Origin: Alphaproteobacteria bacterium
GTDB taxonomy: Bacteria; Pseudomonadota; Alphaproteobacteria; UBA9219
DNA length: 64,000 bases
Assembly: GCA_026225415.1 (NCBI GenBank)
Contig: JAMFSS010000001.1
Coordinates: forward strand, 1 to 64,000
Direction: 5' to 3'
How positions within the stretch are numbered: position 1 is the first letter of the stretch; the number at the start of each line of letters is the position of its first letter. This document shows, piece by piece, positions 1 through 64,000 of this stretch. The notes under the pieces were generated by a model, which was given only the letters and a program-made list of their open reading frames with translations, was not told where the DNA came from and did not search any database. The position numbers and the translations under genes are program-made.

Positions 1-22
1 CGCCCGTCCTTATGGGCGGAGA

Positions 23-33
23 GGGGGGGGGGG
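23..33. repeat. G11 homopolymer tract with adjacent small hairpins
   Basis: Eleven consecutive G residues lie just beyond the 3' end of the small minus-strand gene at 47-238. The last five can pair with the C5 run at 38-42, and positions 1-5 (CGCCC) can pair with 14-18 (GGGCG). There is no clear U-run, so I do not call a terminator. Long G runs are prone to slippage in cells and to length errors in sequencing. Confidence 0.5.
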
Positions 34-46
34 CGTTCCCCCAATT

Positions 47-238
47 TTACCCGCAGGCGCCGTCGAGTTCTTCGAGGGTGGTTTGGAGTTTTTCGGAGGC
101 TGCGTTGACGGCCGACATATCAATGGCGGGCGAGGCGGCGTTGCCGGTGCGGACGCTCACATAAATGGGGGTGGGGTCGGGGCGTGATGTCGGGGCGAAA
201 TTTTCGTCTTGCATTTTATAGATTGCGGATTCGTTCAT
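47..238 (-). CDS. Small hypothetical protein (63 aa)
   Basis: A 63-residue acidic, soluble-looking protein beginning MNESAIYKMQDENF. I do not recognise a family. It has no signal peptide or membrane segment; the last 20 residues could form a helix (AASEKLQTTLEELDG). The start is supported by a strong GGAGG Shine-Dalgarno sequence 6-7 bases before the ATG. It lies downstream of sdhA on the same strand, where sdhB often sits, but it is unrelated to SdhB. The 133 bp between it and sdhA hold no other gene I can see. Confidence 0.55.
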   Translation of the reverse strand: MNESAIYKMQDENFAPTSRPDPTPIYVSVRTGNAASPAIDMSAVNAASEKLQTTLEELDGACG

Positions 239-371
239 GGCATCCTCCGTAAAGGTTTGTATGATCTGGGGTCATTCAAACATTCGGGAGGTGTGCGGAC
301 AATGTTAAAGCGCTATCGTATGCAACTATTTCATTATGCTGCGCTGCGTTAACACGGCACTGCACAAAAAC

Positions 372-2159
372 TTAGTACACGCGCGCCTTGGGCGGAACGG
401 GTTCGCAATCATTGGTCAGTGTGTTCATGTGAACAGGGCGGTCGCCAAATTTGGTTTCGCCTTTTTCATTCACCCATACGGTTGAATGTTTCATCCATTT
501 TTCGTCGTCGCGTGTGGGAAAATCTTCACGCGCATGCGCGCCGCGGGATTCTTCGCGTGACGCCGCGCTGTTAACCGTTGCGACAGCCTGATACAACAGA
601 TTATCGAGTTCGAGCGTTTCGACCAGATCGGAATTCCAGATCAGCGAGCGGTCTTTGATGCCCAGATCGGCGCGTTTCGCCCAGATGGCTTTCATCTTTT
701 TCTGGCCTTCGGCGAGAGTCTCGCCGGTGCGGAAAACGGCCGCGTCGCTTTGCATGGTTTTTTGCATTTCCAAACGCAAATCGGCGGTGGAAACGCTGCC
801 CTTGGCATTGCGGAATTTATCCAGACGCGATACGGCGAAATCGCCCGCGTCTTTCGGCATATCGGGATGAACACTGTTTGGTTTGACCAGTTCGGCGGCT
901 TTTTTCGATGCCGCGCGGCCAAACACAACCAGATCGAGCAGCGAGTTGGAGCCGAGGCGGTTGGCGCCATGGACGGAAACGCAGGCGGCTTCTCCTATCG
1001 CCATCAAACCATGCACCGTTTTATCGGGGTTCTTGGGCGTTGGTTTGACGACTTCGCCAAACAAAGTCGTGGGGATGCCGCCCATATTATAATGGACTGT
1101 CGGCAGAATGGGGATCGGTTGGCGCGTCACATCAACGCCCGCAAAAATGCGCGCGGTTTCCGAAATGCCCGGCAGACGTTCATGCAGAATTTTCGGATCA
1201 AGATGTTCCAGATGCAAATGGATATGGTCTTTGAGCGGGCCGCACCCGCGGCCTTCGCGGATTTCAATCGTTGAGGCGCGGCTGACGACATCGCGGCTGG
1301 CCAAATCTTTGGCATGCGGCGCGTAACGTTCCATGAAACGTTCGCCCTTGCTGTTGGTCAGATAGCCGCCTTCGCCGCGCGCGCCTTCGGTGATAAGACA
1401 GCCGGAACCGTAAACGCCCGTGGGGTGGAATTGGACGAACTCCATATCCTGCATGGGCAGGCCGGCGCGCAAAACCATGCCGCCGCCATCGCCGGTGCAA
1501 GTATGCGCCGAGGTGCAGGAGAAGTATGTGCGGCCATAGCCGCCGGTCGCCAAAACCGTTTGGTGGCCACGGAAACGATGCAGCGTGCCATCATCCATGT
1601 TCAGCGCAACCACGCCGTAGCAATGGCCTTTGCTGTCCATCATCAAATCAATCGCGAAATAGTCCACGAAAAATTCGGCGTGATGTTTCAACGATTGCTG
1701 ATAGAGCGTGTGCAAAATCGCGTGGCCGGTGCGATCGGCGGCGGCGCATGTCCGTTGCGCGATGCCTTCGCCGAATTTGGTGGTCATGCCGCCGAAAGGA
1801 CGTTGATAGATTTTGCCTTCCTTGGTGCGGCTGAACGGAACGCCGTAATGTTCCAACTCGATAATCGCGGGGATGGCTTCGCGGCACATATATTCAATCG
1901 CGTCTTGATCACCCAACCAGTCTGACCCTTTAATCGTGTCATACATGTGCCAACGCCAATCATCTTCGCCCATATTGCCAAGCGAGGCCGAAATGCCGCC
2001 CTGTGCCGCGACCGTGTGGCTGCGCGTGGGGAAAACTTTGGTGATACAGGCGGTTTTCAACCCTTTTTCGGCCATGCCGAAAGTGGCGCGAAGGCCTGCG
2101 CCACCGGCGCCGACAACCACAACATCATAATCATGATCGATGAATTCGTAAGCTGACAT
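372..2159 (-). CDS. sdhA: Succinate dehydrogenase flavoprotein subunit
   Basis: The 595-residue catalytic subunit of respiratory complex II, which oxidises succinate to fumarate on the cytoplasmic face of the inner membrane using covalently bound FAD. The N-terminus has the dinucleotide-binding motif [13 protein letters not shown], followed by the FAD-attachment region ([11 protein letters not shown]) and the active-site stretch [20 protein letters not shown]. The C-terminus ends with the typical [12 protein letters not shown]. The frame stays open 138 codons further upstream, but that part overlaps sdhD and is not SdhA-like; [12 protein letters not shown] is the expected start, two bases after the sdhD stop. 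Length is normal for the family. It is the last gene of sdhC-sdhD-sdhA here. Confidence 0.97.
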
Positions 2160-2161
2160 AA

Positions 2162-2560
2162 TTAAACCCCGAAAAAGATTTTGGCGATAGACAGCGTGCC
2201 AAGGATGGCCAGCGCCGCGCCGAAGAATTGCACAAAGAAAACCATGCCGAATTTGGCGCATTCGCAGTGGATGTAATCTTCGATCACAACTTGCAGGCCA
2301 AGCGCGCCATGTTTGAGGCCGGACAACAGCATGAGGATGGCAAACGACGCGATAAAGGGCGATTGCATCCAGTACATGGCGCCGCTGTAACCGCCTTCGA
2401 TCACATTGCCGACAAAACCGCACAACAGATAAAGCGTGAGGGGAATGAGCGCGAGCGCGGTAACGCGTTGCGCCAGCCAATGTTCCGTACCGCTTTTGGC
2501 GGAACCAAGGCCGCGCGCTTTGCCGAGCGGCGAGCGTAAAGAGGTTGCGTTGTCCTTCAT
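2162..2560 (-). CDS. sdhD: Succinate dehydrogenase membrane anchor subunit SdhD
   Basis: A 132-residue membrane subunit of complex II. After a basic N-terminus ([19 protein letters not shown]) come three predicted helices (around residues 30-50, 60-80 and 95-125). The H-W-x-x-Q-R-V-T-A motif is typical of SdhD, and HCECAKFG lies before the last helix. With SdhC it carries haem b and the quinone site. Its ATG overlaps the sdhC stop in an ATGA arrangement, implying translational coupling, and sdhA follows two bases after its stop. Confidence 0.92.
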
Positions 2561-2964
2561 GGGGAGACTCCATAAATAATAAAGTACCAGAGGATAAGCG
2601 TCAGGATGATCGATCCCGCTACTGCGATGCGACCCGATTTATAGACGTCCTTGATTTCCAGACCCTTGCCCGCATCCCAGAATAAATGACGGATGCCGCA
2701 GCAGAGATGATAGAAAAACGCGAGGCTGATTCCGGCCAAAATAATTTGCCCGACGCATGTTTTGGCGTAATGGGCGAAACCGGCATAGGCGTCGGGGCCG
2801 CTGGCCAAGGCTGTGAGCCAGCCGACGAAAACCACTATCCCGAAGCAGAGCGCCACGCCCGACAGGCGATGGAATATGGAAAGTGCCGTGGTGAGTTGCG
2901 GTTTGTAAATCTGCAAATGCGGCGAAAGGGGGCGCGCTTTGGGTGTGATAGATGGGGTTGTCAT
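2557..2964 (-). CDS. sdhC: Succinate dehydrogenase cytochrome b556 subunit
   Basis: A 135-residue SdhC: the family signature [20 protein letters not shown] near residues 11-30 is followed by [11 protein letters not shown] and three transmembrane helices, with the haem-ligand region [13 protein letters not shown] chose the ATG at 2964 ([15 protein letters not shown]) because it has an AGGGCGG ribosome-binding site and matches family starts; the frame is open 44 codons further upstream but that part looks non-coding. It is the first gene of the sdh operon, divergent from gmhA. The 170-bp gap between them must hold both promoters and also carries a small hairpin (CTGTTG/CAACAG, 3011-3027). Confidence 0.93.
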
Positions 2965-3134
2965 GATTCCGCCCTGGTGGCTTGGGAAAGAAGGCACAAT
3001 AAGGGGTAATCTGTTGTTAGGCAACAGGTTAGGACGCGTGTGTTTACGGGGTTTGGCACATACCATGGCGCGTGTTGTTGCCAGCGTGTGCGGCATGGGG
3101 CATGATGCGGCACCTTATATATGTGGAGAGTCTT

Positions 3135-3722
3135 ATGAGTTTGAACGAAGCCATTGTGACCGCCCTGACCGAAGCCCAAGCGGGGCTTGCGAATTTGTTG
3201 GCTGACACAGCGACTTTGGCGCAGTTGGAAAAGGCGGGTGTTTTGCTGGCCGAGACTTTTAAAAACGAAGGCCGTGTGTTCAGTTGCGGCAATGGCGGGT
3301 CGATGTGCGACGCGATGCATTTCGCCGAAGAATTATCGGGGCGGTATCGTGAAGACCGTCCCGCGCTGGCGGCGGCATCGATCAGCGACCCCAGCCATAT
3401 AAGTTGCGTGGCGAATGATTACGGGTACGAGTTCGTGTTCTCGCGCTATATCGAAGCGCATGGCCGCGCGGGCGATGTGTTGGTAGGGATTTCCACCAGC
3501 GGCAAGAGCAAGAATGTTTTGAATGCTGTCGCCGCCGCCAAGAAAAAAGGCATGAAGGTGATCGGCATGACCGGCAAGCGCGACTGTGCGTTGGCGGAAG
3601 TAAGCGACATTTTATTGGCAACACCGGCGGGGAGTTATGCCGACCGTGTGCAGGAATTGCATATCAAGATGATCCATATCATGATTGATTTGGTGGAGCG
3701 GCAGTTGTTTGGGGTGAACTGA
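3135..3722 (+). CDS. gmhA: Phosphoheptose isomerase
   Basis: A 195-residue SIS-domain protein that converts sedoheptulose 7-phosphate to D-glycero-D-manno-heptose 7-phosphate, the first step in making the heptose of the LPS core. Recognisable motifs are [41 protein letters not shown] (phosphosugar loop) and the C-terminal [16 protein letters not shown]. The ATG at 3135 follows a GGAGAG ribosome-binding site; the frame is open upstream but without similarity. It stands alone here, divergent from sdhC. The DUF559 repeat element begins only 10 bp after its stop. Confidence 0.93.
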
Positions 3723-3731
3723 ACGTGCCGA

Positions 3732-3781
3732 AATCCTGCTGGTGTTCCCCTCCCCTTGCGGGAGGGGTTAGGGGCGGGGTC
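3732..3781. repeat. Left inverted repeat of DUF559 unit
   Basis: Left arm, 50 bp, matching 4185-4234 on the opposite strand at 48 positions. It contains the internal hairpin CCCCTCCCC-TTGC-GGGAGGGG followed by TTAGGGGCGGGGTC. It ends two bases before the DUF559 stop codon. Confidence 0.85.
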
Positions 3782-3782
3782 G

Positions 3783-4172
3783 TTATCTATCAGATAGAAT
3801 TTGCTCAATATAATTAAGTATTGCTTGCACAACGCCCTCACGGTTTTGAATAACTTCTCCATTTGTAAATCGCAAAATCTTATATCCCATATTGTTTAAA
3901 TGTTTGGAACGCTTTTGATCAGCTTCAAAGCGAGCTTCATGAGAAGTGCCATCAACTTCAATAATGAGTTGAAGTTTTAGGCATACAAAATCGACAATGT
4001 AGGGATGTAGAGGATGCTGGCGGCGGAAACGAAATCCTGTGTCTTTGGTTGCTCGGCGAAGCTCGTACCAAAGAATAGATTCTCCATCAGTCGAGTTATG
4101 ACGCAGCTGTTTGGCGCGGCGATAATCAATTGATTTGTTTTGATGTGATACGAAATTAGATGGATTAGTCAT
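3783..4172 (-). CDS. DUF559 (Vsr/restriction-endonuclease-like) domain protein
   Basis: A 129-residue protein of the DUF559 family, a PD-(D/E)xK-like nuclease fold related to very-short-patch-repair endonucleases. Visible motifs are the N-terminal AKQLRHNSTDGESILWYELR, then FRFRRQHPLHPYIVDFVC, the acidic core LIIEVDGTSHE with the predicted catalytic E-V-D, and DQKRSKHLNNMGYKILRFTN. No signal peptide. It is AT-richer than its neighbours and lies entirely between 50-bp inverted repeats, unlike any other gene in the window. Family membership is clear; its substrate, and whether it mobilises the repeats, are unknown. Confidence 0.85.
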   Translation of the reverse strand: MTNPSNFVSHQNKSIDYRRAKQLRHNSTDGESILWYELRRATKDTGFRFRRQHPLHPYIVDFVCLKLQLIIEVDGTSHEARFEADQKRSKHLNNMGYKILRFTNGEVIQNREGVVQAILNYIEQILSDR

Positions 4173-4184
4173 GTCGGTAACTTT

Positions 4185-4234
4185 GACCCCGCCCCTAACC
4201 CCTCCCGCAAGGGGAGGGGAATACCTGCAGGATT
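4185..4234. repeat. Right inverted repeat of DUF559 unit
   Basis: Right arm, 50 bp, the reverse complement of 3732-3781 with two mismatches (both in the outer 13 bp). It lies 12 bp upstream of the DUF559 start, so any promoter for that gene must be in or beyond the repeat. Confidence 0.85.
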
Positions 4235-4285
4235 GTGGCGTGGGTCATCCACAAAAACAATGTTTTTAGGCGGTAAAGGATTCTC

Positions 4286-6622
4286 TTAAAATTTCTGCAC
4301 CACACCCGCAAATATCCCACGTCTTGCGCCATATTGCGGGGCGCCGACTCCTATGCCGGTGCCGTCGCGCAATTCATACACACTGTCGAAAACATTGACG
4401 ATGCTGAGGCGCAGGGCGGTTTCGTCTTTGGGTAACAGATGGATTTTTTGTTCGATGCTGGCATCGAAGGTCGCATAGGGCGGCAGATGGCTGGTGTTGG
4501 CGAAGCCGTCGCGCAAGCCACTGCCGAAATGACCATCCACGCCCATAGTCGTGTTTTGCAAGACATCATAGGAACCGCCGATTGACGCGGTGTAAGTCTG
4601 GTCGTGATCGAGGTGAACATAGTGGTTGCTGATGTAAGCCAGCTCGGCCTGCGAAAATTCAAATTGAGATGACGAAATGCCTTCGCCCATCGCGCGCGAG
4701 ATGGCGAAATTGCCATAGGCTTTAAGTTTGTCGCCGGTATAGGTCGCCGTGAATTCCGTACCATAAATCTGGCCGCGCTCGTAATTGAACGGCGTGAGAA
4801 TAAGGGCCTGGCCGAATTGCCCCTCGTCCAGCAGGTCATGAACGTCTTTGTAATACGCATCCGCGCCCACTTCCCAAGCACTGCCCAGTTTTTGCGTGAC
4901 GCCTGCATCAAAATTGTTGGAGCGTTCTGGCTTTACCGCGCCATTGGCCGTGGTTTCGGGCGCGTTGGTGGTGTTGGCAAAACCGGCGATATCGCCATTG
5001 GAAACCAGTTCCATCGGCGGCGGCGTGAAATAACGCGCATAGCCAGCATGGAAGGTGGTTGTGTCGGTCGGTTTATAGACCATGCCCAAACGCGGGCTGA
5101 GTTGATCTGCGCTGACATATTGTTCCATATCATCAAAACGTGCGCCGTAATTCATCGTTAAATTATCGGCCAGTTTCCATTCATCTTGCAGATAGACGCC
5201 ATAAAGCTGGCCGTCTTTGTTATGGTCATTCACAATCGGCGCGGTGGCGATGTTGTTGCCTGCGCCATCGACCAAGGGCGTGCCGCCTGCATCGGTTTGC
5301 AACGCCACCGATGTGCTGTTGTTCTGCACCGAGTCATTTTGCACCGTAAAGCCGCCGCGCAGGGTATGTTCGCCATTGATGCGCCAGCTATTATCATTTT
5401 GCAGACCGGTGGCAAGGTCGGTGGTTTTGACGTTGGATGCCACGCCGTTGAAAATAAGATCGCCGGTTTGGTCGGGGATGTAATGCAATTCCGAATTGCG
5501 AATATAGGGCGCGATTTGCACTTCCACCCCATCACGTCCCGCCTGCCACGCGCCGGTCATGAACTGGTTGCTCTCGAATTGGTTTTCGTTCAGATGCGCG
5601 GAGTTGGTATCTGCGCCCGCCAATTGATATTGCGGGGTTTGGTTGGGGTTGTTGGGGATTTCAAAATGGCTGGTGGCATTGCCCGCGATAATTTCAACGC
5701 GTTGCATATCGTTGATCATATAGGATGCATAGCCGAATTCTTTATCCTGTTCGGTATGGTCGTGGATGGCATTGTGGCCTGATGTAGGATTTTCAATGCC
5801 CAAATCGGATGACAGATGGCTGGCCGACACGAAATAATCCGCGTTGTTCAATACGCCGCCATAGGTGGCCGACGCCTGTAATGTGTTGTTGCTGCCGCCC
5901 ATCAGGCTGACGGTGCCCTGATCGGCGAACCCGGTTTTAGTGGTGATGTCGACAATGCCCGCGGTGCGGAAACCATATTGCGCGGGCAGGGTGCCGTCGA
6001 GCAGCGTGGCGCTTTCGATGCTGTGCGGGTCGATCGTATCGCCAAAACCGCTGATACCGTCGGGCAACAAAATTCCGTTCAGGCGATATTGCAGATCGGC
6101 ATGTTCGCCGCGGATATGCAGGCCGCCGCTGGCCGCGCTGTCTTCGGCAACACCGGGCGCCTGGAGGAGCATTTTGTCGACGGGTGTGTCTTCGCCTTGC
6201 GGCAAGGCTTCAATCGCTTTTTGATCGAATTTGTATGATGATGTTCCGGTTTTGGGCGACAGCGCGTTACGGATATTTTCTTTTTGCGCCACCACGACGC
6301 GCATCATTTGCATATCGGCGAGGTTAAGGTCTTTGTGAAGCGGTTGCTCGTCATTGACGGTGACAGAGGCCGAACCGAGAACGGCATTGTCTTTGGTAAC
6401 AGACAACACATAGCTGCCCGTCGCGACGCCGTTGAGGATATAGTGGCCTTGCGCATCGGTTGTGATGCGCGTGACGATTTTGCCCTGACCATTTTGCAAG
6501 GTGATTTCGGTGGTGGGCAAAGGTTTGCCGGATTTGTCATTCAGGGTGCCGTCAATGACCGCATTGGCCGCATGCGCGGGCAATGGCAACAAGAGGGCGA
6601 GGGCGAGCAGGGTGCGTTTCAT
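4286..6622 (-). CDS. TonB-dependent outer-membrane receptor, probably zinc-regulated (ZnuD-like role)
   Basis: A 778-residue outer-membrane receptor. It has a signal peptide (MKRTLLALALLLPLPAHA), a carboxypeptidase-regulatory-like beta domain (about 20-100), a plug domain (about 115-235, including the GGLHIRGEHADLQYRLNG region) and a 22-strand-type barrel ending in ...GIFAGVVQKF, with the terminal Phe needed for outer-membrane insertion. His-rich stretches (GHNAIHDHTEQ; NHYVHLDHDQ) could bind metal. The family imports metal chelates or other scarce substrates with TonB energy. A perfect 14-bp Zur-type palindrome lies 28 bp before the start and a zur-like gene is next door, so zinc is the likely substrate; this is inferred, not proven. 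Confidence 0.87.
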   Translation of the reverse strand: MKRTLLALALLLPLPAHAANAVIDGTLNDKSGKPLPTTEITLQNGQGKIVTRITTDAQGHYILNGVATGSYVLSVTKDNAVLGSASVTVNDEQPLHKDLNLADMQMMRVVVAQKENIRNALSPKTGTSSYKFDQKAIEALPQGEDTPVDKMLLQAPGVAEDSAASGGLHIRGEHADLQYRLNGILLPDGISGFGDTIDPHSIESATLLDGTLPAQYGFRTAGIVDITTKTGFADQGTVSLMGGSNNTLQASATYGGVLNNADYFVSASHLSSDLGIENPTSGHNAIHDHTEQDKEFGYASYMINDMQRVEIIAGNATSHFEIPNNPNQTPQYQLAGADTNSAHLNENQFESNQFMTGAWQAGRDGVEVQIAPYIRNSELHYIPDQTGDLIFNGVASNVKTTDLATGLQNDNSWRINGEHTLRGGFTVQNDSVQNNSTSVALQTDAGGTPLVDGAGNNIATAPIVNDHNKDGQLYGVYLQDEWKLADNLTMNYGARFDDMEQYVSADQLSPRLGMVYKPTDTTTFHAGYARYFTPPPMELVSNGDIAGFANTTNAPETTANGAVKPERSNNFDAGVTQKLGSAWEVGADAYYKDVHDLLDEGQFGQALILTPFNYERGQIYGTEFTATYTGDKLKAYGNFAISRAMGEGISSSQFEFSQAELAYISNHYVHLDHDQTYTASIGGSYDVLQNTTMGVDGHFGSGLRDGFANTSHLPPYATFDASIEQKIHLLPKDETALRLSIVNVFDSVYELRDGTGIGVGAPQYGARRGIFAGVVQKF

Positions 6623-6649
6623 GGCGATAACTCTAAACGTTATTGGCTA

Positions 6650-6663
6650 AATGTTATAACATT
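6650..6663. promoter_or_regulatory. Zur-box-like operator upstream of the TonB receptor
   Basis: AATGTTATAACATT is a perfect 14-bp palindrome matching the core of known proteobacterial Zur operators (ATGTTATAACAT). It lies 28 bp upstream of the receptor ATG, in the only non-coding gap between the receptor and the Fur/Zur-family gene, which fits repression by zinc-loaded Zur. Confidence 0.75.
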
Positions 6664-6704
6664 ACACTTAAAGGGTGGGCGCTATGGGGTCAAGGGGAAT
6701 TAAA

Positions 6705-7130
6705 TCAGGCGGTTTTTGTAGCACATTCCTGACAGAGACCGACGATTTCAAGGATTTGGCGGCTGACATCAAATCCCAAAGTTTCGGCTTCCTTGCGCAA
6801 CAGGCGGCTTATTTTATTATCGGGGGCTTCGGTCGCGGCACCGCATTGGCGGCAGATGAAAAACAGGCAATCGTGGGATTCTTGCGGGTGTTGGCACAAT
6901 ATATAGGCGTTCTGGCTTTCGATGCGCGTGACGATGCCATGCGCCGCCAGATGGTTGAGCGCGCGATAGATGGTGGTGGGCGCGACATTGTGATCGAGCT
7001 TTTTCGACAGCACCGGAATAATGTCATAGGCGGTCATGGGTTTGGTCGCCTGCGACAAAATATCGCGCACATGATTTTCGTTGGCGCCCATCGCGCAACT
7101 GTCGTCATGTTTGTGTTCGTGTTTGGTCAT
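6705..7130 (-). CDS. zur: Fur-family transcriptional regulator, Zur type
   Basis: A 141-residue Fur-superfamily repressor. The His-rich N-terminus (MTKHEHKHDDSC) is followed by a winged helix with recognition helix VAPTTIYRALNHL. The dimerisation domain has a CxxC zinc site (FFICRQCG) and a C-terminal CQEC, an arrangement common in Zur. I chose the ATG at 7130 because it overlaps the queC stop (ATGA); the open frame further upstream is inside queC. The neighbouring Zur-like operator at 6650-6663 supports zinc rather than iron sensing. Fur or PerR are alternatives. Confidence 0.85.
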   Translation of the reverse strand: MTKHEHKHDDSCAMGANENHVRDILSQATKPMTAYDIIPVLSKKLDHNVAPTTIYRALNHLAAHGIVTRIESQNAYILCQHPQESHDCLFFICRQCGAATEAPDNKISRLLRKEAETLGFDVSRQILEIVGLCQECATKTA

Positions 7131-7831
7131 AGGGTTGCGCCTTTCTTGCGGCATTCTTCCAGCCAAAAATTTTGGTCTTCGTAAAGTGTCGGGTCTTGTG
7201 TGTGCGACAGGGCAAAAGCTTCGCGCCGTTCGACGCAAGTGCCGCAACGCCCGCAATGAACTGCGCCGCCTTTATAACATGACCAGGTGTCGGCAATAGG
7301 GACATTTAATGTGTGGGCTTGGCGGGCGATATCGGCTTTGGTGCCGGTTATAAAGGGGGTGAGGAGTTTGATGCTGGCGACGCCTTCCAATGCTTTTTGC
7401 TCCATCGCTTCAAAAGACGCGGCGAAATCGGGGCGGCAATCGGGATAGATGAAATGATCGCCAGTATGAATACCGATAGCAACGGCATCCAGATTTTGCG
7501 CGGGCGCGATGCCGTACGCGATGGCCAGCATCATCGCGTTGCGGTTGGGGACGATTGTTTGTTTCATCGATTCTTCGGCGTAATGCCCATCGGGAACGGC
7601 GATGCTATCGGTGAGTGCCGAGCCTTTGAGGTGTGCCGTGATGCTGGTGAGGTCGATGATGGCGTGCGACGTGCCGAGGCGTTGTGCGGCAAGCGCGGCA
7701 AACGCGATTTCCTTTTTATGGCGTTGGCCATAATCGAACGAGATGATGCCGCCCAGTTGGTTATCGCGGGCGAGAAGATAGGCCAGCGTGATGCTGTCGA
7801 GGCCGCCGGATACGATCGCAAGCACTTTCAT
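7127..7831 (-). CDS. queC: 7-cyano-7-deazaguanine synthase
   Basis: A 234-residue QueC, which makes preQ0 from 7-carboxy-7-deazaguanine and ammonia using ATP, for queuosine tRNA modification. The N-terminal PP-loop SGGLDSITLAYLLA binds ATP, FDYGQRHKKE is the next family motif, and the C-terminal zinc site is CYKGG..HCGRCGTCVERREAF. Its start overlaps the yejB stop by one base (TGATG) and its stop overlaps the zur start, so the three genes look co-translated. The pairing with zur is notable because QueC binds zinc. No preQ1 riboswitch is visible, as the gene is internal to an operon. Confidence 0.95.
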   Translation of the reverse strand: MKVLAIVSGGLDSITLAYLLARDNQLGGIISFDYGQRHKKEIAFAALAAQRLGTSHAIIDLTSITAHLKGSALTDSIAVPDGHYAEESMKQTIVPNRNAMMLAIAYGIAPAQNLDAVAIGIHTGDHFIYPDCRPDFAASFEAMEQKALEGVASIKLLTPFITGTKADIARQAHTLNVPIADTWSCYKGGAVHCGRCGTCVERREAFALSHTQDPTLYEDQNFWLEECRKKGATL

Positions 7832-8949
7832 CAGCCTTCTCGTTTTTCAAAATCAATCCGCGGATCGGTCAGCACATAGGCCATATCGCCAAGGATATTC
7901 ATGACGAGGCCTATGAGCGTAAAAAAATACAGCGTGCCGAACATGATGGGGTAATCGCGGTTGATGATCGCTTCGAAACCCAGAAATCCCATGCCGTCGA
8001 GCGAGAAGATGACCTCGATCAGCAGCGACCCCGTGAAGAGGATAGAGATAAAGGCGGACGGAAATCCGGCAATGACGATAAGCATGGCGTTGCGGAACAC
8101 ATGCCCGTACAGCACGCGGGTTTCGGTGAGGCCTTTGGCGCGCGCGGTCAGGACATATTGTTTGTTGATTTCATCGAGGAACGAATTTTTGGTGAGCATG
8201 GTCAGGCTGGCAAAACCGCCGATAACCATAGCCGTGACGGGCAAAGCAATGTGCCAGAAATAATCAAGGATGCGGTGCGGCCAATCCATATCGCCCCAAT
8301 TATCGGAGGTCAGGCCGCGTAAAGGAAACCAGTCGAGGTAACGGCCGCCCGCAAAGACGACAATAAGAAGGACAGCGAACAGAAAGCTGGGGATGGCATA
8401 GCCGGCGATGATTACTGCGCTGCTCCACACATCAAACGCGGTGCCGTCTTTGACCGCTTTACGGATGCCGAGCGGGATGGAGATGAGATAGACGATGAGG
8501 GTTGTCCAGAGGCCGAGCGAAATCGACACGGGCATTTTGGACACGACCAGATTAAATACGCTTTCGTCGCGGAAATAGGATTTGCCGAAATCGAAACGCA
8601 GATAATTGCCGATCATCATCAGGAATCGTTTATGCAGCGGCATATCAAAACCGAATTGATGTTCCAGTTCCTTGATCAATTCGGGATCGACGCCTTGCGC
8701 GCCCGGATAACGTGCCGATGCGCCGCCATCATCGTTCAATTTCATTGCCTGTCCGCCGGGGGCGGCGGTTTCGCCCGCGCCCGATCCGCCGAAACGCGCG
8801 GTGGCCGCCACATCGGTGCCATGCAATTTCGCGACGATTTGTTCGATGGGGCCGCCGGGTGCCGCCTGCACGATTAAAAAGTTAAGCAGCATGATCCCGA
8901 ACAAAGTCGGGATGATGAGGAGGAAGCGTTTGATGAAATAGGTGGTCAC
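7831..8949 (-). CDS. yejB: ABC transporter permease, YejB family
   Basis: A 372-residue inner-membrane permease with GTG start. It shows the YejB pattern: first helix [27 protein letters not shown], then a Gly/Ala-rich periplasmic insertion (about 40-85), then GLDPE-like sequence, [11 protein letters not shown], five further helices and the EAA loop ([10 protein letters not shown]). YejABEF takes up peptides (including microcin C-type). The usual partners yejA, yejE and yejF are not adjacent: queC follows directly, and upstream lies a long palindrome and a terminator. The start codon lies 3 bp from the palindrome, so its ribosome-binding site is inside a potential hairpin arm. Confidence 0.9.
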
Positions 8950-8952
8950 GGG

Positions 8953-9096
8953 GAACCTGTTCGTAATCTTTTGATGCCGGTCTGCAAATCGCTCTTTTTT
9001 GTATTTTTACCGCGCAGCATATTTGACATACGTAAGCGGTAAAAATACAAAAACTCCCGATTTTCGCCTCTGCCTGAAAAGATTCTGAACAGGTTC
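8953..9096. repeat. Nested 144-bp palindrome, copy 1
   Basis: Outer arms 8953-8972 (GAACCTGTTCGTAATCTTTT) and 9077-9096 are complementary at 18 of 20 positions. An inner perfect 18-bp stem pairs 8996-9013 with 9036-9053. The 22-base loop carries ATTTGACATACG. The intervening segments (GCAAATCGC / CGATTTTCGC) also roughly pair. A second copy with the same outer arms but a different inner stem is at 24661-24804. It lies immediately upstream of yejB and could be a structured RNA leader, a MITE/REP-like element or a protein-binding site. Confidence 0.85.
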
Positions 9097-9112
9097 CGGG
9101 TTTCCAACGGGC

Positions 9113-9142
9113 AAAAAAATATGCCCGCTTTCGCGGGCATAT
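9113..9142 (-). terminator. Rho-independent terminator of the VPLPA gene cluster
   Basis: On the minus strand, ATATGCCCGC-GAAA-GCGGGCATAT forms a 10-bp stem with a GAAA tetraloop, followed by a run of T (the A-run at 9113-9119 on the plus strand). It lies 23 bp after the stop of the last tandem VPLPA gene. Confidence 0.88.
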
Positions 9143-9165
9143 TCAATCAATCAAAAGCGAAGCGA

Positions 9166-9735
9166 TTAGGCTTGGTTGCGGGCTTTCTTCATGCGAAGGC
9201 CTGCGAGCAGGATCAAGGCCGAAGCGAACAGAACCAGAGCCGAAGGCAGGGGAACCGCGGAAACCGCATAGGCAACCGTAAAGGTCCCCTTGGCGCTGCC
9301 CAAAATCGCCGAGAAGTAAGCGGCAAAGCTTTGCGTGATGCGCGACAGGTTGGTGAAGGTGATGGTCGCGGTGCTGCTGTTGTTGCCCAGATTTGAAACG
9401 GCAATGATAGGAAGCAGGCTTGAAGTGTTAGAGCCCGTCACCAAACCGCCGGTCGACGTTGCGCCCGCGCCGTTATTGGTGAGCGAATTGAAATTGCCGG
9501 ATGACGTCAACGAACCAGGCGCGGTGCCGGTCGATGTCAGCGTGAACACAACCTTGGTGTCTGCTGCCAATTTGCCGGTCGATGAATAGTTCAAGGTTTT
9601 GGTCGCGATGGTTGTAACGCTTCCATCCGGGAAGGTCGGGGATACTTTTACAACAGGAACCGTTGTGGCTTGCGCGGATGAAATCAGCGTGGCGCTGGCG
9701 ATCAAGGCGGCGATAAGAAGTTTGGAAATTTTCAT
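9166..9735 (-). CDS. VPLPA-type (PEP-CTERM-like) sorted surface protein, paralogue 1
   Basis: A 189-residue secreted protein: signal peptide MKISKLLIAALIASATLISSAQA, a Ser/Thr/Gly-rich beta-like central region, then VSAVPLPSALVLFASALILLAG and basic tail RMKKARNQA. This tail (VPLP motif, hydrophobic helix, basic end) matches the exosortase sorting signals of the VPLPA class. It is the third of three tandem paralogues transcribed in the same direction and is followed by a strong terminator. The function of the mature protein is unknown; such proteins are usually released or anchored together with exopolysaccharide. Confidence 0.8.
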   Translation of the reverse strand: MKISKLLIAALIASATLISSAQATTVPVVKVSPTFPDGSVTTIATKTLNYSSTGKLAADTKVVFTLTSTGTAPGSLTSSGNFNSLTNNGAGATSTGGLVTGSNTSSLLPIIAVSNLGNNSSTATITFTNLSRITQSFAAYFSAILGSAKGTFTVAYAVSAVPLPSALVLFASALILLAGLRMKKARNQA

Positions 9736-9762
9736 AACGATGTCCGTTCTAAAAAATAAGAT

Positions 9763-10326
9763 TTAAGCTTGGTTGCGGGCTTTCTTCATGCGGAAACCTG
9801 CCAGTGCGATAAGCGCCGAAGCGAACAGAACCCATGTAGCGGGCAGAGGCACAGCCGACACAATATAAGAGACTGTGAACTTGTCCGATTTGGTGATCGC
9901 AGCCAGGAAGGTTGCAGCAAAGCTGGAAATGCCGGTTGTGAAGTTGGCGATAGTGATTGTCGCGGTGCCGGTGGTGAGATTCGATGTCGCGATGATAGGC
10001 AGTACGGATGAAATGCTGCCGGTGCTGGAGGCGATTGGGTTGCCAAAGCTGCCGACAGGAGCCGAACCATTCAACGAACCTTGCGCAAGCAGGGCGGTTG
10101 GCGCTGTCGAGCTGGATGTCAGCGTGAAGGTGATTTCCGTATCACCTTTCAGCTTGCCCGTTGTGGTGTCGTTCAGGCTTTTGCTGCTGAAGCTGCTGCT
10201 GCCGGAAGTGAGCGGCGATGTCACGCCAACCGTTCCGAGATCATTCGAAATGGTTGTCGCATGCGCGGCCGAAACCAGCGTGGCGCTGGCAATCAAAACC
10301 GCGATAAGAAGTTTGGAAATTTTCAT
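9763..10326 (-). CDS. VPLPA-type (PEP-CTERM-like) sorted surface protein, paralogue 2
   Basis: A 187-residue protein nearly identical to paralogue 1 at both ends: signal peptide MKISKLLIAVLIASATLVSAAHA and tail VSAVPLPATWVLFASALIALAG plus RMKKARNQA. The middle, rich in Ser, Thr and Gly, is more divergent but keeps blocks such as GxLKGDTEITFTLTS and ATITIANFT. Conserved ends with variable middles suggest gene duplication followed by divergence of the exposed part. It lies 24 bp from paralogue 3 and 27 bp from paralogue 1, so probably shares a transcript with both. Confidence 0.8.
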   Translation of the reverse strand: MKISKLLIAVLIASATLVSAAHATTISNDLGTVGVTSPLTSGSSSFSSKSLNDTTTGKLKGDTEITFTLTSSSTAPTALLAQGSLNGSAPVGSFGNPIASSTGSISSVLPIIATSNLTTGTATITIANFTTGISSFAATFLAAITKSDKFTVSYIVSAVPLPATWVLFASALIALAGFRMKKARNQA

Positions 10327-10350
10327 AAGAATACCTGTTTTCTATAAAAG

Positions 10351-10911
10351 TTAAATTTGGTTGCGTGATTTTTTGCTCATGCCCATGCCGGCCAGCGCGA
10401 TAAGCGCGACAGCAAACAGAACGAGAGCGGATGGCAAGGGAACAGCAGAGACAACATACGAAACATTGAAGGCCGAACCTTTGCCCTGAGTGATGGTGGC
10501 CAGAAAATCAGCCGCAAATTTTTCGGCGGATGATGTCAGGTTGGCGATGGTGATTGTTGCGATGCCGCCGGTCAGGTTTGCGGTTGCTATAACGGGCAGG
10601 GCGCCAACCGTCACAAGGCTGCCGGTGCTGGTTGCCGCTGTGCCGCTTGCGCTGCCGAGCGAACCGTTAGAAACAAGAACGCCTGCGGGGATGCTGTTCG
10701 ATGTCAGGGTAAAAGTAATTTCGGTATTTTTGGCGAGCGAACCGTCGATGTCATAAACCAGATTTTTTGAGACGGCGCTCGAAGCCAGCAAACCCGACGG
10801 TGTGGTTTTGTTGACGGTGCCCAGCGTGGCGCTGAGATCCGTTGCGTGCGCAGCAGAGACAAGCGTGAAGCTGGCGATCAGCGCGGCGGCGAGGAAGCGG
10901 GATAATTTCAT
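10351..10911 (-). CDS. VPLPA-type (PEP-CTERM-like) sorted surface protein, paralogue 3
   Basis: A 186-residue protein: signal peptide MKLSRFLAAALIASFTLVSAAHA, Ser/Thr/Gly-rich middle sharing NTEITFTLTSNS and ATITIANLTS with the other two, and tail VSAVPLPSALVLFAVALIALAG with basic end KKSRNQI. It is the first gene of the tandem trio and probably carries the promoter: the 155-bp gap upstream (10912-11066) is AT-rich and holds nothing else I can name. It sits directly after the TPR lipoprotein gene of the export locus. Confidence 0.8.
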   Translation of the reverse strand: MKLSRFLAAALIASFTLVSAAHATDLSATLGTVNKTTPSGLLASSAVSKNLVYDIDGSLAKNTEITFTLTSNSIPAGVLVSNGSLGSASGTAATSTGSLVTVGALPVIATANLTGGIATITIANLTSSAEKFAADFLATITQGKGSAFNVSYVVSAVPLPSALVLFAVALIALAGMGMSKKSRNQI

Positions 10912-11066
10912 GATGAAAACCTTGGGGTGAACGCAAGTCGTCTAAACAAATATCGGATGAATCTACACAAACTTACTAACAGCTATAAAAGAGGGTCACA
11001 AGTAAAAAATCCATCAAATATGCAGTCATATTAATAAGTTAACCTTTTTTAGTTGATAGACCTAAT

Positions 11067-13463
11067 TCACTGAGAATTTAGCATTTTTTGGGCGTCTTCG
11101 ATACCGGAATAGGGTGCCGCATTGGTTGTGGCCTTGCGCAACTCGGCTTGGGATTCGGCCTTTTTGCCCTGTTTGGCCAGAATCGCCCCATAATGGTAAT
11201 GCGCCTGTGGGGGCAATTGATCGGCATCATGCGCCATCACCCGTTCCATCAAAGTTTGCGCCTGCGGGACATTACCCTGCCGGAAATAGACCCATGCCAG
11301 CGTGTCAACCAGAAGCGGATTGCTGGAGCCGGCAAAACGGTCCGCCGCCTGTCGCGCCTGTTCCATCGCCGCCGTGTCATCGGCCAGATAATCCGCCGTC
11401 ACTTCCGCCATATTGTTGGCCGCGATATCAAGGCCGGGATTGCGCGCCAGCATGTCTTGATACAAAGCGATGGCTTGGCGGTATTTTCCTGTTTCCGCCA
11501 GAATGTCGGCCTCTAACAAGGGCGCGTTGAAATCGGCGGGCGCGGCGGTTGCTGCTTTTTGTAAAACGGCAATCGCCTGATCGGGTTTTTTGTCTTCCCT
11601 GTAAAACATCGCGCGCGCCAGATAGGGGGCAGGCAGCGCCGGATTTTCAGCCAGAATTTTATCCAGCAGCGCGATGCTTTCAGCCTTCTTGCCCAAATCG
11701 GCTTTGGTTTGCGCCAGCAAAGTCTGGACATAGAGGGTTTGCGGTTTGACGTTTTCCAGGTAATTTTCGGAGTCGGTCAAACGGTTGGCTTTTTGATAAT
11801 CGTCGGTGATCGCCGCCAAAGCGCGTTCGGCCAGAGGCGTGTCGGCGTTGGCGCTGACAATCTCGGCGTAATGAGCGATCGCCTCGTTGGTCTTGTTGTT
11901 GTTATCAAGCACTTCGCCTTCCAAAAAACTGGCGGTTAAATGCTGGCCTTCAAGTTGATCAAGCGTATGAATGGCGGATTCCGCGGGCAGCCATTCCCGC
12001 GAGTCGATGGATATACGCGCGGCTGTCTCCCAACCCACGGGGTAGGCGGGCGCGGCTTTGGTGGTTTGCGCGATCAAGTCCATCGCCTGTCTGGTGTCGC
12101 CGTTCAGGTGAACCATTTGCGCAAGGCGCACCTGGGGTTCCAGATCGACGGGATCGAATACGGTCAATTGCTTCATCGTATCGATAGCGAGATCCAGATG
12201 GTTTTGCAGCAAGAGCGTTTCCGACAAAAGTTGCAGCGCGTCGAGATTGCGCGGATTGTTGCGGGTGATTGTGCGCAAATCGGAAACGGCGCTTTGGTAA
12301 TCGCCTTTGGTGAATTCCAGATTGGCGCGGACATACAGCGCATCGGCGTTATCCGGTTTTTTGGCCAGAACGGCATCGACCAATTTTTGCGCCAGCCCGC
12401 CATTGCCGCGTTTGACATCGATCCGCGCCAGCATAGTGCGGGCGTTCAGCGATGATTGGTCGGTGTGGGATTGGGAAACGATCTGATTCAATAAATCAAT
12501 GGCGCGGTCGGTTTGATCATGCGCGATGTAAAGATCGGCCAGCCAGAAATAAGGTTCGTCATGCGAAGGGTTGGCTTGCATGATTGTTTGCGTTTCTTTT
12601 TCCGCCACATCGACGCTGCGGTTATCGCCCAGAAACTGTACCAGAAGATGCTTCATGTCCCAGTCATCGGGGCGAACGGCGACACCTTCGCGTAACACGG
12701 CTTCGGCATCATCTGGTTTTCCGGCTTTGATATACAGCGTCGCCAGATCGTTGCGGAATTTTATCTGATCGGGTTTAAGTTTGAAAATGGCTTGGTAGGA
12801 TTCCGCAATATGCGGCATGTCATTCGTCGTTCCATAAAGCATAACGCGCAACAGCAACAAAGCGAGATTGCGCGGGGTGCGCTTGATGCCGGTTTCGATG
12901 GCGGCCACCGCTTTGTCCGGTTCGCCTTTGGCGGCATAGATGCCGGTCAAGGCCGATGTGGCGGAAATGTTGTTAGGGTCTTTGGCCAGCGCGGCCTGTG
13001 CTTCGCGTTCCGCCGCATCCAGATGTTTTTCGCGCAACATCAAGGCGGCGTTAAGCGCGTGGGCTTCGGCATCATCAGGATTTTCCGCCAGAGCGGCATC
13101 GACGCGCTTATGCGCTTCTTCATATTGTTCGGCGGCCATATAATATTCCGCGATTTTAAGGGCGGCCGGATGGAAATGAATGTCTTGCTGTTCCGCCGCT
13201 TCAAAATTGTCGAAGGCGTTATGAAGGTCGCCTTCGGCCTCATCGACCAGCCCCAGCCGGTATAGGGGTTCGGCGGCTGTTGGTTGCAGGCGCGCGGCGT
13301 TTTTGTAATCGAGCCGCGCCTTTTCAAAATCTTCCTGATCAAACAGCGCATCGCCATGTTTGATATAGGCGGTAAATTTTTGTTGGGGGTTGTCGCAAGC
13401 CGACAGGCACAGAAGTAGCGCCAAGCCAAGGGACAATCTGAGAACAGGAGTATAAAAGCGCAT
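11067..13463 (-). CDS. prsT: PEP-CTERM/XrtA-system TPR-repeat lipoprotein (PrsT-like)
   Basis: A 798-residue lipoprotein made almost entirely of tetratricopeptide repeats. The N-terminus MRFYTPVLRLSLGLALLLCLSAC ends in a lipobox Cys. The first repeat (AYIKHGDALFDQEDFEKARLD) and about 20 successive 34-residue helical hairpins continue to the end. TPR lipoproteins of this length and start are a standard part of exosortase/PEP-CTERM exopolysaccharide loci (PrsT), where they probably scaffold polymer export or protein assembly in the periplasm. Neighbours fit: BY-kinase-like, Wzz-like and Wza-like genes upstream, three VPLPA proteins downstream. The assignment rests on architecture and context. 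Confidence 0.82.
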   Translation of the reverse strand: MRFYTPVLRLSLGLALLLCLSACDNPQQKFTAYIKHGDALFDQEDFEKARLDYKNAARLQPTAAEPLYRLGLVDEAEGDLHNAFDNFEAAEQQDIHFHPAALKIAEYYMAAEQYEEAHKRVDAALAENPDDAEAHALNAALMLREKHLDAAEREAQAALAKDPNNISATSALTGIYAAKGEPDKAVAAIETGIKRTPRNLALLLLRVMLYGTTNDMPHIAESYQAIFKLKPDQIKFRNDLATLYIKAGKPDDAEAVLREGVAVRPDDWDMKHLLVQFLGDNRSVDVAEKETQTIMQANPSHDEPYFWLADLYIAHDQTDRAIDLLNQIVSQSHTDQSSLNARTMLARIDVKRGNGGLAQKLVDAVLAKKPDNADALYVRANLEFTKGDYQSAVSDLRTITRNNPRNLDALQLLSETLLLQNHLDLAIDTMKQLTVFDPVDLEPQVRLAQMVHLNGDTRQAMDLIAQTTKAAPAYPVGWETAARISIDSREWLPAESAIHTLDQLEGQHLTASFLEGEVLDNNNKTNEAIAHYAEIVSANADTPLAERALAAITDDYQKANRLTDSENYLENVKPQTLYVQTLLAQTKADLGKKAESIALLDKILAENPALPAPYLARAMFYREDKKPDQAIAVLQKAATAAPADFNAPLLEADILAETGKYRQAIALYQDMLARNPGLDIAANNMAEVTADYLADDTAAMEQARQAADRFAGSSNPLLVDTLAWVYFRQGNVPQAQTLMERVMAHDADQLPPQAHYHYGAILAKQGKKAESQAELRKATTNAAPYSGIEDAQKMLNSQ

Positions 13464-13495
13464 CTCATAAAGCCCTGGTTAAAGATTTGATCCTG

Positions 13496-14275
13496 TTAAT
13501 AGCTGTTGTTCAACACGGTGCCGATAACATTGGCGCCCGACAGGATGCTGAGGCAGCGTTTGATATCTTCGGCGCGGGTCATCCCGTCGCGTATCACGAC
13601 CAGAACCGCATCGACATGCGGCAGGAAGGCGATGCTGTCGTCTTGCGCAAGCACAGGGGGCATATCGTAAATCACCAGACGGTCGGGATAACGGTCTTTC
13701 AGTTCCTGCGCCAAGGCCGCCATTTTCGGCGAGCCCAAAAATTCCGAAGAATTGTCGAGCGACGATCCCGCCGGCAAAATGCTGACGCGCTCAAAGGGCG
13801 GGCGCATGATGCAGTCGGAAATCGGGCAATCATTCAACAGATAATCGGTCAGACCCACCTGGGGTTTCGCGCCCAGATAATGGTCGAGGCTTGGTTTGCG
13901 CAGATCAAGATCGACCAGCAAAACGGTTTGTTTGATATCAAGCGATATGCTGATGCCGAGATTAAGCGCGACTGTCGATTTGCCGTCGTTATAATGCGGG
14001 CTGGTCACCGCCAATGTGCGGTAGCCGGATTTATTCATGATCTGCAAAATCTGCGTGCGCAGTTGGCGGTACACATCGGCCTGCGCGTCGCGATTGCGGT
14101 GCGCGACGATGCGATTGCGCTCCATGTGCAATTCATTGACTTGCGCCGCGTCGGTGTGTGGCACAGCGTAATCATCAGGTTTGTAGGGCGGCGCCTGACG
14201 CGTTGTTGCGGCGGGCTGATCCATCGTGGCGCGTTGCTGCCGTGATTTTTCAAGCGCTTTTTCCAGTCTGTCCAT
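13496..14275 (-). CDS. Polysaccharide-locus tyrosine autokinase-like ATPase (CpsD/CapB type)
   Basis: A 259-residue cytoplasmic P-loop ATPase of the BY-kinase family (exosortase-locus tyrosine autokinase type). After a basic, Gln-rich N-terminus comes EVYRQLRTQI-like sequence (VYRQLRTQILQ), a Walker A region reading SPHYNDGKSTVALNL, Walker A' VLLVDLDLRKPS, and Walker B LVIYDMPPVL. Walker A departs from the usual PGEGKS/T: the first Gly is missing. There is no C-terminal tyrosine cluster; a single terminal Tyr (LNNSY) remains. It presumably works with the Wzz-like protein encoded just upstream to control polymer length. An AAGGAA ribosome-binding site supports the start. Confidence 0.85.
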   Translation of the reverse strand: MDRLEKALEKSRQQRATMDQPAATTRQAPPYKPDDYAVPHTDAAQVNELHMERNRIVAHRNRDAQADVYRQLRTQILQIMNKSGYRTLAVTSPHYNDGKSTVALNLGISISLDIKQTVLLVDLDLRKPSLDHYLGAKPQVGLTDYLLNDCPISDCIMRPPFERVSILPAGSSLDNSSEFLGSPKMAALAQELKDRYPDRLVIYDMPPVLAQDDSIAFLPHVDAVLVVIRDGMTRAEDIKRCLSILSGANVIGTVLNNSY

Positions 14276-14308
14276 CGTCGGTTCCTTGATTGATTGTAAG
14301 TCGGATGT

Positions 14309-16003
14309 TTAAGGGGAAAGGCCAAGACGCCGCGCGATGATATGGCGCAAATCATCGATCTTGTGGCTCAGGCTTCTGTTGCGTTCTTCTTGCGTATAGA
14401 TGTGGGGGATAACGACCAGGGGCGCGCTACCGGTAATCGCGGCCAATTGACGCGGGCCAATCACGCTTTGCGCCAGAAGGTTGGATAGGAAGACGCTGCC
14501 CAATCCCCCCAACAAAGAAAAGATAACGCCGCCCAAAATCATCAGGATTCGTGCGGGATGCGTATCAAGCGGAAGTTCGGGCGGGTCGATCAATGACAAA
14601 CGCTGGCCCTTGCGGTCGTTCTGCATTTGCACATCCATGTCCGCCGTCATCTTCTTTTCTTTCAACTCGCGGTAACGAAGCTGGGCATTGTCATAATCGC
14701 GTGACAAAGCGGCCATTTCCTTTTCCGCTTCCGGATTGGCGATGATGGCTTTTTGATAGGATTCTTGCTGTTTCATCAATTCCAGTTTTTGGGTTTGCAG
14801 GGCTTTGTGTTGTTCTTCCGCCGCGCGAAGCTGGGCGACGATTTGCAAATAAGCGGGGTTGTCGGCATCGCCGATCACGCCGTTATCCGCCACGCCGTTT
14901 GTTTTTTGCGATGCGGCCTGTTCCTGCAAACGGTTCAATTCATTTTGCAGGGCGATGACATCCGGGTGATTGGGGCCATAGGTTTTTTGCGCCGCCGCCA
15001 GATTGGTTTGCACATCGATGATATGGGCTTTGAGAACCGCGCTGTCGGACGGGACAGCGCCGACATGGGTTTGCAGGGCTTCGATCTGATGTTTCAGTTT
15101 CACCACATCGGGATGTTCGGGGCCATATTGCGCGGTCAGTGTCGCATATTGCGATTGCAGGGCTTTGAGTTGCACCGAAGGCGAGGTCAAAACCTGTCCG
15201 TCGGAAGTGACGCGCGCATAGGCATCTGTTGTCGCCAGCTGGGCACGAAGGGCGCCCAGGCTGCCTTCATTGGTCGCCATCTGGCTGTCGAGATTTTGCA
15301 GGCTGTATGTCGCGCTGGCGGCGGCTTGCTGGTTGAAGGCCAGATTTTCGGGGCGGCTGACGCCATGTTCGTTTTGGTAATCGGCGATTTTCTTTTCCTG
15401 ATCGGCCATCGATGTTTCCATCGCGGCAATTTGCGCGTCGAGGAAGTCGGCGGTTTCCTGCGCTTCGGCGCGGCGTTCTTTTAAGTCTTCGTCAAGGAAA
15501 CGCGTGACGAGTTCGTCGGTCACTTGTTGCGTCAAAAGGGCGTTGCCATAATCGAAGCTGACCTTGAACGCGATCGCGGACATATCGCCTTTGCCGGAGG
15601 CGGCGGGATTGGCCATCGCGCTGCTGATCAAATCGACCTTGATATTTTTCTGCATGCTTTCGGCAATCGCGGCAATCGGTTTGTGTTGGCGCGCTTTGGC
15701 ATACAGATCGAATTTGGTGATGATTTCGATCAGCGACGCGGTGGAAACGACTTTTTGTTCGATGGTGCTGATGCGTTGATCGGCTATGGCTTCCGCCGCG
15801 TCATGCGCATTGCCGCCGCCCGCGCTGAGCGCGTCGGCGGAAATTTCCGGCTGTTCCACCTGAACGGTGGCGGTCGAACGGTAATTCGACCAACGCAGCG
15901 CCATGCTCATCGACAAGACAAGAAGGATGGCGGTCGTGACGCAGAAAATCTTTTTCCAGCGGCGCAACACGGCGAAGATGTCGCTTAATCCAAATTCTTC
16001 CAT
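14309..16003 (-). CDS. Wzz-type polysaccharide chain-length determinant (exosortase-locus family)
   Basis: A 564-residue polysaccharide co-polymerase. A short N-terminal cytoplasmic stretch (FGLSDIFAVLRRWKKIF) is followed by TM1 (about 20-40), a long periplasmic coiled-coil region (about 170-450, rich in Gln, Ala and Lys; the motif YGPEHPDVVKLK occurs and repeats as YGPNHPDVIALQ), and a second TM (about 490-515) after the PELPLDTHPAR motif typical of Wzz/GumC-like proteins. It sets polymer length and bridges to the BY-kinase-like protein encoded 33 bp downstream. The C-terminal tail is short and cytoplasmic. Confidence 0.87.
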   Translation of the reverse strand: MEEFGLSDIFAVLRRWKKIFCVTTAILLVLSMSMALRWSNYRSTATVQVEQPEISADALSAGGGNAHDAAEAIADQRISTIEQKVVSTASLIEIITKFDLYAKARQHKPIAAIAESMQKNIKVDLISSAMANPAASGKGDMSAIAFKVSFDYGNALLTQQVTDELVTRFLDEDLKERRAEAQETADFLDAQIAAMETSMADQEKKIADYQNEHGVSRPENLAFNQQAAASATYSLQNLDSQMATNEGSLGALRAQLATTDAYARVTSDGQVLTSPSVQLKALQSQYATLTAQYGPEHPDVVKLKHQIEALQTHVGAVPSDSAVLKAHIIDVQTNLAAAQKTYGPNHPDVIALQNELNRLQEQAASQKTNGVADNGVIGDADNPAYLQIVAQLRAAEEQHKALQTQKLELMKQQESYQKAIIANPEAEKEMAALSRDYDNAQLRYRELKEKKMTADMDVQMQNDRKGQRLSLIDPPELPLDTHPARILMILGGVIFSLLGGLGSVFLSNLLAQSVIGPRQLAAITGSAPLVVIPHIYTQEERNRSLSHKIDDLRHIIARRLGLSP

Positions 16004-16013
16004 TTCATAGCCC

Positions 16014-17180
16014 TTATCTAAAAGTCCAAAGTTTCGGGTGATAGGCCAGCGATAACATAACTGCGTTGTCTGACGCGGTCGCGCTGCTGGCGGTCAAAGT
16101 TTCATAGCGATATTGATAGCTGGCGGTTACATCCAGATGCTCGGTCGCGTGATAGGTCGCGCCCGCATTGGCGATAGCCAGATCTTTCAGGCTGTTCGGT
16201 GAATAAGATGGATAGGTGGATAACAGATAAGTGCCACCGCCGGTAAGCGAGAACAAGGCGTTTAAGTTATGCGTTTCCGAAGCGACGATTGCGGTTTGCA
16301 AAGCATCCGTACCGTTGCCATAGGGGATTTGCTGACGGTTGGCGGTCAGGTTCAGGGTATCTTGTATGCCGGTGTATGTCAGGCCTGCGGCAAAAGTATA
16401 TTGCCATGTCCAGGGTGATGTTTCTGTGCTGCCTTGATACGAACGCACCGCCTGCGCGCCGACAGCGGTATTGGCGTTAAGGCGCGGGCTTAGGGTCGTT
16501 TGCCAACCGATCGTCGGGTTGATGCTATCGACATGTGTTAACAGGTTATCTGTCGTTTGGTAACGCTGTGCCTGTGTCGAAAGAAAAACGGCATTCAAAG
16601 GGTCAAGCGCATGCGTGTAAGTCGGAGTCACGCTGAAATTTTCATAATCGGTGAAAATATGGTCGTGATAGGTTGATGATTGCGCGCCGCCCGCCAGCGA
16701 TAGCGTATCGGCGGCATCAGGCGTGTAGGAAAGTTGTGGCGCGGCGTTAAGGCCGGTATGGCGCGTGACGACGGGCGCCAATCCAAAATTGGTTATTTCG
16801 CTGGTGCGGGTTGTGTCGTAATCGCCTTGCCCTTTGACCGCGAATTTCCATTGCGCGTTGCTGGTCGCAAAATTGGCGGCTTCATGTCCGTCGGTGGAAT
16901 TGAACGCCGACTGGTTGAAGACATTTTCATCAACCTTGCTGTCGGATGACAGCGACGAGGTAGGTGTCGCGTCCTTGAACAGCAAATCCGGTTCGGTGGT
17001 TGAACCCCACAAGGATCGCCCGCCGGATGTCGCCAGCAAGGGATTGGAATCATAGCTGCCGGTTTCCGTTCCCGTCGCCTGTATCGACATCGCGCCCGCA
17101 TAGGCGTGGGTCGTTAAAAGGACAAGTATGCCCATTCCAATCCCAACACTTTGCATCTGTTTGGGGCGGAACAGGCGCAT
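16014..17180 (-). CDS. Outer-membrane beta-barrel protein of the polysaccharide locus
   Basis: A 388-residue secreted protein, with signal peptide (MGILVLLTTHAYAGA) after a basic N-terminus. The mature part is built of alternating hydrophobic beta strands, with YDSNPLLA near the start and many aromatic-rich strands (YQYRYETL; VMLSLAYHPKLWTFR at the end), typical of a barrel. Barrel proteins of roughly this kind occur in exosortase/EPS loci. It starts 3 bases after the Wza-like gene stop and is followed by the Wzz-like gene, so probably acts in the outer-membrane step of polymer secretion. Its exact family is not certain. Confidence 0.7.
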   Translation of the reverse strand: MRLFRPKQMQSVGIGMGILVLLTTHAYAGAMSIQATGTETGSYDSNPLLATSGGRSLWGSTTEPDLLFKDATPTSSLSSDSKVDENVFNQSAFNSTDGHEAANFATSNAQWKFAVKGQGDYDTTRTSEITNFGLAPVVTRHTGLNAAPQLSYTPDAADTLSLAGGAQSSTYHDHIFTDYENFSVTPTYTHALDPLNAVFLSTQAQRYQTTDNLLTHVDSINPTIGWQTTLSPRLNANTAVGAQAVRSYQGSTETSPWTWQYTFAAGLTYTGIQDTLNLTANRQQIPYGNGTDALQTAIVASETHNLNALFSLTGGGTYLLSTYPSYSPNSLKDLAIANAGATYHATEHLDVTASYQYRYETLTASSATASDNAVMLSLAYHPKLWTFR

Positions 17181-17183
17181 GGG

Positions 17184-17774
17184 TTAAAACAGGGAAGCCG
17201 TCGGCACAACCACAACATCGCCCGGTGCCAGAACAAGGTCTTTGTCCAGATGCTTGCCGGCAGAGATATCGTCATAGGGCAGGGGGATGGAAAATTCTTT
17301 GCCGCTCGGGTCGTGGCGGATAACGATGATGTCGCTTTCGCTGGCATAGGGCGTCAGGCCGCCCGCTTGGGACAAAGCCTGCATCGCGCTCATGCTGTGG
17401 CCGATAACAAATTCGCCCGGTTTGGCGACTTGTCCGATCACGCTGACGGTATGCCCAAGCGCGGCCTTGACCGAAACGGAAACGGACGCATCGGGGATAA
17501 GGGTGTTCAATCTGTTTTTGATGATATCCTGAAGTTGCAAGGTCGTGCGGCCTTGGGCTTCCACTGTGCCGATCAGGGGGAAGCTGAAACTGCCATCCGG
17601 CAAAACCAGCACTTCGCGGTCCAGCCCGTCTTCTTTCCAGACGGTGACTTGCAGAACATCGCCAGCGATCACTTTATAGGTGGGGTCAAGGGTTGGAACG
17701 GGGACATCTTTGGCCATGGCGGGCATAACCCATAAAATCAGCAATAAAGACAATAATTTCAAAGTCTTTCTCAT
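17184..17774 (-). CDS. Polysaccharide export protein, Wza/EpsA-like
   Basis: A 196-residue periplasmic protein with signal peptide MRKTLKLLSLLLILWVMPAMA. It carries the polysaccharide-export domain (YKVIAGDVLQVTVWKEDGLDREVLVLPDGSFSFPLIG region, about 28-110) followed by one SLBB domain (VSVIGQVAKPGEFVIG...MSAMQALSQAGGLTPYAS). There is no lipobox Cys, so unlike Wza it may not be lipidated. The ATG at 17774 follows an AGGA ribosome-binding site; an open frame 35 codons longer lacks similarity. It is the first gene of the minus-strand export operon, facing the divergent His-rich gene across 185 bp of AT-rich DNA that must hold both promoters. Confidence 0.9.
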   Translation of the reverse strand: MRKTLKLLSLLLILWVMPAMAKDVPVPTLDPTYKVIAGDVLQVTVWKEDGLDREVLVLPDGSFSFPLIGTVEAQGRTTLQLQDIIKNRLNTLIPDASVSVSVKAALGHTVSVIGQVAKPGEFVIGHSMSAMQALSQAGGLTPYASESDIIVIRHDPSGKEFSIPLPYDDISAGKHLDKDLVLAPGDVVVVPTASLF

Positions 17775-17959
17775 GGCATCCTCATTTGTTGCTTTAGGCT
17801 TTGTGCGCAGGCAAATTCTTATAAAGCGATAGCGCGGGCGAAGCAAAGTCTTATAAGGGGAATCGTTAACAAGACGCAATGTTTTTCGGTTGTTTCCGGT
17901 GTCGAATTCACCTAATCTGACGAATAATTCATTTTAAGACATTTTATTCGCAGGTTATT

Positions 17960-18370
17960 ATGTTTAGCCGTTATTTTTTATCCTTGGTCTTTTGGGGCAG
18001 CTTGATGGCAGGATCGCCCTCAGAGGCTGCCACGCTTCGGGACTTTGATCACGCGCAAACCCACAAACAGATCGTTTTTTCTGTAACACGGCATGAGGAT
18101 GACCGGCATCGGGATGATGACCGGCACCGTCATGATATCCCTGATTTCCATCATCGGGATTTTGATTATTCTTCCGCAGCATCTTTTGCCCATTTCGACC
18201 GGCATGATGACAACCACAGGCATTTCCACGATATCGTCGATTGCGGATGCGAAAAGAAAACGATTGTCGCGGGCGACCCCGTTTCTGCGGTGCCGTTGCC
18301 GGCATCTTTGCCGCTGTTCGGCTTGGGCATGCTGGCTTTGGGTCTGTTGCGCCGCCGTATAAAAATATAA
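17960..18370 (+). CDS. His/Asp-rich VPLPA-type (PEP-CTERM-like) exported protein
   Basis: A 136-residue protein. A signal peptide (about 1-24, MFSRYFLSLVFWGSLMAG...) is followed by a strikingly His/Asp/Arg-rich segment (about 30-95; for example RHEDDRHRDDDRHRHDIPDF and FDRHDDNHRHFHDIVDCGC). It ends in VSAVPLPASLPLFGLGMLAL and basic RRRIKI, a VPLPA-class sorting signal. The repeats suggest metal binding at the surface; the DCGC pair adds Cys ligands. It is the first gene of a plus-strand set with the ExeA-like ATPase and the Cys-rich protein. The biological role is unknown; start and frame are clear. Confidence 0.78.
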   Translation: MFSRYFLSLVFWGSLMAGSPSEAATLRDFDHAQTHKQIVFSVTRHEDDRHRDDDRHRHDIPDFHHRDFDYSSAASFAHFDRHDDNHRHFHDIVDCGCEKKTIVAGDPVSAVPLPASLPLFGLGMLALGLLRRRIKI

Positions 18371-18442
18371 AATCATTTACGGCGCAGGCGGTTTTTGTGC
18401 TATTCCCGCAGCCACAGCGTGAAAGCCGAAAGAGACACGAAA

Positions 18443-19357
18443 ATGTATGAAAATTTTTATGGCTTATCCGGCAAGCCTTTTTCCCTGTTGCCCGATGCCC
18501 ATTTTTTATTCCCCAGCGCGCATCACCGCAGCGTGATGAATTTGCTGGAATACGGCGTGGCGGCGCAATCCGGCTTTGTGGTTGTGACGGGCGAAATTGG
18601 CGCGGGCAAAACCACCATCATCCGCCGTTTTTTGAAAAGCACCGGCGCGGATATCACCGTCGGCCTTATCACGAACCCCAGCGCGACCTTGGGACGCTTG
18701 TTGGGTTGGGTTGCCAATGCGTTCGACTTGCCGGTGCGCGAAGGCGACGACACAAGGCTGTATAACGCTTTTGTCGATTTCCTGTTGCAGCAATATGCCG
18801 GTGGTAAACGCGTTGTTTTGGTGGTGGACGAAGCGCAGAATTTGACCGTCGATATGTTGGAACAATTGCGCATGTTGTCCAACGTTAATAACGAAAATGA
18901 TTTGATGTTGCAGATCATTCTGGTGGGGCAACCGGAATTGCTGGAAAATCTGAAGCGCCCCGAACTGCGTCAATTCGTGCAACGCATTACGGTGCATTAT
19001 CATTTGGGCGCTTTGTCGGCGGCGGAAACCACCGATTACATTCATTACCGTTTGAAGAATGTCGGCGGCAAGGAAGCCCTTTTTGACGAAGCGGCCTGTG
19101 CCGCCGTTTATTATTTCACCGGCGGGGTGCCGCGCCTTATCAATCTGTTGTGCGATCATGCGCTTGTGTATGGCTTTTCCGCCGATGCGCAGCGTATCAG
19201 CGTGGAAACGGTGGCCGAAGTCGTGATGGACCGCAGCCGTTTCGGCCTTACCGCCTTTATCAATGTGCCTTCAACCTTGTCGATGCTAAAAATAAATGAC
19301 GAGGTGCGCATGATCCTGAACGATATGCGCCGCGCGTCGATTGCCGCCGTGTCATGA
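18443..19357 (+). CDS. Exosortase/PEP-CTERM-locus AAA ATPase (ExeA-like)
   Basis: A 304-residue AAA+ ATPase beginning MYENFYGLSGKPFSLLPDAH, the standard start of the ExeA-like ATPase of exosortase-type polysaccharide loci. It has Walker A TGEIGAGKTTIIRRFL (about residues 45-60), Walker B VVLVVDEAQNL and sensor region QIILVGQPELLENL, then the C-terminal helical domain (GGVPRLINLLCDHALVYGF). I chose the ATG at 18443 because it gives the exact family N-terminus. It is cytoplasmic or membrane-associated and probably powers polymer or protein export. It overlaps the next gene by four bases (ATGA). Confidence 0.92.
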   Translation: MYENFYGLSGKPFSLLPDAHFLFPSAHHRSVMNLLEYGVAAQSGFVVVTGEIGAGKTTIIRRFLKSTGADITVGLITNPSATLGRLLGWVANAFDLPVREGDDTRLYNAFVDFLLQQYAGGKRVVLVVDEAQNLTVDMLEQLRMLSNVNNENDLMLQIILVGQPELLENLKRPELRQFVQRITVHYHLGALSAAETTDYIHYRLKNVGGKEALFDEAACAAVYYFTGGVPRLINLLCDHALVYGFSADAQRISVETVAEVVMDRSRFGLTAFINVPSTLSMLKINDEVRMILNDMRRASIAAVS

Positions 19358-19779
19358 AAAAAATTGTTTTAGTTTTTTTTGTTCTGGTTGCGTTGATGGG
19401 GACGCAAAGCCGGGCATGGGCGGATATCGATCACATCTGCCTGAACCAATGCGTGTCGGCGGGTAACAATACGGCGGCCTGTATGCCGCGCTGTACCTAT
19501 GGGCTGCCGGACAAACCAGCCGCGCCTGCCACCAAATCCATGCCGCATGGCGTGTTTAGCAGCCTAACCCCCACCAATGGCGCGGTTATTGTGAAGCCCA
19601 AAACGCCTGCCGCGCCGCCGGCAAGCAAAGATTACACCTGTTTCAACCAATGTTTGCAGCAACACAACGCCTATCAATTGTGCGAACAGCAATGCACAAA
19701 GACGCCCTGTGTGGCAGGTTCTATTTCCTGTAATGACCTGACCGGCGTGGTCAATGGGGCGGCGGCGCCTGCCCATTAA
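19354..19779 (+). CDS. Cys-rich secreted protein with two CxxxC...CxxxC repeats
   Basis: A 141-residue protein with signal peptide MKKIVLVFFVLVALMGTQSRAWA. The mature protein has two similar Cys motifs: CLNQCVSAGNNTAACMPRC (about 29-47) and CFNQCLQQHNAYQLCEQQC (about 97-115). They are joined by a Pro/Ala/Lys linker (PKTPAAPPASK) and followed by a short tail with two more Cys. The CxxxC-x9-10-CxxxC spacing suggests paired helices locked by disulphides in the periplasm. Its start overlaps the ATPase stop, implying co-translation with the export locus. I recognise no family. The tail contains an Ala/Pro-rich end. Confidence 0.65.
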   Translation: MKKIVLVFFVLVALMGTQSRAWADIDHICLNQCVSAGNNTAACMPRCTYGLPDKPAAPATKSMPHGVFSSLTPTNGAVIVKPKTPAAPPASKDYTCFNQCLQQHNAYQLCEQQCTKTPCVAGSISCNDLTGVVNGAAAPAH

Positions 19780-19842
19780 GGTTTTTGAAAATAATAATCG
19801 CCAAACTGTGGGGGATTGTTATAAAGACTTTGTTGTTCCGAT

Positions 19843-19913
19843 GCGGGTGTAGCTTAGTGGTAAAGCACCAGCCTTCCAAGCTGGCTATGAGGGTTCGATT
19901 CCCTTCACCCGCT
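19843..19913 (+). tRNA. tRNA-Gly (anticodon TCC)
   Basis: A complete 71-nt cloverleaf: acceptor stem GCGGGTG/CACCCGC, D arm AGCTTAGTGGTAAAGC, anticodon stem CCAGC/GCTGG with loop CTTCCAA (anticodon TCC), T arm GGGTTCGATTCCC. CCA is not encoded. It is followed by a GC-rich repeat-like tail also found after tRNA-Trp. Confidence 0.95.
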
Positions 19914-19917
19914 CCGC

Positions 19918-19960
19918 TTTTAAAAGCGCCACGCCGAAGCGCTTGCGAAGGCGAGCCGGT
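19918..19960. repeat. REP-like sequence after tRNA-Gly
   Basis: The tail AAAAGCGCCACGCCGAAGCG... following tRNA-Gly is closely similar to that following tRNA-Trp (AAAAGTGCCACGCCG, 20988-21002, then ACGCCGAAGC at 21008-21017). It includes a short hairpin. The sequence is seen in both places; a mobile or tRNA-processing role is only inferred. Confidence 0.45.
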
Positions 19961-19962
19961 TA

Positions 19963-20595
19963 TTACCCCATCCCTAAGTCTTGCGCCTTTAACTTGCGCG
20001 CTTCTCGCGCCGTCCTGTTTAAATGGGATTCCTCATAAGGGATGACGGCGATATTATTGTCGGACTCCGCCCAATCATGTAAAAATTTTCTGGTGCGGGA
20101 CAATTGCGATTGTACGGTACCCATGGGGCAAGCCATGAGCATCGCGGCGGTTTTAAAGTCACATTCCTGATTGACGATCAGATCAAGGCTTTGTTGCTTT
20201 TGGGCGGAGAACCCCGCCAGTATTTTGTGTACAGGTTCAAGTAGAAGATTGCCGCGTTCCTGGGGCGATTCTGTTGTCAGTAAATATGTGGCCAGCCTGT
20301 CGAAATCTTGGGCAAGGGAAACGACATCGATCCGCCGGATTTGTTCCAGCCAGATATTCCTGGCGATTTTCATGACATAATGGCGGAAAGGGATGCCCGC
20401 CCTTGGCGCGTATTCATCTTTTTCCAACGCCTGCAGAGCTTTGAGGATAGCTTCAGATGCTATGTCTTCGGCGTCATGCTCGTTGCCTTTTGTCAGACGG
20501 CACGCATAGTCAAAAAGGGTGCAATAAAACAGGTCGCTTGCCACTTGTTCGCGGGCAGGCAGTTTGTCCAAATAGGTTGTTCCCGAAACGGGCAT
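19963..20595 (-). CDS. ECF-type RNA polymerase sigma factor
   Basis: A 210-residue sigma-70-family protein with region 2 (about 20-90: FYCTLFDYACRLTKGNEHDAEDIASEAILKAL, then IPFRHYVMKIARNIWLEQIRR) and region 4 (about 125-175: AGFSAQKQQSLDLIV, then CDFKTAAMLMACPMGTVQSQLSRTRKFL with the helix-turn-helix). The extra tail after residue 178 is charged and unlike typical short ECFs. The pattern places it in extracytoplasmic-function factors. No anti-sigma gene is adjacent, so its signal is unknown. The start is uncertain because the ribosome-binding site is weak. It lies convergent to tRNA-Gly. Confidence 0.83.
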   Translation of the reverse strand: MPVSGTTYLDKLPAREQVASDLFYCTLFDYACRLTKGNEHDAEDIASEAILKALQALEKDEYAPRAGIPFRHYVMKIARNIWLEQIRRIDVVSLAQDFDRLATYLLTTESPQERGNLLLEPVHKILAGFSAQKQQSLDLIVNQECDFKTAAMLMACPMGTVQSQLSRTRKFLHDWAESDNNIAVIPYEESHLNRTAREARKLKAQDLGMG

Positions 20596-20889
20596 ATTTT
20601 TTCTTTATATGTTATTTGCGCTTGGTAATAGGCGGATAGTAGGAAGCTAAAAACTTTCATACAAGGCTTAATGAAGGGGAGGGGCCGCACCCCCTTTATT
20701 TGCGCGTATAGGGGGCGCATTTTTCCCCTAGCCAAGCCCGCAGAGATGGGTTAAAAAGCCCTTGTTCCCCACATAGTTGACTGTTTAGTCTGGCGTTACT
20801 TGCTGGACGGGGAACTGTGAGTAGTCATGAGAGAGATTAGTCGCAGTCACGGTTGTGCCTCTTGGCACAGAGTGGTCGCGATAAAGATT
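20596..20889. other. Intergenic region with stem-loops upstream of tRNA-Trp
   Basis: 294 bp without a gene. Visible structures are a 7-bp GTTCCCC/GGGGAAC pair (20764-20770 with 20809-20815) enclosing 38 bases, and a tight hairpin TGTGCC-TCTT-GGCACA (20854-20869) just before the tRNA. A further GGGG/CCCC-rich stretch lies at 20673-20695. These could be tRNA-operon leader structures; no promoter stands out with confidence. Confidence 0.35.
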
Positions 20890-20965
20890 AGGAGTGTAGC
20901 TCAATTGGTAGAGCGTCGGTCTCCAAAACCGAAGGCTGTGGGTTCGATCCCCTCCGCTCCTGCCA
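20890..20965 (+). tRNA. tRNA-Trp (anticodon CCA)
   Basis: A complete 76-nt cloverleaf: acceptor AGGAGTG/CGCTCCT, D arm GCTCAATTGGTAGAGC, anticodon loop CTCCAAA, T arm GTGGGTTCGATCCC and encoded 3' CCA. Its position just before secE-nusG is typical of alphaproteobacteria. Confidence 0.96.
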
Positions 20966-21020
20966 CTTTTCAAACGCGGTGCGCTTGAAAAGTGCCACGC
21001 CGTAGTCACGCCGAAGCATT
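20964..21020. repeat. Hairpin and REP-like tail after tRNA-Trp
   Basis: CACTTTTCAA (20964-20973) is the exact complement of TTGAAAAGTG (20985-20994), so a 10-bp hairpin begins inside the tRNA CCA end. It is followed by GCCACGCCG and ACGCCGAAGC, shared with the tail of tRNA-Gly. The hairpin lacks a T-run but could mark tRNA 3' processing or attenuate transcription into secE. Confidence 0.5.
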
Positions 21021-21081
21021 TGCGGAAGCGGACGAAGGCGGGCTGCTGAAGACAGAGAGAAGTTGTAGAAAGAATAAAGTA

Positions 21082-21306
21082 ATGGCCAATGAAACGCTGA
21101 CGACAAACGATAAGCCCAAAAGCGGCATTGCTGATTTTGTGCGCGACACGCGCCGCGAAATCGCCAAGGTCACATGGCCGACGCGCCGCGAAGTGGGCAT
21201 GACCACGACGCTTATCGTCGTGTTCGCCATTGTCACCGGCGTGTTTTTTCTGGCGGTCGACAGTTTGCTGGGACGCATTGTGTCGTTTGTTTTAGGTATG
21301 GATTAG
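21082..21306 (+). CDS. secE: Preprotein translocase subunit SecE
   Basis: A 74-residue SecE with the family pattern: a conserved amphipathic helix FVRDTRREIAKVTWPTRREV followed by one transmembrane helix (about 43-62, TLIVVFAIVTGVFFLAV). SecE is the essential clamp of the SecYEG translocon. The ATG at 21082 (MANETLTTNDKPKSG) fits the family length; the frame is open 30 codons upstream with no similarity. Placement between tRNA-Trp and nusG is conserved in many bacteria. Confidence 0.95.
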   Translation: MANETLTTNDKPKSGIADFVRDTRREIAKVTWPTRREVGMTTTLIVVFAIVTGVFFLAVDSLLGRIVSFVLGMD

Positions 21307-21351
21307 GAGATTTTCTTAGCGAGCGCGAAGCGTGAGGTTAGAAAATCCCGT

Positions 21352-21371
21352 ATCCCGGCGAAGGCCGGGAT
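21352..21371 (+). other. Hairpin in the secE-nusG gap
   Basis: ATCCCGGC-GAAG-GCCGGGAT forms a perfect 8-bp stem with a GAAG loop. Just upstream GATTTTCT (21309-21316) can pair with AGAAAATC (21340-21347). No T-run follows, so these look like RNA-processing or REP-type hairpins in the secE-nusG transcript rather than terminators. Confidence 0.55.
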
Positions 21372-21411
21372 CTAATACAATTTAGCTTAACTAAGGAAGA
21401 GAGAGGCTGTT

Positions 21412-21942
21412 ATGGCGCATCGCTGGTACGTTATTCATGTTCATTCGGGTTTTGAAAAGAAAGTCGCTCAGGCTGTGCGCGAAACCGCGCTCAAGAAAAA
21501 CCTTGCGGATTATTTTTCGGAAATCCTTGTGCCGACCGAAGAAGTTGTCGAAGTCCGTCGCGGCGCGAAGGTGAATGCGGAACGCAAATTCTTCCCCGGT
21601 TATGTTTTGATCAAAATGGATCTGACCGACGAAAGCTGGCATCTGGTGAAAAACACCGCCAAAGTCACCGGCTTTTTGGGTGGCAGCGGCCGCCCCGCGC
21701 CGATCAGTGAAGGCGAAGCGCAGCGCATCTTGAACCAGGTTATCGAAGGCGTCGAACATCCGAAGCCCGCCGTTATGTTCGAAGTCGGCGAACAGGTGCG
21801 CGTGGCCGATGGGCCTTTCGCCACCTTTATCGGTACGGTCGAAGAAGTGGACGAGCACAAATCCCGTCTTAAGGTCGCCGTGTCGATCTTTGGCCGCGCA
21901 ACGCCGGTCGAGCTGGAATACGGTCAGGTCGAGAAGGTTTAA
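21412..21942 (+). CDS. nusG: Transcription termination/antitermination protein NusG
   Basis: A 176-residue NusG. The N-terminal NGN domain begins [18 protein letters not shown] and includes [14 protein letters not shown] and the [15 protein letters not shown] segment; the C-terminal KOW domain ([25 protein letters not shown]...[24 protein letters not shown]) is complete. NusG binds RNA polymerase and links it to Rho or the ribosome. Unlike the common arrangement, rplK and rplA do not follow; pleD converges on its stop with a 4-base overlap. Confidence 0.96.
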
Positions 21943-23330
21943 ACCGCTTCCGCCGCCACAGTTTTGTTGCGCCCATTTTGTTTGGCGCTGTACAACGCGG
22001 CATCGGCGCGGTCGAAAACCTTATGCGCGTCGGTTTCCGTATGCGGGTTGGTTGCGGCAAGCCCAATGCTTATGGTCACCGTCAATTCTTCCGTCTGGCC
22101 GGAAATCGCGATTGGTTTTTCCGCAACGCTGTGGCGCAGACGCTCCGCGATTTTAAAGGCGTTTTCGATGCTGGTGCTGGGCATAATCACGGCAAATTCC
22201 TCGCCGCCCATGCGCACAAAGAAATCGGAAGGGCGCACGCCGTTTGAAATGCGCCGCGCGACTTCCTTCAAAACTTCATCGCCGGCGGCGTGGCCGAAAC
22301 CGTCATTCACCTTTTTAAAGAAGTCGATATCGATCATCTGAACGGAAATCGGTTTGCGGATTTCGGCCGCGTTTTTGATATAGCGCGGTAAATGCGCATC
22401 CAGATAACGGCGGTTGAAACAACCCGTAAGCGGATCGACCAGCGCCATCATCATGTTTTGTTCAAAGCCATTGCGCAAACGGTCATAATTGCGTTTATGG
22501 CGCAATTGCGTGCGCGTGCGGGCGAATAATTCATGCGTATCCAGCGGGCGCATCAGATAATCATTGGCGCCCAGATCCAAACCCTTGGCGACGCGCGAAA
22601 TATCCTCGTTATTCGCGATCAGTAAAATGGGTATGTGCCGCGTGACCGGATTGGTGCGCAGGCGCGAGCAGATCATGAGTCCATCCTGGCTTTGCAGATC
22701 GAGGTTGGAGAAAACCAGATCATAGGAACCGTCGGCCAGCGCTTGTTCGGCCTCTGCCACCGATGAGACTTGCGCGATATGCGCGGAAAGGGGACGTAGC
22801 GTTTCTTCGATAAACGCGCCGTCGGTCGGGCTGCCGCTTTTGTCGTCGACGATCAACACATGGCTGTCGCGCACATTCAACGGGTCAATATCCGATATGT
22901 TATTTCCGGGCGACAGCTGTAAGGCGGTCGCTTCGCGCATGCGCCATTCATCCATCAAAACTTTGGTGCGCAACAGCGAGCGAATGCGCGACATAAGCGC
23001 GAGGTCGTTGATCGGCTTGCCCAGAAAATCATCGGCGCCCGCAGCGAGCCCGCGCACGCGGTCGGCAACATCGGACAAAGCCGTGATAATAACCACGGGA
23101 ATAAAAGCGGTGGCGGGGTCGGCCTTTAAACGGCGACAGGTTTCAAACCCGTCCATTTCCGGCATCATCACATCCAGCAAAATCAGATCGGGTTTTTCTG
23201 CCGCGACTTTTTCCAGCGCTTCGCGCCCGTTTTCGGCCGATGTGACGATATAGAAATCCTGCGCCAATTTTGCGGTCAGCAATTTGACGTTTAGGGGGGT
23301 GTCGTCAACAACCAGGATTCTTGCAGACAT
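21939..23330 (-). CDS. pleD: Response regulator/diguanylate cyclase PleD
   Basis: A 463-residue REC-REC-GGDEF protein. REC1 (about 1-125) has the acidic pocket VVDDT, phosphoacceptor region [12 protein letters not shown] and signature Lys (GKP). REC2 (about 150-275) is an adapter with degenerate residues ([12 protein letters not shown]). The GGDEF domain (about 295-455) has MGGEEF as the active site and an RxxD inhibitory I-site five residues before it ([14 protein letters not shown]). It makes cyclic di-GMP to control the swarmer-to-stalked or related transition. It lies directly downstream of divK, as in Caulobacter and relatives, separated by only 10 bases. Confidence 0.95.
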
Positions 23331-23340
23331 GAAAACCTAC

Positions 23341-23721
23341 TTAGAGGTATTTTTTAACGGTCGTGATGAATTGATGGACGGCGATCGGTTTGGAAAGATA
23401 ATCATCGCACCCACCGGCGCGGATTTTTTCTTCATCGCCGCGCATGGCAAAGGCGGTTACGGCGATGATGGGGATTTGTTTCAGATCATCGGCGTTTTTC
23501 AGCCAGCTGGTGATTTCAATGCCGGAAACTTCGGGCAATTGAATATCCATCAAGATAAGGTCAGGGCGGTTGGTGCGCGCCATATCCAAAACTTCGAAAC
23601 CATTGCTGGTGTGCGCCGTGGCATAGCCATGCGCTTCCAGCAAATCGCGGAACAGTTTCAGGTTCAGCTCGTTATCTTCAACGATCATCACCAGTTTTTT
23701 ACGATGCAAATCTTCGGTCAT
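23341..23721 (-). CDS. divK: Single-domain cell-cycle response regulator DivK
   Basis: A 126-residue stand-alone receiver: [20 protein letters not shown] (acidic pair), phosphoacceptor region [13 protein letters not shown], switch residues ([13 protein letters not shown]), and KPIAVHQF with the conserved Lys. Nothing follows the REC domain, as expected for DivK, which signals through DivL/CckA to CtrA. I chose the ATG at 23721 because it overlaps the eipB stop (ATGA); a TTG two codons earlier also fits. The eipB-divK-pleD order suggests one operon. Confidence 0.93.
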
Positions 23722-24584
23722 TGGCAATTCTGCGGGGGTAAAGGTTCAACGGTATCAAGCGTGCCATTCACGGCAAAATCGCTATATTCAATTTTCATGG
23801 AACGCGAAATGCCGCTGGGCAAAAGTGTCAAATCCATTTCATAATCGGGCACACCGTTTTCATTGTCTGTAGGGAAGAAGGCCATGTGGACAGGCCATGC
23901 GGCGGCTGCCAACAACGGATTAGCCTTAGTTTTATCATCCAAAGCAGTTTCCTGGGCAATGGCACGTTGGGGGGATACAAACGCGCTGATATCGCTGGCG
24001 CCCGCTTCATCATCGCCGTCAAACACGCGGCGGGTAAAGAGTTTATTGCCCTTGGCGGCCTCCTGCAAAATCAATTGCGTGTGCATCGACGGGAACAAAG
24101 TGCCTGCGGGCAATTCCAGATGTTTGCCTTCCGGCACGCTGTAGGCGACCGATACTGTGCCATCGGCATTTTGCACAGCCTTGCCGCGATAATTTTCTGT
24201 TTCCTGTCCATTGGTCACATGGCGGATATTGAAATTATAGCTTTTGCCGTCTTTCGCTTCCCATGTCACTTCGGTCAGGGTTGAATCCTGATCGTCGCTG
24301 CCGTCGCCATAGGTGAAGTGCAATTGCGTGTGTTGCTGGATCGCCCAACCATCACACACATCGCGCCATTCAAACGCCATGTGGCCGGATGCGTCCGTAA
24401 TATTGCCACCATTTTTTACGGAGGCCAGCGACATAGTGTAAATCGCGCGGTGCGGCACAATGGATGCCGGCGTGATATGTTCGGGCGCCGTCGGCAAGGC
24501 GGCTTCGGGCACAGCCGCGACGACGGCGGCAGCCCCCGTCGCGCACAAGGCGGCAATGACGATATAGGTAAGAAGTGGGCGCAC
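23718..24584 (-). CDS. eipB: Cell-envelope integrity protein, EipB/DUF1849 family
   Basis: A 288-residue periplasmic protein with an N-terminal signal or anchor ([22 protein letters not shown]) and a conserved domain matching DUF1849/Eip[71 protein letters not shown], and a C-terminal Cys. In Brucella EipB is needed for cell-envelope integrity. It is first in the eipB-divK-pleD set, so envelope and cell-cycle functions share a transcript. Its start lies 76 bp from the second long palindrome. I assign the family by pattern, not by a search. Confidence 0.8.
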
Positions 24585-24660
24585 AAAAACTCTCTTGCTT
24601 AAGCGGGGCAGGTGCTTTTTGGATAGCCTTTATACCCTTAACATTTTGTCAACTTTTGGA

Positions 24661-24804
24661 GAACTTACCCATAATCTTTCCATGCTGGGCGCAAATCGCG
24701 CTTTTTTCAGCTTTTGCAACGCGCGTATGTCTAATACGCTTGCCTTGCAAAAGCTGAAAAAATCACAATTTTCACCTCAGCCTGAAAAGATTCTGAGCAA
24801 GTTC
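24661..24804. repeat. Nested 144-bp palindrome, copy 2
   Basis: Outer arms 24661-24680 and 24784-24804 pair imperfectly. They resemble copy 1, with compensating changes (GAACTT/AAGTTC here, GAACCTG/CAGGTTC there). The inner stem, 24702-24719 with 24745-24762, is a perfect 18 bp but of different sequence from copy 1. Conserved GCAAATCGC and CCTGAAAAGATTCTGA segments lie in the same order in both copies. The loop GCGTAT-GTCTA-ATACGC forms a further small hairpin and matches the reverse complement of the copy-1 loop. Confidence 0.85.
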
Positions 24805-24820
24805 TTCCCTGTGGACAGTT

Positions 24821-24829
24821 TGTGGATAA
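24821..24829 (-). promoter_or_regulatory. DnaA-box consensus sequence
   Basis: TGTGGATAA is the reverse complement of the consensus DnaA box TTATCCACA. Just before it, TGTGGACAG (24810-24818) is a degenerate second box. The sites lie between palindrome copy 2 and the GGDEF gene. Whether DnaA binds is unknown. Confidence 0.45.
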
Positions 24830-24969
24830 GGCAAATTCTTCCTTAATCACTCATGCTCGTTTGGAGTATAGCAAAAATAACATTATATATCATGTGGTTG
24901 CCCCATGATGCGCGTTTTGGCATGGGGCTTGCCTTAATACCTGTGTGAAACATGCACAGGAGAGGCTCA

Positions 24970-25659
24970 ATGCAGCTGTTGAATAAAGAAATTTTGAAAC
25001 GCGATGCACATCCCGTCAGCGTGGGACCGTCTTCGATAGGGCGCTGGGAATTATTCATGCCAACGCGCGCCGATGCGTTGGAAGCCAAGGATCTGCTGGA
25101 AACCCAGACCGCATTGGAACGCGCCGAAACCGTTATTCGCGCCCAGGAAGAACGCATCCAGCAATTGCAACAGATGGCTTTGACGGACGAGCTGACAGGG
25201 CTTGCCAACCGCCGCGGGTTTACCTTGGCGTTTGAACGTGAAATATCGCTGGCGCGCCGCGATGGCGATTATGGCGGTTTGCTGGTGCTGGTCGATCTGG
25301 ACGGGTTTAAATCCATCAATGACACATGGGGACATCAGGCGGGCGATGCCTATTTGCAGCTTGTCGCGCAATGTTTGCAAGGCGAAGTCCGCGCCAGCGA
25401 TACGGTCGCGCGTTTGGGCGGCGATGAATTTGCCGTTTTGCTGACGCATGTCGATGAAAAACATGGCGCGAAACGATTGGCCAAGCTGGAACAAAATTTT
25501 GCGCGCAAGGCATTGATGCTGGAAAAAGCCATTCCCCTGCGCGCCAGTTTTGGTTATGCGTGTTATGACGGGGCGCACACGATTGAAACAATTATTCAAT
25601 CGGCGGATTTGCATCTCTATGCCCACAAATCCCGCAACAAGACTTTACTCAAGGCTTAG
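24970..25659 (+). CDS. Diguanylate cyclase (GGDEF protein)
   Basis: A 229-residue cytoplasmic protein: an N-terminal ~60-residue segment with a coiled coil (LEAKDLLETQTALERAETVIRAQEERIQQLQQM) and a complete GGDEF domain (TDELTGLANRRGF, VDLDGFKSINDTWGHQAGD, RLGGDEFAVLL). The I-site Arg-x-x-Asp (RASD) stands five residues before GGDEF, so it should be active and feedback inhibited by cyclic di-GMP. The ATG at 24970 follows an AGGAGAGG ribosome-binding site. No sensory domain is visible beyond the coiled coil; signal unknown. Its end overlaps the next gene by 11 bp, convergent. Confidence 0.9.
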   Translation: MQLLNKEILKRDAHPVSVGPSSIGRWELFMPTRADALEAKDLLETQTALERAETVIRAQEERIQQLQQMALTDELTGLANRRGFTLAFEREISLARRDGDYGGLLVLVDLDGFKSINDTWGHQAGDAYLQLVAQCLQGEVRASDTVARLGGDEFAVLLTHVDEKHGAKRLAKLEQNFARKALMLEKAIPLRASFGYACYDGAHTIETIIQSADLHLYAHKSRNKTLLKA

Positions 25660-27271
25660 GCGTTAAGGCAACGGCGCGGGCATGGTAGGATTCCGCCTTG
25701 GCCGGATCATTCAAAATGCCTTTATAGATTTCGCTGAGCAATTGGTAAGAACGATAAAATTTCGGGTCGATTTCCAGCGAACGGTTCAGGCAGTCAATCG
25801 CTTGCTGAATATGGTTTTGATGATCGGGCATGCTTAAATAATTAATCGCCATATTGTAGCGCGTTTCGGCGTAGGTATCGGTAATTTTGGTGGCTTCCGC
25901 GAATTGCGCCGATGCATCTTCATATCTTCCCAGCTGGGCATAATACAATGCCAGATTATTACGCGACCGCGCCGATACTTCGCCGTGGGAAAAAATATTG
26001 GTATAAAAACTTTCCGGTGTTTTCCATGTCTGGTTCTGGTTGTATGTCAACGTCGCAAGCCACGCCGCAAAGCCAAGCGTAACAATGCCACAGCCATAAC
26101 CCACCATTTTTCGTGTCGCGCAAAAACGCGCAACGCTTTCCGCACTGCCCAAAAACAAACCCACGGCGGGCAGATACATCCAATGTTCCAGAAACAGGGA
26201 ATTCATCGGAATGAGAATGCCGGTATCGGGCGCATGCGCCGCAAAAAACCATAAGATGCCCCAGCTCAGGTGCCTTGATTGTTGCGGATGCCTGACCGAA
26301 CGGACAAGCGGCACAATGGCCAGGCACACCATCGCAAAACCCGTGACAACGGGCCTTAGGAAAAAATCGGTATAGACGGTAAACGCGCGTTCCATGTGCA
26401 GATCATGCGGCCACAGCAACAGATCGGCATAAGAGGGCAGGGTGGCGAAAAAGGTATAAAGCCGATAGATCGGGTGATCGGCATACAATTTCAAATTGGC
26501 ATAGGCGGGCAGATTGTAAAAACGATCATAGGTTTGCGGCCCGTCAAGCCCCTCGGCATGCGAACGCCAGATAACAAAAATGACCGTCACAACCCATAAC
26601 GGCCAGGTGCGCAAATAAATGCGCGGGGATAGCGGTTTGGGATTGATGTAAAACAGGCAAACCGTAACCAGCAACGGAAACATCGCCATTGTTTCCTTGC
26701 TGAGCAAGCCCAGAAGAAATAAGGGGAAGATCAACCAGATTTTGCGCGGCGTGATATCGGGCAGCAAAATGGAAACCGACAAGAGACAGAAAAACGCAAA
26801 CAACGGATCCGCCGTTGCGCTCATATAAGTCACGGCTTCGGTATGCAGGGTATGAACGCCCCATACAAGCGATGCGAGAAACACGCCCCACAAATTGAAT
26901 TTCAGTTTTTCGCCGATGCGGAACATCAAGCAGGCATTGGCGATATGGATTGTCAGATTCAGCAGATGAAACCACAAAGCCGCGCCGCCGGTTATTTGTT
27001 TGACGCATAGGTACAAAAACATCTGCATCGGGCGGAAGAAACCGCCCATGATATGCGCGCCGCTGGTGGTGGATCCTGTCAGGATTTGCGGCAGGAAATG
27101 CCAGCCTGTGAGATGGCTATTGAGCGTGATGAGCAGATCATCATCGAATAAAAACGCATTGTCGAAAATATTGCCATAGGCGGTGAATATCGCCAGCACG
27201 AGCAACAAATAGGGGGTAACCGCCCGCGCAGGCGCAGGCAGAAAATCATCGTGGGGAGCGGACAGGGACAT
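25649..27271 (-). CDS. Multi-pass membrane protein with C-terminal TPRs (TMTC/GT-C-like)
   Basis: A 540-residue protein. Residues about 20-405 hold around ten hydrophobic helices, with an N-terminal luminal-type loop containing FDNAFLFDDDLLITLNSHL (the acidic D-D-D pattern after TM1 seen in GT-C mannosyltransferase-like proteins) and loop motif HLLNLTIHIANACLMFRI. Residues about 430-540 are TPR repeats (LGRYEDASAQFAEATKI; QQAIDCLNRSLEIDPKFYRSYQLLSEIYKG). The architecture matches TMTC-type O-mannosyltransferase-like proteins, suggesting transfer of sugar from a lipid carrier to proteins. I see no exosortase signature. It is convergent with the GGDEF gene. Confidence 0.7.
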   Translation of the reverse strand: MSLSAPHDDFLPAPARAVTPYLLLVLAIFTAYGNIFDNAFLFDDDLLITLNSHLTGWHFLPQILTGSTTSGAHIMGGFFRPMQMFLYLCVKQITGGAALWFHLLNLTIHIANACLMFRIGEKLKFNLWGVFLASLVWGVHTLHTEAVTYMSATADPLFAFFCLLSVSILLPDITPRKIWLIFPLFLLGLLSKETMAMFPLLVTVCLFYINPKPLSPRIYLRTWPLWVVTVIFVIWRSHAEGLDGPQTYDRFYNLPAYANLKLYADHPIYRLYTFFATLPSYADLLLWPHDLHMERAFTVYTDFFLRPVVTGFAMVCLAIVPLVRSVRHPQQSRHLSWGILWFFAAHAPDTGILIPMNSLFLEHWMYLPAVGLFLGSAESVARFCATRKMVGYGCGIVTLGFAAWLATLTYNQNQTWKTPESFYTNIFSHGEVSARSRNNLALYYAQLGRYEDASAQFAEATKITDTYAETRYNMAINYLSMPDHQNHIQQAIDCLNRSLEIDPKFYRSYQLLSEIYKGILNDPAKAESYHARAVALTPKP

Positions 27272-27345
27272 GGAGAACGCGAATCTGGGGACAGGCGGCT
27301 ACTCTACAGGCCGCATGCTGTTCATGCCAACATGAAATAAGGATT

Positions 27346-27849
27346 TTAGGCGCAACCCGCGACATCGATCATGGACGATGCCATCGCTTCGCCCGGACGC
27401 TTGCCGCCCCAGATGACAAGTTGGAACGCGGGATAAAAACGTTCGCATTCCGTCAATGCGATTTCCACCAGATCTTCCAGCGATTCAATGCCCGGCATGC
27501 GGCCGCCACGCGTTAATACCGTGTAACGGAACAAAGGCATGCCTTGCTGGATATCCAGATTGAAATGCCCCAGCCACATGCGGTCGTTCAGCATCGCCAG
27601 CAGATCATGGACATCGTTGCGTTTCGGTTCCGGCACTTTCATATCGAACTGGCAGGAAAATTGAAGCGCGCCGATTTCCTTCTGCCACACAAAGAACATG
27701 CGGTAATGGCACCAGCGGCCCGAGAGTTCGACGATCAGTTCATCGTCATTGGCGCGGTCAAACAGCCATTCATTGGCGGACACTATTTCTTCCAGAATAT
27801 CCAAAGGATTATTCAGCGTCTGCGTTTCAAAGGCGGTTTGGAGCGACAT
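27346..27849 (-). CDS. YbjN-domain protein
   Basis: A 167-residue protein matching the YbjN family (PF10722): NPLDILEEIVSANEWLFDR, ELIVELSGRWCHYRMFFVW, QFSCQFDMKVPEPKRNDVHDLLAMLNDRMWLGHFNLD and C-terminal FYPAFQLVIWGGK. YbjN proteins are thought to regulate stress-linked processes; the reaction, if any, is unknown. I chose the ATG at 27849 because a GAGGT ribosome-binding site precedes it; the open frame 49 codons longer has no similarity. A dense cluster of GANTC methylation sites and a 10-bp inverted repeat lie upstream. Confidence 0.82.
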   Translation of the reverse strand: MSLQTAFETQTLNNPLDILEEIVSANEWLFDRANDDELIVELSGRWCHYRMFFVWQKEIGALQFSCQFDMKVPEPKRNDVHDLLAMLNDRMWLGHFNLDIQQGMPLFRYTVLTRGGRMPGIESLEDLVEIALTECERFYPAFQLVIWGGKRPGEAMASSMIDVAGCA

Positions 27850-27954
27850 TGATACCTCAATAAAGGAACCTGATAAGCGGCGGCGGGTAGGTGCGGAAAT
27901 TTCGAGACACCATTTGGTATCAAAATCACGCGCTGCGCCGCAAGGGTCTTTGAT

Positions 27955-28066
27955 GATTCTTTTATGCTCAGAATCCGTCCGTGTTATTTGAGTCACAGGG
28001 GACGGTGCCGGAACGATTCTGTTTGGGCGTGCCGCAAGTGACTCAAATGATTCACATTTCCGAGTC
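27955..28066. promoter_or_regulatory. Cluster of seven GANTC (CcrM) sites with an inverted repeat
   Basis: GANTC occurs at 27955, 27971, 27990, 28015, 28040, 28049 and 28062, seven times in 112 bp (chance expectation is below one). TTTGAGTCAC (27987-27996) is the exact inverted repeat of GTGACTCAAA (28038-28047), each arm holding one GANTC. CcrM methylates GANTC in alphaproteobacteria and controls cell-cycle genes. The site lies in the 236-bp gap upstream of the ybjN-like gene, so it is most likely its control region. Confidence 0.65.
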
Positions 28067-28085
28067 TTTTCAACGCGAAAAAGCG

Positions 28086-28412
28086 TTACCGGCGCGCGCG
28101 GGTTTTTGCCTTTGTTTTAACAGAAGGTAAATTTCTCTTTTTCGTCTTTACCTTTACGTTCGCGCTTGACAGATTCAAATGAGCCTCGATTTTCGCCAAA
28201 CGCCTGGCCACATCTTCCTGGGTCGCGCGGGCTTTGGCGATCATGGCAAAGGCGGCGTCGAATTCTTCGCGCGTAACCAGATCGAGATCGCGCGCTATGC
28301 CGCCCACCCGTTGTTTGGCTTGCGCGCGCAATTCATGCCGCGCTTCGGCAAGGTTGCTGAGAATTCCGGTCCCGAGGGTCAGCATATCTTCGGCAAAACT
28401 TTTATTGGGCAT
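28086..28412 (-). CDS. ubiK: Ubiquinone biosynthesis accessory factor UbiK (BMFP)
   Basis: A 108-residue protein of the BMFP/UbiK family: LGTGILSNLAEARHELRAQAKQ followed by the coiled-coil segment DLVTREEFDAAFAMIAKARATQEDVARRLAKIEAHL. UbiK helps assemble the aerobic ubiquinone biosynthesis complex. The last 25 residues are unusually Lys/Arg-rich (KTKKRNLPSVKTKAKTRARR), longer and more basic than in typical members, so it may bind acidic lipids or nucleic acid. It is divergent from lgt across a 126-bp gap that holds imperfect inverted repeats. Confidence 0.85.
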   Translation of the reverse strand: MPNKSFAEDMLTLGTGILSNLAEARHELRAQAKQRVGGIARDLDLVTREEFDAAFAMIAKARATQEDVARRLAKIEAHLNLSSANVKVKTKKRNLPSVKTKAKTRARR

Positions 28413-28416
28413 AGGA

Positions 28417-28534
28417 ATATGGGGGTTAGAGAAAGGGAAGGCGAGGGAGGAAGATGGGAGGCAAAGGGGGTTTTGTCTAGCAGGTTTTTTTATGCTATTC
28501 CCTCCTTCTCCCTTGTTTCCCTAACCCCCTATAT
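28417..28534. repeat. Imperfect inverted repeat between ubiK and lgt
   Basis: The left arm (about 28417-28450, TATGGGGGTTAGAGAAAGG...) and right arm (about 28498-28534, ...TTTCCCTAACCCCCTATAT) are imperfect inverted repeats of roughly 35 bp around a 50-bp AT-rich core. GGGGTTAGAGAAAG (28422-28435) also occurs, reverse-complemented, at 37638-37651 next to the inserted four-helix gene. It occupies nearly the whole ubiK-lgt gap, so promoters must be within it. Confidence 0.5.
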
Positions 28535-28538
28535 CCCT

Positions 28539-29336
28539 ATGCAATTCCCCAACTTTGACCCCGTCGCTGTTTCCCTCGGCCCTTTGGTTATCCGCTGGTA
28601 CGCGCTTGCCTATCTGACAGGATTCGTTTTGGGCTGGCGTTGGTGCATGGCGATGGCGCGGCAATGGGCATCCTCGCCGCGCCCCGAAATGTATGATGAA
28701 TTTCTGACATGGGCCGTGTTGGGGGTTATCCTTGGCGGGCGCATCGGCTATGTGCTGTTTTATAATGGTGCGGAATATTGGGATCATCCGCTGGAAGCGT
28801 TAAAAGTCTGGCATGGCGGCATGTCGTTTCATGGCGGCATGTCGGGCGTAATTATCGCCGCGATTTTGTTCACGCGCAAAAAGAAGATTTCGTTTTTTGC
28901 CTTCACCGATTTGCTGGCCTGCGTCACGCCGATTGGTTTGGGTTTGGGGCGCTTGGCGAATTTTGTGAATGGCGAACTTTTTGGCCGCGTGACGGATGAG
29001 CCGTGGGGCATTGTGTTTCCGCGTGGCGGCGATTTGCCGCGCCACCCCAGCCAGCTGTATGAAGCGGGTGCCGAAGGTTTGTTGTTGTTGCTGATATTGT
29101 TCGCTTTGTCGCGGTGCGAGAAAATCCGCACCCATCACGGCGTTTTGTCGGGCGCGTTTTTGCTCCTATATGGCATGTTCCGTTTTTCTATCGAATTTTT
29201 CCGCGAACCCGATGCGCAATTGGGTTTCCTGTTCGCCGGGGCGACGATGGGGCAGTTGTTGTGCATCCCTATGATGATCGCGGGTATTTGCATTATCATC
29301 TATGCCTGCCGGAAACAGGTTCATGAGCCCGCTTGA
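28539..29336 (+). CDS. lgt: Prolipoprotein diacylglyceryl transferase
   Basis: A 265-residue inner-membrane enzyme that transfers diacylglycerol from phosphatidylglycerol to the lipobox Cys, the first step of lipoprotein maturation. Seven helices are visible; WYALAYLTGF, the HGGMSFHGGMSG stretch and the signature GLGRLANFVNGELFGR are conserved, as are HPSQLYEA and FRFSIEFFREPD. The ATG at 28539 gives the usual family start. It overlaps midA by 14 bp. The window also encodes several lipoproteins that depend on it (PrsT-like, the nuo-operon pair). Confidence 0.95.
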   Translation: MQFPNFDPVAVSLGPLVIRWYALAYLTGFVLGWRWCMAMARQWASSPRPEMYDEFLTWAVLGVILGGRIGYVLFYNGAEYWDHPLEALKVWHGGMSFHGGMSGVIIAAILFTRKKKISFFAFTDLLACVTPIGLGLGRLANFVNGELFGRVTDEPWGIVFPRGGDLPRHPSQLYEAGAEGLLLLLILFALSRCEKIRTHHGVLSGAFLLLYGMFRFSIEFFREPDAQLGFLFAGATMGQLLCIPMMIAGICIIIYACRKQVHEPA

Positions 29337-30369
29337 GCGCATCATCCGCGAGATTATCGAAGCGCAAGGCGGTATCTCGCTGGCCGCCTATATGGAATTG
29401 GCCTTACAACATCCGGCGCATGGTTATTACCGTATAGCAAACCCCATAGGGCGCGATGGCGATTTCATCACGGCACCGGAAATCAGCCAGATGTTCGGCG
29501 AAATGCTGGGTGTCTGGTGCGCCGAAACATGGCGGGCGATGGGCAAGCCTGCGGCCTTCGCGCTTGTGGAATTTGGCGCGGGTCGCGGCACGATGATGCG
29601 CGATATCCTGCGTGCCACATCGCGGGTTGGCGGTTTCCACGAAGCCGTGAATCTCTATCTGGTGGAGAGCAGCGAGGTTCTACGCGCCGCGCAGCGCGAT
29701 ATTTTACAAGACGCGCATCCGCATTTTATTTCCGCACTGACGGATATACCGCCGATGCCAACCCTTGTGGTGGCGAATGAATTTTTCGATGCTCTGCCGG
29801 TGCGACAATTCGAGAAAACATTTCAAGGCTGGGCGGAACGTATGGTGGTTGTTGAAAATGATGCGCTGGTTCTGGCACCACGTTTGTTAGACGCAGCGGA
29901 AATGAATTTGGTGCCTCCCGCATTGCATGATGCCACACCGAATACCATTTTTGAATTTTGTCCCAAGGCGCAAAACATCATACATGCGATAGCGCAACAT
30001 ATCGTGAAACATCACGGCGCGATGCTGGCGGTTGATTATGGTTATACGGCAACCACCGGCAATGCGACAATTCAGGCGGTTGCCAATCATGCCTATGCTG
30101 ATATCTTTTCCAACATTGGCGAAACGGATTTAACCGCGCATGTCGATTTTGCGGCGCTCGCTACTGCTGCGCGATTGGCCGGTGCGGAAACATTGCCATT
30201 GGTGGGGCAGGGCGAATTTTTGCGGAATCTGGGTATTAAATTGCGTGCCGATGCGCTCAAGAAAAATGCAGCACCTGCGCAGGCAGCCGAAATCGAAATT
30301 GCTTTGCATCGGTTGACGTCGGATGCCGAAATGGGCGTGTTGTTCAAAATGTTGGAAATCAAAGGCTAG
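29323..30369 (+). CDS. SAM-dependent methyltransferase, MidA/NDUFAF7 family
   Basis: A 348-residue class I methyltransferase of the MidA/NDUFAF7 type. It has GYYRIANPIGRDGDFITAPEISQMFGE, the SAM-binding LVEFGAGRGTMMRDIL and the later VANEFFDALPVRQF. The mitochondrial relative methylates an Arg of the complex I NDUFS2 subunit (NuoD homologue), so in a genome with a nuo operon it probably acts on NuoD or complex I assembly; this is inferred from family, not shown here. Overlap with lgt (ATG at 29323, stop of lgt at 29336) implies co-expression. Confidence 0.85.
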   Translation: MSPLERIIREIIEAQGGISLAAYMELALQHPAHGYYRIANPIGRDGDFITAPEISQMFGEMLGVWCAETWRAMGKPAAFALVEFGAGRGTMMRDILRATSRVGGFHEAVNLYLVESSEVLRAAQRDILQDAHPHFISALTDIPPMPTLVVANEFFDALPVRQFEKTFQGWAERMVVVENDALVLAPRLLDAAEMNLVPPALHDATPNTIFEFCPKAQNIIHAIAQHIVKHHGAMLAVDYGYTATTGNATIQAVANHAYADIFSNIGETDLTAHVDFAALATAARLAGAETLPLVGQGEFLRNLGIKLRADALKKNAAPAQAAEIEIALHRLTSDAEMGVLFKMLEIKG

Positions 30370-30465
30370 GGCGCGGTAATCTTGCGTTAACCATAATAAT
30401 TATCACTTTATTTACCCATCCTCTTTACACTTGGAATTGTCAGAATTTATTTTGAGGAGATAGCT

Positions 30466-30807
30466 ATGGCGAATCCAGGCAATTCATTTGGCAATGGCGC
30501 AGAGCGCCAATTTGATCTGGGAAAGATAAGCCCGTCCACCAGAGGGGCGCTGGCGCAAATGCGCTCTCATGCCGCCCGCGACGTAAGCTCATCCAGAGCT
30601 TCCGTAGGGCCAACCGCTTCACAGCAATTTGCCACAGAAAAATTCAAGCCAACGATTGGCGCGGTCGATATTGGACAAAAGGGATATCTGGCTTCGACGC
30701 CCGTTTCCACGGGTTCATCGGGCGTGAGCGCTTCAGTCGGATTTAAGCAAATCGATGATGGCGCCAGAAAAAAGGCCTTTGGGATTGGCTTTAGTATTTC
30801 CGGCTAA
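30466..30807 (+). CDS. Hypothetical Ser/Gly-rich protein (113 aa)
   Basis: A 113-residue protein of no family I recognise. It is rich in Ser, Gly, Ala and Lys (ALAQMRSHAARDVSSSRASV; STPVSTGSSGVSASVGFKQ), looks disordered and has no signal peptide or membrane segment. The start is well supported by a GAGGAG ribosome-binding site 7 bases before the ATG. TTAACCAT, a CtrA half-site-like sequence, lies at 30387-30394 in its 96-bp upstream gap. It is convergent with the PilT-like gene, the stop codons overlapping. Confidence 0.6.
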   Translation: MANPGNSFGNGAERQFDLGKISPSTRGALAQMRSHAARDVSSSRASVGPTASQQFATEKFKPTIGAVDIGQKGYLASTPVSTGSSGVSASVGFKQIDDGARKKAFGIGFSISG

Positions 30808-31784
30808 AACACCCGTCCATTTTGTATCAATTTCGCCATTTGTTGGTCGGCAATCGTGCGCGTTTGCCCGATGCGTTTATCGCGTATCATGGCGCGGATG
30901 GGCGAACCCGGGTTATCCGCTTCGGTCATCATGAAATGCGCGAATACGCCCGACGGGGTGAAAGTCTGGTAGATTACGCAAGACAAACCCGCCGCCAACA
31001 ACAACGCCGCGCGGTCGCCCACTTCCTGTTCCGCCAATTGCAATAAACCTTCCAACGCTTCTTCCATGCTACCGGCATGCATAGTAGCCAAAACCGTGTG
31101 TCCCGAAGTCGCGGCGCGTAAAACCTGATTGGCGGCATCTGGCGTGCGGATTTCACCCACAAGAATATAACGCGGATGCCAACGCAACGCGCGTTTCAGC
31201 ATCAAACCCCATTCCGGCTCACCGTGAATTTCAGTCTGATAGCAATAACCATTCGTGCCGATGCGGCCATCAATGTCATATTCAACGGGATCTTCCAGCG
31301 TGAAACCAACCCCGCCATAAGTTTCCAGATAGCGCGACAGTAACGAAGACACCGTCGTGCTTTTGCCCTGACCCGATGCGCCGCACACCAGAATTAATCC
31401 GCTGCGGCGGCCCAATTCTTCCAACACAGGGGGTAATTGTGGAATGAGGCCGAGTTTTTCCAACACAGGCGGCACGCGCGGCAATCGGCGGATGGCGGCC
31501 CACACTTCGCCCTTGGCCGTGTCCAACCGCGTGACACGCATGCGCATGCCGTCATATTCCATACCGGCATCATCGGTGGTGAAATGGTCGCGCAGATAAT
31601 TGGCCAAACGTGCCGTGTCATCGAAATAGATTTCAGGTAAATCGGCATCGGGCAAATTCATCGTGCCGCCCTGGCCGGAACGGTAATGCGGCATCGCATC
31701 CGCATCCAGACGCAGATAGATATCCATGAAATCGAGGCTGCGCAGCGGCATTTGGGGTGCGGGTTTTGCGGCAATATGGGGCAT
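30804..31784 (-). CDS. PilT/DotB-like AAA ATPase (solitary)
   Basis: A 326-residue GspE/PilT-superfamily ATPase. Walker A is GASGQGKSTTVSSLLSRYL (about residues 133-150), followed by the Asp box FTLEDPVEYDIDG, Walker B YILVGEIRTPDAANQVLRA and the His box ATSGHTVLATMHAG. The N-terminal ~110 residues (LDFMDIYLRLDADAMPHYRSG) resemble DotB/TraJ-type ATPases more than PilT. No other pilus or secretion gene is nearby, so the machine it serves is unknown. The ATG at 31784 follows an AAAGGA ribosome-binding site. Confidence 0.82.
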   Translation of the reverse strand: MPHIAAKPAPQMPLRSLDFMDIYLRLDADAMPHYRSGQGGTMNLPDADLPEIYFDDTARLANYLRDHFTTDDAGMEYDGMRMRVTRLDTAKGEVWAAIRRLPRVPPVLEKLGLIPQLPPVLEELGRRSGLILVCGASGQGKSTTVSSLLSRYLETYGGVGFTLEDPVEYDIDGRIGTNGYCYQTEIHGEPEWGLMLKRALRWHPRYILVGEIRTPDAANQVLRAATSGHTVLATMHAGSMEEALEGLLQLAEQEVGDRAALLLAAGLSCVIYQTFTPSGVFAHFMMTEADNPGSPIRAMIRDKRIGQTRTIADQQMAKLIQNGRVF

Positions 31785-31914
31785 AAGCAATCCTTTAAAT
31801 ATATCCTTGAAAACGGGGCAGTGTAGCGCGTTGGGCGGGGTGGTTTCCACCGCATCATTACTTGCAAGCCCTAAATCTTTGGCTTAGGATTCAAGCATAT
31901 AAAGGAGAATCGCC

Positions 31915-32295
31915 ATGCCCGACAAAATCCTGAGCCTTAAAATCAAGGAAGCCCTTATCGCATCCGGCCATAACCGGCACGATGCGCACAAGCTGTTGCT
32001 GACCTGGGCGGTGCGTGATCCTGCTTTGCTTTTGTCGATGACCAAACCGCATTTGAAGGCGATCGCCGCCGGTCTGGTCGATCATTATGTGCGCCAAGGT
32101 GGCGACGGCGTGGCCGAAGAAGACGCAAGCCCCGACAAGCTGTCGCGCCGTACCATCGATGATATTGTTTCATCAGGCAGTCGATTGCCGGTTGATAAAC
32201 GCCGCAATTCTCCTGTGCCGCCACCGAAATCAACCGAGCGTCAGGCATCGACCATGCGCAAGCTGGCCGCCGCTTTTACCAAGAAGAAAAAGTAA
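31915..32295 (+). CDS. Hypothetical basic protein (126 aa)
   Basis: A 126-residue protein beginning MPDKILSLKIKEALIASGHN; it has a helical N-terminal ~60 residues (HDAHKLLLTWAVRDPALLLSMTKPHLKAIAAGLVDHYV) and a basic, disordered tail (RKLAAAFTKKKK). I recognise no family. AAAGGAGAA before the ATG is a good ribosome-binding site. It is transcribed divergently from the PilT-like gene and converges on dnaB. Confidence 0.65.
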   Translation: MPDKILSLKIKEALIASGHNRHDAHKLLLTWAVRDPALLLSMTKPHLKAIAAGLVDHYVRQGGDGVAEEDASPDKLSRRTIDDIVSSGSRLPVDKRRNSPVPPPKSTERQASTMRKLAAAFTKKKK

Positions 32296-32301
32296 CGCCC
32301 T

Positions 32302-33810
32302 TTAATTCTCCACAACCTCATATTGTCGTTCGAGGTTGGAAAAGCGCGTGAATTGCCCGTCGAAATGCAAAGGCACAGTGCCGATAGGGCCGTGGCGTTG
32401 TTTGGCGATAACCACTTCGGCGATATTGCGCACTTCTTCGCCGCGCGCCATCCACCGCGCATGACGGTCGTTATATTTGCTGTCGTCTTCGTTATCGCGG
32501 CGCGTCGGTTCGCTGCGGGCGTGGTAATATTCTTCGCGGTACACAAACATCACCACATCGGCATCTTGCTCGATCGAACCGGATTCACGCAAATCCGACA
32601 GCATCGGTTTTTTGTCTTCGCGCATTTCGACGGCGCGGGATAGCTGGGACAAGGCCACCACCGGCACATCCAATTCCTTGGCCAATGCTTTTAATCCGCG
32701 GGTGATTTCGGAAACTTCCTGCACGCGGTTTTCCGCGCCCTTGCTGCTCGATCCATGTAGAAGCTGCAAATAATCGATAACAATAACGCCCAGATTAGGC
32801 ACCATACGTTTCAAACGCCTTGCGCGGGTGCGTAAACCGGAGACAGAAAGCGCGGGGGTGTCATCAATGTATAAAGGCACGCGCGACAGGGTTTGCGACG
32901 CTTCGACAAATTTCGTGAAATCTTCGGTTTTGATTTCGCCGCGACGGATTTTATCGGAAGGCACCGATGAAAAATCGCCCAGCAAACGTGTCGCCAATTG
33001 CTCTGCCGACATTTCAAGCGAGAAGAAGGCAACGCCCGAACCTTCGCGTCCTTCGGTTTTATAAAAAGCATGCGCGGCGTTAAAGGCGATATTGGTGGCC
33101 AGTGCCGTTTTGCCCATCGAAGGGCGACCGGCAAGGATGATAAGATCGGAGCGTTGCAACCCACCCATTTTGCGGTCCATATCGCGCAACCCTGTCGTGA
33201 CACCCGTTATATGGCTGTCGCGTTTATGGGCTTCTTCGGCTTGTTGGATGGAAATCTTCAACGCCTTTTCCAGCTTGACGAACCCGCGATCGGTTTCGCC
33301 TGTGCGGGCAAGCTCGAACAATTTGGCTTCTGTCGATTCAATCTGTGTCGATGCCGGTTTATCCAGATCATGTTGAAACGCTTCATTCACGACATCGGTG
33401 CCGAGCGTGATAAGTTGACGGCGCAAATACAGATCATGGATCAACCGCGCGTAATCCTGCACATTGAAAATCGTCACAACATTGGCGGCCAGATCGACCA
33501 GATAATTGGCGCCACCCAATGCGGCCAATGCGGGGTCGTTGTCGAATAAGCCGCGCATGGTTTTGGGGTCGGCGATTTGCCCGCGATTAATCAAGGTGGC
33601 AACCGCGCCGTAAATGCGCCCATGGACGGGATCGTAAAAATGTTCAGGCTGCAGCAACTCGCTGGTTTTTTCAAAAACCACATTGTTGACCAGCAAAGCC
33701 CCCAGCAAAGCCTGCTCGGCTTCGGTGTTGTGGGGCGGGGTGCGCGGCGTGCCGATGGAATCGGTGGTCGCAACAGCGCGAAGGGATGACAGGGTGACGA
33801 TTTCGTTCAT
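32302..33810 (-). CDS. dnaB: Replicative DNA helicase
   Basis: A 502-residue DnaB. The N-terminal domain (NTEAEQALLGALLVNNVVFEKTSELLQPEHFYDPVH) and linker are followed by the RecA-like helicase core: GRPSMGKTALATN (Walker A), FFSLEMSAEQLATRL, VIDYLQLLHGS (Walker B), and LRESGSIEQDADVVMFVYREEYY. It unwinds DNA at the replication fork. Two tandem DnaA-box sequences at 33879-33896, about 70 bp upstream of its start, suggest DnaA control. Length is normal. Confidence 0.97.
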   Translation of the reverse strand: MNEIVTLSSLRAVATTDSIGTPRTPPHNTEAEQALLGALLVNNVVFEKTSELLQPEHFYDPVHGRIYGAVATLINRGQIADPKTMRGLFDNDPALAALGGANYLVDLAANVVTIFNVQDYARLIHDLYLRRQLITLGTDVVNEAFQHDLDKPASTQIESTEAKLFELARTGETDRGFVKLEKALKISIQQAEEAHKRDSHITGVTTGLRDMDRKMGGLQRSDLIILAGRPSMGKTALATNIAFNAAHAFYKTEGREGSGVAFFSLEMSAEQLATRLLGDFSSVPSDKIRRGEIKTEDFTKFVEASQTLSRVPLYIDDTPALSVSGLRTRARRLKRMVPNLGVIVIDYLQLLHGSSSKGAENRVQEVSEITRGLKALAKELDVPVVALSQLSRAVEMREDKKPMLSDLRESGSIEQDADVVMFVYREEYYHARSEPTRRDNEDDSKYNDRHARWMARGEEVRNIAEVVIAKQRHGPIGTVPLHFDGQFTRFSNLERQYEVVEN

Positions 33811-33878
33811 GGGGGAATGCTATCAGGTCAAGAGCCAAGAAGCACGATAAGAGATTGCTTTAAGAGGTCCCTCTAACC

Positions 33879-33896
33879 TGTGGATAACGTGGATAA
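33879..33896 (-). promoter_or_regulatory. Two tandem DnaA boxes upstream of dnaB
   Basis: TGTGGATAA (33879-33887) and CGTGGATAA (33888-33896) abut each other; read on the minus strand they are TTATCCACA (consensus) and TTATCCACG (one mismatch). They lie about 70 bp before dnaB, in the 100-bp gap to the NUDIX gene. Confidence 0.6.
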
Positions 33897-33910
33897 CGGG
33901 TATAATCAGC

Positions 33911-34540
33911 CTAGATTATCGGCGTTCCCACATCGCTGACCAGCCAGCGGCTACGTAAATCGGTGTGGTGCATGGCAAACCATTGCATCGCCACCAAAGT
34001 CTGCGCGTCCTGAATTTTGTTGTTATATAACAGGCTTATGGCGCGGTGTGCGTCCAACACATGAACGCGGATATCTTCATGTTCATGCGCCAGACCAAAA
34101 ACGCCACCCTCGGCGGGGGCGATGATGCGCCCGGCAAAGAGATGGATATGCTCCGATGTGCCGCCCGGGCTGGAATAAAAATTGGCAATCGGGTGGATAT
34201 CGGTCACTTCGCATCCCGCCTCCTCCATCGCCTCACGGCGCGCGGCCTGTTCGGGCGTTTCATTGGCATCGACCATGCCCAAAACAATTTCGGTCATCCA
34301 CGGGTTTTGCCCCGCATCTGCCGGTGCGATGCGGAATTGTTCCACCAAAACAACTTTGTCATGTTGCGGGTCGAACAGCAAAACGCCCGCCACATTTGGC
34401 GTGCGGTGATAGATTTCGCGCGTGAAAATATCGCTTTGGGTGCCGTCGAAACGTTCATGCTGCACATGCAAACGGTCCATGCGGAAATAGCCCTGAAACA
34501 GGACTTCGCGCAGCAAGATCGAGAATTTTTTGTCGGCCAT
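33911..34540 (-). CDS. ADP-ribose pyrophosphatase-type NUDIX hydrolase
   Basis: A 209-residue NUDIX protein. The Nudix box GMVDANETPEQAARREAMEEAG (about 90-111) has all the conserved positions, followed by PIANFYSSPGGTSEHIHLFAGRI, typical of NudF/ADP-ribose pyrophosphatases. It likely hydrolyses ADP-ribose or related nucleoside diphosphate sugars. The ATG at 34540 (MADKKFSILLREVLFQGYFRMD) is the family-like start. It lies upstream of dnaB on the same strand, with the DnaA-box pair between. Confidence 0.87.
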   Translation of the reverse strand: MADKKFSILLREVLFQGYFRMDRLHVQHERFDGTQSDIFTREIYHRTPNVAGVLLFDPQHDKVVLVEQFRIAPADAGQNPWMTEIVLGMVDANETPEQAARREAMEEAGCEVTDIHPIANFYSSPGGTSEHIHLFAGRIIAPAEGGVFGLAHEHEDIRVHVLDAHRAISLLYNNKIQDAQTLVAMQWFAMHHTDLRSRWLVSDVGTPII

Positions 34541-34622
34541 GAATGATTCTGCTTTTCTGTGAGTGGTGAAAACTATCATTCTCCGCTATAAAAAGGAAAC
34601 ACTCTCACGAATCAAAAAACAC

Positions 34623-35852
34623 ATGGATGATGCCTTTCCCCCATCGCCGCCCCAGGCTGTGCCTTCCAATGTAAGGGTGCGCGTTTTTGAAACGCCCACG
34701 GCGCAAGGCCATGTGGGAATGAAAATCCTGTTGCTCAAGCTCGACCATATCGGTGATTTTATCACCGGGCTGGAAGCTTTTAAAATTATCCGTCATGGGT
34801 TTCCCGGCGCTGAAATCACTCTTGTCTGTTTGCCTTCGCTTGTCCCGCTGGCCGAAAGCACCGATTTGTTCGACAAGGTCAAAGGCTTTGCCTTTGTGCC
34901 TGCGAGCAAGGAAATGGCGCAAACGTCCGATAGGGGCGAAACCGCACAAATCGAAAATTTCAAAGCCTTGCTGGATGAGCCGTATTTTCTGGCCGCCGAT
35001 TTCCGGCATGACCCGCAAAACCGCTTTGGCCTCGATCATGTCGAAGCGCGATACCGCGCCGCCTTTGGCGCGAATACGACCAAGGGGTTGGATATCATCG
35101 TCCCGACAATGGAATGGGATGTGCCTTCGGGCGCAGTGGCGGCGGGCAAAAACATGCCGCTTCACGCCGAAACGCGGCTTACGCTTTTGGCGCATGCCAT
35201 CACGGATTCCTTGTTGGAAAAAGCGTTGGATGCGGATTTATTCCATACGGTCGAAGATTTAAGCGACATTACATCGTTCCGCGCGTTGGAATCACAAAGC
35301 CGGATGAAAATTGGCATTTGTGTCGGCGCGGGTTCCGAATTGCGCCAATGGAAAAGTGATTATTGGATCAAACTTCTGCCGCGTCTGGCGACGCTGCATA
35401 ACGCGCTGTTTGTTTTTGTGGGCGGCCCCGAAGATAAAGAAGAGAGCAAGAAAATCACCGCCTGTCTGGAACCCGACGGGTTTGTGGATTTGACAGGGCA
35501 GATTGCGTTGGAATATGTGCCGGCCTATATTAATGCGCTGGATGCCTATATCGGGTGCGATACGGGGCTGACGCATCTGGCGGCCAGCCTTGGCATCCCC
35601 ACGGTCAATATATTCGCCGGCGTTTCCAATGTTTCGGTCTGGCGCGCCAAGGGGCCCAAAGTTAAGACCGTCTATGCGGAATTGGGCTGTGCCCCTTGTC
35701 ATAAAAGGCTAAAATCATCATGCCCTTATGATAATATCTGTATGAATATCATCATTCCCGATATCGTCTTTGCCTGTTTTCAGGAAGTTATTGCCATAAG
35801 ACCTGCCGCTTCTAATGAAGGCGTTGCTTGCCGTGTCGCGCGGGAAAATTAG
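34623..35852 (+). CDS. Glycosyltransferase family 9 (heptosyltransferase-like)
   Basis: A 409-residue GT-B enzyme of family 9. The N-terminal part has MKILLLKLDHIGDFITGLEAFKIIRHGFP and LVCLPSLVPLAES; the C-terminal domain has CVGAGSELRQWKSDYWIKLLPRL, YIGCDTGLTHLAASLGIPTVNIFAG and a Cys-rich end (CAPCHKRLKSSCPYDNICM). GT9 enzymes add heptose or similar sugars in LPS core assembly, which fits gmhA elsewhere in the window. I chose the ATG at 34623; an in-frame start 20 codons earlier overlaps the NUDIX start region and looks less likely. Confidence 0.8.
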   Translation: MDDAFPPSPPQAVPSNVRVRVFETPTAQGHVGMKILLLKLDHIGDFITGLEAFKIIRHGFPGAEITLVCLPSLVPLAESTDLFDKVKGFAFVPASKEMAQTSDRGETAQIENFKALLDEPYFLAADFRHDPQNRFGLDHVEARYRAAFGANTTKGLDIIVPTMEWDVPSGAVAAGKNMPLHAETRLTLLAHAITDSLLEKALDADLFHTVEDLSDITSFRALESQSRMKIGICVGAGSELRQWKSDYWIKLLPRLATLHNALFVFVGGPEDKEESKKITACLEPDGFVDLTGQIALEYVPAYINALDAYIGCDTGLTHLAASLGIPTVNIFAGVSNVSVWRAKGPKVKTVYAELGCAPCHKRLKSSCPYDNICMNIIIPDIVFACFQEVIAIRPAASNEGVACRVAREN

Positions 35853-35957
35853 AGACAATTATATTCAAAATAAAACCTAAAAATATCATTGCGGAAACAG
35901 GGGCAAGTCGGCATAGTCCGTTTCCGTTTGGCAACGGTTCCACAAAAGTTGGGCACA

Positions 35958-37220
35958 ATGACGAATCCTTCATCACAAGGGCGCGATTCCACGCGCACAG
36001 ATTACCCTCAACCGAAGGACGCGACGGGCGTATTGGTTTTATCCGACGGCACCGTTTATTGGGGGCGCGGATTGGGTGCCGAGGGCTCTGCAATGGGCGA
36101 GTTGTGTTTCAACACATCGATGACCGGCTATCAGGAAATCACCACCGACCCAAGTTATGCTGGGCAGATTATCACTTTCACTTTTCCGCATATCGGCAAT
36201 ACCGGCATCAATATGCAGGATGTCGAAACCAAAAAACCTTCGGTGCGCGGCGTCGTGTTGCGCGAACATATCACCACACCGTCCAGCTGGCGCGCGGCGG
36301 GTCATTTGGAAGACTGGCTGGACCGCAGCAACCTGATAGGGATTTCGGGTTTGGATACGCGCGCATTGACCATCCGCATTCGTGATGTCGGCGCCCCCAA
36401 CGCGATTATCGCGCATGCCCGCGACGGTAAATTCGATTTGGCCGCGTTAAAAGAAAAAGCGCGCAACTGGCCCGGTTTGGAAGGCATGGATCTGGCGAAA
36501 GAAGTGACTTGTCTGCGTCCGTATGAATGGAGCGAAGGCGTATGGAAATGGTATCCGCAAAAACATGCGGCCTATGCCAAGCCGCCAATTGGACGGCATC
36601 ATGTTGTCGCCATCGATTATGGCGCCAAGCATAACATTCTGCGTTGTCTGGTCAGCGCGGGATGCCGTGTGACGGTGGTGCCCTGCACAATGTCTGCCGA
36701 AGACATTCTTGATATGAAACCCGACGGCGTTTTTCTGTCGAACGGGCCGGGCGATCCTGCCGCCACGGGTTTGTATGCGGTGCCGATTATTCAGGGTATT
36801 CTTGAGCGCGGTGTTCCGATTTTCGGTATCTGTCTGGGGCATCAATTGCTGGCGCTTGCACTGGGTGCCAAAACGGAAAAAATGAAAATGGGGCATCGCG
36901 GCGCCAACCAACCGGTGCGTGATTTGCAAACCGGCAAGATTGATATCACATCACAAAATCACGGTTTCTGCGTTATACCCGAAAGCCTGCCCGCGAATGC
37001 CGAAATCACGCATGTCAGTTTGTTTGATAAATCGAATGAAGGCATCCGCCTGCGCGACAAACCAGCTTTTTCCATCCAGTATCATCCGGAAGCCTCGCCA
37101 GGGCCGCATGACAGCCTGTATCATTTCAAGAAATTCGTGGAGATGATAGAGGGAGCGAAGGAGAGAAAAGAAAAGGGGTCAGAGGGTAAAACTCAGCGGA
37201 TTGCTGGCGTGAATAAATGA
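35958..37220 (+). CDS. carA: Carbamoyl-phosphate synthase small subunit
   Basis: A 420-residue glutamine amidotransferase subunit of carbamoyl-phosphate synthase. The N-terminal CPSase domain has NTSMTGYQEITTDPSYAGQI; the glutaminase domain (about 205-395) has FGICLGHQLLALALG with the catalytic Cys and IQYHPEASPGPHDS with His and Glu. The family end is around YHFKKFVEMIE; here about 20 extra residues ([22 protein letters not shown]) follow, encoded by the left end of the inserted four-helix-gene unit. The stop overlaps that gene's ATG (ATGA). The ATG at 35958 is preferred over an earlier frame that lacks similarity. Confidence 0.95.
   Translation: MTNPSSQGRDSTRTDYPQPKDATGVLVLSDGTVYWGRGLGAEGSAMGELCFNTSMTGYQEITTDPSYAGQIITFTFPHIGNTGINMQDVETKKPSVRGVVLREHITTPSSWRAAGHLEDWLDRSNLIGISGLDTRALTIRIRDVGAPNAIIAHARDGKFDLAALKEKARNWPGLEGMDLAKEVTCLRPYEWSEGVWKWYPQKHAAYAKPPIGRHHVVAIDYGAKHNILRCLVSAGCRVTVVPCTMSAEDILDMKPDGVFLSNGPGDPAATGLYAVPIIQGILERGVPIFGICLGHQLLALALGAKTEKMKMGHRGANQPVRDLQTGKIDITSQNHGFCVIPESLPANAEITHVSLFDKSNEGIRLRDKPAFSIQYHPEASPGPHDSLYHFKKFVEMIEGAKERKEKGSEGKTQRIAGVNK
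37171..37182. repeat. Left inverted repeat flanking the four-helix gene (in carA end)
   Basis: AAAAGGGGTCAG, the exact inverted repeat of CTGACCCCTTTT at 37651-37662. The left arm lies in the C-terminal coding end of carA. The flanking bases also match partly (AAAAG outside; GGGT/TTAG inside). Confidence 0.6.
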
Positions 37221-37654
37221 AACAACAAATAAAAGAGCGCAGTCATAAAAATCTGGAAGTGTGGCATAAATCAATGGCGCTCGTAACGCAGGTTTATTCC
37301 CTTACAAAGAAGTTCCCAAAAGAAGAGACTTACGGCCTGACAAGTCAGATCAGACGCGCTGCTGTATCAGTGCCTTCCAATCTTGCGGAAGGACATGCGA
37401 TGAAAAGCACAATCCATTATTTAAAATTCATCTACATAGCACGTGGATCATTGGCCGAGCTTGAAACGCAGCTTATGATCGCCACTAATCTTGGTTATGC
37501 TGATGAGCCGGAGCTACAACAGATGATTGTAGAAGTTGTGGTTACAGGCAAAATGCTAAACAGCCTTATCGCCAGTCTCAATAAAAAAATTGATTTCGAA
37601 GCGGCGAACAGAATTCCTGCCGATTTTGACCCTCATTCTTTCTCTAACCCCTGA
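37217..37654 (+). CDS. Four-helix-bundle protein (23S rRNA IVS/S23-like family)
   Basis: A 145-residue protein of the small four-helix-bundle family first known from 23S rRNA intervening sequences: [53 protein letters not shown], then [16 protein letters not shown]. The hallmark R-R-A-A-x-S-V-P-x-N-x-A-E-G motif is present. It starts on the carA stop (ATGA), ends 13 bp before carB, and is AT-richer than either. Inverted repeats (37171-37182, 37651-37662) flank it. It therefore looks inserted into the carAB operon, which is normally contiguous. Its function is unknown. Confidence 0.88.
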
Positions 37655-37662
37655 CCCCTTTT
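37651..37662. repeat. Right inverted repeat flanking the four-helix gene (before carB)
   Basis: CTGACCCCTTTT, the exact complement of 37171-37182. It overlaps the end of the four-helix ORF and ends 5 bp before the carB ATG, so the carB ribosome-binding site lies within this repeat. Confidence 0.6.
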
Positions 37663-37667
37663 TTCTT

Positions 37668-40600
37668 ATGCCAAAACGTACAGACATCAAATCCATCCTC
37701 ATCATTGGCGCGGGGCCTATTGTGATAGGCCAAGCCTGCGAATTTGATTATTCCGGCGTGCAGGCCTGCAAAGCATTACGCGAAGAAGGCTATCGCATCA
37801 TTCTGGTCAATTCCAATCCCGCGACCATTATGACCGACCCCGAAATAGCAGATGCGACTTATATCGAACCCGTCAATCCCGCAACCGTCGCGCAAATTCT
37901 GGAACGCGAACGACCCGATGCGATATTGCCGACCATGGGCGGGCAGACGGCGCTTAATTGCGCGATGGAATTGGCGAAAGACGGAACGCTTGAACGTCTG
38001 GGTATCGAACTCATCGGCGCCAACCGTGAAGCGATTGAAAAAGCCGAAGACCGCGCTTTGTTCCGCACCGCGATGGAACGTATCGGCCTTGCGTCGCCGA
38101 AAAGCCATGTCGTCAAAAACATGGAGCAGGCGACAAAGGCCATGAATGATGTCGGCTTGCCCAGCATTATCCGCCCCAGCTTTACGCTCGGCGGCACCGG
38201 CGGCGGTATCGCCTATAACAAAGAGGAATTTGCGGAAATTATCGCAAGCGGTCTGGCCGCCAGCCCGGTTGGCGAAGTTCTGGTTGAAGAATCCGTTCTC
38301 GGCTGGAAAGAATATGAAATGGAAGTGGTGCGCGACAGCAAGGATAATTGCATCATCATCTGCTCCATCGAAAATGTCGATCCGATGGGCATCCATACCG
38401 GCGACAGCATGACAGTCGCGCCCGCGATGACCCTGACCGATAAAGAATATCAGGTGATGCGTAACGCCTCTATCGCCGTGTTGCGCGAAATCGGCGTCGA
38501 TACTGGCGGGTCGAACGTGCAATTCGCGGTCAACCCTGCGGATGGCCGCATGGTCGTGATCGAAATGAACCCGCGCGTCAGCCGTTCTTCGGCATTGGCG
38601 TCGAAAGCCACAGGCTTCCCGATCGCCAAAGTCGCCGCGCGTTTGGCCGTTGGTTATACTCTGGATGAATTGACGAATGATATCACGGGCGGCAATACGC
38701 CCGCCGCGTTTGAACCGACGATTGATTATATCGTCACGAAAATTCCGCGTTTCGCGTTTGAAAAATTCCCCGGTACCGATCCGTTGCTGACCACCGCCAT
38801 GAAATCGGTTGGTGAAGTGATGGCGATTGGCCGCAACTGGCATGAATCTTTGCAAAAAGCTTTGCGCGGTCTGGAAATCGGCCTGACCGGATTGAATGAA
38901 ATGCGCGCGCTGGCCAATGCGGATATCAAGGATATCCATGCGGCGCTTGCGCGCCCAACACCTGACCGTATTCTGGTGATTGCCGATGCGTTGCGCCGCG
39001 GTATGACGGTTGATCAGGTCGCCGCGATTTGCAAATTCGATATCTGGTTCCTGGACCGTATCGCCGAAATTATCGCAACCGAACGCGATGTGCGCGATAA
39101 CGGTTTGCCGACAGAACCGCAAGCGCTTCATCATCTGAAGCAAATGGGTTTCAGCGATGCGCGTCTGGCGCAATTGACGAACAAAAGCGAAAAAGAAGTG
39201 GCGGCCGCGCGCCGCGCCCTTAATATCCTGCCGGTCTTTAAACGTATCGACACCTGCGCGGCGGAATTTGCGTCGCACACGCCGTATCTTTATTCGACCT
39301 ATGAAGGCAATGGGCTGTATCAACCGCAATGCGAAGCAGACCCGACAGACAAAAAGAAAATAGTCATCCTTGGCGGCGGACCGAACCGCATCGGACAGGG
39401 GATAGAATTCGATTATTGCTGTGTGCATGCCGTGATGGCTTTGCGCGAAGCCGGTTACGAAACCATCATGATCAACTGCAACCCCGAAACCGTTTCAACC
39501 GATTATGATACGGCAGACCGTTTGTATTTTGAACCGCTGACCGGCGAAGACGTTGTGGAAGTTATCCGCCGTGAACAAAGCAACGGCGAAGTGCTGGGCG
39601 TTATCGTGCAATTCGGCGGGCAGACGCCGTTGAAACTATGCCGCGCTTTGCAAGACGCCAACATCCCCATCCTCGGCACCTCGCCCGATGCCATCGATCT
39701 GGCCGAAGACCGCGAGCGTTTTCAAGTGCTGCTGCAAAAACTTGGTTTGAAACAACCCGCCAATGGTTTGGCGCGAACGGTGGAAGAAGCCGAACGCGTG
39801 GCCGAAAAAATCGGTTATCCCGTCGTTGTGCGTCCATCCTATGTGTTGGGTGGCCGCGCGATGGAAATTACCTATGATGTCGAAGCGCTGCGCCGCTATA
39901 TGCAGAAGGCGGTTTATATTTCGGGCGGCAATCCCATCCTTATCGATTATTATTTGCAGGACGCCATCGAAGTCGATGTCGATGTTGTCGCCGACAGCAC
40001 CGATGTTTTCGTTGCCGGCATTATGGAACATATCGAAGAAGCGGGCATTCATTCCGGTGACAGTTCCTGCGCCATGCCGCCTCATTCACTATCGCCGGCA
40101 ATCATCCGCGAAATTTCACGCCAATCCGAAGTGTTGGCGAAATCCATCGGCGTTGTCGGTTTGATGAATGTGCAATTCGCGGTCAAGGGCGACGATATCT
40201 ATATCCTCGAAGTCAATCCGCGCGCCAGCCGTACGGTGCCGTTTGTCGCCAAGGCCGTGGGCATCCCCATCGCCAAAATCGCTGCGCGTTTGATGGCGGG
40301 CGAAAAATTGAAATCGATGAATTTGAAAAACAGCACCCACACGCATTTGTCCGTGAAAACGCCTGTCTTCCCGTTTGCGCGTTTCCCGGGCATTGATGTC
40401 ATCCTTGGCCCCGAAATGAAATCGACCGGCGAAGTGATGGGCATCGACAAGAATTTCGCGCGCGCCTTCGCCAAGGCGCAAATCGGCGCGGGCATCAAAT
40501 TGCCGATGAAAGGCACCTGTTTTATCTCGGTAAAAGACCGCGACAAGGCGGCGATCATCGTGCTTGCGTGGCAATTGGTTAATCTGGGCTTTGATCTGGT

Positions 40601-40910
40601 GGCGACCACCGGCACCGCCAAAACCTTGTCCGACGCGGGCGTGCCAGTGCGTCAGGTCAACAAGGTTTATGAAGGTCAACCGCATATTGTGGACGCCATC
40701 ATCAATGGCGATGTCCACATGATGATCAACACAACCGCCAGCGGCGCCCAGATGCAGTCGGACAGTTTCAGCCTACGGCGTACAGGATTGATGCGCGGTA
40801 TCCCCAATTATACAACCATACCGGGGGCGCGGGCGGCTATTGAAGCGATTGCGGCACTGCAAAGCGGCACTCTTGATGTCCTGCCGATTCAATCGTATCT
40901 TAAGGTATGA
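37668..40910 (+). CDS. carB: Carbamoyl-phosphate synthase large subunit
   Basis: A 1080-residue synthetase subunit that makes carbamoyl phosphate for arginine and pyrimidines. Two homologous halves are visible: carboxyphosphate domain ([25 protein letters not shown]-grasp at about 128-320), oligomerisation domain (about 400-550), and carbamoyl-phosphate domain ([19 protein letters not shown]; second ATP-grasp), then the methylglyoxal-synthase-like allosteric domain (about 940-1080, with [17 protein letters not shown]). All features and length are normal. Its ATG at 37668 has no strong Shine-Dalgarno of its own because the inserted repeat lies directly upstream. Confidence 0.97.
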
Positions 40911-40916
40911 TAAGCC

Positions 40917-42083
40917 GTGTCGCGTAATATACGCCTATTGTATGTTCATAATTTTCTGACCGATTTCCGGCTTCAGGCGCCTTATCTCGTCATTTATTTT
41001 GCTCAAATCCTTCATTCATATACCTTGGCTATGGCTTTGATGGCCGCTGAGCAAGTGAGTTCCGCTTTATTTGATGTGCCGACTGGCATCATGTCTGACC
41101 ATATTGGACGACGGAAAACATTGGCGCTGGGCTCGTTGACTGCGGCTATAGGCATAGGTTGTTATGCCTTGTCATCTGGCTTTGCCGGATTGCTGGTGGG
41201 TGCTATTCTGTGCGGGCTTAGCAGCTGCCTTTTCAATGGCAACAATAATGCATTGTTGTATGAAACGCTGAAAAGCGAAAATATGCAGACTGAGTATCAT
41301 CATTATTTAGGACGGTTCAGCAGTATGTTTCAGCTTGCCTTAGGCACAGCGGCTTTATGCAGCTCTTTTCTGGCCGGTCGGGGATTACAATTTATTTTTA
41401 TGGCAGGCGTCGTTCCGCAAATTGCCGCGACGATTGTAAGCCTGTTTCTTGTCGAGCCTCGTCTGCATGAAGCAGCCGCGCATCATGGCATGCAACATCT
41501 CAAAAAATCATTACTTCAAATTTGGCATAATCCGCCTTTGCGCTGGTTAATGGTAGGGGAGGCGATCAGTTATGGCGCGGGTGAAGCAGCATTTAATTTT
41601 AGGAATGTATTCATCAACCAGCTGTGGCCTTTATGGGCGCTTGGCATCTATCGTGCTATTAATAATGCGGGCGGGTTTTTGGGATACTGGTTTTCGGGTC
41701 GGTTGATTGATCATCTTAAAGCTTCAAGGGTTTTGGTCATCGCTCAAACCTATTGGGCTCTGACATCGGGCATTGCCATTTTCATGGCCAATAAAATTTC
41801 TCCGGTTATTTTTATGACAGGTGCGACTTTTTATGGACCCTATAAAGTTGCGGTCGACAAGTTGATGCAGGATGAATTTTCTGACCGCGAACGGGCAACG
41901 ATGGGGTCTGTTTCTTCTTTCGTAGGAAGTGTCTTTTATACTGTTATGGCTTTTGGCATTGGGGCTATTTCCGATCTTTATGGGGCTGCTGCCGGCCTTG
42001 GCTTTGGCGTCGTTATCAGCGCTTTTGCATTGCCTGCTTTCATGAAGGCCTTCCACCATTATTATGAAAAAAGTGCTACCTAA
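40917..42083 (+). CDS. MFS transporter
   Basis: A 388-residue major-facilitator protein with about 12 hydrophobic helices. The A-motif-like loop DVPTGIMSDHIGRRKTLALGS is after TM2, and the second half has DLYGAAAGLGFGV near the end. GTG is the start, six bases after the carB stop. The gene is noticeably AT-richer and uses other codons than carB and greA, suggesting recent acquisition; it separates carB from greA, which are often adjacent in alphaproteobacteria. Substrate unknown. Confidence 0.82.
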   Translation: MSRNIRLLYVHNFLTDFRLQAPYLVIYFAQILHSYTLAMALMAAEQVSSALFDVPTGIMSDHIGRRKTLALGSLTAAIGIGCYALSSGFAGLLVGAILCGLSSCLFNGNNNALLYETLKSENMQTEYHHYLGRFSSMFQLALGTAALCSSFLAGRGLQFIFMAGVVPQIAATIVSLFLVEPRLHEAAAHHGMQHLKKSLLQIWHNPPLRWLMVGEAISYGAGEAAFNFRNVFINQLWPLWALGIYRAINNAGGFLGYWFSGRLIDHLKASRVLVIAQTYWALTSGIAIFMANKISPVIFMTGATFYGPYKVAVDKLMQDEFSDRERATMGSVSSFVGSVFYTVMAFGIGAISDLYGAAAGLGFGVVISAFALPAFMKAFHHYYEKSAT

Positions 42084-42220
42084 TCTGATATGTTTTCAAG
42101 CCTTTCCTATATGGCTTGCAATATGGCACTTTTTGGGCATACTTACCCGATCATGAAAAAACGTACTGTGTGGCGATGACTGTATCGCCGCGGGCGGTTT
42201 TTGCTTTTTTGGAGTGAGAC

Positions 42221-42697
42221 ATGACCGAACGCGTGCCGATGACCAAGCCGGGCTATGAAAGGCTGGAAGAAGAATTGCGCCGCCGCAAGGGCGTCGACCG
42301 TCCCGCGATTGTGAAGGCGATCGCGACCGCGCGCGAACATGGCGATTTGTCGGAAAATGCCGAATACAGCGCCGCGCGCGAACAGCAAAGTTTCAACGAA
42401 GGCCGAATCAAAGAACTTGAAAGCAAAATCGGGCGTGCCGAAATTATCGATGTCGCATCAATGACCGGCAGCAACATTAAATTTGGCGCCACGGTTAATC
42501 TGATTGATGTCGATAGCGAAGAAAAAATTACCTATCAAATCGTCGGCGACGATGAATCCGACATTAAAAAAGGATTGCTGTCGATATCCGCCCCCCTCGC
42601 GCGCGCCCTTATCGGCAAAACGGTGGGCGATACGGTCGAAGTCTTCACGCCCAAGGGCACCAAGGGTTATGAAGTCGATAAAGTAAGCTTCAGATAA
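42221..42697 (+). CDS. greA: Transcription elongation factor GreA
   Basis: A 158-residue GreA. The N-terminal coiled coil has [59 protein letters not shown] and the catalytic acidic tip (D and E of GDLSENAEY). The C-terminal domain is complete ([19 protein letters not shown]). It rescues backtracked RNA polymerase by stimulating transcript cleavage. A GGAGTGAG ribosome-binding site precedes the ATG. Length is typical. Confidence 0.96.
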
Positions 42698-42764
42698 CTT
42701 AAGGCTTTCCTTGCAATGACAGGGGTTTTTCGGCTTTAATAGGCCGTTAAATCAAGGAAAACGC

Positions 42765-44393
42765 ATGCCCATCGAGAAAAATTACGATCCCGCCGCGACC
42801 GAAACCCGTATTTACGAAAAATGGGAACAATCCGGCGCATTCAAAGCCGACCCGAACTCGGGCACAGAACCCTATTGCATCATGATCCCGCCGCCCAATG
42901 TCACGGGCAATCTGCACATGGGACATGCTCTGACATTCACACTCCAAGATATCCTCATCCGTTATCAAAGGATGAAGGGCAAGGATGTTTTATGGCAACC
43001 GGGCACAGACCATGCGGGCATCGCAACCCAAATGGTGGTCGAACGGCAATTGGCGGCGCAGAAACTCGACCGCCGCGAAATGGGCCGCGAAAAATTTCTG
43101 GAAAAAATCTGGGAATGGAAGACGGAATCCGGCGGCAACATCACGCGGCAACTTCGCCGCCTCGGCGCGTCATGCGATTGGTCGCGCGAACGTTTCACGA
43201 TGGATGAAGGCCTCAGCCGCGCTGTGACGCAAGAATTCGTCACGCTCTATCGCGACGGTCTGATTTACAAAGACAACCGCTTGGTCAACTGGGACCCCAA
43301 ATTGTTGACCGCCGTTTCCGATCTGGAAGTCGAAACCAAAGATATCAAGGGCAATCTTTGGTATTTCAAATACCCTATCGAAAACAGCGAAGAATTTATC
43401 ACGGTTGCGACAACGCGTCCCGAAACTATGTTGGGGGACACGGCTGTGGCCGTTCATCCCGAAAATGAAAATCTGAAACATCTGATCGGCAAGAATGTCG
43501 TATTGCCGTTGGTGGGCAGGCTTATCCCGATTGTGGGCGACGAATACGCCGACCCTGAAAAAGGCACCGGTGCCGTAAAAATTACCCCCGCGCATGATTT
43601 CAACGATTTCGAAGTCGGCAAACGTCACAAGCTGCCGATGATCAATATTTTTGACAAAGAAGCGAGATTGAACGCCGAAGTGCCGGAAAAATATCAAGGC
43701 ATCGAACGTTTTGCCGCGCGTAAACAAATCGTCGCGGAAATGGAAGGCCTCGGCTTGCTCGATAAAATCGAACCGCATGCGCATGCCGTGCCGCACAGTG
43801 AACGTTCGGGCGTGGTGATCGAACCGTGGCTGTCGGAGCAATGGTATTGCAACGCGCCAAAACTGGGCGAAGAGGCCATGAAGGCTGTGCAGGATGGCCG
43901 CACCAAATTCGTGCCCGAACAATGGGTCAATACTTACAATGCTTGGATGAAGGATTTGCAACCCTGGTGCATCTCGCGGCAATTATGGTGGGGGCATCAA
44001 ATTCCGGCTTGGTATGGCGAAGATGGTAAATTCTTTGTGGCGACTACGGAAGCCGAAGCGCAAGCCGAGGCCGACAAGCATTACGGAAAACCGGCCATGC
44101 TGAAACAAGACGAAGATGTGTTCGACACATGGTTCTCCTCCGCGCTGTGGCCATTCTCGACGCTTGGCTGGCCGGATAAAACATCCGAACTGGCACGTTA
44201 TTATCCAACTAATGTGTTGGTCACGGGTTTTGACATCATCTTCTTCTGGGTTGCCCGCATGATGATGATGGGCTTGCACTTCATGAAGGATGTGCCGTTC
44301 AAGGATGTGTATATCCACGCCCTTGTGCGCGATGAAAAGGGTCAGAAAATGTCCAAGTCGAAAGGCAATGTCATACCCCATCGATGTGATTGA
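42765..44393 (+). CDS. valS: Valine--tRNA ligase, N-terminal part (frameshifted at 44376-44379)
   Basis: The first 542 residues of ValS. The class I signature region [20 protein letters not shown] (HIGH-type), the editing domain ([19 protein letters not shown]) and the tryptophan-rich [17 protein letters not shown] segment are intact, up to the [10 protein letters not shown] motif at the end. Immediately after this the frame runs into a TGA at 44391. The rest of the enzyme is encoded one frame over (44377-45399). Together they give about 878 residues, normal for ValS. Because ValS is essential, this is either a sequencing error (two bases missing from an expected Asp codon) or +1 frameshifting on CCC-C. 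Confidence 0.85.
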
Positions 44394-45399
44394 CAAATTC
44401 GGCTGCGACGCGTTGCGTTTTACGCTTGCCACCATGTCGACACCCGGCCGCGATATCAAACTGGCCACCAGCCGCATCGAAGGCAATCGTAATTTTGTGA
44501 CCAAGCTGTGGAACGCTACGCGTTTCTGCGAAATGAATGGCTGCGCGCCAAGCGATCAATTTAATCCGGTGCAAGTTAACCAGACAGTCAACCAATGGAT
44601 CATCGGCGAAACAAAACAAACCGCCGATAAAATCGCCGCGTTGCTAGATGATTACCGTTTCGATCTGGCGTCATCCGCCGCCTATGAATTTGTGTGGAAC
44701 ACATTTTGCGATTGGTATCTGGAATTCACCAAGCCCATCATTGCGGGCGAGGACCAAGCGGCCAAAACGGAAACACAGGCGACAACCGCGTGGGTTCTGG
44801 GACAAATTTTACATCTGCTGCATCCCTTCATGCCCTTTATCACCGAAGAAATCTGGGCAGAATTCACCGGCAACACCAACATGCTCATCACGGCGCCTTG
44901 GCCGGTTATCAAGGCCAATGCCAAAGCGGCGCAGGATGAAATGAACTGGCTGGTTCGCGCCATTTCATCCATCCGCACTGTGCGCGCCGAATTAAATGTG
45001 CCGGCGGGCGCGCAAATCCCGTTACAGGTCAAAGGCGCATCAGACGCTACAAAAGAAAAGCTGGCGCATCACAACGCTATCATCGTGCGTCTGGCGCGTT
45101 TGTCCGGCATCACACACACGGAGATAGTTGGCAAAGGGTCGGCGCAAACCATATTGGACGAAGCGACGCTGATTTTGCCCCTGGCGGAAATTATCGACAT
45201 CAACCAGGAATCCGCGCGTCTGAAAAAAGAAAGCGAAAAACTGGCCGCGGAAATCCAAAAGATCGAAGCCAAGCTGGGCAACAAGGATTTCGTCGACCGC
45301 GCCCCACCGGAAATTATCGAAGAACAGCGCACACGCAAAGCCGATTTCGAGGCAATGATTGCCAAGCTTGAATCGGCACAAAAATCTTTAGCGGGGTAA
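44377..45399 (+). CDS. valS: Valine--tRNA ligase, C-terminal part (other frame)
   Basis: The continuation of ValS, read +1 relative to the upstream part: [29 protein letters not shown] directly follows the KMSKS loop of the first part. The anticodon-binding helical domain ([47 protein letters not shown]) and the C-terminal coiled coil ([37 protein letters not shown]) are complete. The part has no sensible start codon of its own; it depends on frame correction. See the partner entry for the likely cause. Confidence 0.8.
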
Positions 45400-45403
45400 A
45401 AAA

Positions 45404-45883
45404 ATGACCATGCAAAGCACCTTGGTGATGGATGATGAAGCAACGCCGGTTTTCGCGTGGGTGTTGATGTTGTTCACCACGCTGGCCGGTTTGTTGCTGG
45501 TCACCGCGGCTTTTGCGGCCACGACGAAAACCGACGCGCCGATTGATCCCGCTTTTTGTAACCAGCTGGTCAAACACACGCCCGATGCCGATGTGGCCTA
45601 TCAACCGGGTGTCGATGTGAATGGTAACAAGGTGGCACCGGCAGATTTGCCCGGCCAGCCGCAAATGGCATTGCCACAAAAAATTCAGATACCACTGACA
45701 GTCAATCTGGCCAAATCGCTTAATCTCAATACGGCATCCTATCCCTATACTTTGTTGGGGCAGGGGACAGAGGTGACGTTGGGCACCTTAACAGTCGATG
45801 GCGACAAAGTGTTGTTCAACGATCAGGAAATTACCGACGCGCAACAAGACAAACTCGCAGTTTTGTGTTTGCACCCCAAATGA
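45404..45883 (+). CDS. Hypothetical membrane-anchored or secreted protein (159 aa)
   Basis: A 159-residue protein with one N-terminal hydrophobic helix (about 17-38, FAWVLMLFTTLAGLLLVTAAFAA), then a periplasmic-looking, beta-rich region with a Cys near 52 and one near 156. I recognise no family. It starts five bases after valS and its stop overlaps the hydrolase start, so it is part of a tight set. Function not assignable. Confidence 0.65.
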   Translation: MTMQSTLVMDDEATPVFAWVLMLFTTLAGLLLVTAAFAATTKTDAPIDPAFCNQLVKHTPDADVAYQPGVDVNGNKVAPADLPGQPQMALPQKIQIPLTVNLAKSLNLNTASYPYTLLGQGTEVTLGTLTVDGDKVLFNDQEITDAQQDKLAVLCLHPK

Positions 45884-46449
45884 AAAACGCAATTTTTCTT
45901 CACGGTCTTGGCGGCAATCCGGATAATTTCTGGTTTGCGTGGTTGCGCAACCAATTAACGGCACAAGGTTACACTGTAACCGCGCCGCAATTGCCCAACC
46001 CCGATGCACCAGATTTAAATGTGTGGACTCCGTTTGCCGTGCAAAACCTGACATTCGACGAAGACACGATTATCATCGGTCATTCGGCAGGATGCCCTTT
46101 AACCTTGTCCATTCTTAATAATCTCACACACCCCATTCATCGCGCAATATTGGTGGCCGGTTTTATCCGTCTGGCGGGGATGGAAGATGATAACGTCATG
46201 TTGTTAAAATCGCCCGATTACGACAAAATCAAACAGAATGGCCGCGAATTTTTCTTCTTCAATTCCGATAACGACCCGTGGGGTTGCACCCATGTTCAGG
46301 GCGAAGCGTTGCGCGAAAAACTCGGCGGCACGTTGATCATCCCCAGCGGCGAAGGCCATTTCGGCTCCAAAATTTTTAATCAACCTTATGATACATTTCC
46401 GCTCTTAAAAGACATCTGCCTATTAGGAAACAATAATGACCATCTATAG
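45880..46449 (+). CDS. RBBP9/YdeN-like alpha/beta hydrolase
   Basis: A 189-residue serine hydrolase of the YdeN/RBBP9 type: MKNAIFLHGLGGNPDNFWFAWL, the nucleophile elbow IIIGHSAGCPLTL and the later NSDNDPWGC (Asp) and GEGHFGS (His). No signal peptide, so cytoplasmic. The start overlaps the previous stop (ATGA) and its end overlaps argS by 14 bases, indicating co-translation. Substrate unknown; members are thought to be small esterases. Confidence 0.85.
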   Translation: MKNAIFLHGLGGNPDNFWFAWLRNQLTAQGYTVTAPQLPNPDAPDLNVWTPFAVQNLTFDEDTIIIGHSAGCPLTLSILNNLTHPIHRAILVAGFIRLAGMEDDNVMLLKSPDYDKIKQNGREFFFFNSDNDPWGCTHVQGEALREKLGGTLIIPSGEGHFGSKIFNQPYDTFPLLKDICLLGNNNDHL

Positions 46450-48211
46450 ACAAATTCACGATATCGTCACAGCATCGATTGATGAAGCGGTTGCCTCTGG
46501 CGATTTAACACTATCCGCCGCCGCGCCGACTTTTGTGGTGGAACCGCCGCGTGAAGCCGCGCATGGCGATCTGGCCACTAATGCTGCAATGGTTTTGGCC
46601 AAAGCGGCTGGCAAGGCCCCCCGCGCCATTGCCGACATTCTGAAACCAAAATTGGAAAAGCACGCGCTTATCTCCGGCGTTGAAATCGCCGGCCCCGGTT
46701 TTATCAATCTGCGCCTGCATCCGCAAATCTGGCAAAATGAAATCCGCGAAATTCTGAACGCCGACACGCATTATGGCGACAGCACTATCGGCAAGGACAC
46801 CAAGGTTATTGTGGAATATGTGTCGGTCAATCCCACCGGCCCCATGCATGCGGGGCATGTGCGCGGCGCCGTTATCGGCGATGCGCTAGTGCGGTTGTTA
46901 CGCAAGGCCGGCTATGACGTTACAGGCGAATATTATTTCAACGATGCGGGCGCACAGGTCGATGTGTTGGCGCGCACCGCCTTTCTGCGTTACCGCGAAG
47001 CGTTGGGCGAAGATATTGGCGAAATTCCCGCAGGGCTGTACCCCGGTGATTATCTGAAAGAAGTGGGCAGCGATCTTGCCAAGCGTGACGGTGACAAATG
47101 GCGCGGCAAGGACGAAGCCGAATGGCTTGCCCCGATCCGCCAATTCGCGGTCGATGCCATGATGAAAATGATCCGCAGCGACCTTGATCTCATCGGCATC
47201 CATCATGATGTGTTCACCAATGAACGTGAAATGATCGAAAACGGCACGCTGGAAAAAGTTTTCAAAATTCTGGAAGACAAAGGCCTGATCTATACCGGCA
47301 CTTTGCCGCCGCCCAAAGGCAAGGAAATGGAAGATTGGGAACCGGTTCCTTTGACGCTTTTCCGTTCCAGCCAGTTTGGCGACAGCACAGACCGCGCCTT
47401 GAAAAAACGCGACGGTTACTGGGCCTATATCATGCCCGATATCGCCTATCATTATGATAAAATGCGGCGCGGCTTTACGCTCATGATCAATGTCCTCGGT
47501 GCCGATCACAGCGGCTATCTGGAGCGCATGCGCCCGGCGGTTGCCGCCATCAGCGACAACAACGCCCGCCTCGAAGTCATCTTCAACAGCATCGTCAAAG
47601 TTTTCAAAAATGGCGAGCCGGTGAAATTGTCGAAACGGTCCGGCAATCTGATAACGCTGCGCGAAATGGTCGAACAGGTCGGTGCCAGCGCGGTCCGTTT
47701 CTTTATGTTAACGCGCGACCCGAAATCGCCGCTTGATTTCGACTTTGCCAAAGTGGTTGAACAAACCCGCGATAATCCGGTTTTCTATGTGCAATATGCC
47801 TATGCGCGATGCAGTTCGGTGTTGCGTCACGCGTCGGAAATCTTCACGCCCGAAGAATTGACCAACGAAGCCTTGTCCAAAATTTCGCTCGATGCCATCA
47901 GCACCGAAGAAGAATTATTGCTCGTCAAAGGCATGGCCAACTGGTCGCGCATCGTCGAAGCGGCGGCGTTGGCACAGGAACCACACCGAATCGCTTTCTA
48001 TCTGGTCGAACTTGCCGGGCTGTTCCATGGGCTCTGGAACAAGGGCAACGACAACGCCGCCTTGCGTTTTATTATAGCCGATGACAAAGGCTTGACCCTT
48101 GCGCGGCTTGCGCTCATTAATTCTGTGCGCGTCGTCTTGCGCAGCGGGTTTGCTATTATGGGCTGTAAGCCTTTAGAGGAGCTTCGTAGTGACACCTCCG
48201 TCGCCGCCTGA
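46436..48211 (+). CDS. argS: Arginine--tRNA ligase
   Basis: A 591-residue class I synthetase. The N-terminal tRNA-binding domain is followed by the HIGH-type motif PTGPMHAGHVRGAVIGDALV, the KMSKS-like KLSKRSGNLITL, and the DALR anticodon-binding domain (FYVQYAYARCSSVLR). It attaches arginine to its tRNA. Length is typical. argS-SPOR-nagZ-scpA-scpB is a conserved alphaproteobacterial gene order. Confidence 0.96.
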   Translation: MTIYRQIHDIVTASIDEAVASGDLTLSAAAPTFVVEPPREAAHGDLATNAAMVLAKAAGKAPRAIADILKPKLEKHALISGVEIAGPGFINLRLHPQIWQNEIREILNADTHYGDSTIGKDTKVIVEYVSVNPTGPMHAGHVRGAVIGDALVRLLRKAGYDVTGEYYFNDAGAQVDVLARTAFLRYREALGEDIGEIPAGLYPGDYLKEVGSDLAKRDGDKWRGKDEAEWLAPIRQFAVDAMMKMIRSDLDLIGIHHDVFTNEREMIENGTLEKVFKILEDKGLIYTGTLPPPKGKEMEDWEPVPLTLFRSSQFGDSTDRALKKRDGYWAYIMPDIAYHYDKMRRGFTLMINVLGADHSGYLERMRPAVAAISDNNARLEVIFNSIVKVFKNGEPVKLSKRSGNLITLREMVEQVGASAVRFFMLTRDPKSPLDFDFAKVVEQTRDNPVFYVQYAYARCSSVLRHASEIFTPEELTNEALSKISLDAISTEEELLLVKGMANWSRIVEAAALAQEPHRIAFYLVELAGLFHGLWNKGNDNAALRFIIADDKGLTLARLALINSVRVVLRSGFAIMGCKPLEELRSDTSVAA

Positions 48212-49142
48212 ACTTTTTGTATCCGAAAGGCCGGTTCGGTCTGACTTCGCGCGTGCCGATTTCGTGCGTGAAAAAACCTATGCGCGTCGCCGCAAAATAA
48301 CATTGGCGGTTTTGGCCGTAATCTTCTTGGGCGTCGCCTATGCGCTGGTCGGCCACCACAAAACAGATCCCGCCAATATCCCCACCATTCATGCCGATGC
48401 GGGCGATTACAAACAAAAACCAGCTGATCCCGGCGGCATCGATATCCTGCATCAGGATGTGCAGGTTTACGATCAGCTGGAAAACAAAAACGGCACACCC
48501 GCCGAAGTCGAACATCTTTTGCCGCCGCCCGAAAAACCCAAAGACATGCCGCCGCCCCAACCGCAAGCCGCGCCCGCTCTTCGCCAAGTGGCTACGGACG
48601 GCGAAGCCGCGCCACCTGCGCCTATCCTCGCCGCGCCTGCGCCGGTTATAACGCCTGCGCCGCATGCCGCACCCATTGCAACCGTATCGAAATCCGACAG
48701 CATTATTCCGTCGGCACCCGTTAAACAAATCGTAACCACTATAACGCCCGTTGCTGCTCCTGTGCCGCCACCTGAAACGGTGCCCGCAGTTGCGCCAACG
48801 CCCGTTACGCCTGCGCCCGCGCCAGAACCAACAATCGAACAAATAATAGCCAACACCAAAAACCCGGCTCCGGCATCACCCGCGCCCGTATCATCCGGCA
48901 CCTACTCTATCCAACTCGCCTCGGTGCCCGACCAAGCCAAGGCGCAGTCTTTGATACAGGATATGCAAAAGAAATACGCGACGCAGCTAAACGGTATAAC
49001 ATTGCAAGCCAACCGCGCCGATCTGGGCCGCCGTGGCGTTTTTTACCGTATCCAAAGCCAGACAATGGCCGAAGCCGATGCCAACCGCATTTGCGCCGCG
49101 CTTAAACAACAGAACACAGGGTGCATTCTTGTCCGGAAATGA
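48189..49142 (+). CDS. SPOR-domain cell-division protein
   Basis: A 317-residue protein: an N-terminal cytoplasmic segment, one transmembrane helix (about 37-54, ITLAVLAVIFLGVAYALVG), a long Pro/Ala-rich linker (about 110-225) and a C-terminal SPOR domain (about 233-317, TYSIQLASVPDQAKAQSLIQDMQKKY...GCILVRK) that binds denuded glycan at the septum. GTG start at 48189, preceded by GAGGAG; it overlaps argS by 23 bp. Its end overlaps nagZ by 14 bp. Length and layout fit alphaproteobacterial SPOR proteins. Confidence 0.9.
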   Translation: MTPPSPPELFVSERPVRSDFARADFVREKTYARRRKITLAVLAVIFLGVAYALVGHHKTDPANIPTIHADAGDYKQKPADPGGIDILHQDVQVYDQLENKNGTPAEVEHLLPPPEKPKDMPPPQPQAAPALRQVATDGEAAPPAPILAAPAPVITPAPHAAPIATVSKSDSIIPSAPVKQIVTTITPVAAPVPPPETVPAVAPTPVTPAPAPEPTIEQIIANTKNPAPASPAPVSSGTYSIQLASVPDQAKAQSLIQDMQKKYATQLNGITLQANRADLGRRGVFYRIQSQTMAEADANRICAALKQQNTGCILVRK

Positions 49143-50181
49143 ATATAAACGGCCAAAGCCTGTCATTTTCGGCTGTGCCGGAACGCGGCTTAATGCGCTT
49201 GAACGCGGCGTGTTCCGCGATGCCAACCCGTTTGGCTTTATCCTGTTCAAACGCAATTGCGAAAACCCGGATCAGGTGCGTTACCTGATTTTGGAATTGC
49301 AACAAGCCGTTGGCCGCGATGATATCCAGATCGCAATTGATCAGGAAGGCGGGCGTGTTTCGCGCCTGCAGCCGCCGCATTGGCCGAAATACCCGCCCGC
49401 CCGCGCCTTTGGGTCGATGTATGAGCGCGATCCCGAATGGGGCATGGAAGCGATCAAACTTTACGCGCGTGTGCTGTCTTATGAACTGGTCAAACTTGGC
49501 ATCACCATAAATTGCGCGCCCGTGGTCGATCTGTTCAATCCTGAAGGCACGCCCGCGATAGGCGACCGCGCCTATAGCACAAATGCGTCCGTCGTCGCGG
49601 CATTGGCGCGCGCGCTGGCGGAAACTTTTATGGAAAACGGCATCTTGCCGGTCGTCAAACATTTGCCCGGCCACGGCAAGCTGGTGGTTGACCCCCATCT
49701 GGTTTTGCCCACCATCACCGAAACACGGGCCGAATTGGAATCGCAAGATTTCATGCCGTTCGAATTGTTGAAAGACATTCCGCTCGGCATGAACAGCCAC
49801 GCGATTTTTGCCGCGCTTGATAAACATAATCCGGCTTCGCTCTCGGCCTATATCAACAATGATATCATCCGCGATAAAATCGGGTTTGATGGGTTGTTGC
49901 TGTCGGACGATATAACGATGAAGGCCTTAAAAGGCACGCCGGGCGAATTGGCGCGCAAAGCCATTGATGCCGGCAATGATATCGTCCTGCATTGCAGCGG
50001 CGATACGTCGGAGATGGAGGCGATCTCGCGCGCCGTCGGCGAAATGTCCGACGCCGCCTGGGCGCGTTGGCTGCATGCCAGGGCGATGGTCATCCCGCAA
50101 AACCCTTCCTATGCGCCGCGTGAAGACGCAGAAAGATTGGACATTTTGCTAGGCGGGTTGGCTTTCGGCGAGACGGGTTGA
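49129..50181 (+). CDS. nagZ: Beta-N-acetylhexosaminidase (GH3)
   Basis: A 350-residue GH3 hydrolase that removes GlcNAc from muropeptides in peptidoglycan recycling. It has GFILFKRNCENPDQVRYLI, IDQEGGRVSRL, the catalytic-loop region VKHLPGHGKLVVDPHL and LLSDDITMKAL. No normal ATG lies near the family start; the best choice is TTG at 49129 (residues SGNEYKRPKPVIFGCAG follow) with AGGG eight bases before. It overlaps the SPOR gene end by 14 bp and overlaps the minus-strand gene end by 33 bp. Confidence 0.92.
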   Translation: MSGNEYKRPKPVIFGCAGTRLNALERGVFRDANPFGFILFKRNCENPDQVRYLILELQQAVGRDDIQIAIDQEGGRVSRLQPPHWPKYPPARAFGSMYERDPEWGMEAIKLYARVLSYELVKLGITINCAPVVDLFNPEGTPAIGDRAYSTNASVVAALARALAETFMENGILPVVKHLPGHGKLVVDPHLVLPTITETRAELESQDFMPFELLKDIPLGMNSHAIFAALDKHNPASLSAYINNDIIRDKIGFDGLLLSDDITMKALKGTPGELARKAIDAGNDIVLHCSGDTSEMEAISRAVGEMSDAAWARWLHARAMVIPQNPSYAPREDAERLDILLGGLAFGETG

Positions 50182-50970
50182 AGATATTGGGTAGCCCAGC
50201 AATGCGCGGATGGGTTCGCTAATCAATCGAATATCTCTTGTATGGGTAATTGCACTTACGCCCATTTGGTGGTGTATGTTCTTTAATAATGTGCAGACAA
50301 CATTTGTCGGACAAATAATATCCGTGTCAATAAAAGGTGGATAAAGCGCTGTTCCCAGACGATGGTTAAAAACATAATCCATTTTTTGAGCCAAGGCCGC
50401 GTTGTAGGCGCCTAATATAATTTTTTCCGAACTTGAAAAATTCAAATCTACTATCGGCTTTTCTTGGGGATTGCCGCGATAAAGCTGCAAAAGATTTTTG
50501 AGCATTGATTGCAGAATCTCTTTGTCTTTCGGCAAGCTACCCAAAGTAATGCCTGTGGAGGGCACCGAGAGAATTTGGCATATCTCTTGCGATGTTTGGC
50601 GAAACGCGGCCAAGGCTTCATCGCCTTTATGCAATCCCGTTGCGCACAAAGCGGGTTTTCTGCGTGCTATGGCAACATCGTATTTTTTCAACTTTTTGCG
50701 CAATTTGCAAATCACAACATCAAATACCGGTGTTTTTGTGTTGGCGTTTTTCTGTTTTCTTTCGTTTGCGATAATTCTTTCATTTGCCGACAGGAGAGCA
50801 CAAAATATCTCTGCCTCTTGTTTGGTAATGCTAAACTCCGCCATCAAATAATAAGGCGCTTCGTGTTTCAACATATCGACAATTTGCAAAATGCTTTCTT
50901 GCAAAGTGTAAGTGTCATCCGGAATTTGTAACGCCGGATGTATGGCCAAATTTTTTTGTCTCATCACCAA
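50149..50970 (-). CDS. Protein with CtrA-like winged helix and unknown C-terminal region
   Basis: A 273-residue protein. Residues about 45-110 (SITKQEAEIFCALLSANERI ... VFDVVICKLRKKLKKY) closely match the CtrA OmpR-type DNA-binding domain, including the recognition-helix stretch V-x-D-V-x-I-C-K-L-R-K-K-L. No receiver domain precedes it. Residues about 115-273 are alpha-helical, match no family I know, and include KEILQSMLKNLLQL and LGTALYPPFIDTDIICPTNV. The gene is AT-rich and sits on the opposite strand within the argS-nagZ-scpAB block. A TTAACCAT-type CtrA half-site lies in the gap to scpA. It may compete with or modify CtrA regulation (inference). Confidence 0.62.
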   Translation of the reverse strand: MVMRQKNLAIHPALQIPDDTYTLQESILQIVDMLKHEAPYYLMAEFSITKQEAEIFCALLSANERIIANERKQKNANTKTPVFDVVICKLRKKLKKYDVAIARRKPALCATGLHKGDEALAAFRQTSQEICQILSVPSTGITLGSLPKDKEILQSMLKNLLQLYRGNPQEKPIVDLNFSSSEKIILGAYNAALAQKMDYVFNHRLGTALYPPFIDTDIICPTNVVCTLLKNIHHQMGVSAITHTRDIRLISEPIRALLGYPISSTRLAESQPA

Positions 50971-51066
50971 AAACCTTATTTGAATATGCCGCGCTAAAAA
51001 TCGCTTTCATCCCTCATAATCCCTGCTGACCCAATTTTTCAATAAAATAATGCGAAAAAAGTCGCA

Positions 51067-51077
51067 TTAACCATTAA
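51067..51077. promoter_or_regulatory. CtrA half-site-like sequence upstream of scpA
   Basis: TTAACCATTAA, containing the CtrA half-site-like TTAACCAT, lies in the 175-bp gap between the CtrA-like gene (minus) and scpA (plus). The full TTAA-N7-TTAA spacing is not present, so this is a weak candidate. Confidence 0.3.
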
Positions 51078-51145
51078 ATTATCTACGCAATAAGGAACAA
51101 AACACGTTAATATCGTATCTGTAATTGACGATTCGAAAGAACGAC

Positions 51146-51967
51146 ATGAACCAAGCCGCTGCCACAGAAACAATGCCTGAAGCCGCCGATCTCGTCCTCT
51201 CGCTCGACGGGTTCGAAGGGCCTATCGATTTGATGTTGACGCTCGCGCGTGAACAGAAACTCGATCTGTATAAACTCGCCATTTTGCCGCTGGCCGAACA
51301 ATATCTGGCCTATATCGCCGAAGCCCGCCGTCTGCGTTTGGAAGTCGCCGCCGATTATCTGGTGATGGCCGCGTGGCTGGCGTTTCTCAAATCGCGTTTG
51401 TTATTGCCGGTGCTCGAACAGCCGAAAGACGAAATGGATCCGGCGGCGATGGCCGAGGCGTTGAAGTTTCAACTATTGCGTTTGGAGGCCATGCAAAAAG
51501 CCGCCAGACAAATTCAGGAATACCCGCAATTGGGTTCCGATGTTTTTATGCGCGGCATCCCCGAACCGGTCGAAGTGGAAGAAAAACCGGTTTATTTTCT
51601 CCCCATTCAGGATTTGCTTACGGCCATCGCCGCGCCCTCGCGCCGCCGTAAACCCGAAACCTACAGCATTTCGCCAACGCGTTTGTACAGCCTCGAAGAA
51701 AGCGTGTCGCGCCTGCGCCACCTTGTCGGCGCATCGCCCAATTGGGGCGTGTTGCAAGCCTATCTGCCCGATGTCGTCGCGGCTGAACAAATTCTCGAAG
51801 TGCGCTCCGCCATCGCCTCGACCTTTGCCGCGACGCTGGAACTGGTCAAAAATGGCGAGCTGGAATTGCGACAAGACGGCACCTTTGCCCCCATATATAT
51901 GCGCAAACGCGAAGCGGAAGCGCCCTATGCCAATGAACCAACAGAACAACAAGCGAGCGAAGCATGA
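51146..51967 (+). CDS. scpA: Segregation and condensation protein A
   Basis: A 273-residue kleisin subunit of the SMC-ScpAB condensin. The N-terminal kleisin signature DGFEGPIDLMLTLAREQKLDLYKLAILPLAEQYLAYI and helix YLVMAAWLAFLKSRLLLP are clear, and the C-terminal winged-helix part is present. Its stop overlaps scpB (ATGA). The first ATG with family similarity is 51146; it lacks a strong ribosome-binding site. Confidence 0.95.
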   Translation: MNQAAATETMPEAADLVLSLDGFEGPIDLMLTLAREQKLDLYKLAILPLAEQYLAYIAEARRLRLEVAADYLVMAAWLAFLKSRLLLPVLEQPKDEMDPAAMAEALKFQLLRLEAMQKAARQIQEYPQLGSDVFMRGIPEPVEVEEKPVYFLPIQDLLTAIAAPSRRRKPETYSISPTRLYSLEESVSRLRHLVGASPNWGVLQAYLPDVVAAEQILEVRSAIASTFAATLELVKNGELELRQDGTFAPIYMRKREAEAPYANEPTEQQASEA

Positions 51968-52638
51968 GCGAAGACATCGAACTGACCCAAGAAATGCGTT
52001 TGCTGGAAGCGGTGATTTTCGCCTCGGGCGAACCTGTCACCACCGCCTTATTGCAAGCCCAGCTTGACCAGGCTGGCTTTGGCGCCGAAGCGCCAGCGGT
52101 GCTGATCGCGTTGAAAAAATCTTATGAGGTGCGCGGCGTCAACCTCATCGAAACCGATGGGCAATGGAGCTTCCGCACCGCTGCCGATATCGCGCCACAT
52201 ATGAAAATTACGCGCCAACCGCGCCGCAAATTGCCGCGTGCCGCCGCGGAAGTGTTGGCCATCATCGCCTATCACCAACCCGTCACCCGCGCCGATATCG
52301 AAAGCATCCGTGGCGTGGACACCAGCAAGGGCACATTGGATATCCTGCTCGAACTCGGCTGGATCCGTCCCGGTAAACGCCGCGATACGCCCGGCCGTCC
52401 TTTGTTGTGGCACACCACCGTCGATTTCCTTAGCCACTTCAATATCGAAACGTTGAAAGACCTGCCGGGGCTGGATGAGCTGAAAGCCGCAGGCTTGCTC
52501 GATGCGCGTCCTGCTCTGTCGAATTTGCCGCGCGACACCGATGAAGACGCGCCCGATACCGATGTTGCAGACGAAGACAGTGAATTTGCAACATGGGTCA
52601 CGGATGAACCCGAAAGCGACGCCGCAGCCGCCGAATGA
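51964..52638 (+). CDS. scpB: Segregation and condensation protein B
   Basis: A 224-residue ScpB with two winged helices: LLEAVIFASGEPVTTALLQ and RKLPRAAAEVLAIIAYHQPVTRADIESIRGVDTSKGTLDILLELGWI, followed by PGRPLLWHTTVDFLSHFNIETLKDLPGLDEL. An acidic C-terminal tail (about 185-224) follows. It dimerises on the ScpA linker. Start overlaps scpA, stop overlaps serB; tatA, often next in this region, is absent. Confidence 0.95.
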   Translation: MSEDIELTQEMRLLEAVIFASGEPVTTALLQAQLDQAGFGAEAPAVLIALKKSYEVRGVNLIETDGQWSFRTAADIAPHMKITRQPRRKLPRAAAEVLAIIAYHQPVTRADIESIRGVDTSKGTLDILLELGWIRPGKRRDTPGRPLLWHTTVDFLSHFNIETLKDLPGLDELKAAGLLDARPALSNLPRDTDEDAPDTDVADEDSEFATWVTDEPESDAAAAE

Positions 52639-53486
52639 TGCTTTCCGTTGCTACGCTGGTTGCGCCAATCGGCACCAAACTTTTGCCCGCGCACATCGAT
52701 GTTGTCGCAAATTTTTTTGAACATGTCGAAAAAACCATCCCCTCTGCCGATGGCCGCGCCGCCGATATTTTTTTCACAGGATCAATCAATTCTGCGCCGC
52801 ACGAATTTGCATTTGATGTTCTCATCCAACCCGCCGCAACCCGCCGTAAAAAAATCCTGATCGCCGATATGGAATCCACAGTCATCGAACAGGAAATGTT
52901 GGATGAGCTGGCGACCATGATCGGGGTAGGGGACAAAGTTGCCGAAACTACCCGCCGCGCAATGAATGGCGAGCTGGATTTCGCCGAAGCGTTGCGCGAA
53001 CGTGTCGCGTTGCTGAAAGGTCAACCCGAAAGCCTGTTGCACAAGGCGGCCGAAAAAATGACCCTGATGCCGGGCGCGGCCGAACTTATGGCATCCATCA
53101 AACAGACGGGTGGCAAATGCTGGCTGGTTTCCGGCGGGTTCACCTTCTTTATCAAAATTATCGCGGAACGGCTTGGTTTCGATGACTATTACGGTAACGA
53201 ACTGGTGATCGAAAAAGGCGTTTTGACGGGTGAAGTCAAAAACCCCATCCTTGATAAAACCTCCAAAAAACAATTGCTGGAACAGGCCTGCGCGACATAT
53301 GGATATACTTTGTCCGACGCAATCGCGGTGGGCGACGGGGCGAATGACATCCCCATGCTTCAAACCTGCGCCGAAGGCGGCGGGCTGGGGGTCGCATACC
53401 GCGCCAAGCCAGCGGTGCGCAAAGTTATCCACAGCCAGATCAACCACACCGACCTTTCCGCCCTGATTTACGCGCAAGGCCGATAA
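52635..53486 (+). CDS. serB: Phosphoserine phosphatase
   Basis: A 283-residue HAD-family enzyme for the last step of serine synthesis. N-terminal about 75 residues form a regulatory-type domain; the HAD core begins at KKILIADMESTVIEQEML (motif I), with LVSGGFTFFIKIIAERLGF (motif II), KTSKKQLLEQ (motif III Lys) and AVGDGANDIPML (motif IV). In motif I the usual D-x-D-x-T reads D-M-E-S-T, the second Asp replaced by Glu, which may affect acid-base catalysis. Start overlaps scpB. Confidence 0.9.
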   Translation: MMLSVATLVAPIGTKLLPAHIDVVANFFEHVEKTIPSADGRAADIFFTGSINSAPHEFAFDVLIQPAATRRKKILIADMESTVIEQEMLDELATMIGVGDKVAETTRRAMNGELDFAEALRERVALLKGQPESLLHKAAEKMTLMPGAAELMASIKQTGGKCWLVSGGFTFFIKIIAERLGFDDYYGNELVIEKGVLTGEVKNPILDKTSKKQLLEQACATYGYTLSDAIAVGDGANDIPMLQTCAEGGGLGVAYRAKPAVRKVIHSQINHTDLSALIYAQGR

Positions 53487-53560
53487 ATCCCCCTTGATTT
53501 TCGCCCGTAACAGGCGGATGTTGCGGCGCATAATATAGATGTTAACGACTCGGTTTCCCC

Positions 53561-53929
53561 ATGCTCAGCACCCTCGCGGCTGACTATCTGCCCATCCTCA
53601 TTTTTCTTGGCATCGCCATATTTGTGGCAGGGGCGGCGGTCGGTCTTTCTTTTATTCTGGCCAAACAAAACCCTGATCCCGAAAAATCTTCGGCTTACGA
53701 ATGCGGTTTTCCGGCTTTCAGCGACGCGCGCGCCAAATTCGATGTGCGTTTTTATCTTGTCTCCATTCTGTTCATTATCTTCGATCTGGAAATCGCGTTT
53801 CTTTTCCCCTGGGCCGTTTCGCTGGGCGAAATCGGTTTGGTCGGATTCTGGTCGATGATGGTGTTCCTGTCGGTGCTTACCGTCGGCTTTATCTATGAAT
53901 GGAAAAAAGGAGCGCTGGAATGGGAATAA
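53561..53929 (+). CDS. nuoA: NADH-quinone oxidoreductase subunit A
   Basis: A 122-residue membrane subunit of complex I with three helices (about 10-32, 63-85, 92-114) and the family signature [20 protein letters not shown]. First gene of the nuo operon. The 74-bp gap after serB must hold the promoter; it includes nothing else I can name. Stop overlaps the nuoB start. Confidence 0.95.
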
Positions 53930-54453
53930 CCAACCCCGTACAGCTTGCAAAAGCTAACGCGCTCGCCGCCAAACTGGGCGAAGAAGTGCAAGATAAAGGC
54001 TTTATCCTCGCCAAGCTTGATGATTTGCAGGCGTGGGCGCGCACCGGCTCCATGTGGCCGATGACATTCGGTCTGGCCTGCTGCGGCGTGGAAATGATCC
54101 ATGCCTATATGTCGCGTTACGATCTTGACCGTTTCGGCATGATGCCGCGCGCCTCACCGCGTCAATCGGATGTTATGATTGTCGCCGGAACGCTGACCAA
54201 CAAAATGGCGCCCGCCTTGCGCAAGGTTTACGACCAGATGGCCGAACCACGTTGGGTTATTTCCATGGGTTCGTGCGCCAATGGCGGCGGTTATTATCAC
54301 TATTCCTACTCTGTAGTGCGTGGATGCGACCGCATCGTGCCGGTTGATATCTATGTTCCGGGTTGCCCGCCATCGGCGGAAGCCCTGATCTACGGCATCA
54401 TGCAGCTTCACCGCAAAATCCGTCGCGGCAATAAGGTTATCAGCAAGGTCTAA
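53920..54453 (+). CDS. nuoB: NADH-quinone oxidoreductase subunit B
   Basis: A 177-residue hydrophilic subunit that holds the N2 [4Fe-4S] cluster. The Cys ligands are in [20 protein letters not shown] and [10 protein letters not shown], and [20 protein letters not shown] is conserved. The ATG at 53920 has AAGGAG upstream and overlaps nuoA by 10 bp. Confidence 0.97.
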
Positions 54454-54454
54454 C

Positions 54455-55090
54455 ATGCTTCCCGTTGAACAACTTCAAACTGCAATTTTGGCCGCTGTTG
54501 GCGATGCCATCGTGCAATCGCATGCCGATCTGGATGAGTTGACAATCCTCGTCAACCGCCCGCGCATTGCCGATGTGCTGCGCGCCTTGCGCGATGATGA
54601 GGCGATTATGATGTCACAACTGGTCGATATTTGCGCAGTCGATTATCCCGAACGTCCCGAACGGTTCGAAGTCGTTTATCATCTGCTCAGCCTGAAACAC
54701 AATGCCCGTATCCGTGTCAAAATCCTCACTGATGAAGCCACGCCGGTACCGACCGTCATAAATGTGTTCAGCACCGCCGGTTGGTTCGAACGCGAAGCGT
54801 GGGATTTAATGGGCGTGACATTCGACGGCCATCCCGATCTGCGCCGCATCCTGACCGATTATGGTTTTGAAGGCCATCCGCTTCGCAAAGATTTTCCTCT
54901 GTCGGGCTATGTCGAAGTTCGCTACAGCGACGAAGAAAAACGCGTGATCTACGAACCCGTCAAACTGCCGCAAGATTTCCGCAGTTTCGACTTCCTGTCG
55001 CCGTGGGAAGGCATGACCTTCGAACGCCCCATGCCCGTTCTGCCTGGCGATGAAAAGGCCACCCCGGCAGAAACAACGGTGAAGCCATGA
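54455..55090 (+). CDS. nuoC: NADH-quinone oxidoreductase subunit C
   Basis: A 211-residue subunit (30-kDa type, separate from NuoD as in alphaproteobacteria). The signature [21 protein letters not shown] and [40 protein letters not shown] are complete. It starts 1 base after nuoB and overlaps nuoD (ATGA). Confidence 0.97.
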
Positions 55091-56304
55091 GCAACGCTTT
55101 CCCCGAACAAATCATCGAACAGGAAAACGGCAAAAAGATTCTGCCTTTCACGATCAATTTCGGCCCGCAACATCCGGCGGCGCATGGCGTGTTGCGTATG
55201 ATTTTGGAAATGGATGGCGAAATTGTCGAACGCGCCGATCCGCATATCGGCCTGCTGCATCGTGGTACCGAAAAACTCATTGAATATAAAACCTATACGC
55301 AGGCGATACCCTATTTCGACCGGCTCGATTACGTTTCGCCCATGTGTCAGGAACATGCGTTCGCGCTGGCGGTCGAAAAACTGATGGGGCTGACGGTGCC
55401 ACTGCGCGGGCAATATATCCGCGTGCTGTTTTCCGAAATCACCCGCATTTTAAATCATATCCTCAACATCACCACTTTCGCCATTGATCTTGGCGCGGTC
55501 ACGCCGTCGCTGTGGGGTTTTGAGGAACGCGAAATTCTGATGGAATTTTATGAACGCGTTTCCGGCGCGCGTATGCATGCCAATTATTTCCGCCCCGGCG
55601 GCGTGCATCAGGATATGCCCAAAGGCTTGGCCGAAGACATCGCCATCTGGGCGGAAAAATTCCCGAAATTCCTGAAAGACGTCGGCGAATTGCTGACCGA
55701 AAACCGCATCTTCCGCCAACGTACTGTCGATATCGGCATCGTGACCAAAGAACAGGCGCTCGATTGGGGCTTTACCGGCCCCATGCTCCGCGCTTCCGGC
55801 GTGGCGTGGGATTTGCGTAAAGCGCAACCCTATGACGTTTACGACAAAATGGATTTTGATATTCCGGTCGGCAAAACGGGCGATTGCTATGCGCGTTATC
55901 TGGTGCGTTTTGAAGAAATGCGCCAATCGTTGCGCATCATCAATCAGTGCCTTGCTGAGATGCCGAAAACAGGCGCGGTGATGACCGACGACCACAAAGT
56001 CGCGCCACCGAAACGCGGCGAAATGAAAATGTCGATGGAAGCGCTGATCCATCACTTTAAACTCTATACCGAAGGCTATCACGTGCCCGCCGGCGAAACC
56101 TACACGGCTGTCGAAGCGCCCAAGGGCGAATTCGCGGTCTATCTGGTTTCCGACGGCACCAACAAACCCTATCGTTGCAAAATCCGCGCGCCCGGTTTCC
56201 CGCACCTGCAAGGCAGCGATTTTATGTGCAAAGGCCACATGCTGGCCGACGCGGTGGCAATTATCGGCAGCATGGATGTCGTGTTCGGGGAAATTGACCG
56301 ATGA
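55087..56304 (+). CDS. nuoD: NADH-quinone oxidoreductase subunit D
   Basis: A 405-residue 49-kDa-type subunit at the quinone site. Conserved stretches include [56 protein letters not shown], and the C-terminal [25 protein letters not shown] and VFGEIDR. Length is typical. The following nuoE is displaced by an unfamiliar gene. The MidA homologue encoded at 29323 may methylate it (inferred). Confidence 0.97.
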
Positions 56305-56342
56305 GCATTGTGAATAAATTTTCAAACCTTAGGAGGAATTAA
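56301..56342 (+). CDS. 13-codon leader-like ORF between nuoD and the inserted gene
   Basis: ATG overlaps the nuoD stop (ATGA) and the frame [13 protein letters not shown] ends in TAA directly before the next ATG (TAAATG). The strong Shine-Dalgarno AGGAGG of the next gene lies inside it (AGG-AGG codons). This would couple translation of nuoD to the next gene. Too short to judge as protein-coding on its own. Confidence 0.3.
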
Positions 56343-57095
56343 ATGACAGATACATCGAATGTAACTTCACTTCCCATAGGCGTGCCACTTTCTTTTAATG
56401 GGCAGGAATATCAGGTCAAGTCCATCCCAGACAATTTTTATTTTGTTTATGAATACAGCGAATTGCGGCTAGTTGCCGAAGAATTATGCCTTGGGAATGT
56501 CATTAGCATGGATGCGGGCAGCAAATTTGTGGTCGTGGGGCATGACCAAATAGACAGCCCCGGTGGCTATGATGGCCCTATGACTTGCTTGCTGCCTTAT
56601 GAAGATCTAAAGGTGGCTCTTGAAACCTGTAAGGGGATTGCAGACTTCCCGCTTTATGCAGCTCATTTCAAAAGACTTGGTTCCGAAACTGAGTCGGTAT
56701 GGATTATCGAAAATGTAGCAAAAGACCCGTATCTAAAATTTCAGGTTTATCCTTTTAAAGAAATCACAGTGCATCAGGAAGAAACGGCGCAAGTTGCAAA
56801 ATTTCTGGCGATTTCGCCGGGTGTTGCGCTTGACGAGTTTGCTATAAACAAAAACTTTGATTGGTTTGAAGGGGATAAACGCCACAAAGATGTTCATGTG
56901 GCGGCTATGGTTCTTTGTCCATCAGATGGGATGCTCAAGCCTTTTGCCGGATTTCTAACGAGCCGAAAAGATCAAGAAACGGGCAAACGCAAAACACTTC
57001 TTCAATGGTTGCCAATCGAAGGTAACAATGCGCCCATCCGTCGTGTTTCGGGTTTTGGTCGCCGGTCGGCAAAGCTGTTTGGTTTAGAGGGATAG
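56343..57095 (+). CDS. Unknown protein inserted between nuoD and nuoE (250 aa)
   Basis: A 250-residue soluble protein without signal peptide or membrane segment, matching no family I know. It contains [22 protein letters not shown], an aromatic/acidic region ([26 protein letters not shown]) and a basic end ([37 protein letters not shown]). A strong AGGAGG ribosome-binding site sits 6 bases upstream. It is AT-richer than the nuo genes around it. The nuoE start follows its stop after one base. It could be a complex I accessory factor or an unrelated passenger. Confidence 0.7.
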
Positions 57096-57096
57096 A

Positions 57097-57693
57097 ATGG
57101 TTAGTTCTACGCAAAGCTTCACCTTCAACGCGGAAAATCTTGCCCGCGCCGAAAAAATCATCGCGAAATATCCGGCTGGCCGCCAAGCCAGCGCGGTGAT
57201 CCCGTTGCTGGATTACGCGCAACGCCAAAATAACAACTGGCTGACGCAGGCGGCGATGGACACGGTCGCCAAAATGCTGTCGATGCCGCCCATCCGCGTT
57301 TACGAAGTCGCCAGTTTTTACACCATGTTCAACCTTAAACCGGTGGGCGAAAATTTTGTGCAGGTCTGCACCACAACGCCTTGCTGGTTGCGCGGATCAG
57401 ATGGCATCGTGTCATCATGTAAGAAAAAACTCGGCATCGGCATGGGCGAAACCACCGCCGACGGCAAATTCACTTTGGTCGAAGTCGAATGTTTGGGCGC
57501 CTGTGTCAACGCGCCGATGGTGCAAATCAATGATGATTATTACGAAGATCTGACGCCCGAATTGATGGACAAAATGTTGGATGATCTCAAGGCCGGTAAA
57601 AAACTGGCCGAAGGTTCGCAAACCGGACGCCGCGGCTCCTGCGCCCAAAATGGCCCGACCAGCCTGACCGAGAAAGCAAAAACCAATGCTTGA
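57097..57693 (+). CDS. nuoE: NADH-quinone oxidoreductase subunit E
   Basis: A 198-residue 24-kDa-type subunit with a [2Fe-2S] cluster: ligands in [14 protein letters not shown] and [16 protein letters not shown]. The helical N-terminus ([22 protein letters not shown]) is typical, plus a short Ser/Gly-rich C-terminal tail. Its end overlaps nuoF by 8 bp. Confidence 0.95.
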
Positions 57694-58966
57694 AGATAAA
57701 GACCGCATATTCACCAACCTGTACGGGTTCGAAGATTGGAAGCTTCCCGCCGCGCGCCGCCGTGGCGTGTGGGAAGGCACAGCCGACATCATCAAAAAAG
57801 GCCAGCCTTGGGTCGTGGAAGAAACCAAAAATTCCGGCCTGCGTGGCCGCGGCGGGGCAGGGTTTCCCACCGGCATGAAATGGTCGTTCATGCCCAAACC
57901 ATCCGACAAACCACATTACCTCATCGTCAATGCCGATGAATCCGAACCCGGCACCTGCAAAGACCGCGACATTCTGCGCTACGACCCGCACCGTTTGCTC
58001 GAAGGTTGTTTGCTTGGCGCCTTCGCGATTAATGCGCATGCGGTTTACATCTATATACGCGGCGAATTTTATAACGAAGCCTCCAATATGCAGGTCGCAA
58101 TTGACGAAGCCTATGCTTACGGCCTGCTCGGCAAAAACGCCGCCGGTTCCGGCTGGGATTGCGATGTGTATCTGCATCGCGGCGCAGGCGCCTATGTCTG
58201 CGGCGAAGAAACCGCGCTTATGGAATCGCTTGAGGGCAAAAAAGGCCAACCGCGCAACAAACCGCCTTTCCCTGCGGGTGCGGGTTTGTATTCTTGCCCC
58301 ACCACCATCAACAATGTCGAAACTATCGCGGCGGTTCCCGAAATTTTGAAACGCGGCGCGACTTGGTTTGCTAGTTTTGGCCGCCCCAAAAATTCCGGCA
58401 CCAAACTTTTTTGCATTTCCGGCCATGTCAACCAACCCTGCAATGTCGAAGAGGCGATGAGCATCCCCATGCGCGAGCTGATCGAAAAGCACGCGGGCGG
58501 TATCCGTGGCGGTTGGGATAATTTGCTGGCGGTTATCCCCGGCGGTTCATCCACCCCGATTTTGCCCAAAGAAGTTTGCGATACAGTCTTGATGGATTTC
58601 GACGCGCTGCGCGATGTGAAATCCGGCCTCGGCACCGCTGGTTTAATCGTGATGGATAAAAGCACAGACGTCATTTACGCTATCGCCCGTATCAGCCATT
58701 TTTACAAACATGAATCCTGTGGCCAATGCACGCCCTGCCGCGAAGGGGTGGCATGGATATGGCGCGTGATGATGCGTATGGTCAAAGGCAACGCGACGGT
58801 CGAAGAAATTGACCAGCTAATGGATGTCACCAAGGAAATCGAAGGCCACACCATCTGCGCGTTCGGTGATGGCGCGGTCTGGCCTGTCCAAGGCCTTATC
58901 CGCCATTTCAAACCGCAAATGATCGAACGTATCGAACAATATCGCAAACAGGCGAAGGCAGCATGA
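57686..58966 (+). CDS. nuoF: NADH-quinone oxidoreductase subunit F
   Basis: A 426-residue NADH- and FMN-binding 51-kDa subunit. [19 protein letters not shown] binds nucleotide, [19 protein letters not shown] is conserved, and the [4Fe-4S] site is [11 protein letters not shown] with the distal Cys in HTICAFGDG. Its stop overlaps a short ORF that leads to nuoG. Confidence 0.97.
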
Positions 58967-59106
58967 TAAAGCTCTTGTGGAAAAAGATGGCAATCAGGCT
59001 GTTGAATTTTGGATCGCTTGGCAAAGAGACAGAAACCGCGTTTCGTTCAAAGCCCGATTTTCAACGTGCGTTGCGACATAAACAAACGCGCTACCCTATA
59101 AAGTGA
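58963..59106 (+). CDS. Small basic ORF (47 aa) between nuoF and nuoG
   Basis: A 47-residue frame starting on the nuoF stop (ATGA) and ending 7 bp before nuoG, so it fills the gap exactly. Sequence [20 protein letters not shown] is followed by a charged stretch ([20 protein letters not shown]) and QTRYPIK; basic, possibly amphipathic. I recognise no family. Stop/start overlap and full use of the gap favour a real gene. Confidence 0.5.
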
Positions 59107-59113
59107 GAATCCT

Positions 59114-61159
59114 ATGCCCAAACTAACCATCAACGGCCACGAAATCGACGTCGCGCAGGGCACCAGCGTATTGCAAGCCTGCGAACAATTGGGCATCGAA
59201 GTCCCGCGCTTTTGCTATCACGACAAACTTTCGGTGCCCGCCAATTGCCGCATGTGTCTGGTCGAAGTCGAGAAAACGCCGAAACCTGTCGCAAGCTGCG
59301 CGTTACCCTGCGGCGATGGCATGGTCGTGCATACCGACAGCGTGGTCGTGAAAAACGCCCGCGAAAATGTCATGGAAATGCTGCTCATCAACCATCCGCT
59401 CGATTGCCCGATCTGCGATCAGGGCGGCGAATGTGATCTGCAGGATCAGGCTATGGCCTATGGCCGCGACAGCAGCCGTTACAACGAAGCCAAACGCGCG
59501 GTAAAAGACAAAGAACTCGGCCCCCTTGTTTCAACGGTCATGACACGCTGCATCCATTGCACGCGTTGCGTTCGTTTCGTCGATGAAATTTGCGGTACGC
59601 CCGAACTGGGCGGCATCTATCGTGGCGAGTCGATGGAAATCGGCACCTATGTCAATCATGCGCTCACTTCCGAAATGTCGGGCAATCTTATCGATATCTG
59701 CCCCGTGGGTGCGCTCACCAACAAACCGGCTTCCTTCACCGCCCGTTCGTGGGAATTCCAGAAAACCGAAAGCATCGATGTGTTCGACGCGATTGGCGCC
59801 AATATCCGCATCGATACGCGCGGCAACGAAGTCATGCGCGTCTTGCCGCGTTTGAACGAAGATGTGAACGAAGAATGGATCAACGACAAAACGCGTTTCG
59901 CGATTGACGGGTTGAAACGCCAACGGCTCGACCAACCCTATGTGCGCCGCAACGGCAAATTGCAACCGGCATCATGGAACGAAGCGTTTGCGGTCATCGC
60001 CGATAAAATCCGCACTGTGAAGCATGAAAAAATCGCCGCGCTGGCGGGTGATATGGTCGATTGCGAATCCATGTTCGCGCTGAAAATGCTGTTCAAAGGG
60101 CTGGGCTCAACCACTATCGATTGCCGCCAGGATGGCAGTGATTATGATATTTCCACCCGCGCATCCTATGTAATGAACAGCGGCATTGCGGGCATCGAGG
60201 AAGCCGACGCCATCCTGCTCATCGGCACCAATCCGCGCCACGAAGGCACTTTGGTCAATGCGCGTATCCGCAAACGCTGGCTGCGTGGCGGTTGCCGCGT
60301 CGGCCTCATCGGTGCGCCGGTCGATCTTGGCTATCCCCATAAATTTATCGGCAACACCCCGTCGTCGTTGGCCGATATTGCATCCGGCAAACATGAATTC
60401 GCGGCGATTTTGAAAAACGCTAAAAAACCCATGTTCATTCTGGGCGCGGGCGCCTTGGCGCGTGCCGATGGCGCGGCGTTGCATCACGCGGTGCGCGAAT
60501 TGGCCGAACAATTCAACGCGGTGCGCGATGATTGGAACGGTTTTAATATTCTGCAATTGGCGGCATCACGCGTTGGCGGTTTGGATATCGGCTTCACGCC
60601 ATCCAACGGCGGGGCAGGGACGGCACAAATCCTTTCTGGCACAATGGATGTGGTTTGGTTGCTGGGTGCCGATGAAATCGACACTAAAAAACTCGGCAAC
60701 GCTTTTGTTGTGTATCAAGGCCATCACGGCGATGCCGGTGCGCATCGCGCCGATGTCATCTTGCCGGGCGCAGCCTACACCGAAAAATCCGGCATCTATG
60801 TCAATACCGAAGGCCGCCCGCAAATGGCACTCCAAGCCGCGTTCCCGCCCGGCGAAGCACGCGAAGACTGGAAAATTATCCGCGCCTTTTCCGAACAATG
60901 TGGCGACGCCTTGCCGTTCGATAATTTGCATCAATTACGCGTGGTGATGGTTGGGCATGCGCCCCATCTGGCCAATATCGGCATGGCGACAAAGGCAAAA
61001 TGGTCGGCATTCGGCAAAACGGGCAAGATCGCCTCGCAACCCTTCGCGCCAGTTGTCGCCAACTTCTACATGACTGATGCCATCAGCCGCGCATCGGTGA
61101 CAATGGCGAAATGCACCGAAGAAATTCGCCCCTACCAATTGCCGGAGGCGGCGGAATGA
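59114..61159 (+). CDS. nuoG: NADH-quinone oxidoreductase subunit G
   Basis: A 681-residue 75-kDa-type subunit. The N-terminal [2Fe-2S] domain has VPRFCYHDKLSVPANCRMC; then HPLDCPICDQGGECDLQDQ (His-Cys-ligated cluster) and RCIHCTRCVRFVDEICGTPELGG ([4Fe-4S]), and a molybdopterin-oxidoreductase-like C-terminal half (about 215-680). Length is in the alphaproteobacterial range. It is followed, with overlap, by an unfamiliar lipoprotein rather than nuoH. Confidence 0.97.
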   Translation: MPKLTINGHEIDVAQGTSVLQACEQLGIEVPRFCYHDKLSVPANCRMCLVEVEKTPKPVASCALPCGDGMVVHTDSVVVKNARENVMEMLLINHPLDCPICDQGGECDLQDQAMAYGRDSSRYNEAKRAVKDKELGPLVSTVMTRCIHCTRCVRFVDEICGTPELGGIYRGESMEIGTYVNHALTSEMSGNLIDICPVGALTNKPASFTARSWEFQKTESIDVFDAIGANIRIDTRGNEVMRVLPRLNEDVNEEWINDKTRFAIDGLKRQRLDQPYVRRNGKLQPASWNEAFAVIADKIRTVKHEKIAALAGDMVDCESMFALKMLFKGLGSTTIDCRQDGSDYDISTRASYVMNSGIAGIEEADAILLIGTNPRHEGTLVNARIRKRWLRGGCRVGLIGAPVDLGYPHKFIGNTPSSLADIASGKHEFAAILKNAKKPMFILGAGALARADGAALHHAVRELAEQFNAVRDDWNGFNILQLAASRVGGLDIGFTPSNGGAGTAQILSGTMDVVWLLGADEIDTKKLGNAFVVYQGHHGDAGAHRADVILPGAAYTEKSGIYVNTEGRPQMALQAAFPPGEAREDWKIIRAFSEQCGDALPFDNLHQLRVVMVGHAPHLANIGMATKAKWSAFGKTGKIASQPFAPVVANFYMTDAISRASVTMAKCTEEIRPYQLPEAAE

Positions 61160-61749
61160 GCCATAGGCATATCTATTTCTCATATTTAATGGGGCTTTGC
61201 TTTGTTTTTTGTCTTGCGGCTTGCTCAACGGCGCCAGTACAGACGATAACGACGGATAACAGCACCCAGAAGCCCAGGAAAATTCTGGTGATTGGCCTGA
61301 TGGGCACCGAGTCCGATAGGGGAACGGCGGGCTTTGATACAACCCTTGCCGCCGAACTTGGAAAATGTGGTATTGAAGAGCAATCGCTTTATCGGCAACT
61401 AAAGCCGCAAGCTTTGTCTCTTTCTTCTGATGACGAAGAAAAAGATTTTCAATCTTCTGTAATCAAGAAAAAACAAACTTTCCAGCCCGATGCCTTGCTG
61501 GAAGTTACGGTTGTTTCGACAAAACCAAGCCAATCCCTGTTGCTGGCGCGCGACCTGGTCTCGGCGCAATATGACATTAATTTGTCCAATGCGCACACAA
61601 ACAAGGTTTTCTGGCATGGTTCGGCCAGCAACGGAGATATCGCCGGCATTGACTCCAGAAAAACGCTGGCGCTTAATCTGATAAAACGCATGAAAGAAAG
61701 CGGCGTTTTGACGGGATGCGCAGATTCTGTGGCAGGGGGATCCCCATGA
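61156..61749 (+). CDS. Lipoprotein 1 inserted between nuoG and nuoH
   Basis: A 197-residue lipoprotein: signal LMGLCFVFCLAAC with the lipobox Cys, then a mature domain starting PRKILVIGLMG, with TFQPDALLEVTV and LSNAHTNKVFWHG, and near the end SGVLTGC. It overlaps nuoG by four bases (ATGA). Its layout (ILVIGLMG, PDALLEV, KVFW/KKMW, SGxxTGC) is shared with the next lipoprotein, so they are paralogues. No known family. Probably in the periplasm or outer membrane. Confidence 0.75.
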   Translation: MSHRHIYFSYLMGLCFVFCLAACSTAPVQTITTDNSTQKPRKILVIGLMGTESDRGTAGFDTTLAAELGKCGIEEQSLYRQLKPQALSLSSDDEEKDFQSSVIKKKQTFQPDALLEVTVVSTKPSQSLLLARDLVSAQYDINLSNAHTNKVFWHGSASNGDIAGIDSRKTLALNLIKRMKESGVLTGCADSVAGGSP

Positions 61750-62312
61750 TGCGTTCTTTCCTGCCCAAACAGATAATCCTGGCGCTTTTTCTTTTCATCG
61801 CCGCTTGCACGCCAACGACAAGCTTCGAATCCATCAAGGCCGATAACTACGATTTAAATCCACACAGGGTTTTAATTATAGAAAAAATGGGCATGGGCCC
61901 CCAACAACAGCAATTTACCGCCAGCTTTATGACAAAGATGAAGGCATGCGGTAAAATAATCGATACATCGATCATTTCATCTGGGCTGACGACAGAATCC
62001 GCGCGCGAAACATTCCAACGACTCATAGCCGAGGCAGTAAAAACCGGGCATCCTGACGCCATTCTCGAAGTCAACGAAACGGCGCGAATGACGCTTTACA
62101 GAAATGGCGTTTCCATGGGGAATAAAGATTATAAGTACGATCTTATTCTCAAAAATATGGAAGGAAAAAAAATGTGGATGGCGCAACTTGATGTCAAGCT
62201 GCACCTCGCTGATGATAATGGCTATGCCGGTGTTGTTATGGCGAATGACACGGTAACAAAAATGCTTCAAGACGGGGTCATATCTGGCTGCCCCATAACT
62301 GTTTCGGAATGA
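61746..62312 (+). CDS. Lipoprotein 2 inserted between nuoG and nuoH
   Basis: A 188-residue lipoprotein with signal [11 protein letters not shown] and lipobox Cys; the mature domain has [38 protein letters not shown] and the end [12 protein letters not shown]. Shared features with lipoprotein 1 point to a tandem duplication. It overlaps the preceding stop (ATGA) and nuoH overlaps its stop (ATGA), so this pair is translationally locked into the nuo operon. Function unknown. Confidence 0.75.
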
Positions 62313-63331
62313 ATGGCGTTCACATGATGCAATTCTTTATAGACAATATCTGGCCGCTGCTCTGGATCGTCATCAAAATCGTGGCCATTATCCTGCCGCT
62401 GCTCGGCGCGTTTGCATATCTTACCTATGCCGAACGCAAAATTATGGCCGCGATGCAAATGCGCCGCGGGCCCAATGTCGTGGGGCCTTTCGGTTTGTTG
62501 CAACCCATCGCCGACGGTATCAAGCTGCTCAGCAAGGAAACCATCATCCCGACCGGCGCGAACAAAGTTTTGTTTATCATGGCTCCCATGTTGACTATGA
62601 CCTTGGCCATGTTGGCCTGGGCGGTTATCCCGTTTCAGGCGGGTGTGGTTCTGGCCGATATCAATGTCGGCGTGCTTTATCTATTCGCGATATCGTCGCT
62701 GTCTGTTTATGGCATCATCATCGCGGGTTGGGCGTCCAATTCCAAATATTCCTTCCTCGGCGCGTTGCGCTCTGCCGCGCAGATGGTGTCTTACGAAGTT
62801 TCCATCGGGCTTGTCATCATCACCGTGTTGCTGCGCGTCGGTTCGTTAAACCTGTCGGCGATTGTCGAAGCCCAACGTGATGGCTGGTACGCCTTCGGCC
62901 TGCTATTTCCGATGTTCATCGTGTTTTTCATCTCGGCGCTGGCGGAAACCAACCGCCACCCATTCGATCTGCCCGAAGGCGAATCCGAACTTGTCGGCGG
63001 GTTCAATACCGAATATTCATCCATGACTTTCGCCCTGTTTTTCATCGGCGAATATATGAATATGATCTTGCTGTCGGCCATGACATCCATCTTCTTCCTT
63101 GGCGGCTGGCTGGCGCCCATCGATGCGCTGGATTTCATTCCCGGTATTTTGTGGTTCTTTGCCAAAATTGCCGCGTGCCTGTTTGTTTTCATCTGGGTTC
63201 GTGCCACGCTGCCGCGCTATCGCTATGACCAACTTATGCGTATCGGCTGGAAAATCTTCCTGCCGCTTTCGCTTGTGTGGGTCGTGGTCACGGCGGGATA
63301 TCTTGTTTACTTCGATAAATTGCCGCATTAG
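62309..63331 (+). CDS. nuoH: NADH-quinone oxidoreductase subunit H
   Basis: A 340-residue membrane subunit with eight helices linking the quinone site to the proton channel. Conserved: [33 protein letters not shown], and [32 protein letters not shown]. The start overlaps lipoprotein 2; a second in-frame Met (MMQFFIDNI) is also possible. Confidence 0.96.
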
Positions 63332-63343
63332 GAACCCAGAAAA

Positions 63344-63829
63344 ATGTCACTTTCCCGTTCCATCCGAACCATCACGCTGTATGAAATCGCGCGCGGCCTT
63401 GCGCTCACTTTCATCTATATGTTCAAACGTAAAGTCACGTTGAACTATCCCTATGAAAAGGGGCCGCTGTCGCCCCGTTTCCGCGGCGAACATGCGCTGC
63501 GCCGTTACCCCAGCGGCGAAGAGCGTTGCATCGCCTGCAAACTGTGCGAAGCCATTTGCCCCGCGCAAGCGATAACGATCGAAGCCGAACCGCGCGAAGA
63601 TGGCTCACGTCGCACCACGCGTTACGATATCGACATGACCAAATGCATCTATTGCGGGTTGTGTCAGGAAGCTTGCCCTGTGGATGCCATCGTCGAAGGC
63701 CCCAATTTCGAATTCGCGACGCAAACCCACGAAGAATTGCTGTTCAATAAAGAACGGCTTTTGGCCAATGGCGACAGGTGGGAAGCGGAAATCGCCGCCA
63801 ACCTGGCCGCCGATTCAAAATACCGGTGA
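63344..63829 (+). CDS. nuoI: NADH-quinone oxidoreductase subunit I
   Basis: A 161-residue subunit with two [4Fe-4S] clusters: [20 protein letters not shown] and [20 protein letters not shown], and the family stretch [20 protein letters not shown]. It carries electrons between NuoG and NuoB. Length is normal for alphaproteobacteria. Confidence 0.97.
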
Positions 63830-63833
63830 TATC

Positions 63834-64000
63834 ATGATCGCATCCTTGCTCTTTTACCTTTTCTCCGCCGTCATGCTGACCTCCGCCGTTATGGTCATCG
63901 CGGCACGCAATCCTGTGCATGCCGTTCTGTTTCTTATCCTCGCTTTCTTTAACGCGGCAGGCTTGTTCTTGCTGATGGGCGCGGAATTCCTCGCCTTCAT
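63834..64000 (+). CDS. nuoJ: NADH-quinone oxidoreductase subunit J (partial, runs off the window)
   Basis: The first 55 residues of Nuo[41 protein letters not shown] and [15 protein letters not shown], with the first helices and the conserved N-P-V-H-A motif. The ATG lies four bases after nuoI. The 3' end lies beyond base 64000. Confidence 0.93.

Follow-up and report, generated by a model that had tools for sequence, protein, structure and literature searches.

Two long palindromes of an alphaproteobacterial genome are probably old copies of an ERIC-like mobile hairpin

The window, that is, the whole stretch of 64,000 nucleotides that was analysed (positions 1 to 64,000 of contig JAMFSS010000001.1), contains two near-palindromic elements of 144 bp, both of which had been reported in an earlier note on this DNA and are indeed present (Table 1). 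Copy 1 stops 3 bp short of the GTG with which the ORF of an ABC-transporter permease opens (7831-8949, minus strand; the start is as listed mechanically), and copy 2 is found between divergent ORFs, one EipB-like (23718-24584, minus strand) and one GGDEF (24952-25659, plus strand). EipB is an alphaproteobacterial protein, and this neighbour, like the relatives of the element, points to an alphaproteobacterium. A terminator-like site, made of a GC-rich hairpin and then a T-run on the minus strand, occupies about 9113-9144. With this site on one side of copy 1 and the listed permease start codon on the other, little room is left there for a promoter.

Each copy is predicted to fold as a single long hairpin, of -56.2 kcal/mol for copy 1 and -59.1 kcal/mol for copy 2, with in both cases a z-score of -8.8 and none of 200 shuffles folding as well. 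The architecture described in the earlier note was recovered: a perfect 18-bp inner stem in each copy, whose sequence differs between the two, arms and conserved segments (GCAAATCGC and CCTGAAAAGATTCTGA) that are common to both, and a motif CGTATGTC(A/T)AAT carried by the minus strand in copy 1 and by the plus strand in copy 2.

Table 1. Positions in the window of the two palindromic elements and of their parts.
Feature	Position	Strand	Basis
Copy 1, whole palindromic element	8953..9096	- (better-folding 'bottom' strand, set by arms)	
Copy 1, left outer arm and conserved internal-loop side (GAACCTGTTC ... GCAAATCGC)	8953..8992	.	
Copy 1, 5' side of inner stem	8996..9013	.	fold
Copy 1, apical core, reversed relative to arms	9014..9035	+	alignment, core model R2
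Copy 1, 3' side of inner stem	9036..9053	.	fold
Copy 1, right conserved loop side and outer arm (CGATTTTCGCC ... GAACAGGTTC)	9054..9096	.	
Copy 2, whole palindromic element	24661..24804	- (better-folding strand)	
Copy 2, 5' side of inner stem	24702..24719	.	fold
Copy 2, apical core, usual orientation relative to arms	24720..24744	-	alignment, core model R2
Copy 2, 3' side of inner stem	24745..24762	.	fold

The pair is part of a larger set. BLAST of copy 1 against its own genome gave 14 matches, both strands counted, and a structure-aware search with a covariance model (R1, built from alignment A1 of 18 copies from three genomes) extended the two elements initially seen to 16 distinct places at E <= 0.001 in the 2.02 Mb of this genome, 9 of these places being already in the model's alignment and 150 of 976 first-look candidates having been scored. 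At the genus level, the element was found by BLAST in 3 of 10 genomes, its own included, and at the family level R1 matches occur in 13 of 24 genomes, including its own and G006. As for G006, the two inspected of its three R1 matches (L049 and L056) are another palindrome and not the window element; together with a locus upstream of a permease in G007 (L314), they are long near-perfect palindromes with CGTCATTCCGG-like ends, and are probably CGTC-type REP dimers. Several distant copies are still about 144 bp long and have both GGCTGCAAA / TTTTCGCC as their loop pair and a centre of the type GCTCACGTAY-loop-RTACGCTGCGC, with outer and inner stems that are wholly different yet complementary, and others have further loop modules. 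One element of the window's own genome (L030, G000:C9:193587-193730) has the usual core and outer arms that are wholly different but complementary. The permease that adjoins copy 1 was found in each of the 9 other species searched; in the 8 species read by eye, copy 1 is absent upstream of it, the regions being too different for an insertion to be read. Of the 16 copies of the own genome, only a few have retained a TA at each end. The copies of the genus look old, and both window palindromes are read as old copies.

The earlier note had also considered that the core of copy 1 is inverted relative to its arms, which proves right and rare: such a reversal is seen in one of the 18 aligned copies of three genomes, namely copy 1. 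Besides, a model of the core derived from 29 other elements (R2) matches the core of copy 2 on the minus strand and that of copy 1 on the plus strand. The inverted loop is therefore real and peculiar to copy 1, and would most simply have arisen by an inversion between the two arms of the 18-bp inner stem.

The 18 copies also enabled the pairing itself to be followed. Over 58 pairs, 92.8% of the cells are paired, and both sides have changed in 26 pairs (96 cells). The covariation score reaches 0.284 versus 0.121 in shuffles, none of 500 shuffles being as high, and falls to 0.025-0.085 when the partner is slid by 1-3 columns; of these two controls, the shuffle ignores relatedness, while the slid one keeps relatedness but favours a structure taken from the same alignment, as here. 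Further pair types were not above shuffles in this alignment (262 of 500). The double changes that keep pairing in many copies support the selection on structure put forward in the earlier note, as does the occurrence of G-U/G-T on one strand and of A-C on the other. By contrast, its suggestion that a stem might be replaced as a unit is not needed, given that the copies diverge by degrees and with compensating changes. Nor is sequence the only thing to be conserved, as pairing is conserved too.

The strand on which pairing is kept was examined with an aligner that is symmetric for mismatches, the top strand being defined as the one bearing GCTCACGTAY. In A1, the arm mismatches of the top strand are A-C in 45 cases versus G-T in 12, and 23 versus 5 for pairs with at least two Watson-Crick types. 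In larger sets, which were picked by the apical motif, the top-strand arm mismatches of 174 elements amount to 517 A-C versus 187 G-T, and the well-paired columns of 139 dereplicated elements to 195 versus 88; per element, these 139 divide into 82 with more A-C, 28 with more G-T and 29 ties. A-C mismatches of the top strand are G-T/G-U pairs on the complementary, or bottom, strand. In the same line, the consensus fold is of -68.7 kcal/mol for the bottom strand versus -36.9 kcal/mol for the top strand, the two alignments differing slightly, and the bottom strand folds better in 118 of the 139 elements with RNA parameters, and in 125 versus 12 with DNA parameters. The selected strand may be single-stranded DNA or RNA, between which the G-T/A-C test does not discriminate.

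Direct signs of movement come from Sphingobium megaplasmids (mostly from one sampling area), in which the same place occurs with or without an element. At site B, 5 plasmids are filled and 4 are shorter by 144 bp (3 of the 4 were read); at site C, 2 are filled and 6 are shorter by 145 bp (2 of the 6 were read); at site D, 7 are filled and 3 are shorter, all 3 of which were read and one of which is clean. The empty GGYC-TA-GCC of site C becomes GGCC-TA-GGGCC...GGCCCT-TA-GCC when filled, and the empty AGC-TA-AGG of site D becomes AGC-TA-GGGCC...GGCCC-TA-AGG, from which it follows that TA is duplicated at YTAR upon insertion. Site B is not clean, the empty plasmids having CAG where the filled one reads TAG, but otherwise fits a TA duplication, and site A is ambiguous since its two shorter plasmids differ from each other. 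Copies at unrelated places are 97.3% (sites A and B) and 97.9% (sites A and C) identical. The element is thus mobile in Sphingobium, this mobility being that of relatives that share the core motif and not that of the window's genus. About 10 bp of arm kept at another place in one plasmid are a deletion remnant, and so, probably, is a solitary left arm (L377, 2495-2530) that immediately follows a TAG stop codon in one of the genomes of the Sphingobium search. Within the core and the right arm of the site D element (L336, L346) there is extra hairpin-like sequence, which gives the impression that other small repeats have inserted there. No autonomous copy with the same ends was found in the Sphingobium places examined, a small part (15 of 27 places listed), and, of 5 Sphingobium stretches taken out, those read hold solitary arms or variant cores and no transposase. 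For one Pseudomonas element, an empty site was not obtained, its flanks not being both conserved.

While the earlier note could name no family that the elements resemble, their layout does resemble that of a known one, ERIC/IRU. ERIC, IRU or RU-1 elements are reported to be 127 bp long, to have TA at their ends, to duplicate TA and to occur in Enterobacteriaceae and Vibrionaceae (PMC2229807, PMC2759123, PMC10969869); they act on mRNA in an orientation-dependent way and are co-transcribed with genes (PMC2229807, PMC10969869), and their transfer mechanism is stated as unknown (PMC2759123). They share with the present elements a near-palindromic and non-autonomous nature, a location next to genes and orientation effects, for a length of 127 bp versus 143-148 bp. 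In the own genome, elements of 143-144 bp are dispersed over 16 places, with the above fold z-score of -8.8 for the two window copies. TA ends and TA duplication, as in ERIC, are found at Sphingobium sites C and D, and are degenerate in the 16 own copies. In addition, the ERIC consensus printed in PMC2759123 folds better on the corresponding strand (-61.8 versus -45.2).

Twenty Pseudomonas elements were gathered by BLAST with one element, independently of the centre pattern. Most of them have the layout CAAGGCG..., AG-stem-loop-stem-TGAG, ...CAACGCAGC and an apical stem that covaries (CGTAC, TGTAC, TTTAC, TTGAC), and they share with ERIC the centre AG-stem-loop-stem-TGA and the flanking modules CAAGGCG / CAACGCAGC. 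A descriptor of this Pseudomonas layout, written after the likeness had been noticed, fits the ERIC consensus on the corresponding strand only and none of 20,000 of its shuffles; it fits 34 places in 4.8 Mb of loci (both strands), 31 of which have the CGTAC stem used to choose the loci, and no place in 768,000 bases of own-genome sequence. The TGAG after the apical stem, which makes the centre complete on that side, is present in 13 of the 18 aligned copies and in neither window copy, the core of copy 1 being inverted. Further differences from ERIC lie in the arms of the window elements and in their internal modules, which on the better-folding strand read GGCGAAAAT / ATTTGCAGCC. Plain local alignment of ERIC gives a score of 29 with the P. 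viridiflava set (0 of 300 shuffles as good), and was not significant with the 20 other Pseudomonas elements (167 of 500 shuffles as good); with 8 elements of the window's genus the best score is 18 (168 of 300), and 190 and 44 of 300 shuffles did as well with the Sphingobium/Sphingomonas and the Phyllobacterium sets, respectively. A search with R2 did not find ERIC either. In the light of a likeness in layout that goes without a link by plain alignment or R2, the window elements are called ERIC-like and not ERIC: they would resemble it in their working, and possibly in descent.

The likely reading of these data is that the two palindromes represent old copies of a mobile hairpin which is non-autonomous and ERIC-like. 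The placement of the elements against the stop codon of the upstream gene and their preferred orientation relative to replication, both detailed below, speak for this reading as well. Such a near-palindrome of about 144 bp, without a gene, would be moved in trans by an enzyme and work like ERIC/IRU. Selection would act on this strand in its folded form, be it RNA or single-stranded DNA in the course of movement, and the enzyme or another factor would recognise it through the conserved centre and the internal loops. If both selection and recognition operate through the fold, the stems would stay paired while their sequence drifts.

The genomic setting allows a reading in terms of RNA as well, which we regard as rather unlikely but as the strongest competitor: the hairpin would be kept in mRNA, at the 3' end of the upstream gene or in the leader of the downstream one, where it would set stability, and movement would account for its spread only. 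ERIC is reported to set message stability in Yersinia, and co-transcription and orientation-dependent effects of ERIC are likewise reported (PMC2229807, PMC10969869). The elements do sit directly after stop codons in a fixed orientation: among 178 elements in motif-chosen loci, near-identical ones being only partly removed and ORFs of at least 120 codons being called mechanically, a stop codon lies 48-64 nt from the centre, i.e. at the element end, on the left of the top strand in 92 and on the right in 21 (Fisher p 3e-16). All three stop codon types occur there. The YTAR target combined with a loss of insertions within genes can explain part of this excess, as TAA and TAG hold a TA; TGA, the stop codon in 36 of the 92 left-end cases, falls outside this explanation. 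The position of copy 1 between a terminator-like hairpin and a start codon and the wobble pairs favoured on one strand also suit a structured RNA. Nevertheless, the strand that would be co-transcribed with the gene ending at the stop codon folds less well than the other. Besides, the replication strand is biased whereas the coding strand is not. With the GC skew of 20-kb windows as a proxy for replication direction, the bottom strand is on the C-rich side of the local skew for 49 of 67 elements of four named genomes and for 12 of the 16 own copies (61 of 83 together, p 2e-5); the majority coding strand of the 20-kb windows showed no bias for the elements of the four genomes (31 versus 36). Neighbouring elements within one locus have the same direction in 32 cases versus 6, as counted by eye.

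The pairing could also have been perfected in a neutral way, without any selection on structure, if template switching or mismatch repair operated inside the hairpin. Inner stems that are perfect and yet different between copies would be expected from such self-correction, and a single inverted core is what exchanges between arms would give. This process is however blind to strand and does not predict the asymmetry between A-C and G-T: it calls for equal numbers, where 88 G-T and 195 A-C were counted, and it leaves the conserved internal loops and centre unaccounted for. We therefore disfavour it as improbable.

Still less probable is that the elements belong to the REP/REPIN or IS200/IS605-like repeats, which a Y1 transposase (RAYT) moves in the form of single-stranded DNA. 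In IS608-type elements, single-strand transposition gives a strand-specific hairpin and a replication-strand bias, and the strand-specific hairpin and replication-strand bias found here fit such a mode. A duplication of TA, on the contrary, is not known as the mode of Y1 enzymes. In addition, the own genome (G000, given as 100% complete) has no match to Y1 (PF01797), nor to IS630 DDE_3 (PF13358) or DUF4096 (PF13340). These three were found in 7, 8 and 6 of the 24 family genomes, respectively, Y1 being present in 3 of the 13 genomes with R1 matches. Absent from the own genome, and with a presence that does not track the element, all three were rejected as mobilisers; this also counts against the main reading, whose enzyme acting in trans has no candidate among these three families. 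As for the REP/REPIN repeats themselves, they are dispersed palindromes like the window element, but GTAG- or CGTC-tagged units of 20-40 bp instead of about 144 bp without a tag, the CGTC type being reported as the commonest in Alphaproteobacteria and without a known enzyme (PMC3733652). The ends of the 18 copies read GAACC...GGTTC with variants, and have no GTAG or CGTC tag. Finally, that the two palindromes are two unrelated intrinsic terminators, a possibility raised in the earlier note, is refuted and has virtually no probability left: both hairpins do lie between genes, but the window pair aligns over 144 bp, with 16 further copies, and the T-run expected after the hairpin is absent at both copies as read from their sequence.

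Other known repeats were compared with the ERIC-like elements as well. By their descriptions, the Bru-RS1 and Bru-RS2 repeats of Brucella are, like the window element, palindromic repeats of an alphaproteobacterium; they are 103-106 bp long and serve as insertion spots for IS711, which duplicates TA at YTAR, as was seen at the Sphingobium sites. The attC sites of integrons are likewise hairpins of conserved structure and variable sequence, with one functional strand, and are located after stop codons; the Sphingobium element, unlike attC, moves without a gene. Searched at the gathering score, Rfam 15 matches two tRNAs in the window and nothing in the element, whose best sub-threshold hits are microRNA models (E 0.0051 and above); over 18 related-motif loci, its matches are four tRNAs and, at about 1.1 kb from an element, one Acido-Lenti-1. 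Literal motif strings searched in the literature gave nothing relevant among the matches listed, and text searches of the literature found no description of a wider family of hairpin repeats. An identity with the 'RSA' repeats of E. coli was dropped, the literature search having given no paper.

The apical hairpin recurs well beyond the family, in Alphaproteobacteria, Pseudomonas, Bacillota and E. coli, and the two palindromes appear to be members of a broader, ERIC-resembling group of bacterial repeats. The centre pattern was counted 34 times in Candidatus Phyllobacterium onerii, 18 in Pseudomonas viridiflava, 10 in Sphingobium SYK-6, 6 in Sphingomonas Root710 and once in Pseudomonas alcaliphila, the reversed pattern being found in none of these five genomes. 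In the species collection, it occurs in at least 118 stretches, with Brucella, Agrobacterium, Mesorhizobium, Devosia, Vibrio, Paenibacillus and Oceanobacillus among the matches listed; since these rows were picked by the motif, they cannot serve as evidence of its conservation. Over its central 58-59 bp, a Providencia element finds a match in 4094 of 5426 E. coli genomes, at a place between pyrH and frr in the two strains inspected. In MG1655, the apical hairpin is also at the pyrH-frr place, and R2 matches 19 nt of it.

Some further observations concern these distant elements. In Paenibacillus contigs, 2-4 related elements follow one another as direct tandem arrays, spaced by about 185-225 bp and in the same orientation (L068, 998-1395; L103, 2785-3371; L096, 4347-4600; L122, 5390-5605), and a similar pair is seen in L157. 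A degenerate module like CAAGG(C) ... AACG(C/A)AG, which is outside the search pattern, was noticed in L118, L064, L119 and L100, its carriers being Providencia, Desulfovibrio, Oceanobacillus and an Olavius symbiont. The apical pattern is also present in 33 stretches of the IMG/VR viral_contigs (L179-L211), some with a full element, which may be phage or mis-binned host DNA; one Pseudomonas element searched against phage records gave no match.

Going beyond the window, we tentatively entertain, as a possibility against which the balance still leans, that ERIC is a single enterobacterial branch of a larger superfamily extending across phyla (Alphaproteobacteria, Pseudomonas, E. coli, Bacillota), whose strand-polarised hairpins would move as single strands under a structure-reading enzyme. 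Movement would then require that one strand, single-stranded at the replication fork and beside stop codons, takes up its fold, and the enzyme would read, instead of sequence, a short apical stem flanked by AG/TGA and asymmetric internal loops. If true, this would amount to a hairpin-reading, TA-duplicating mode of transposition, for which we know of no described transposase family.

At a practical level, one can ask at little cost which strand of a palindromic repeat is under selection, by aligning symmetrically and counting G-T versus A-C mismatches, and the filled and empty sites of the Sphingobium megaplasmids offer a tractable and harmless system. ERIC repeats are widely used in strain typing; should they belong to a multi-phylum superfamily that shares a strand-specific fold, the enzyme could be sought by co-occurrence and the role of the fold tested by mutation of the arms.
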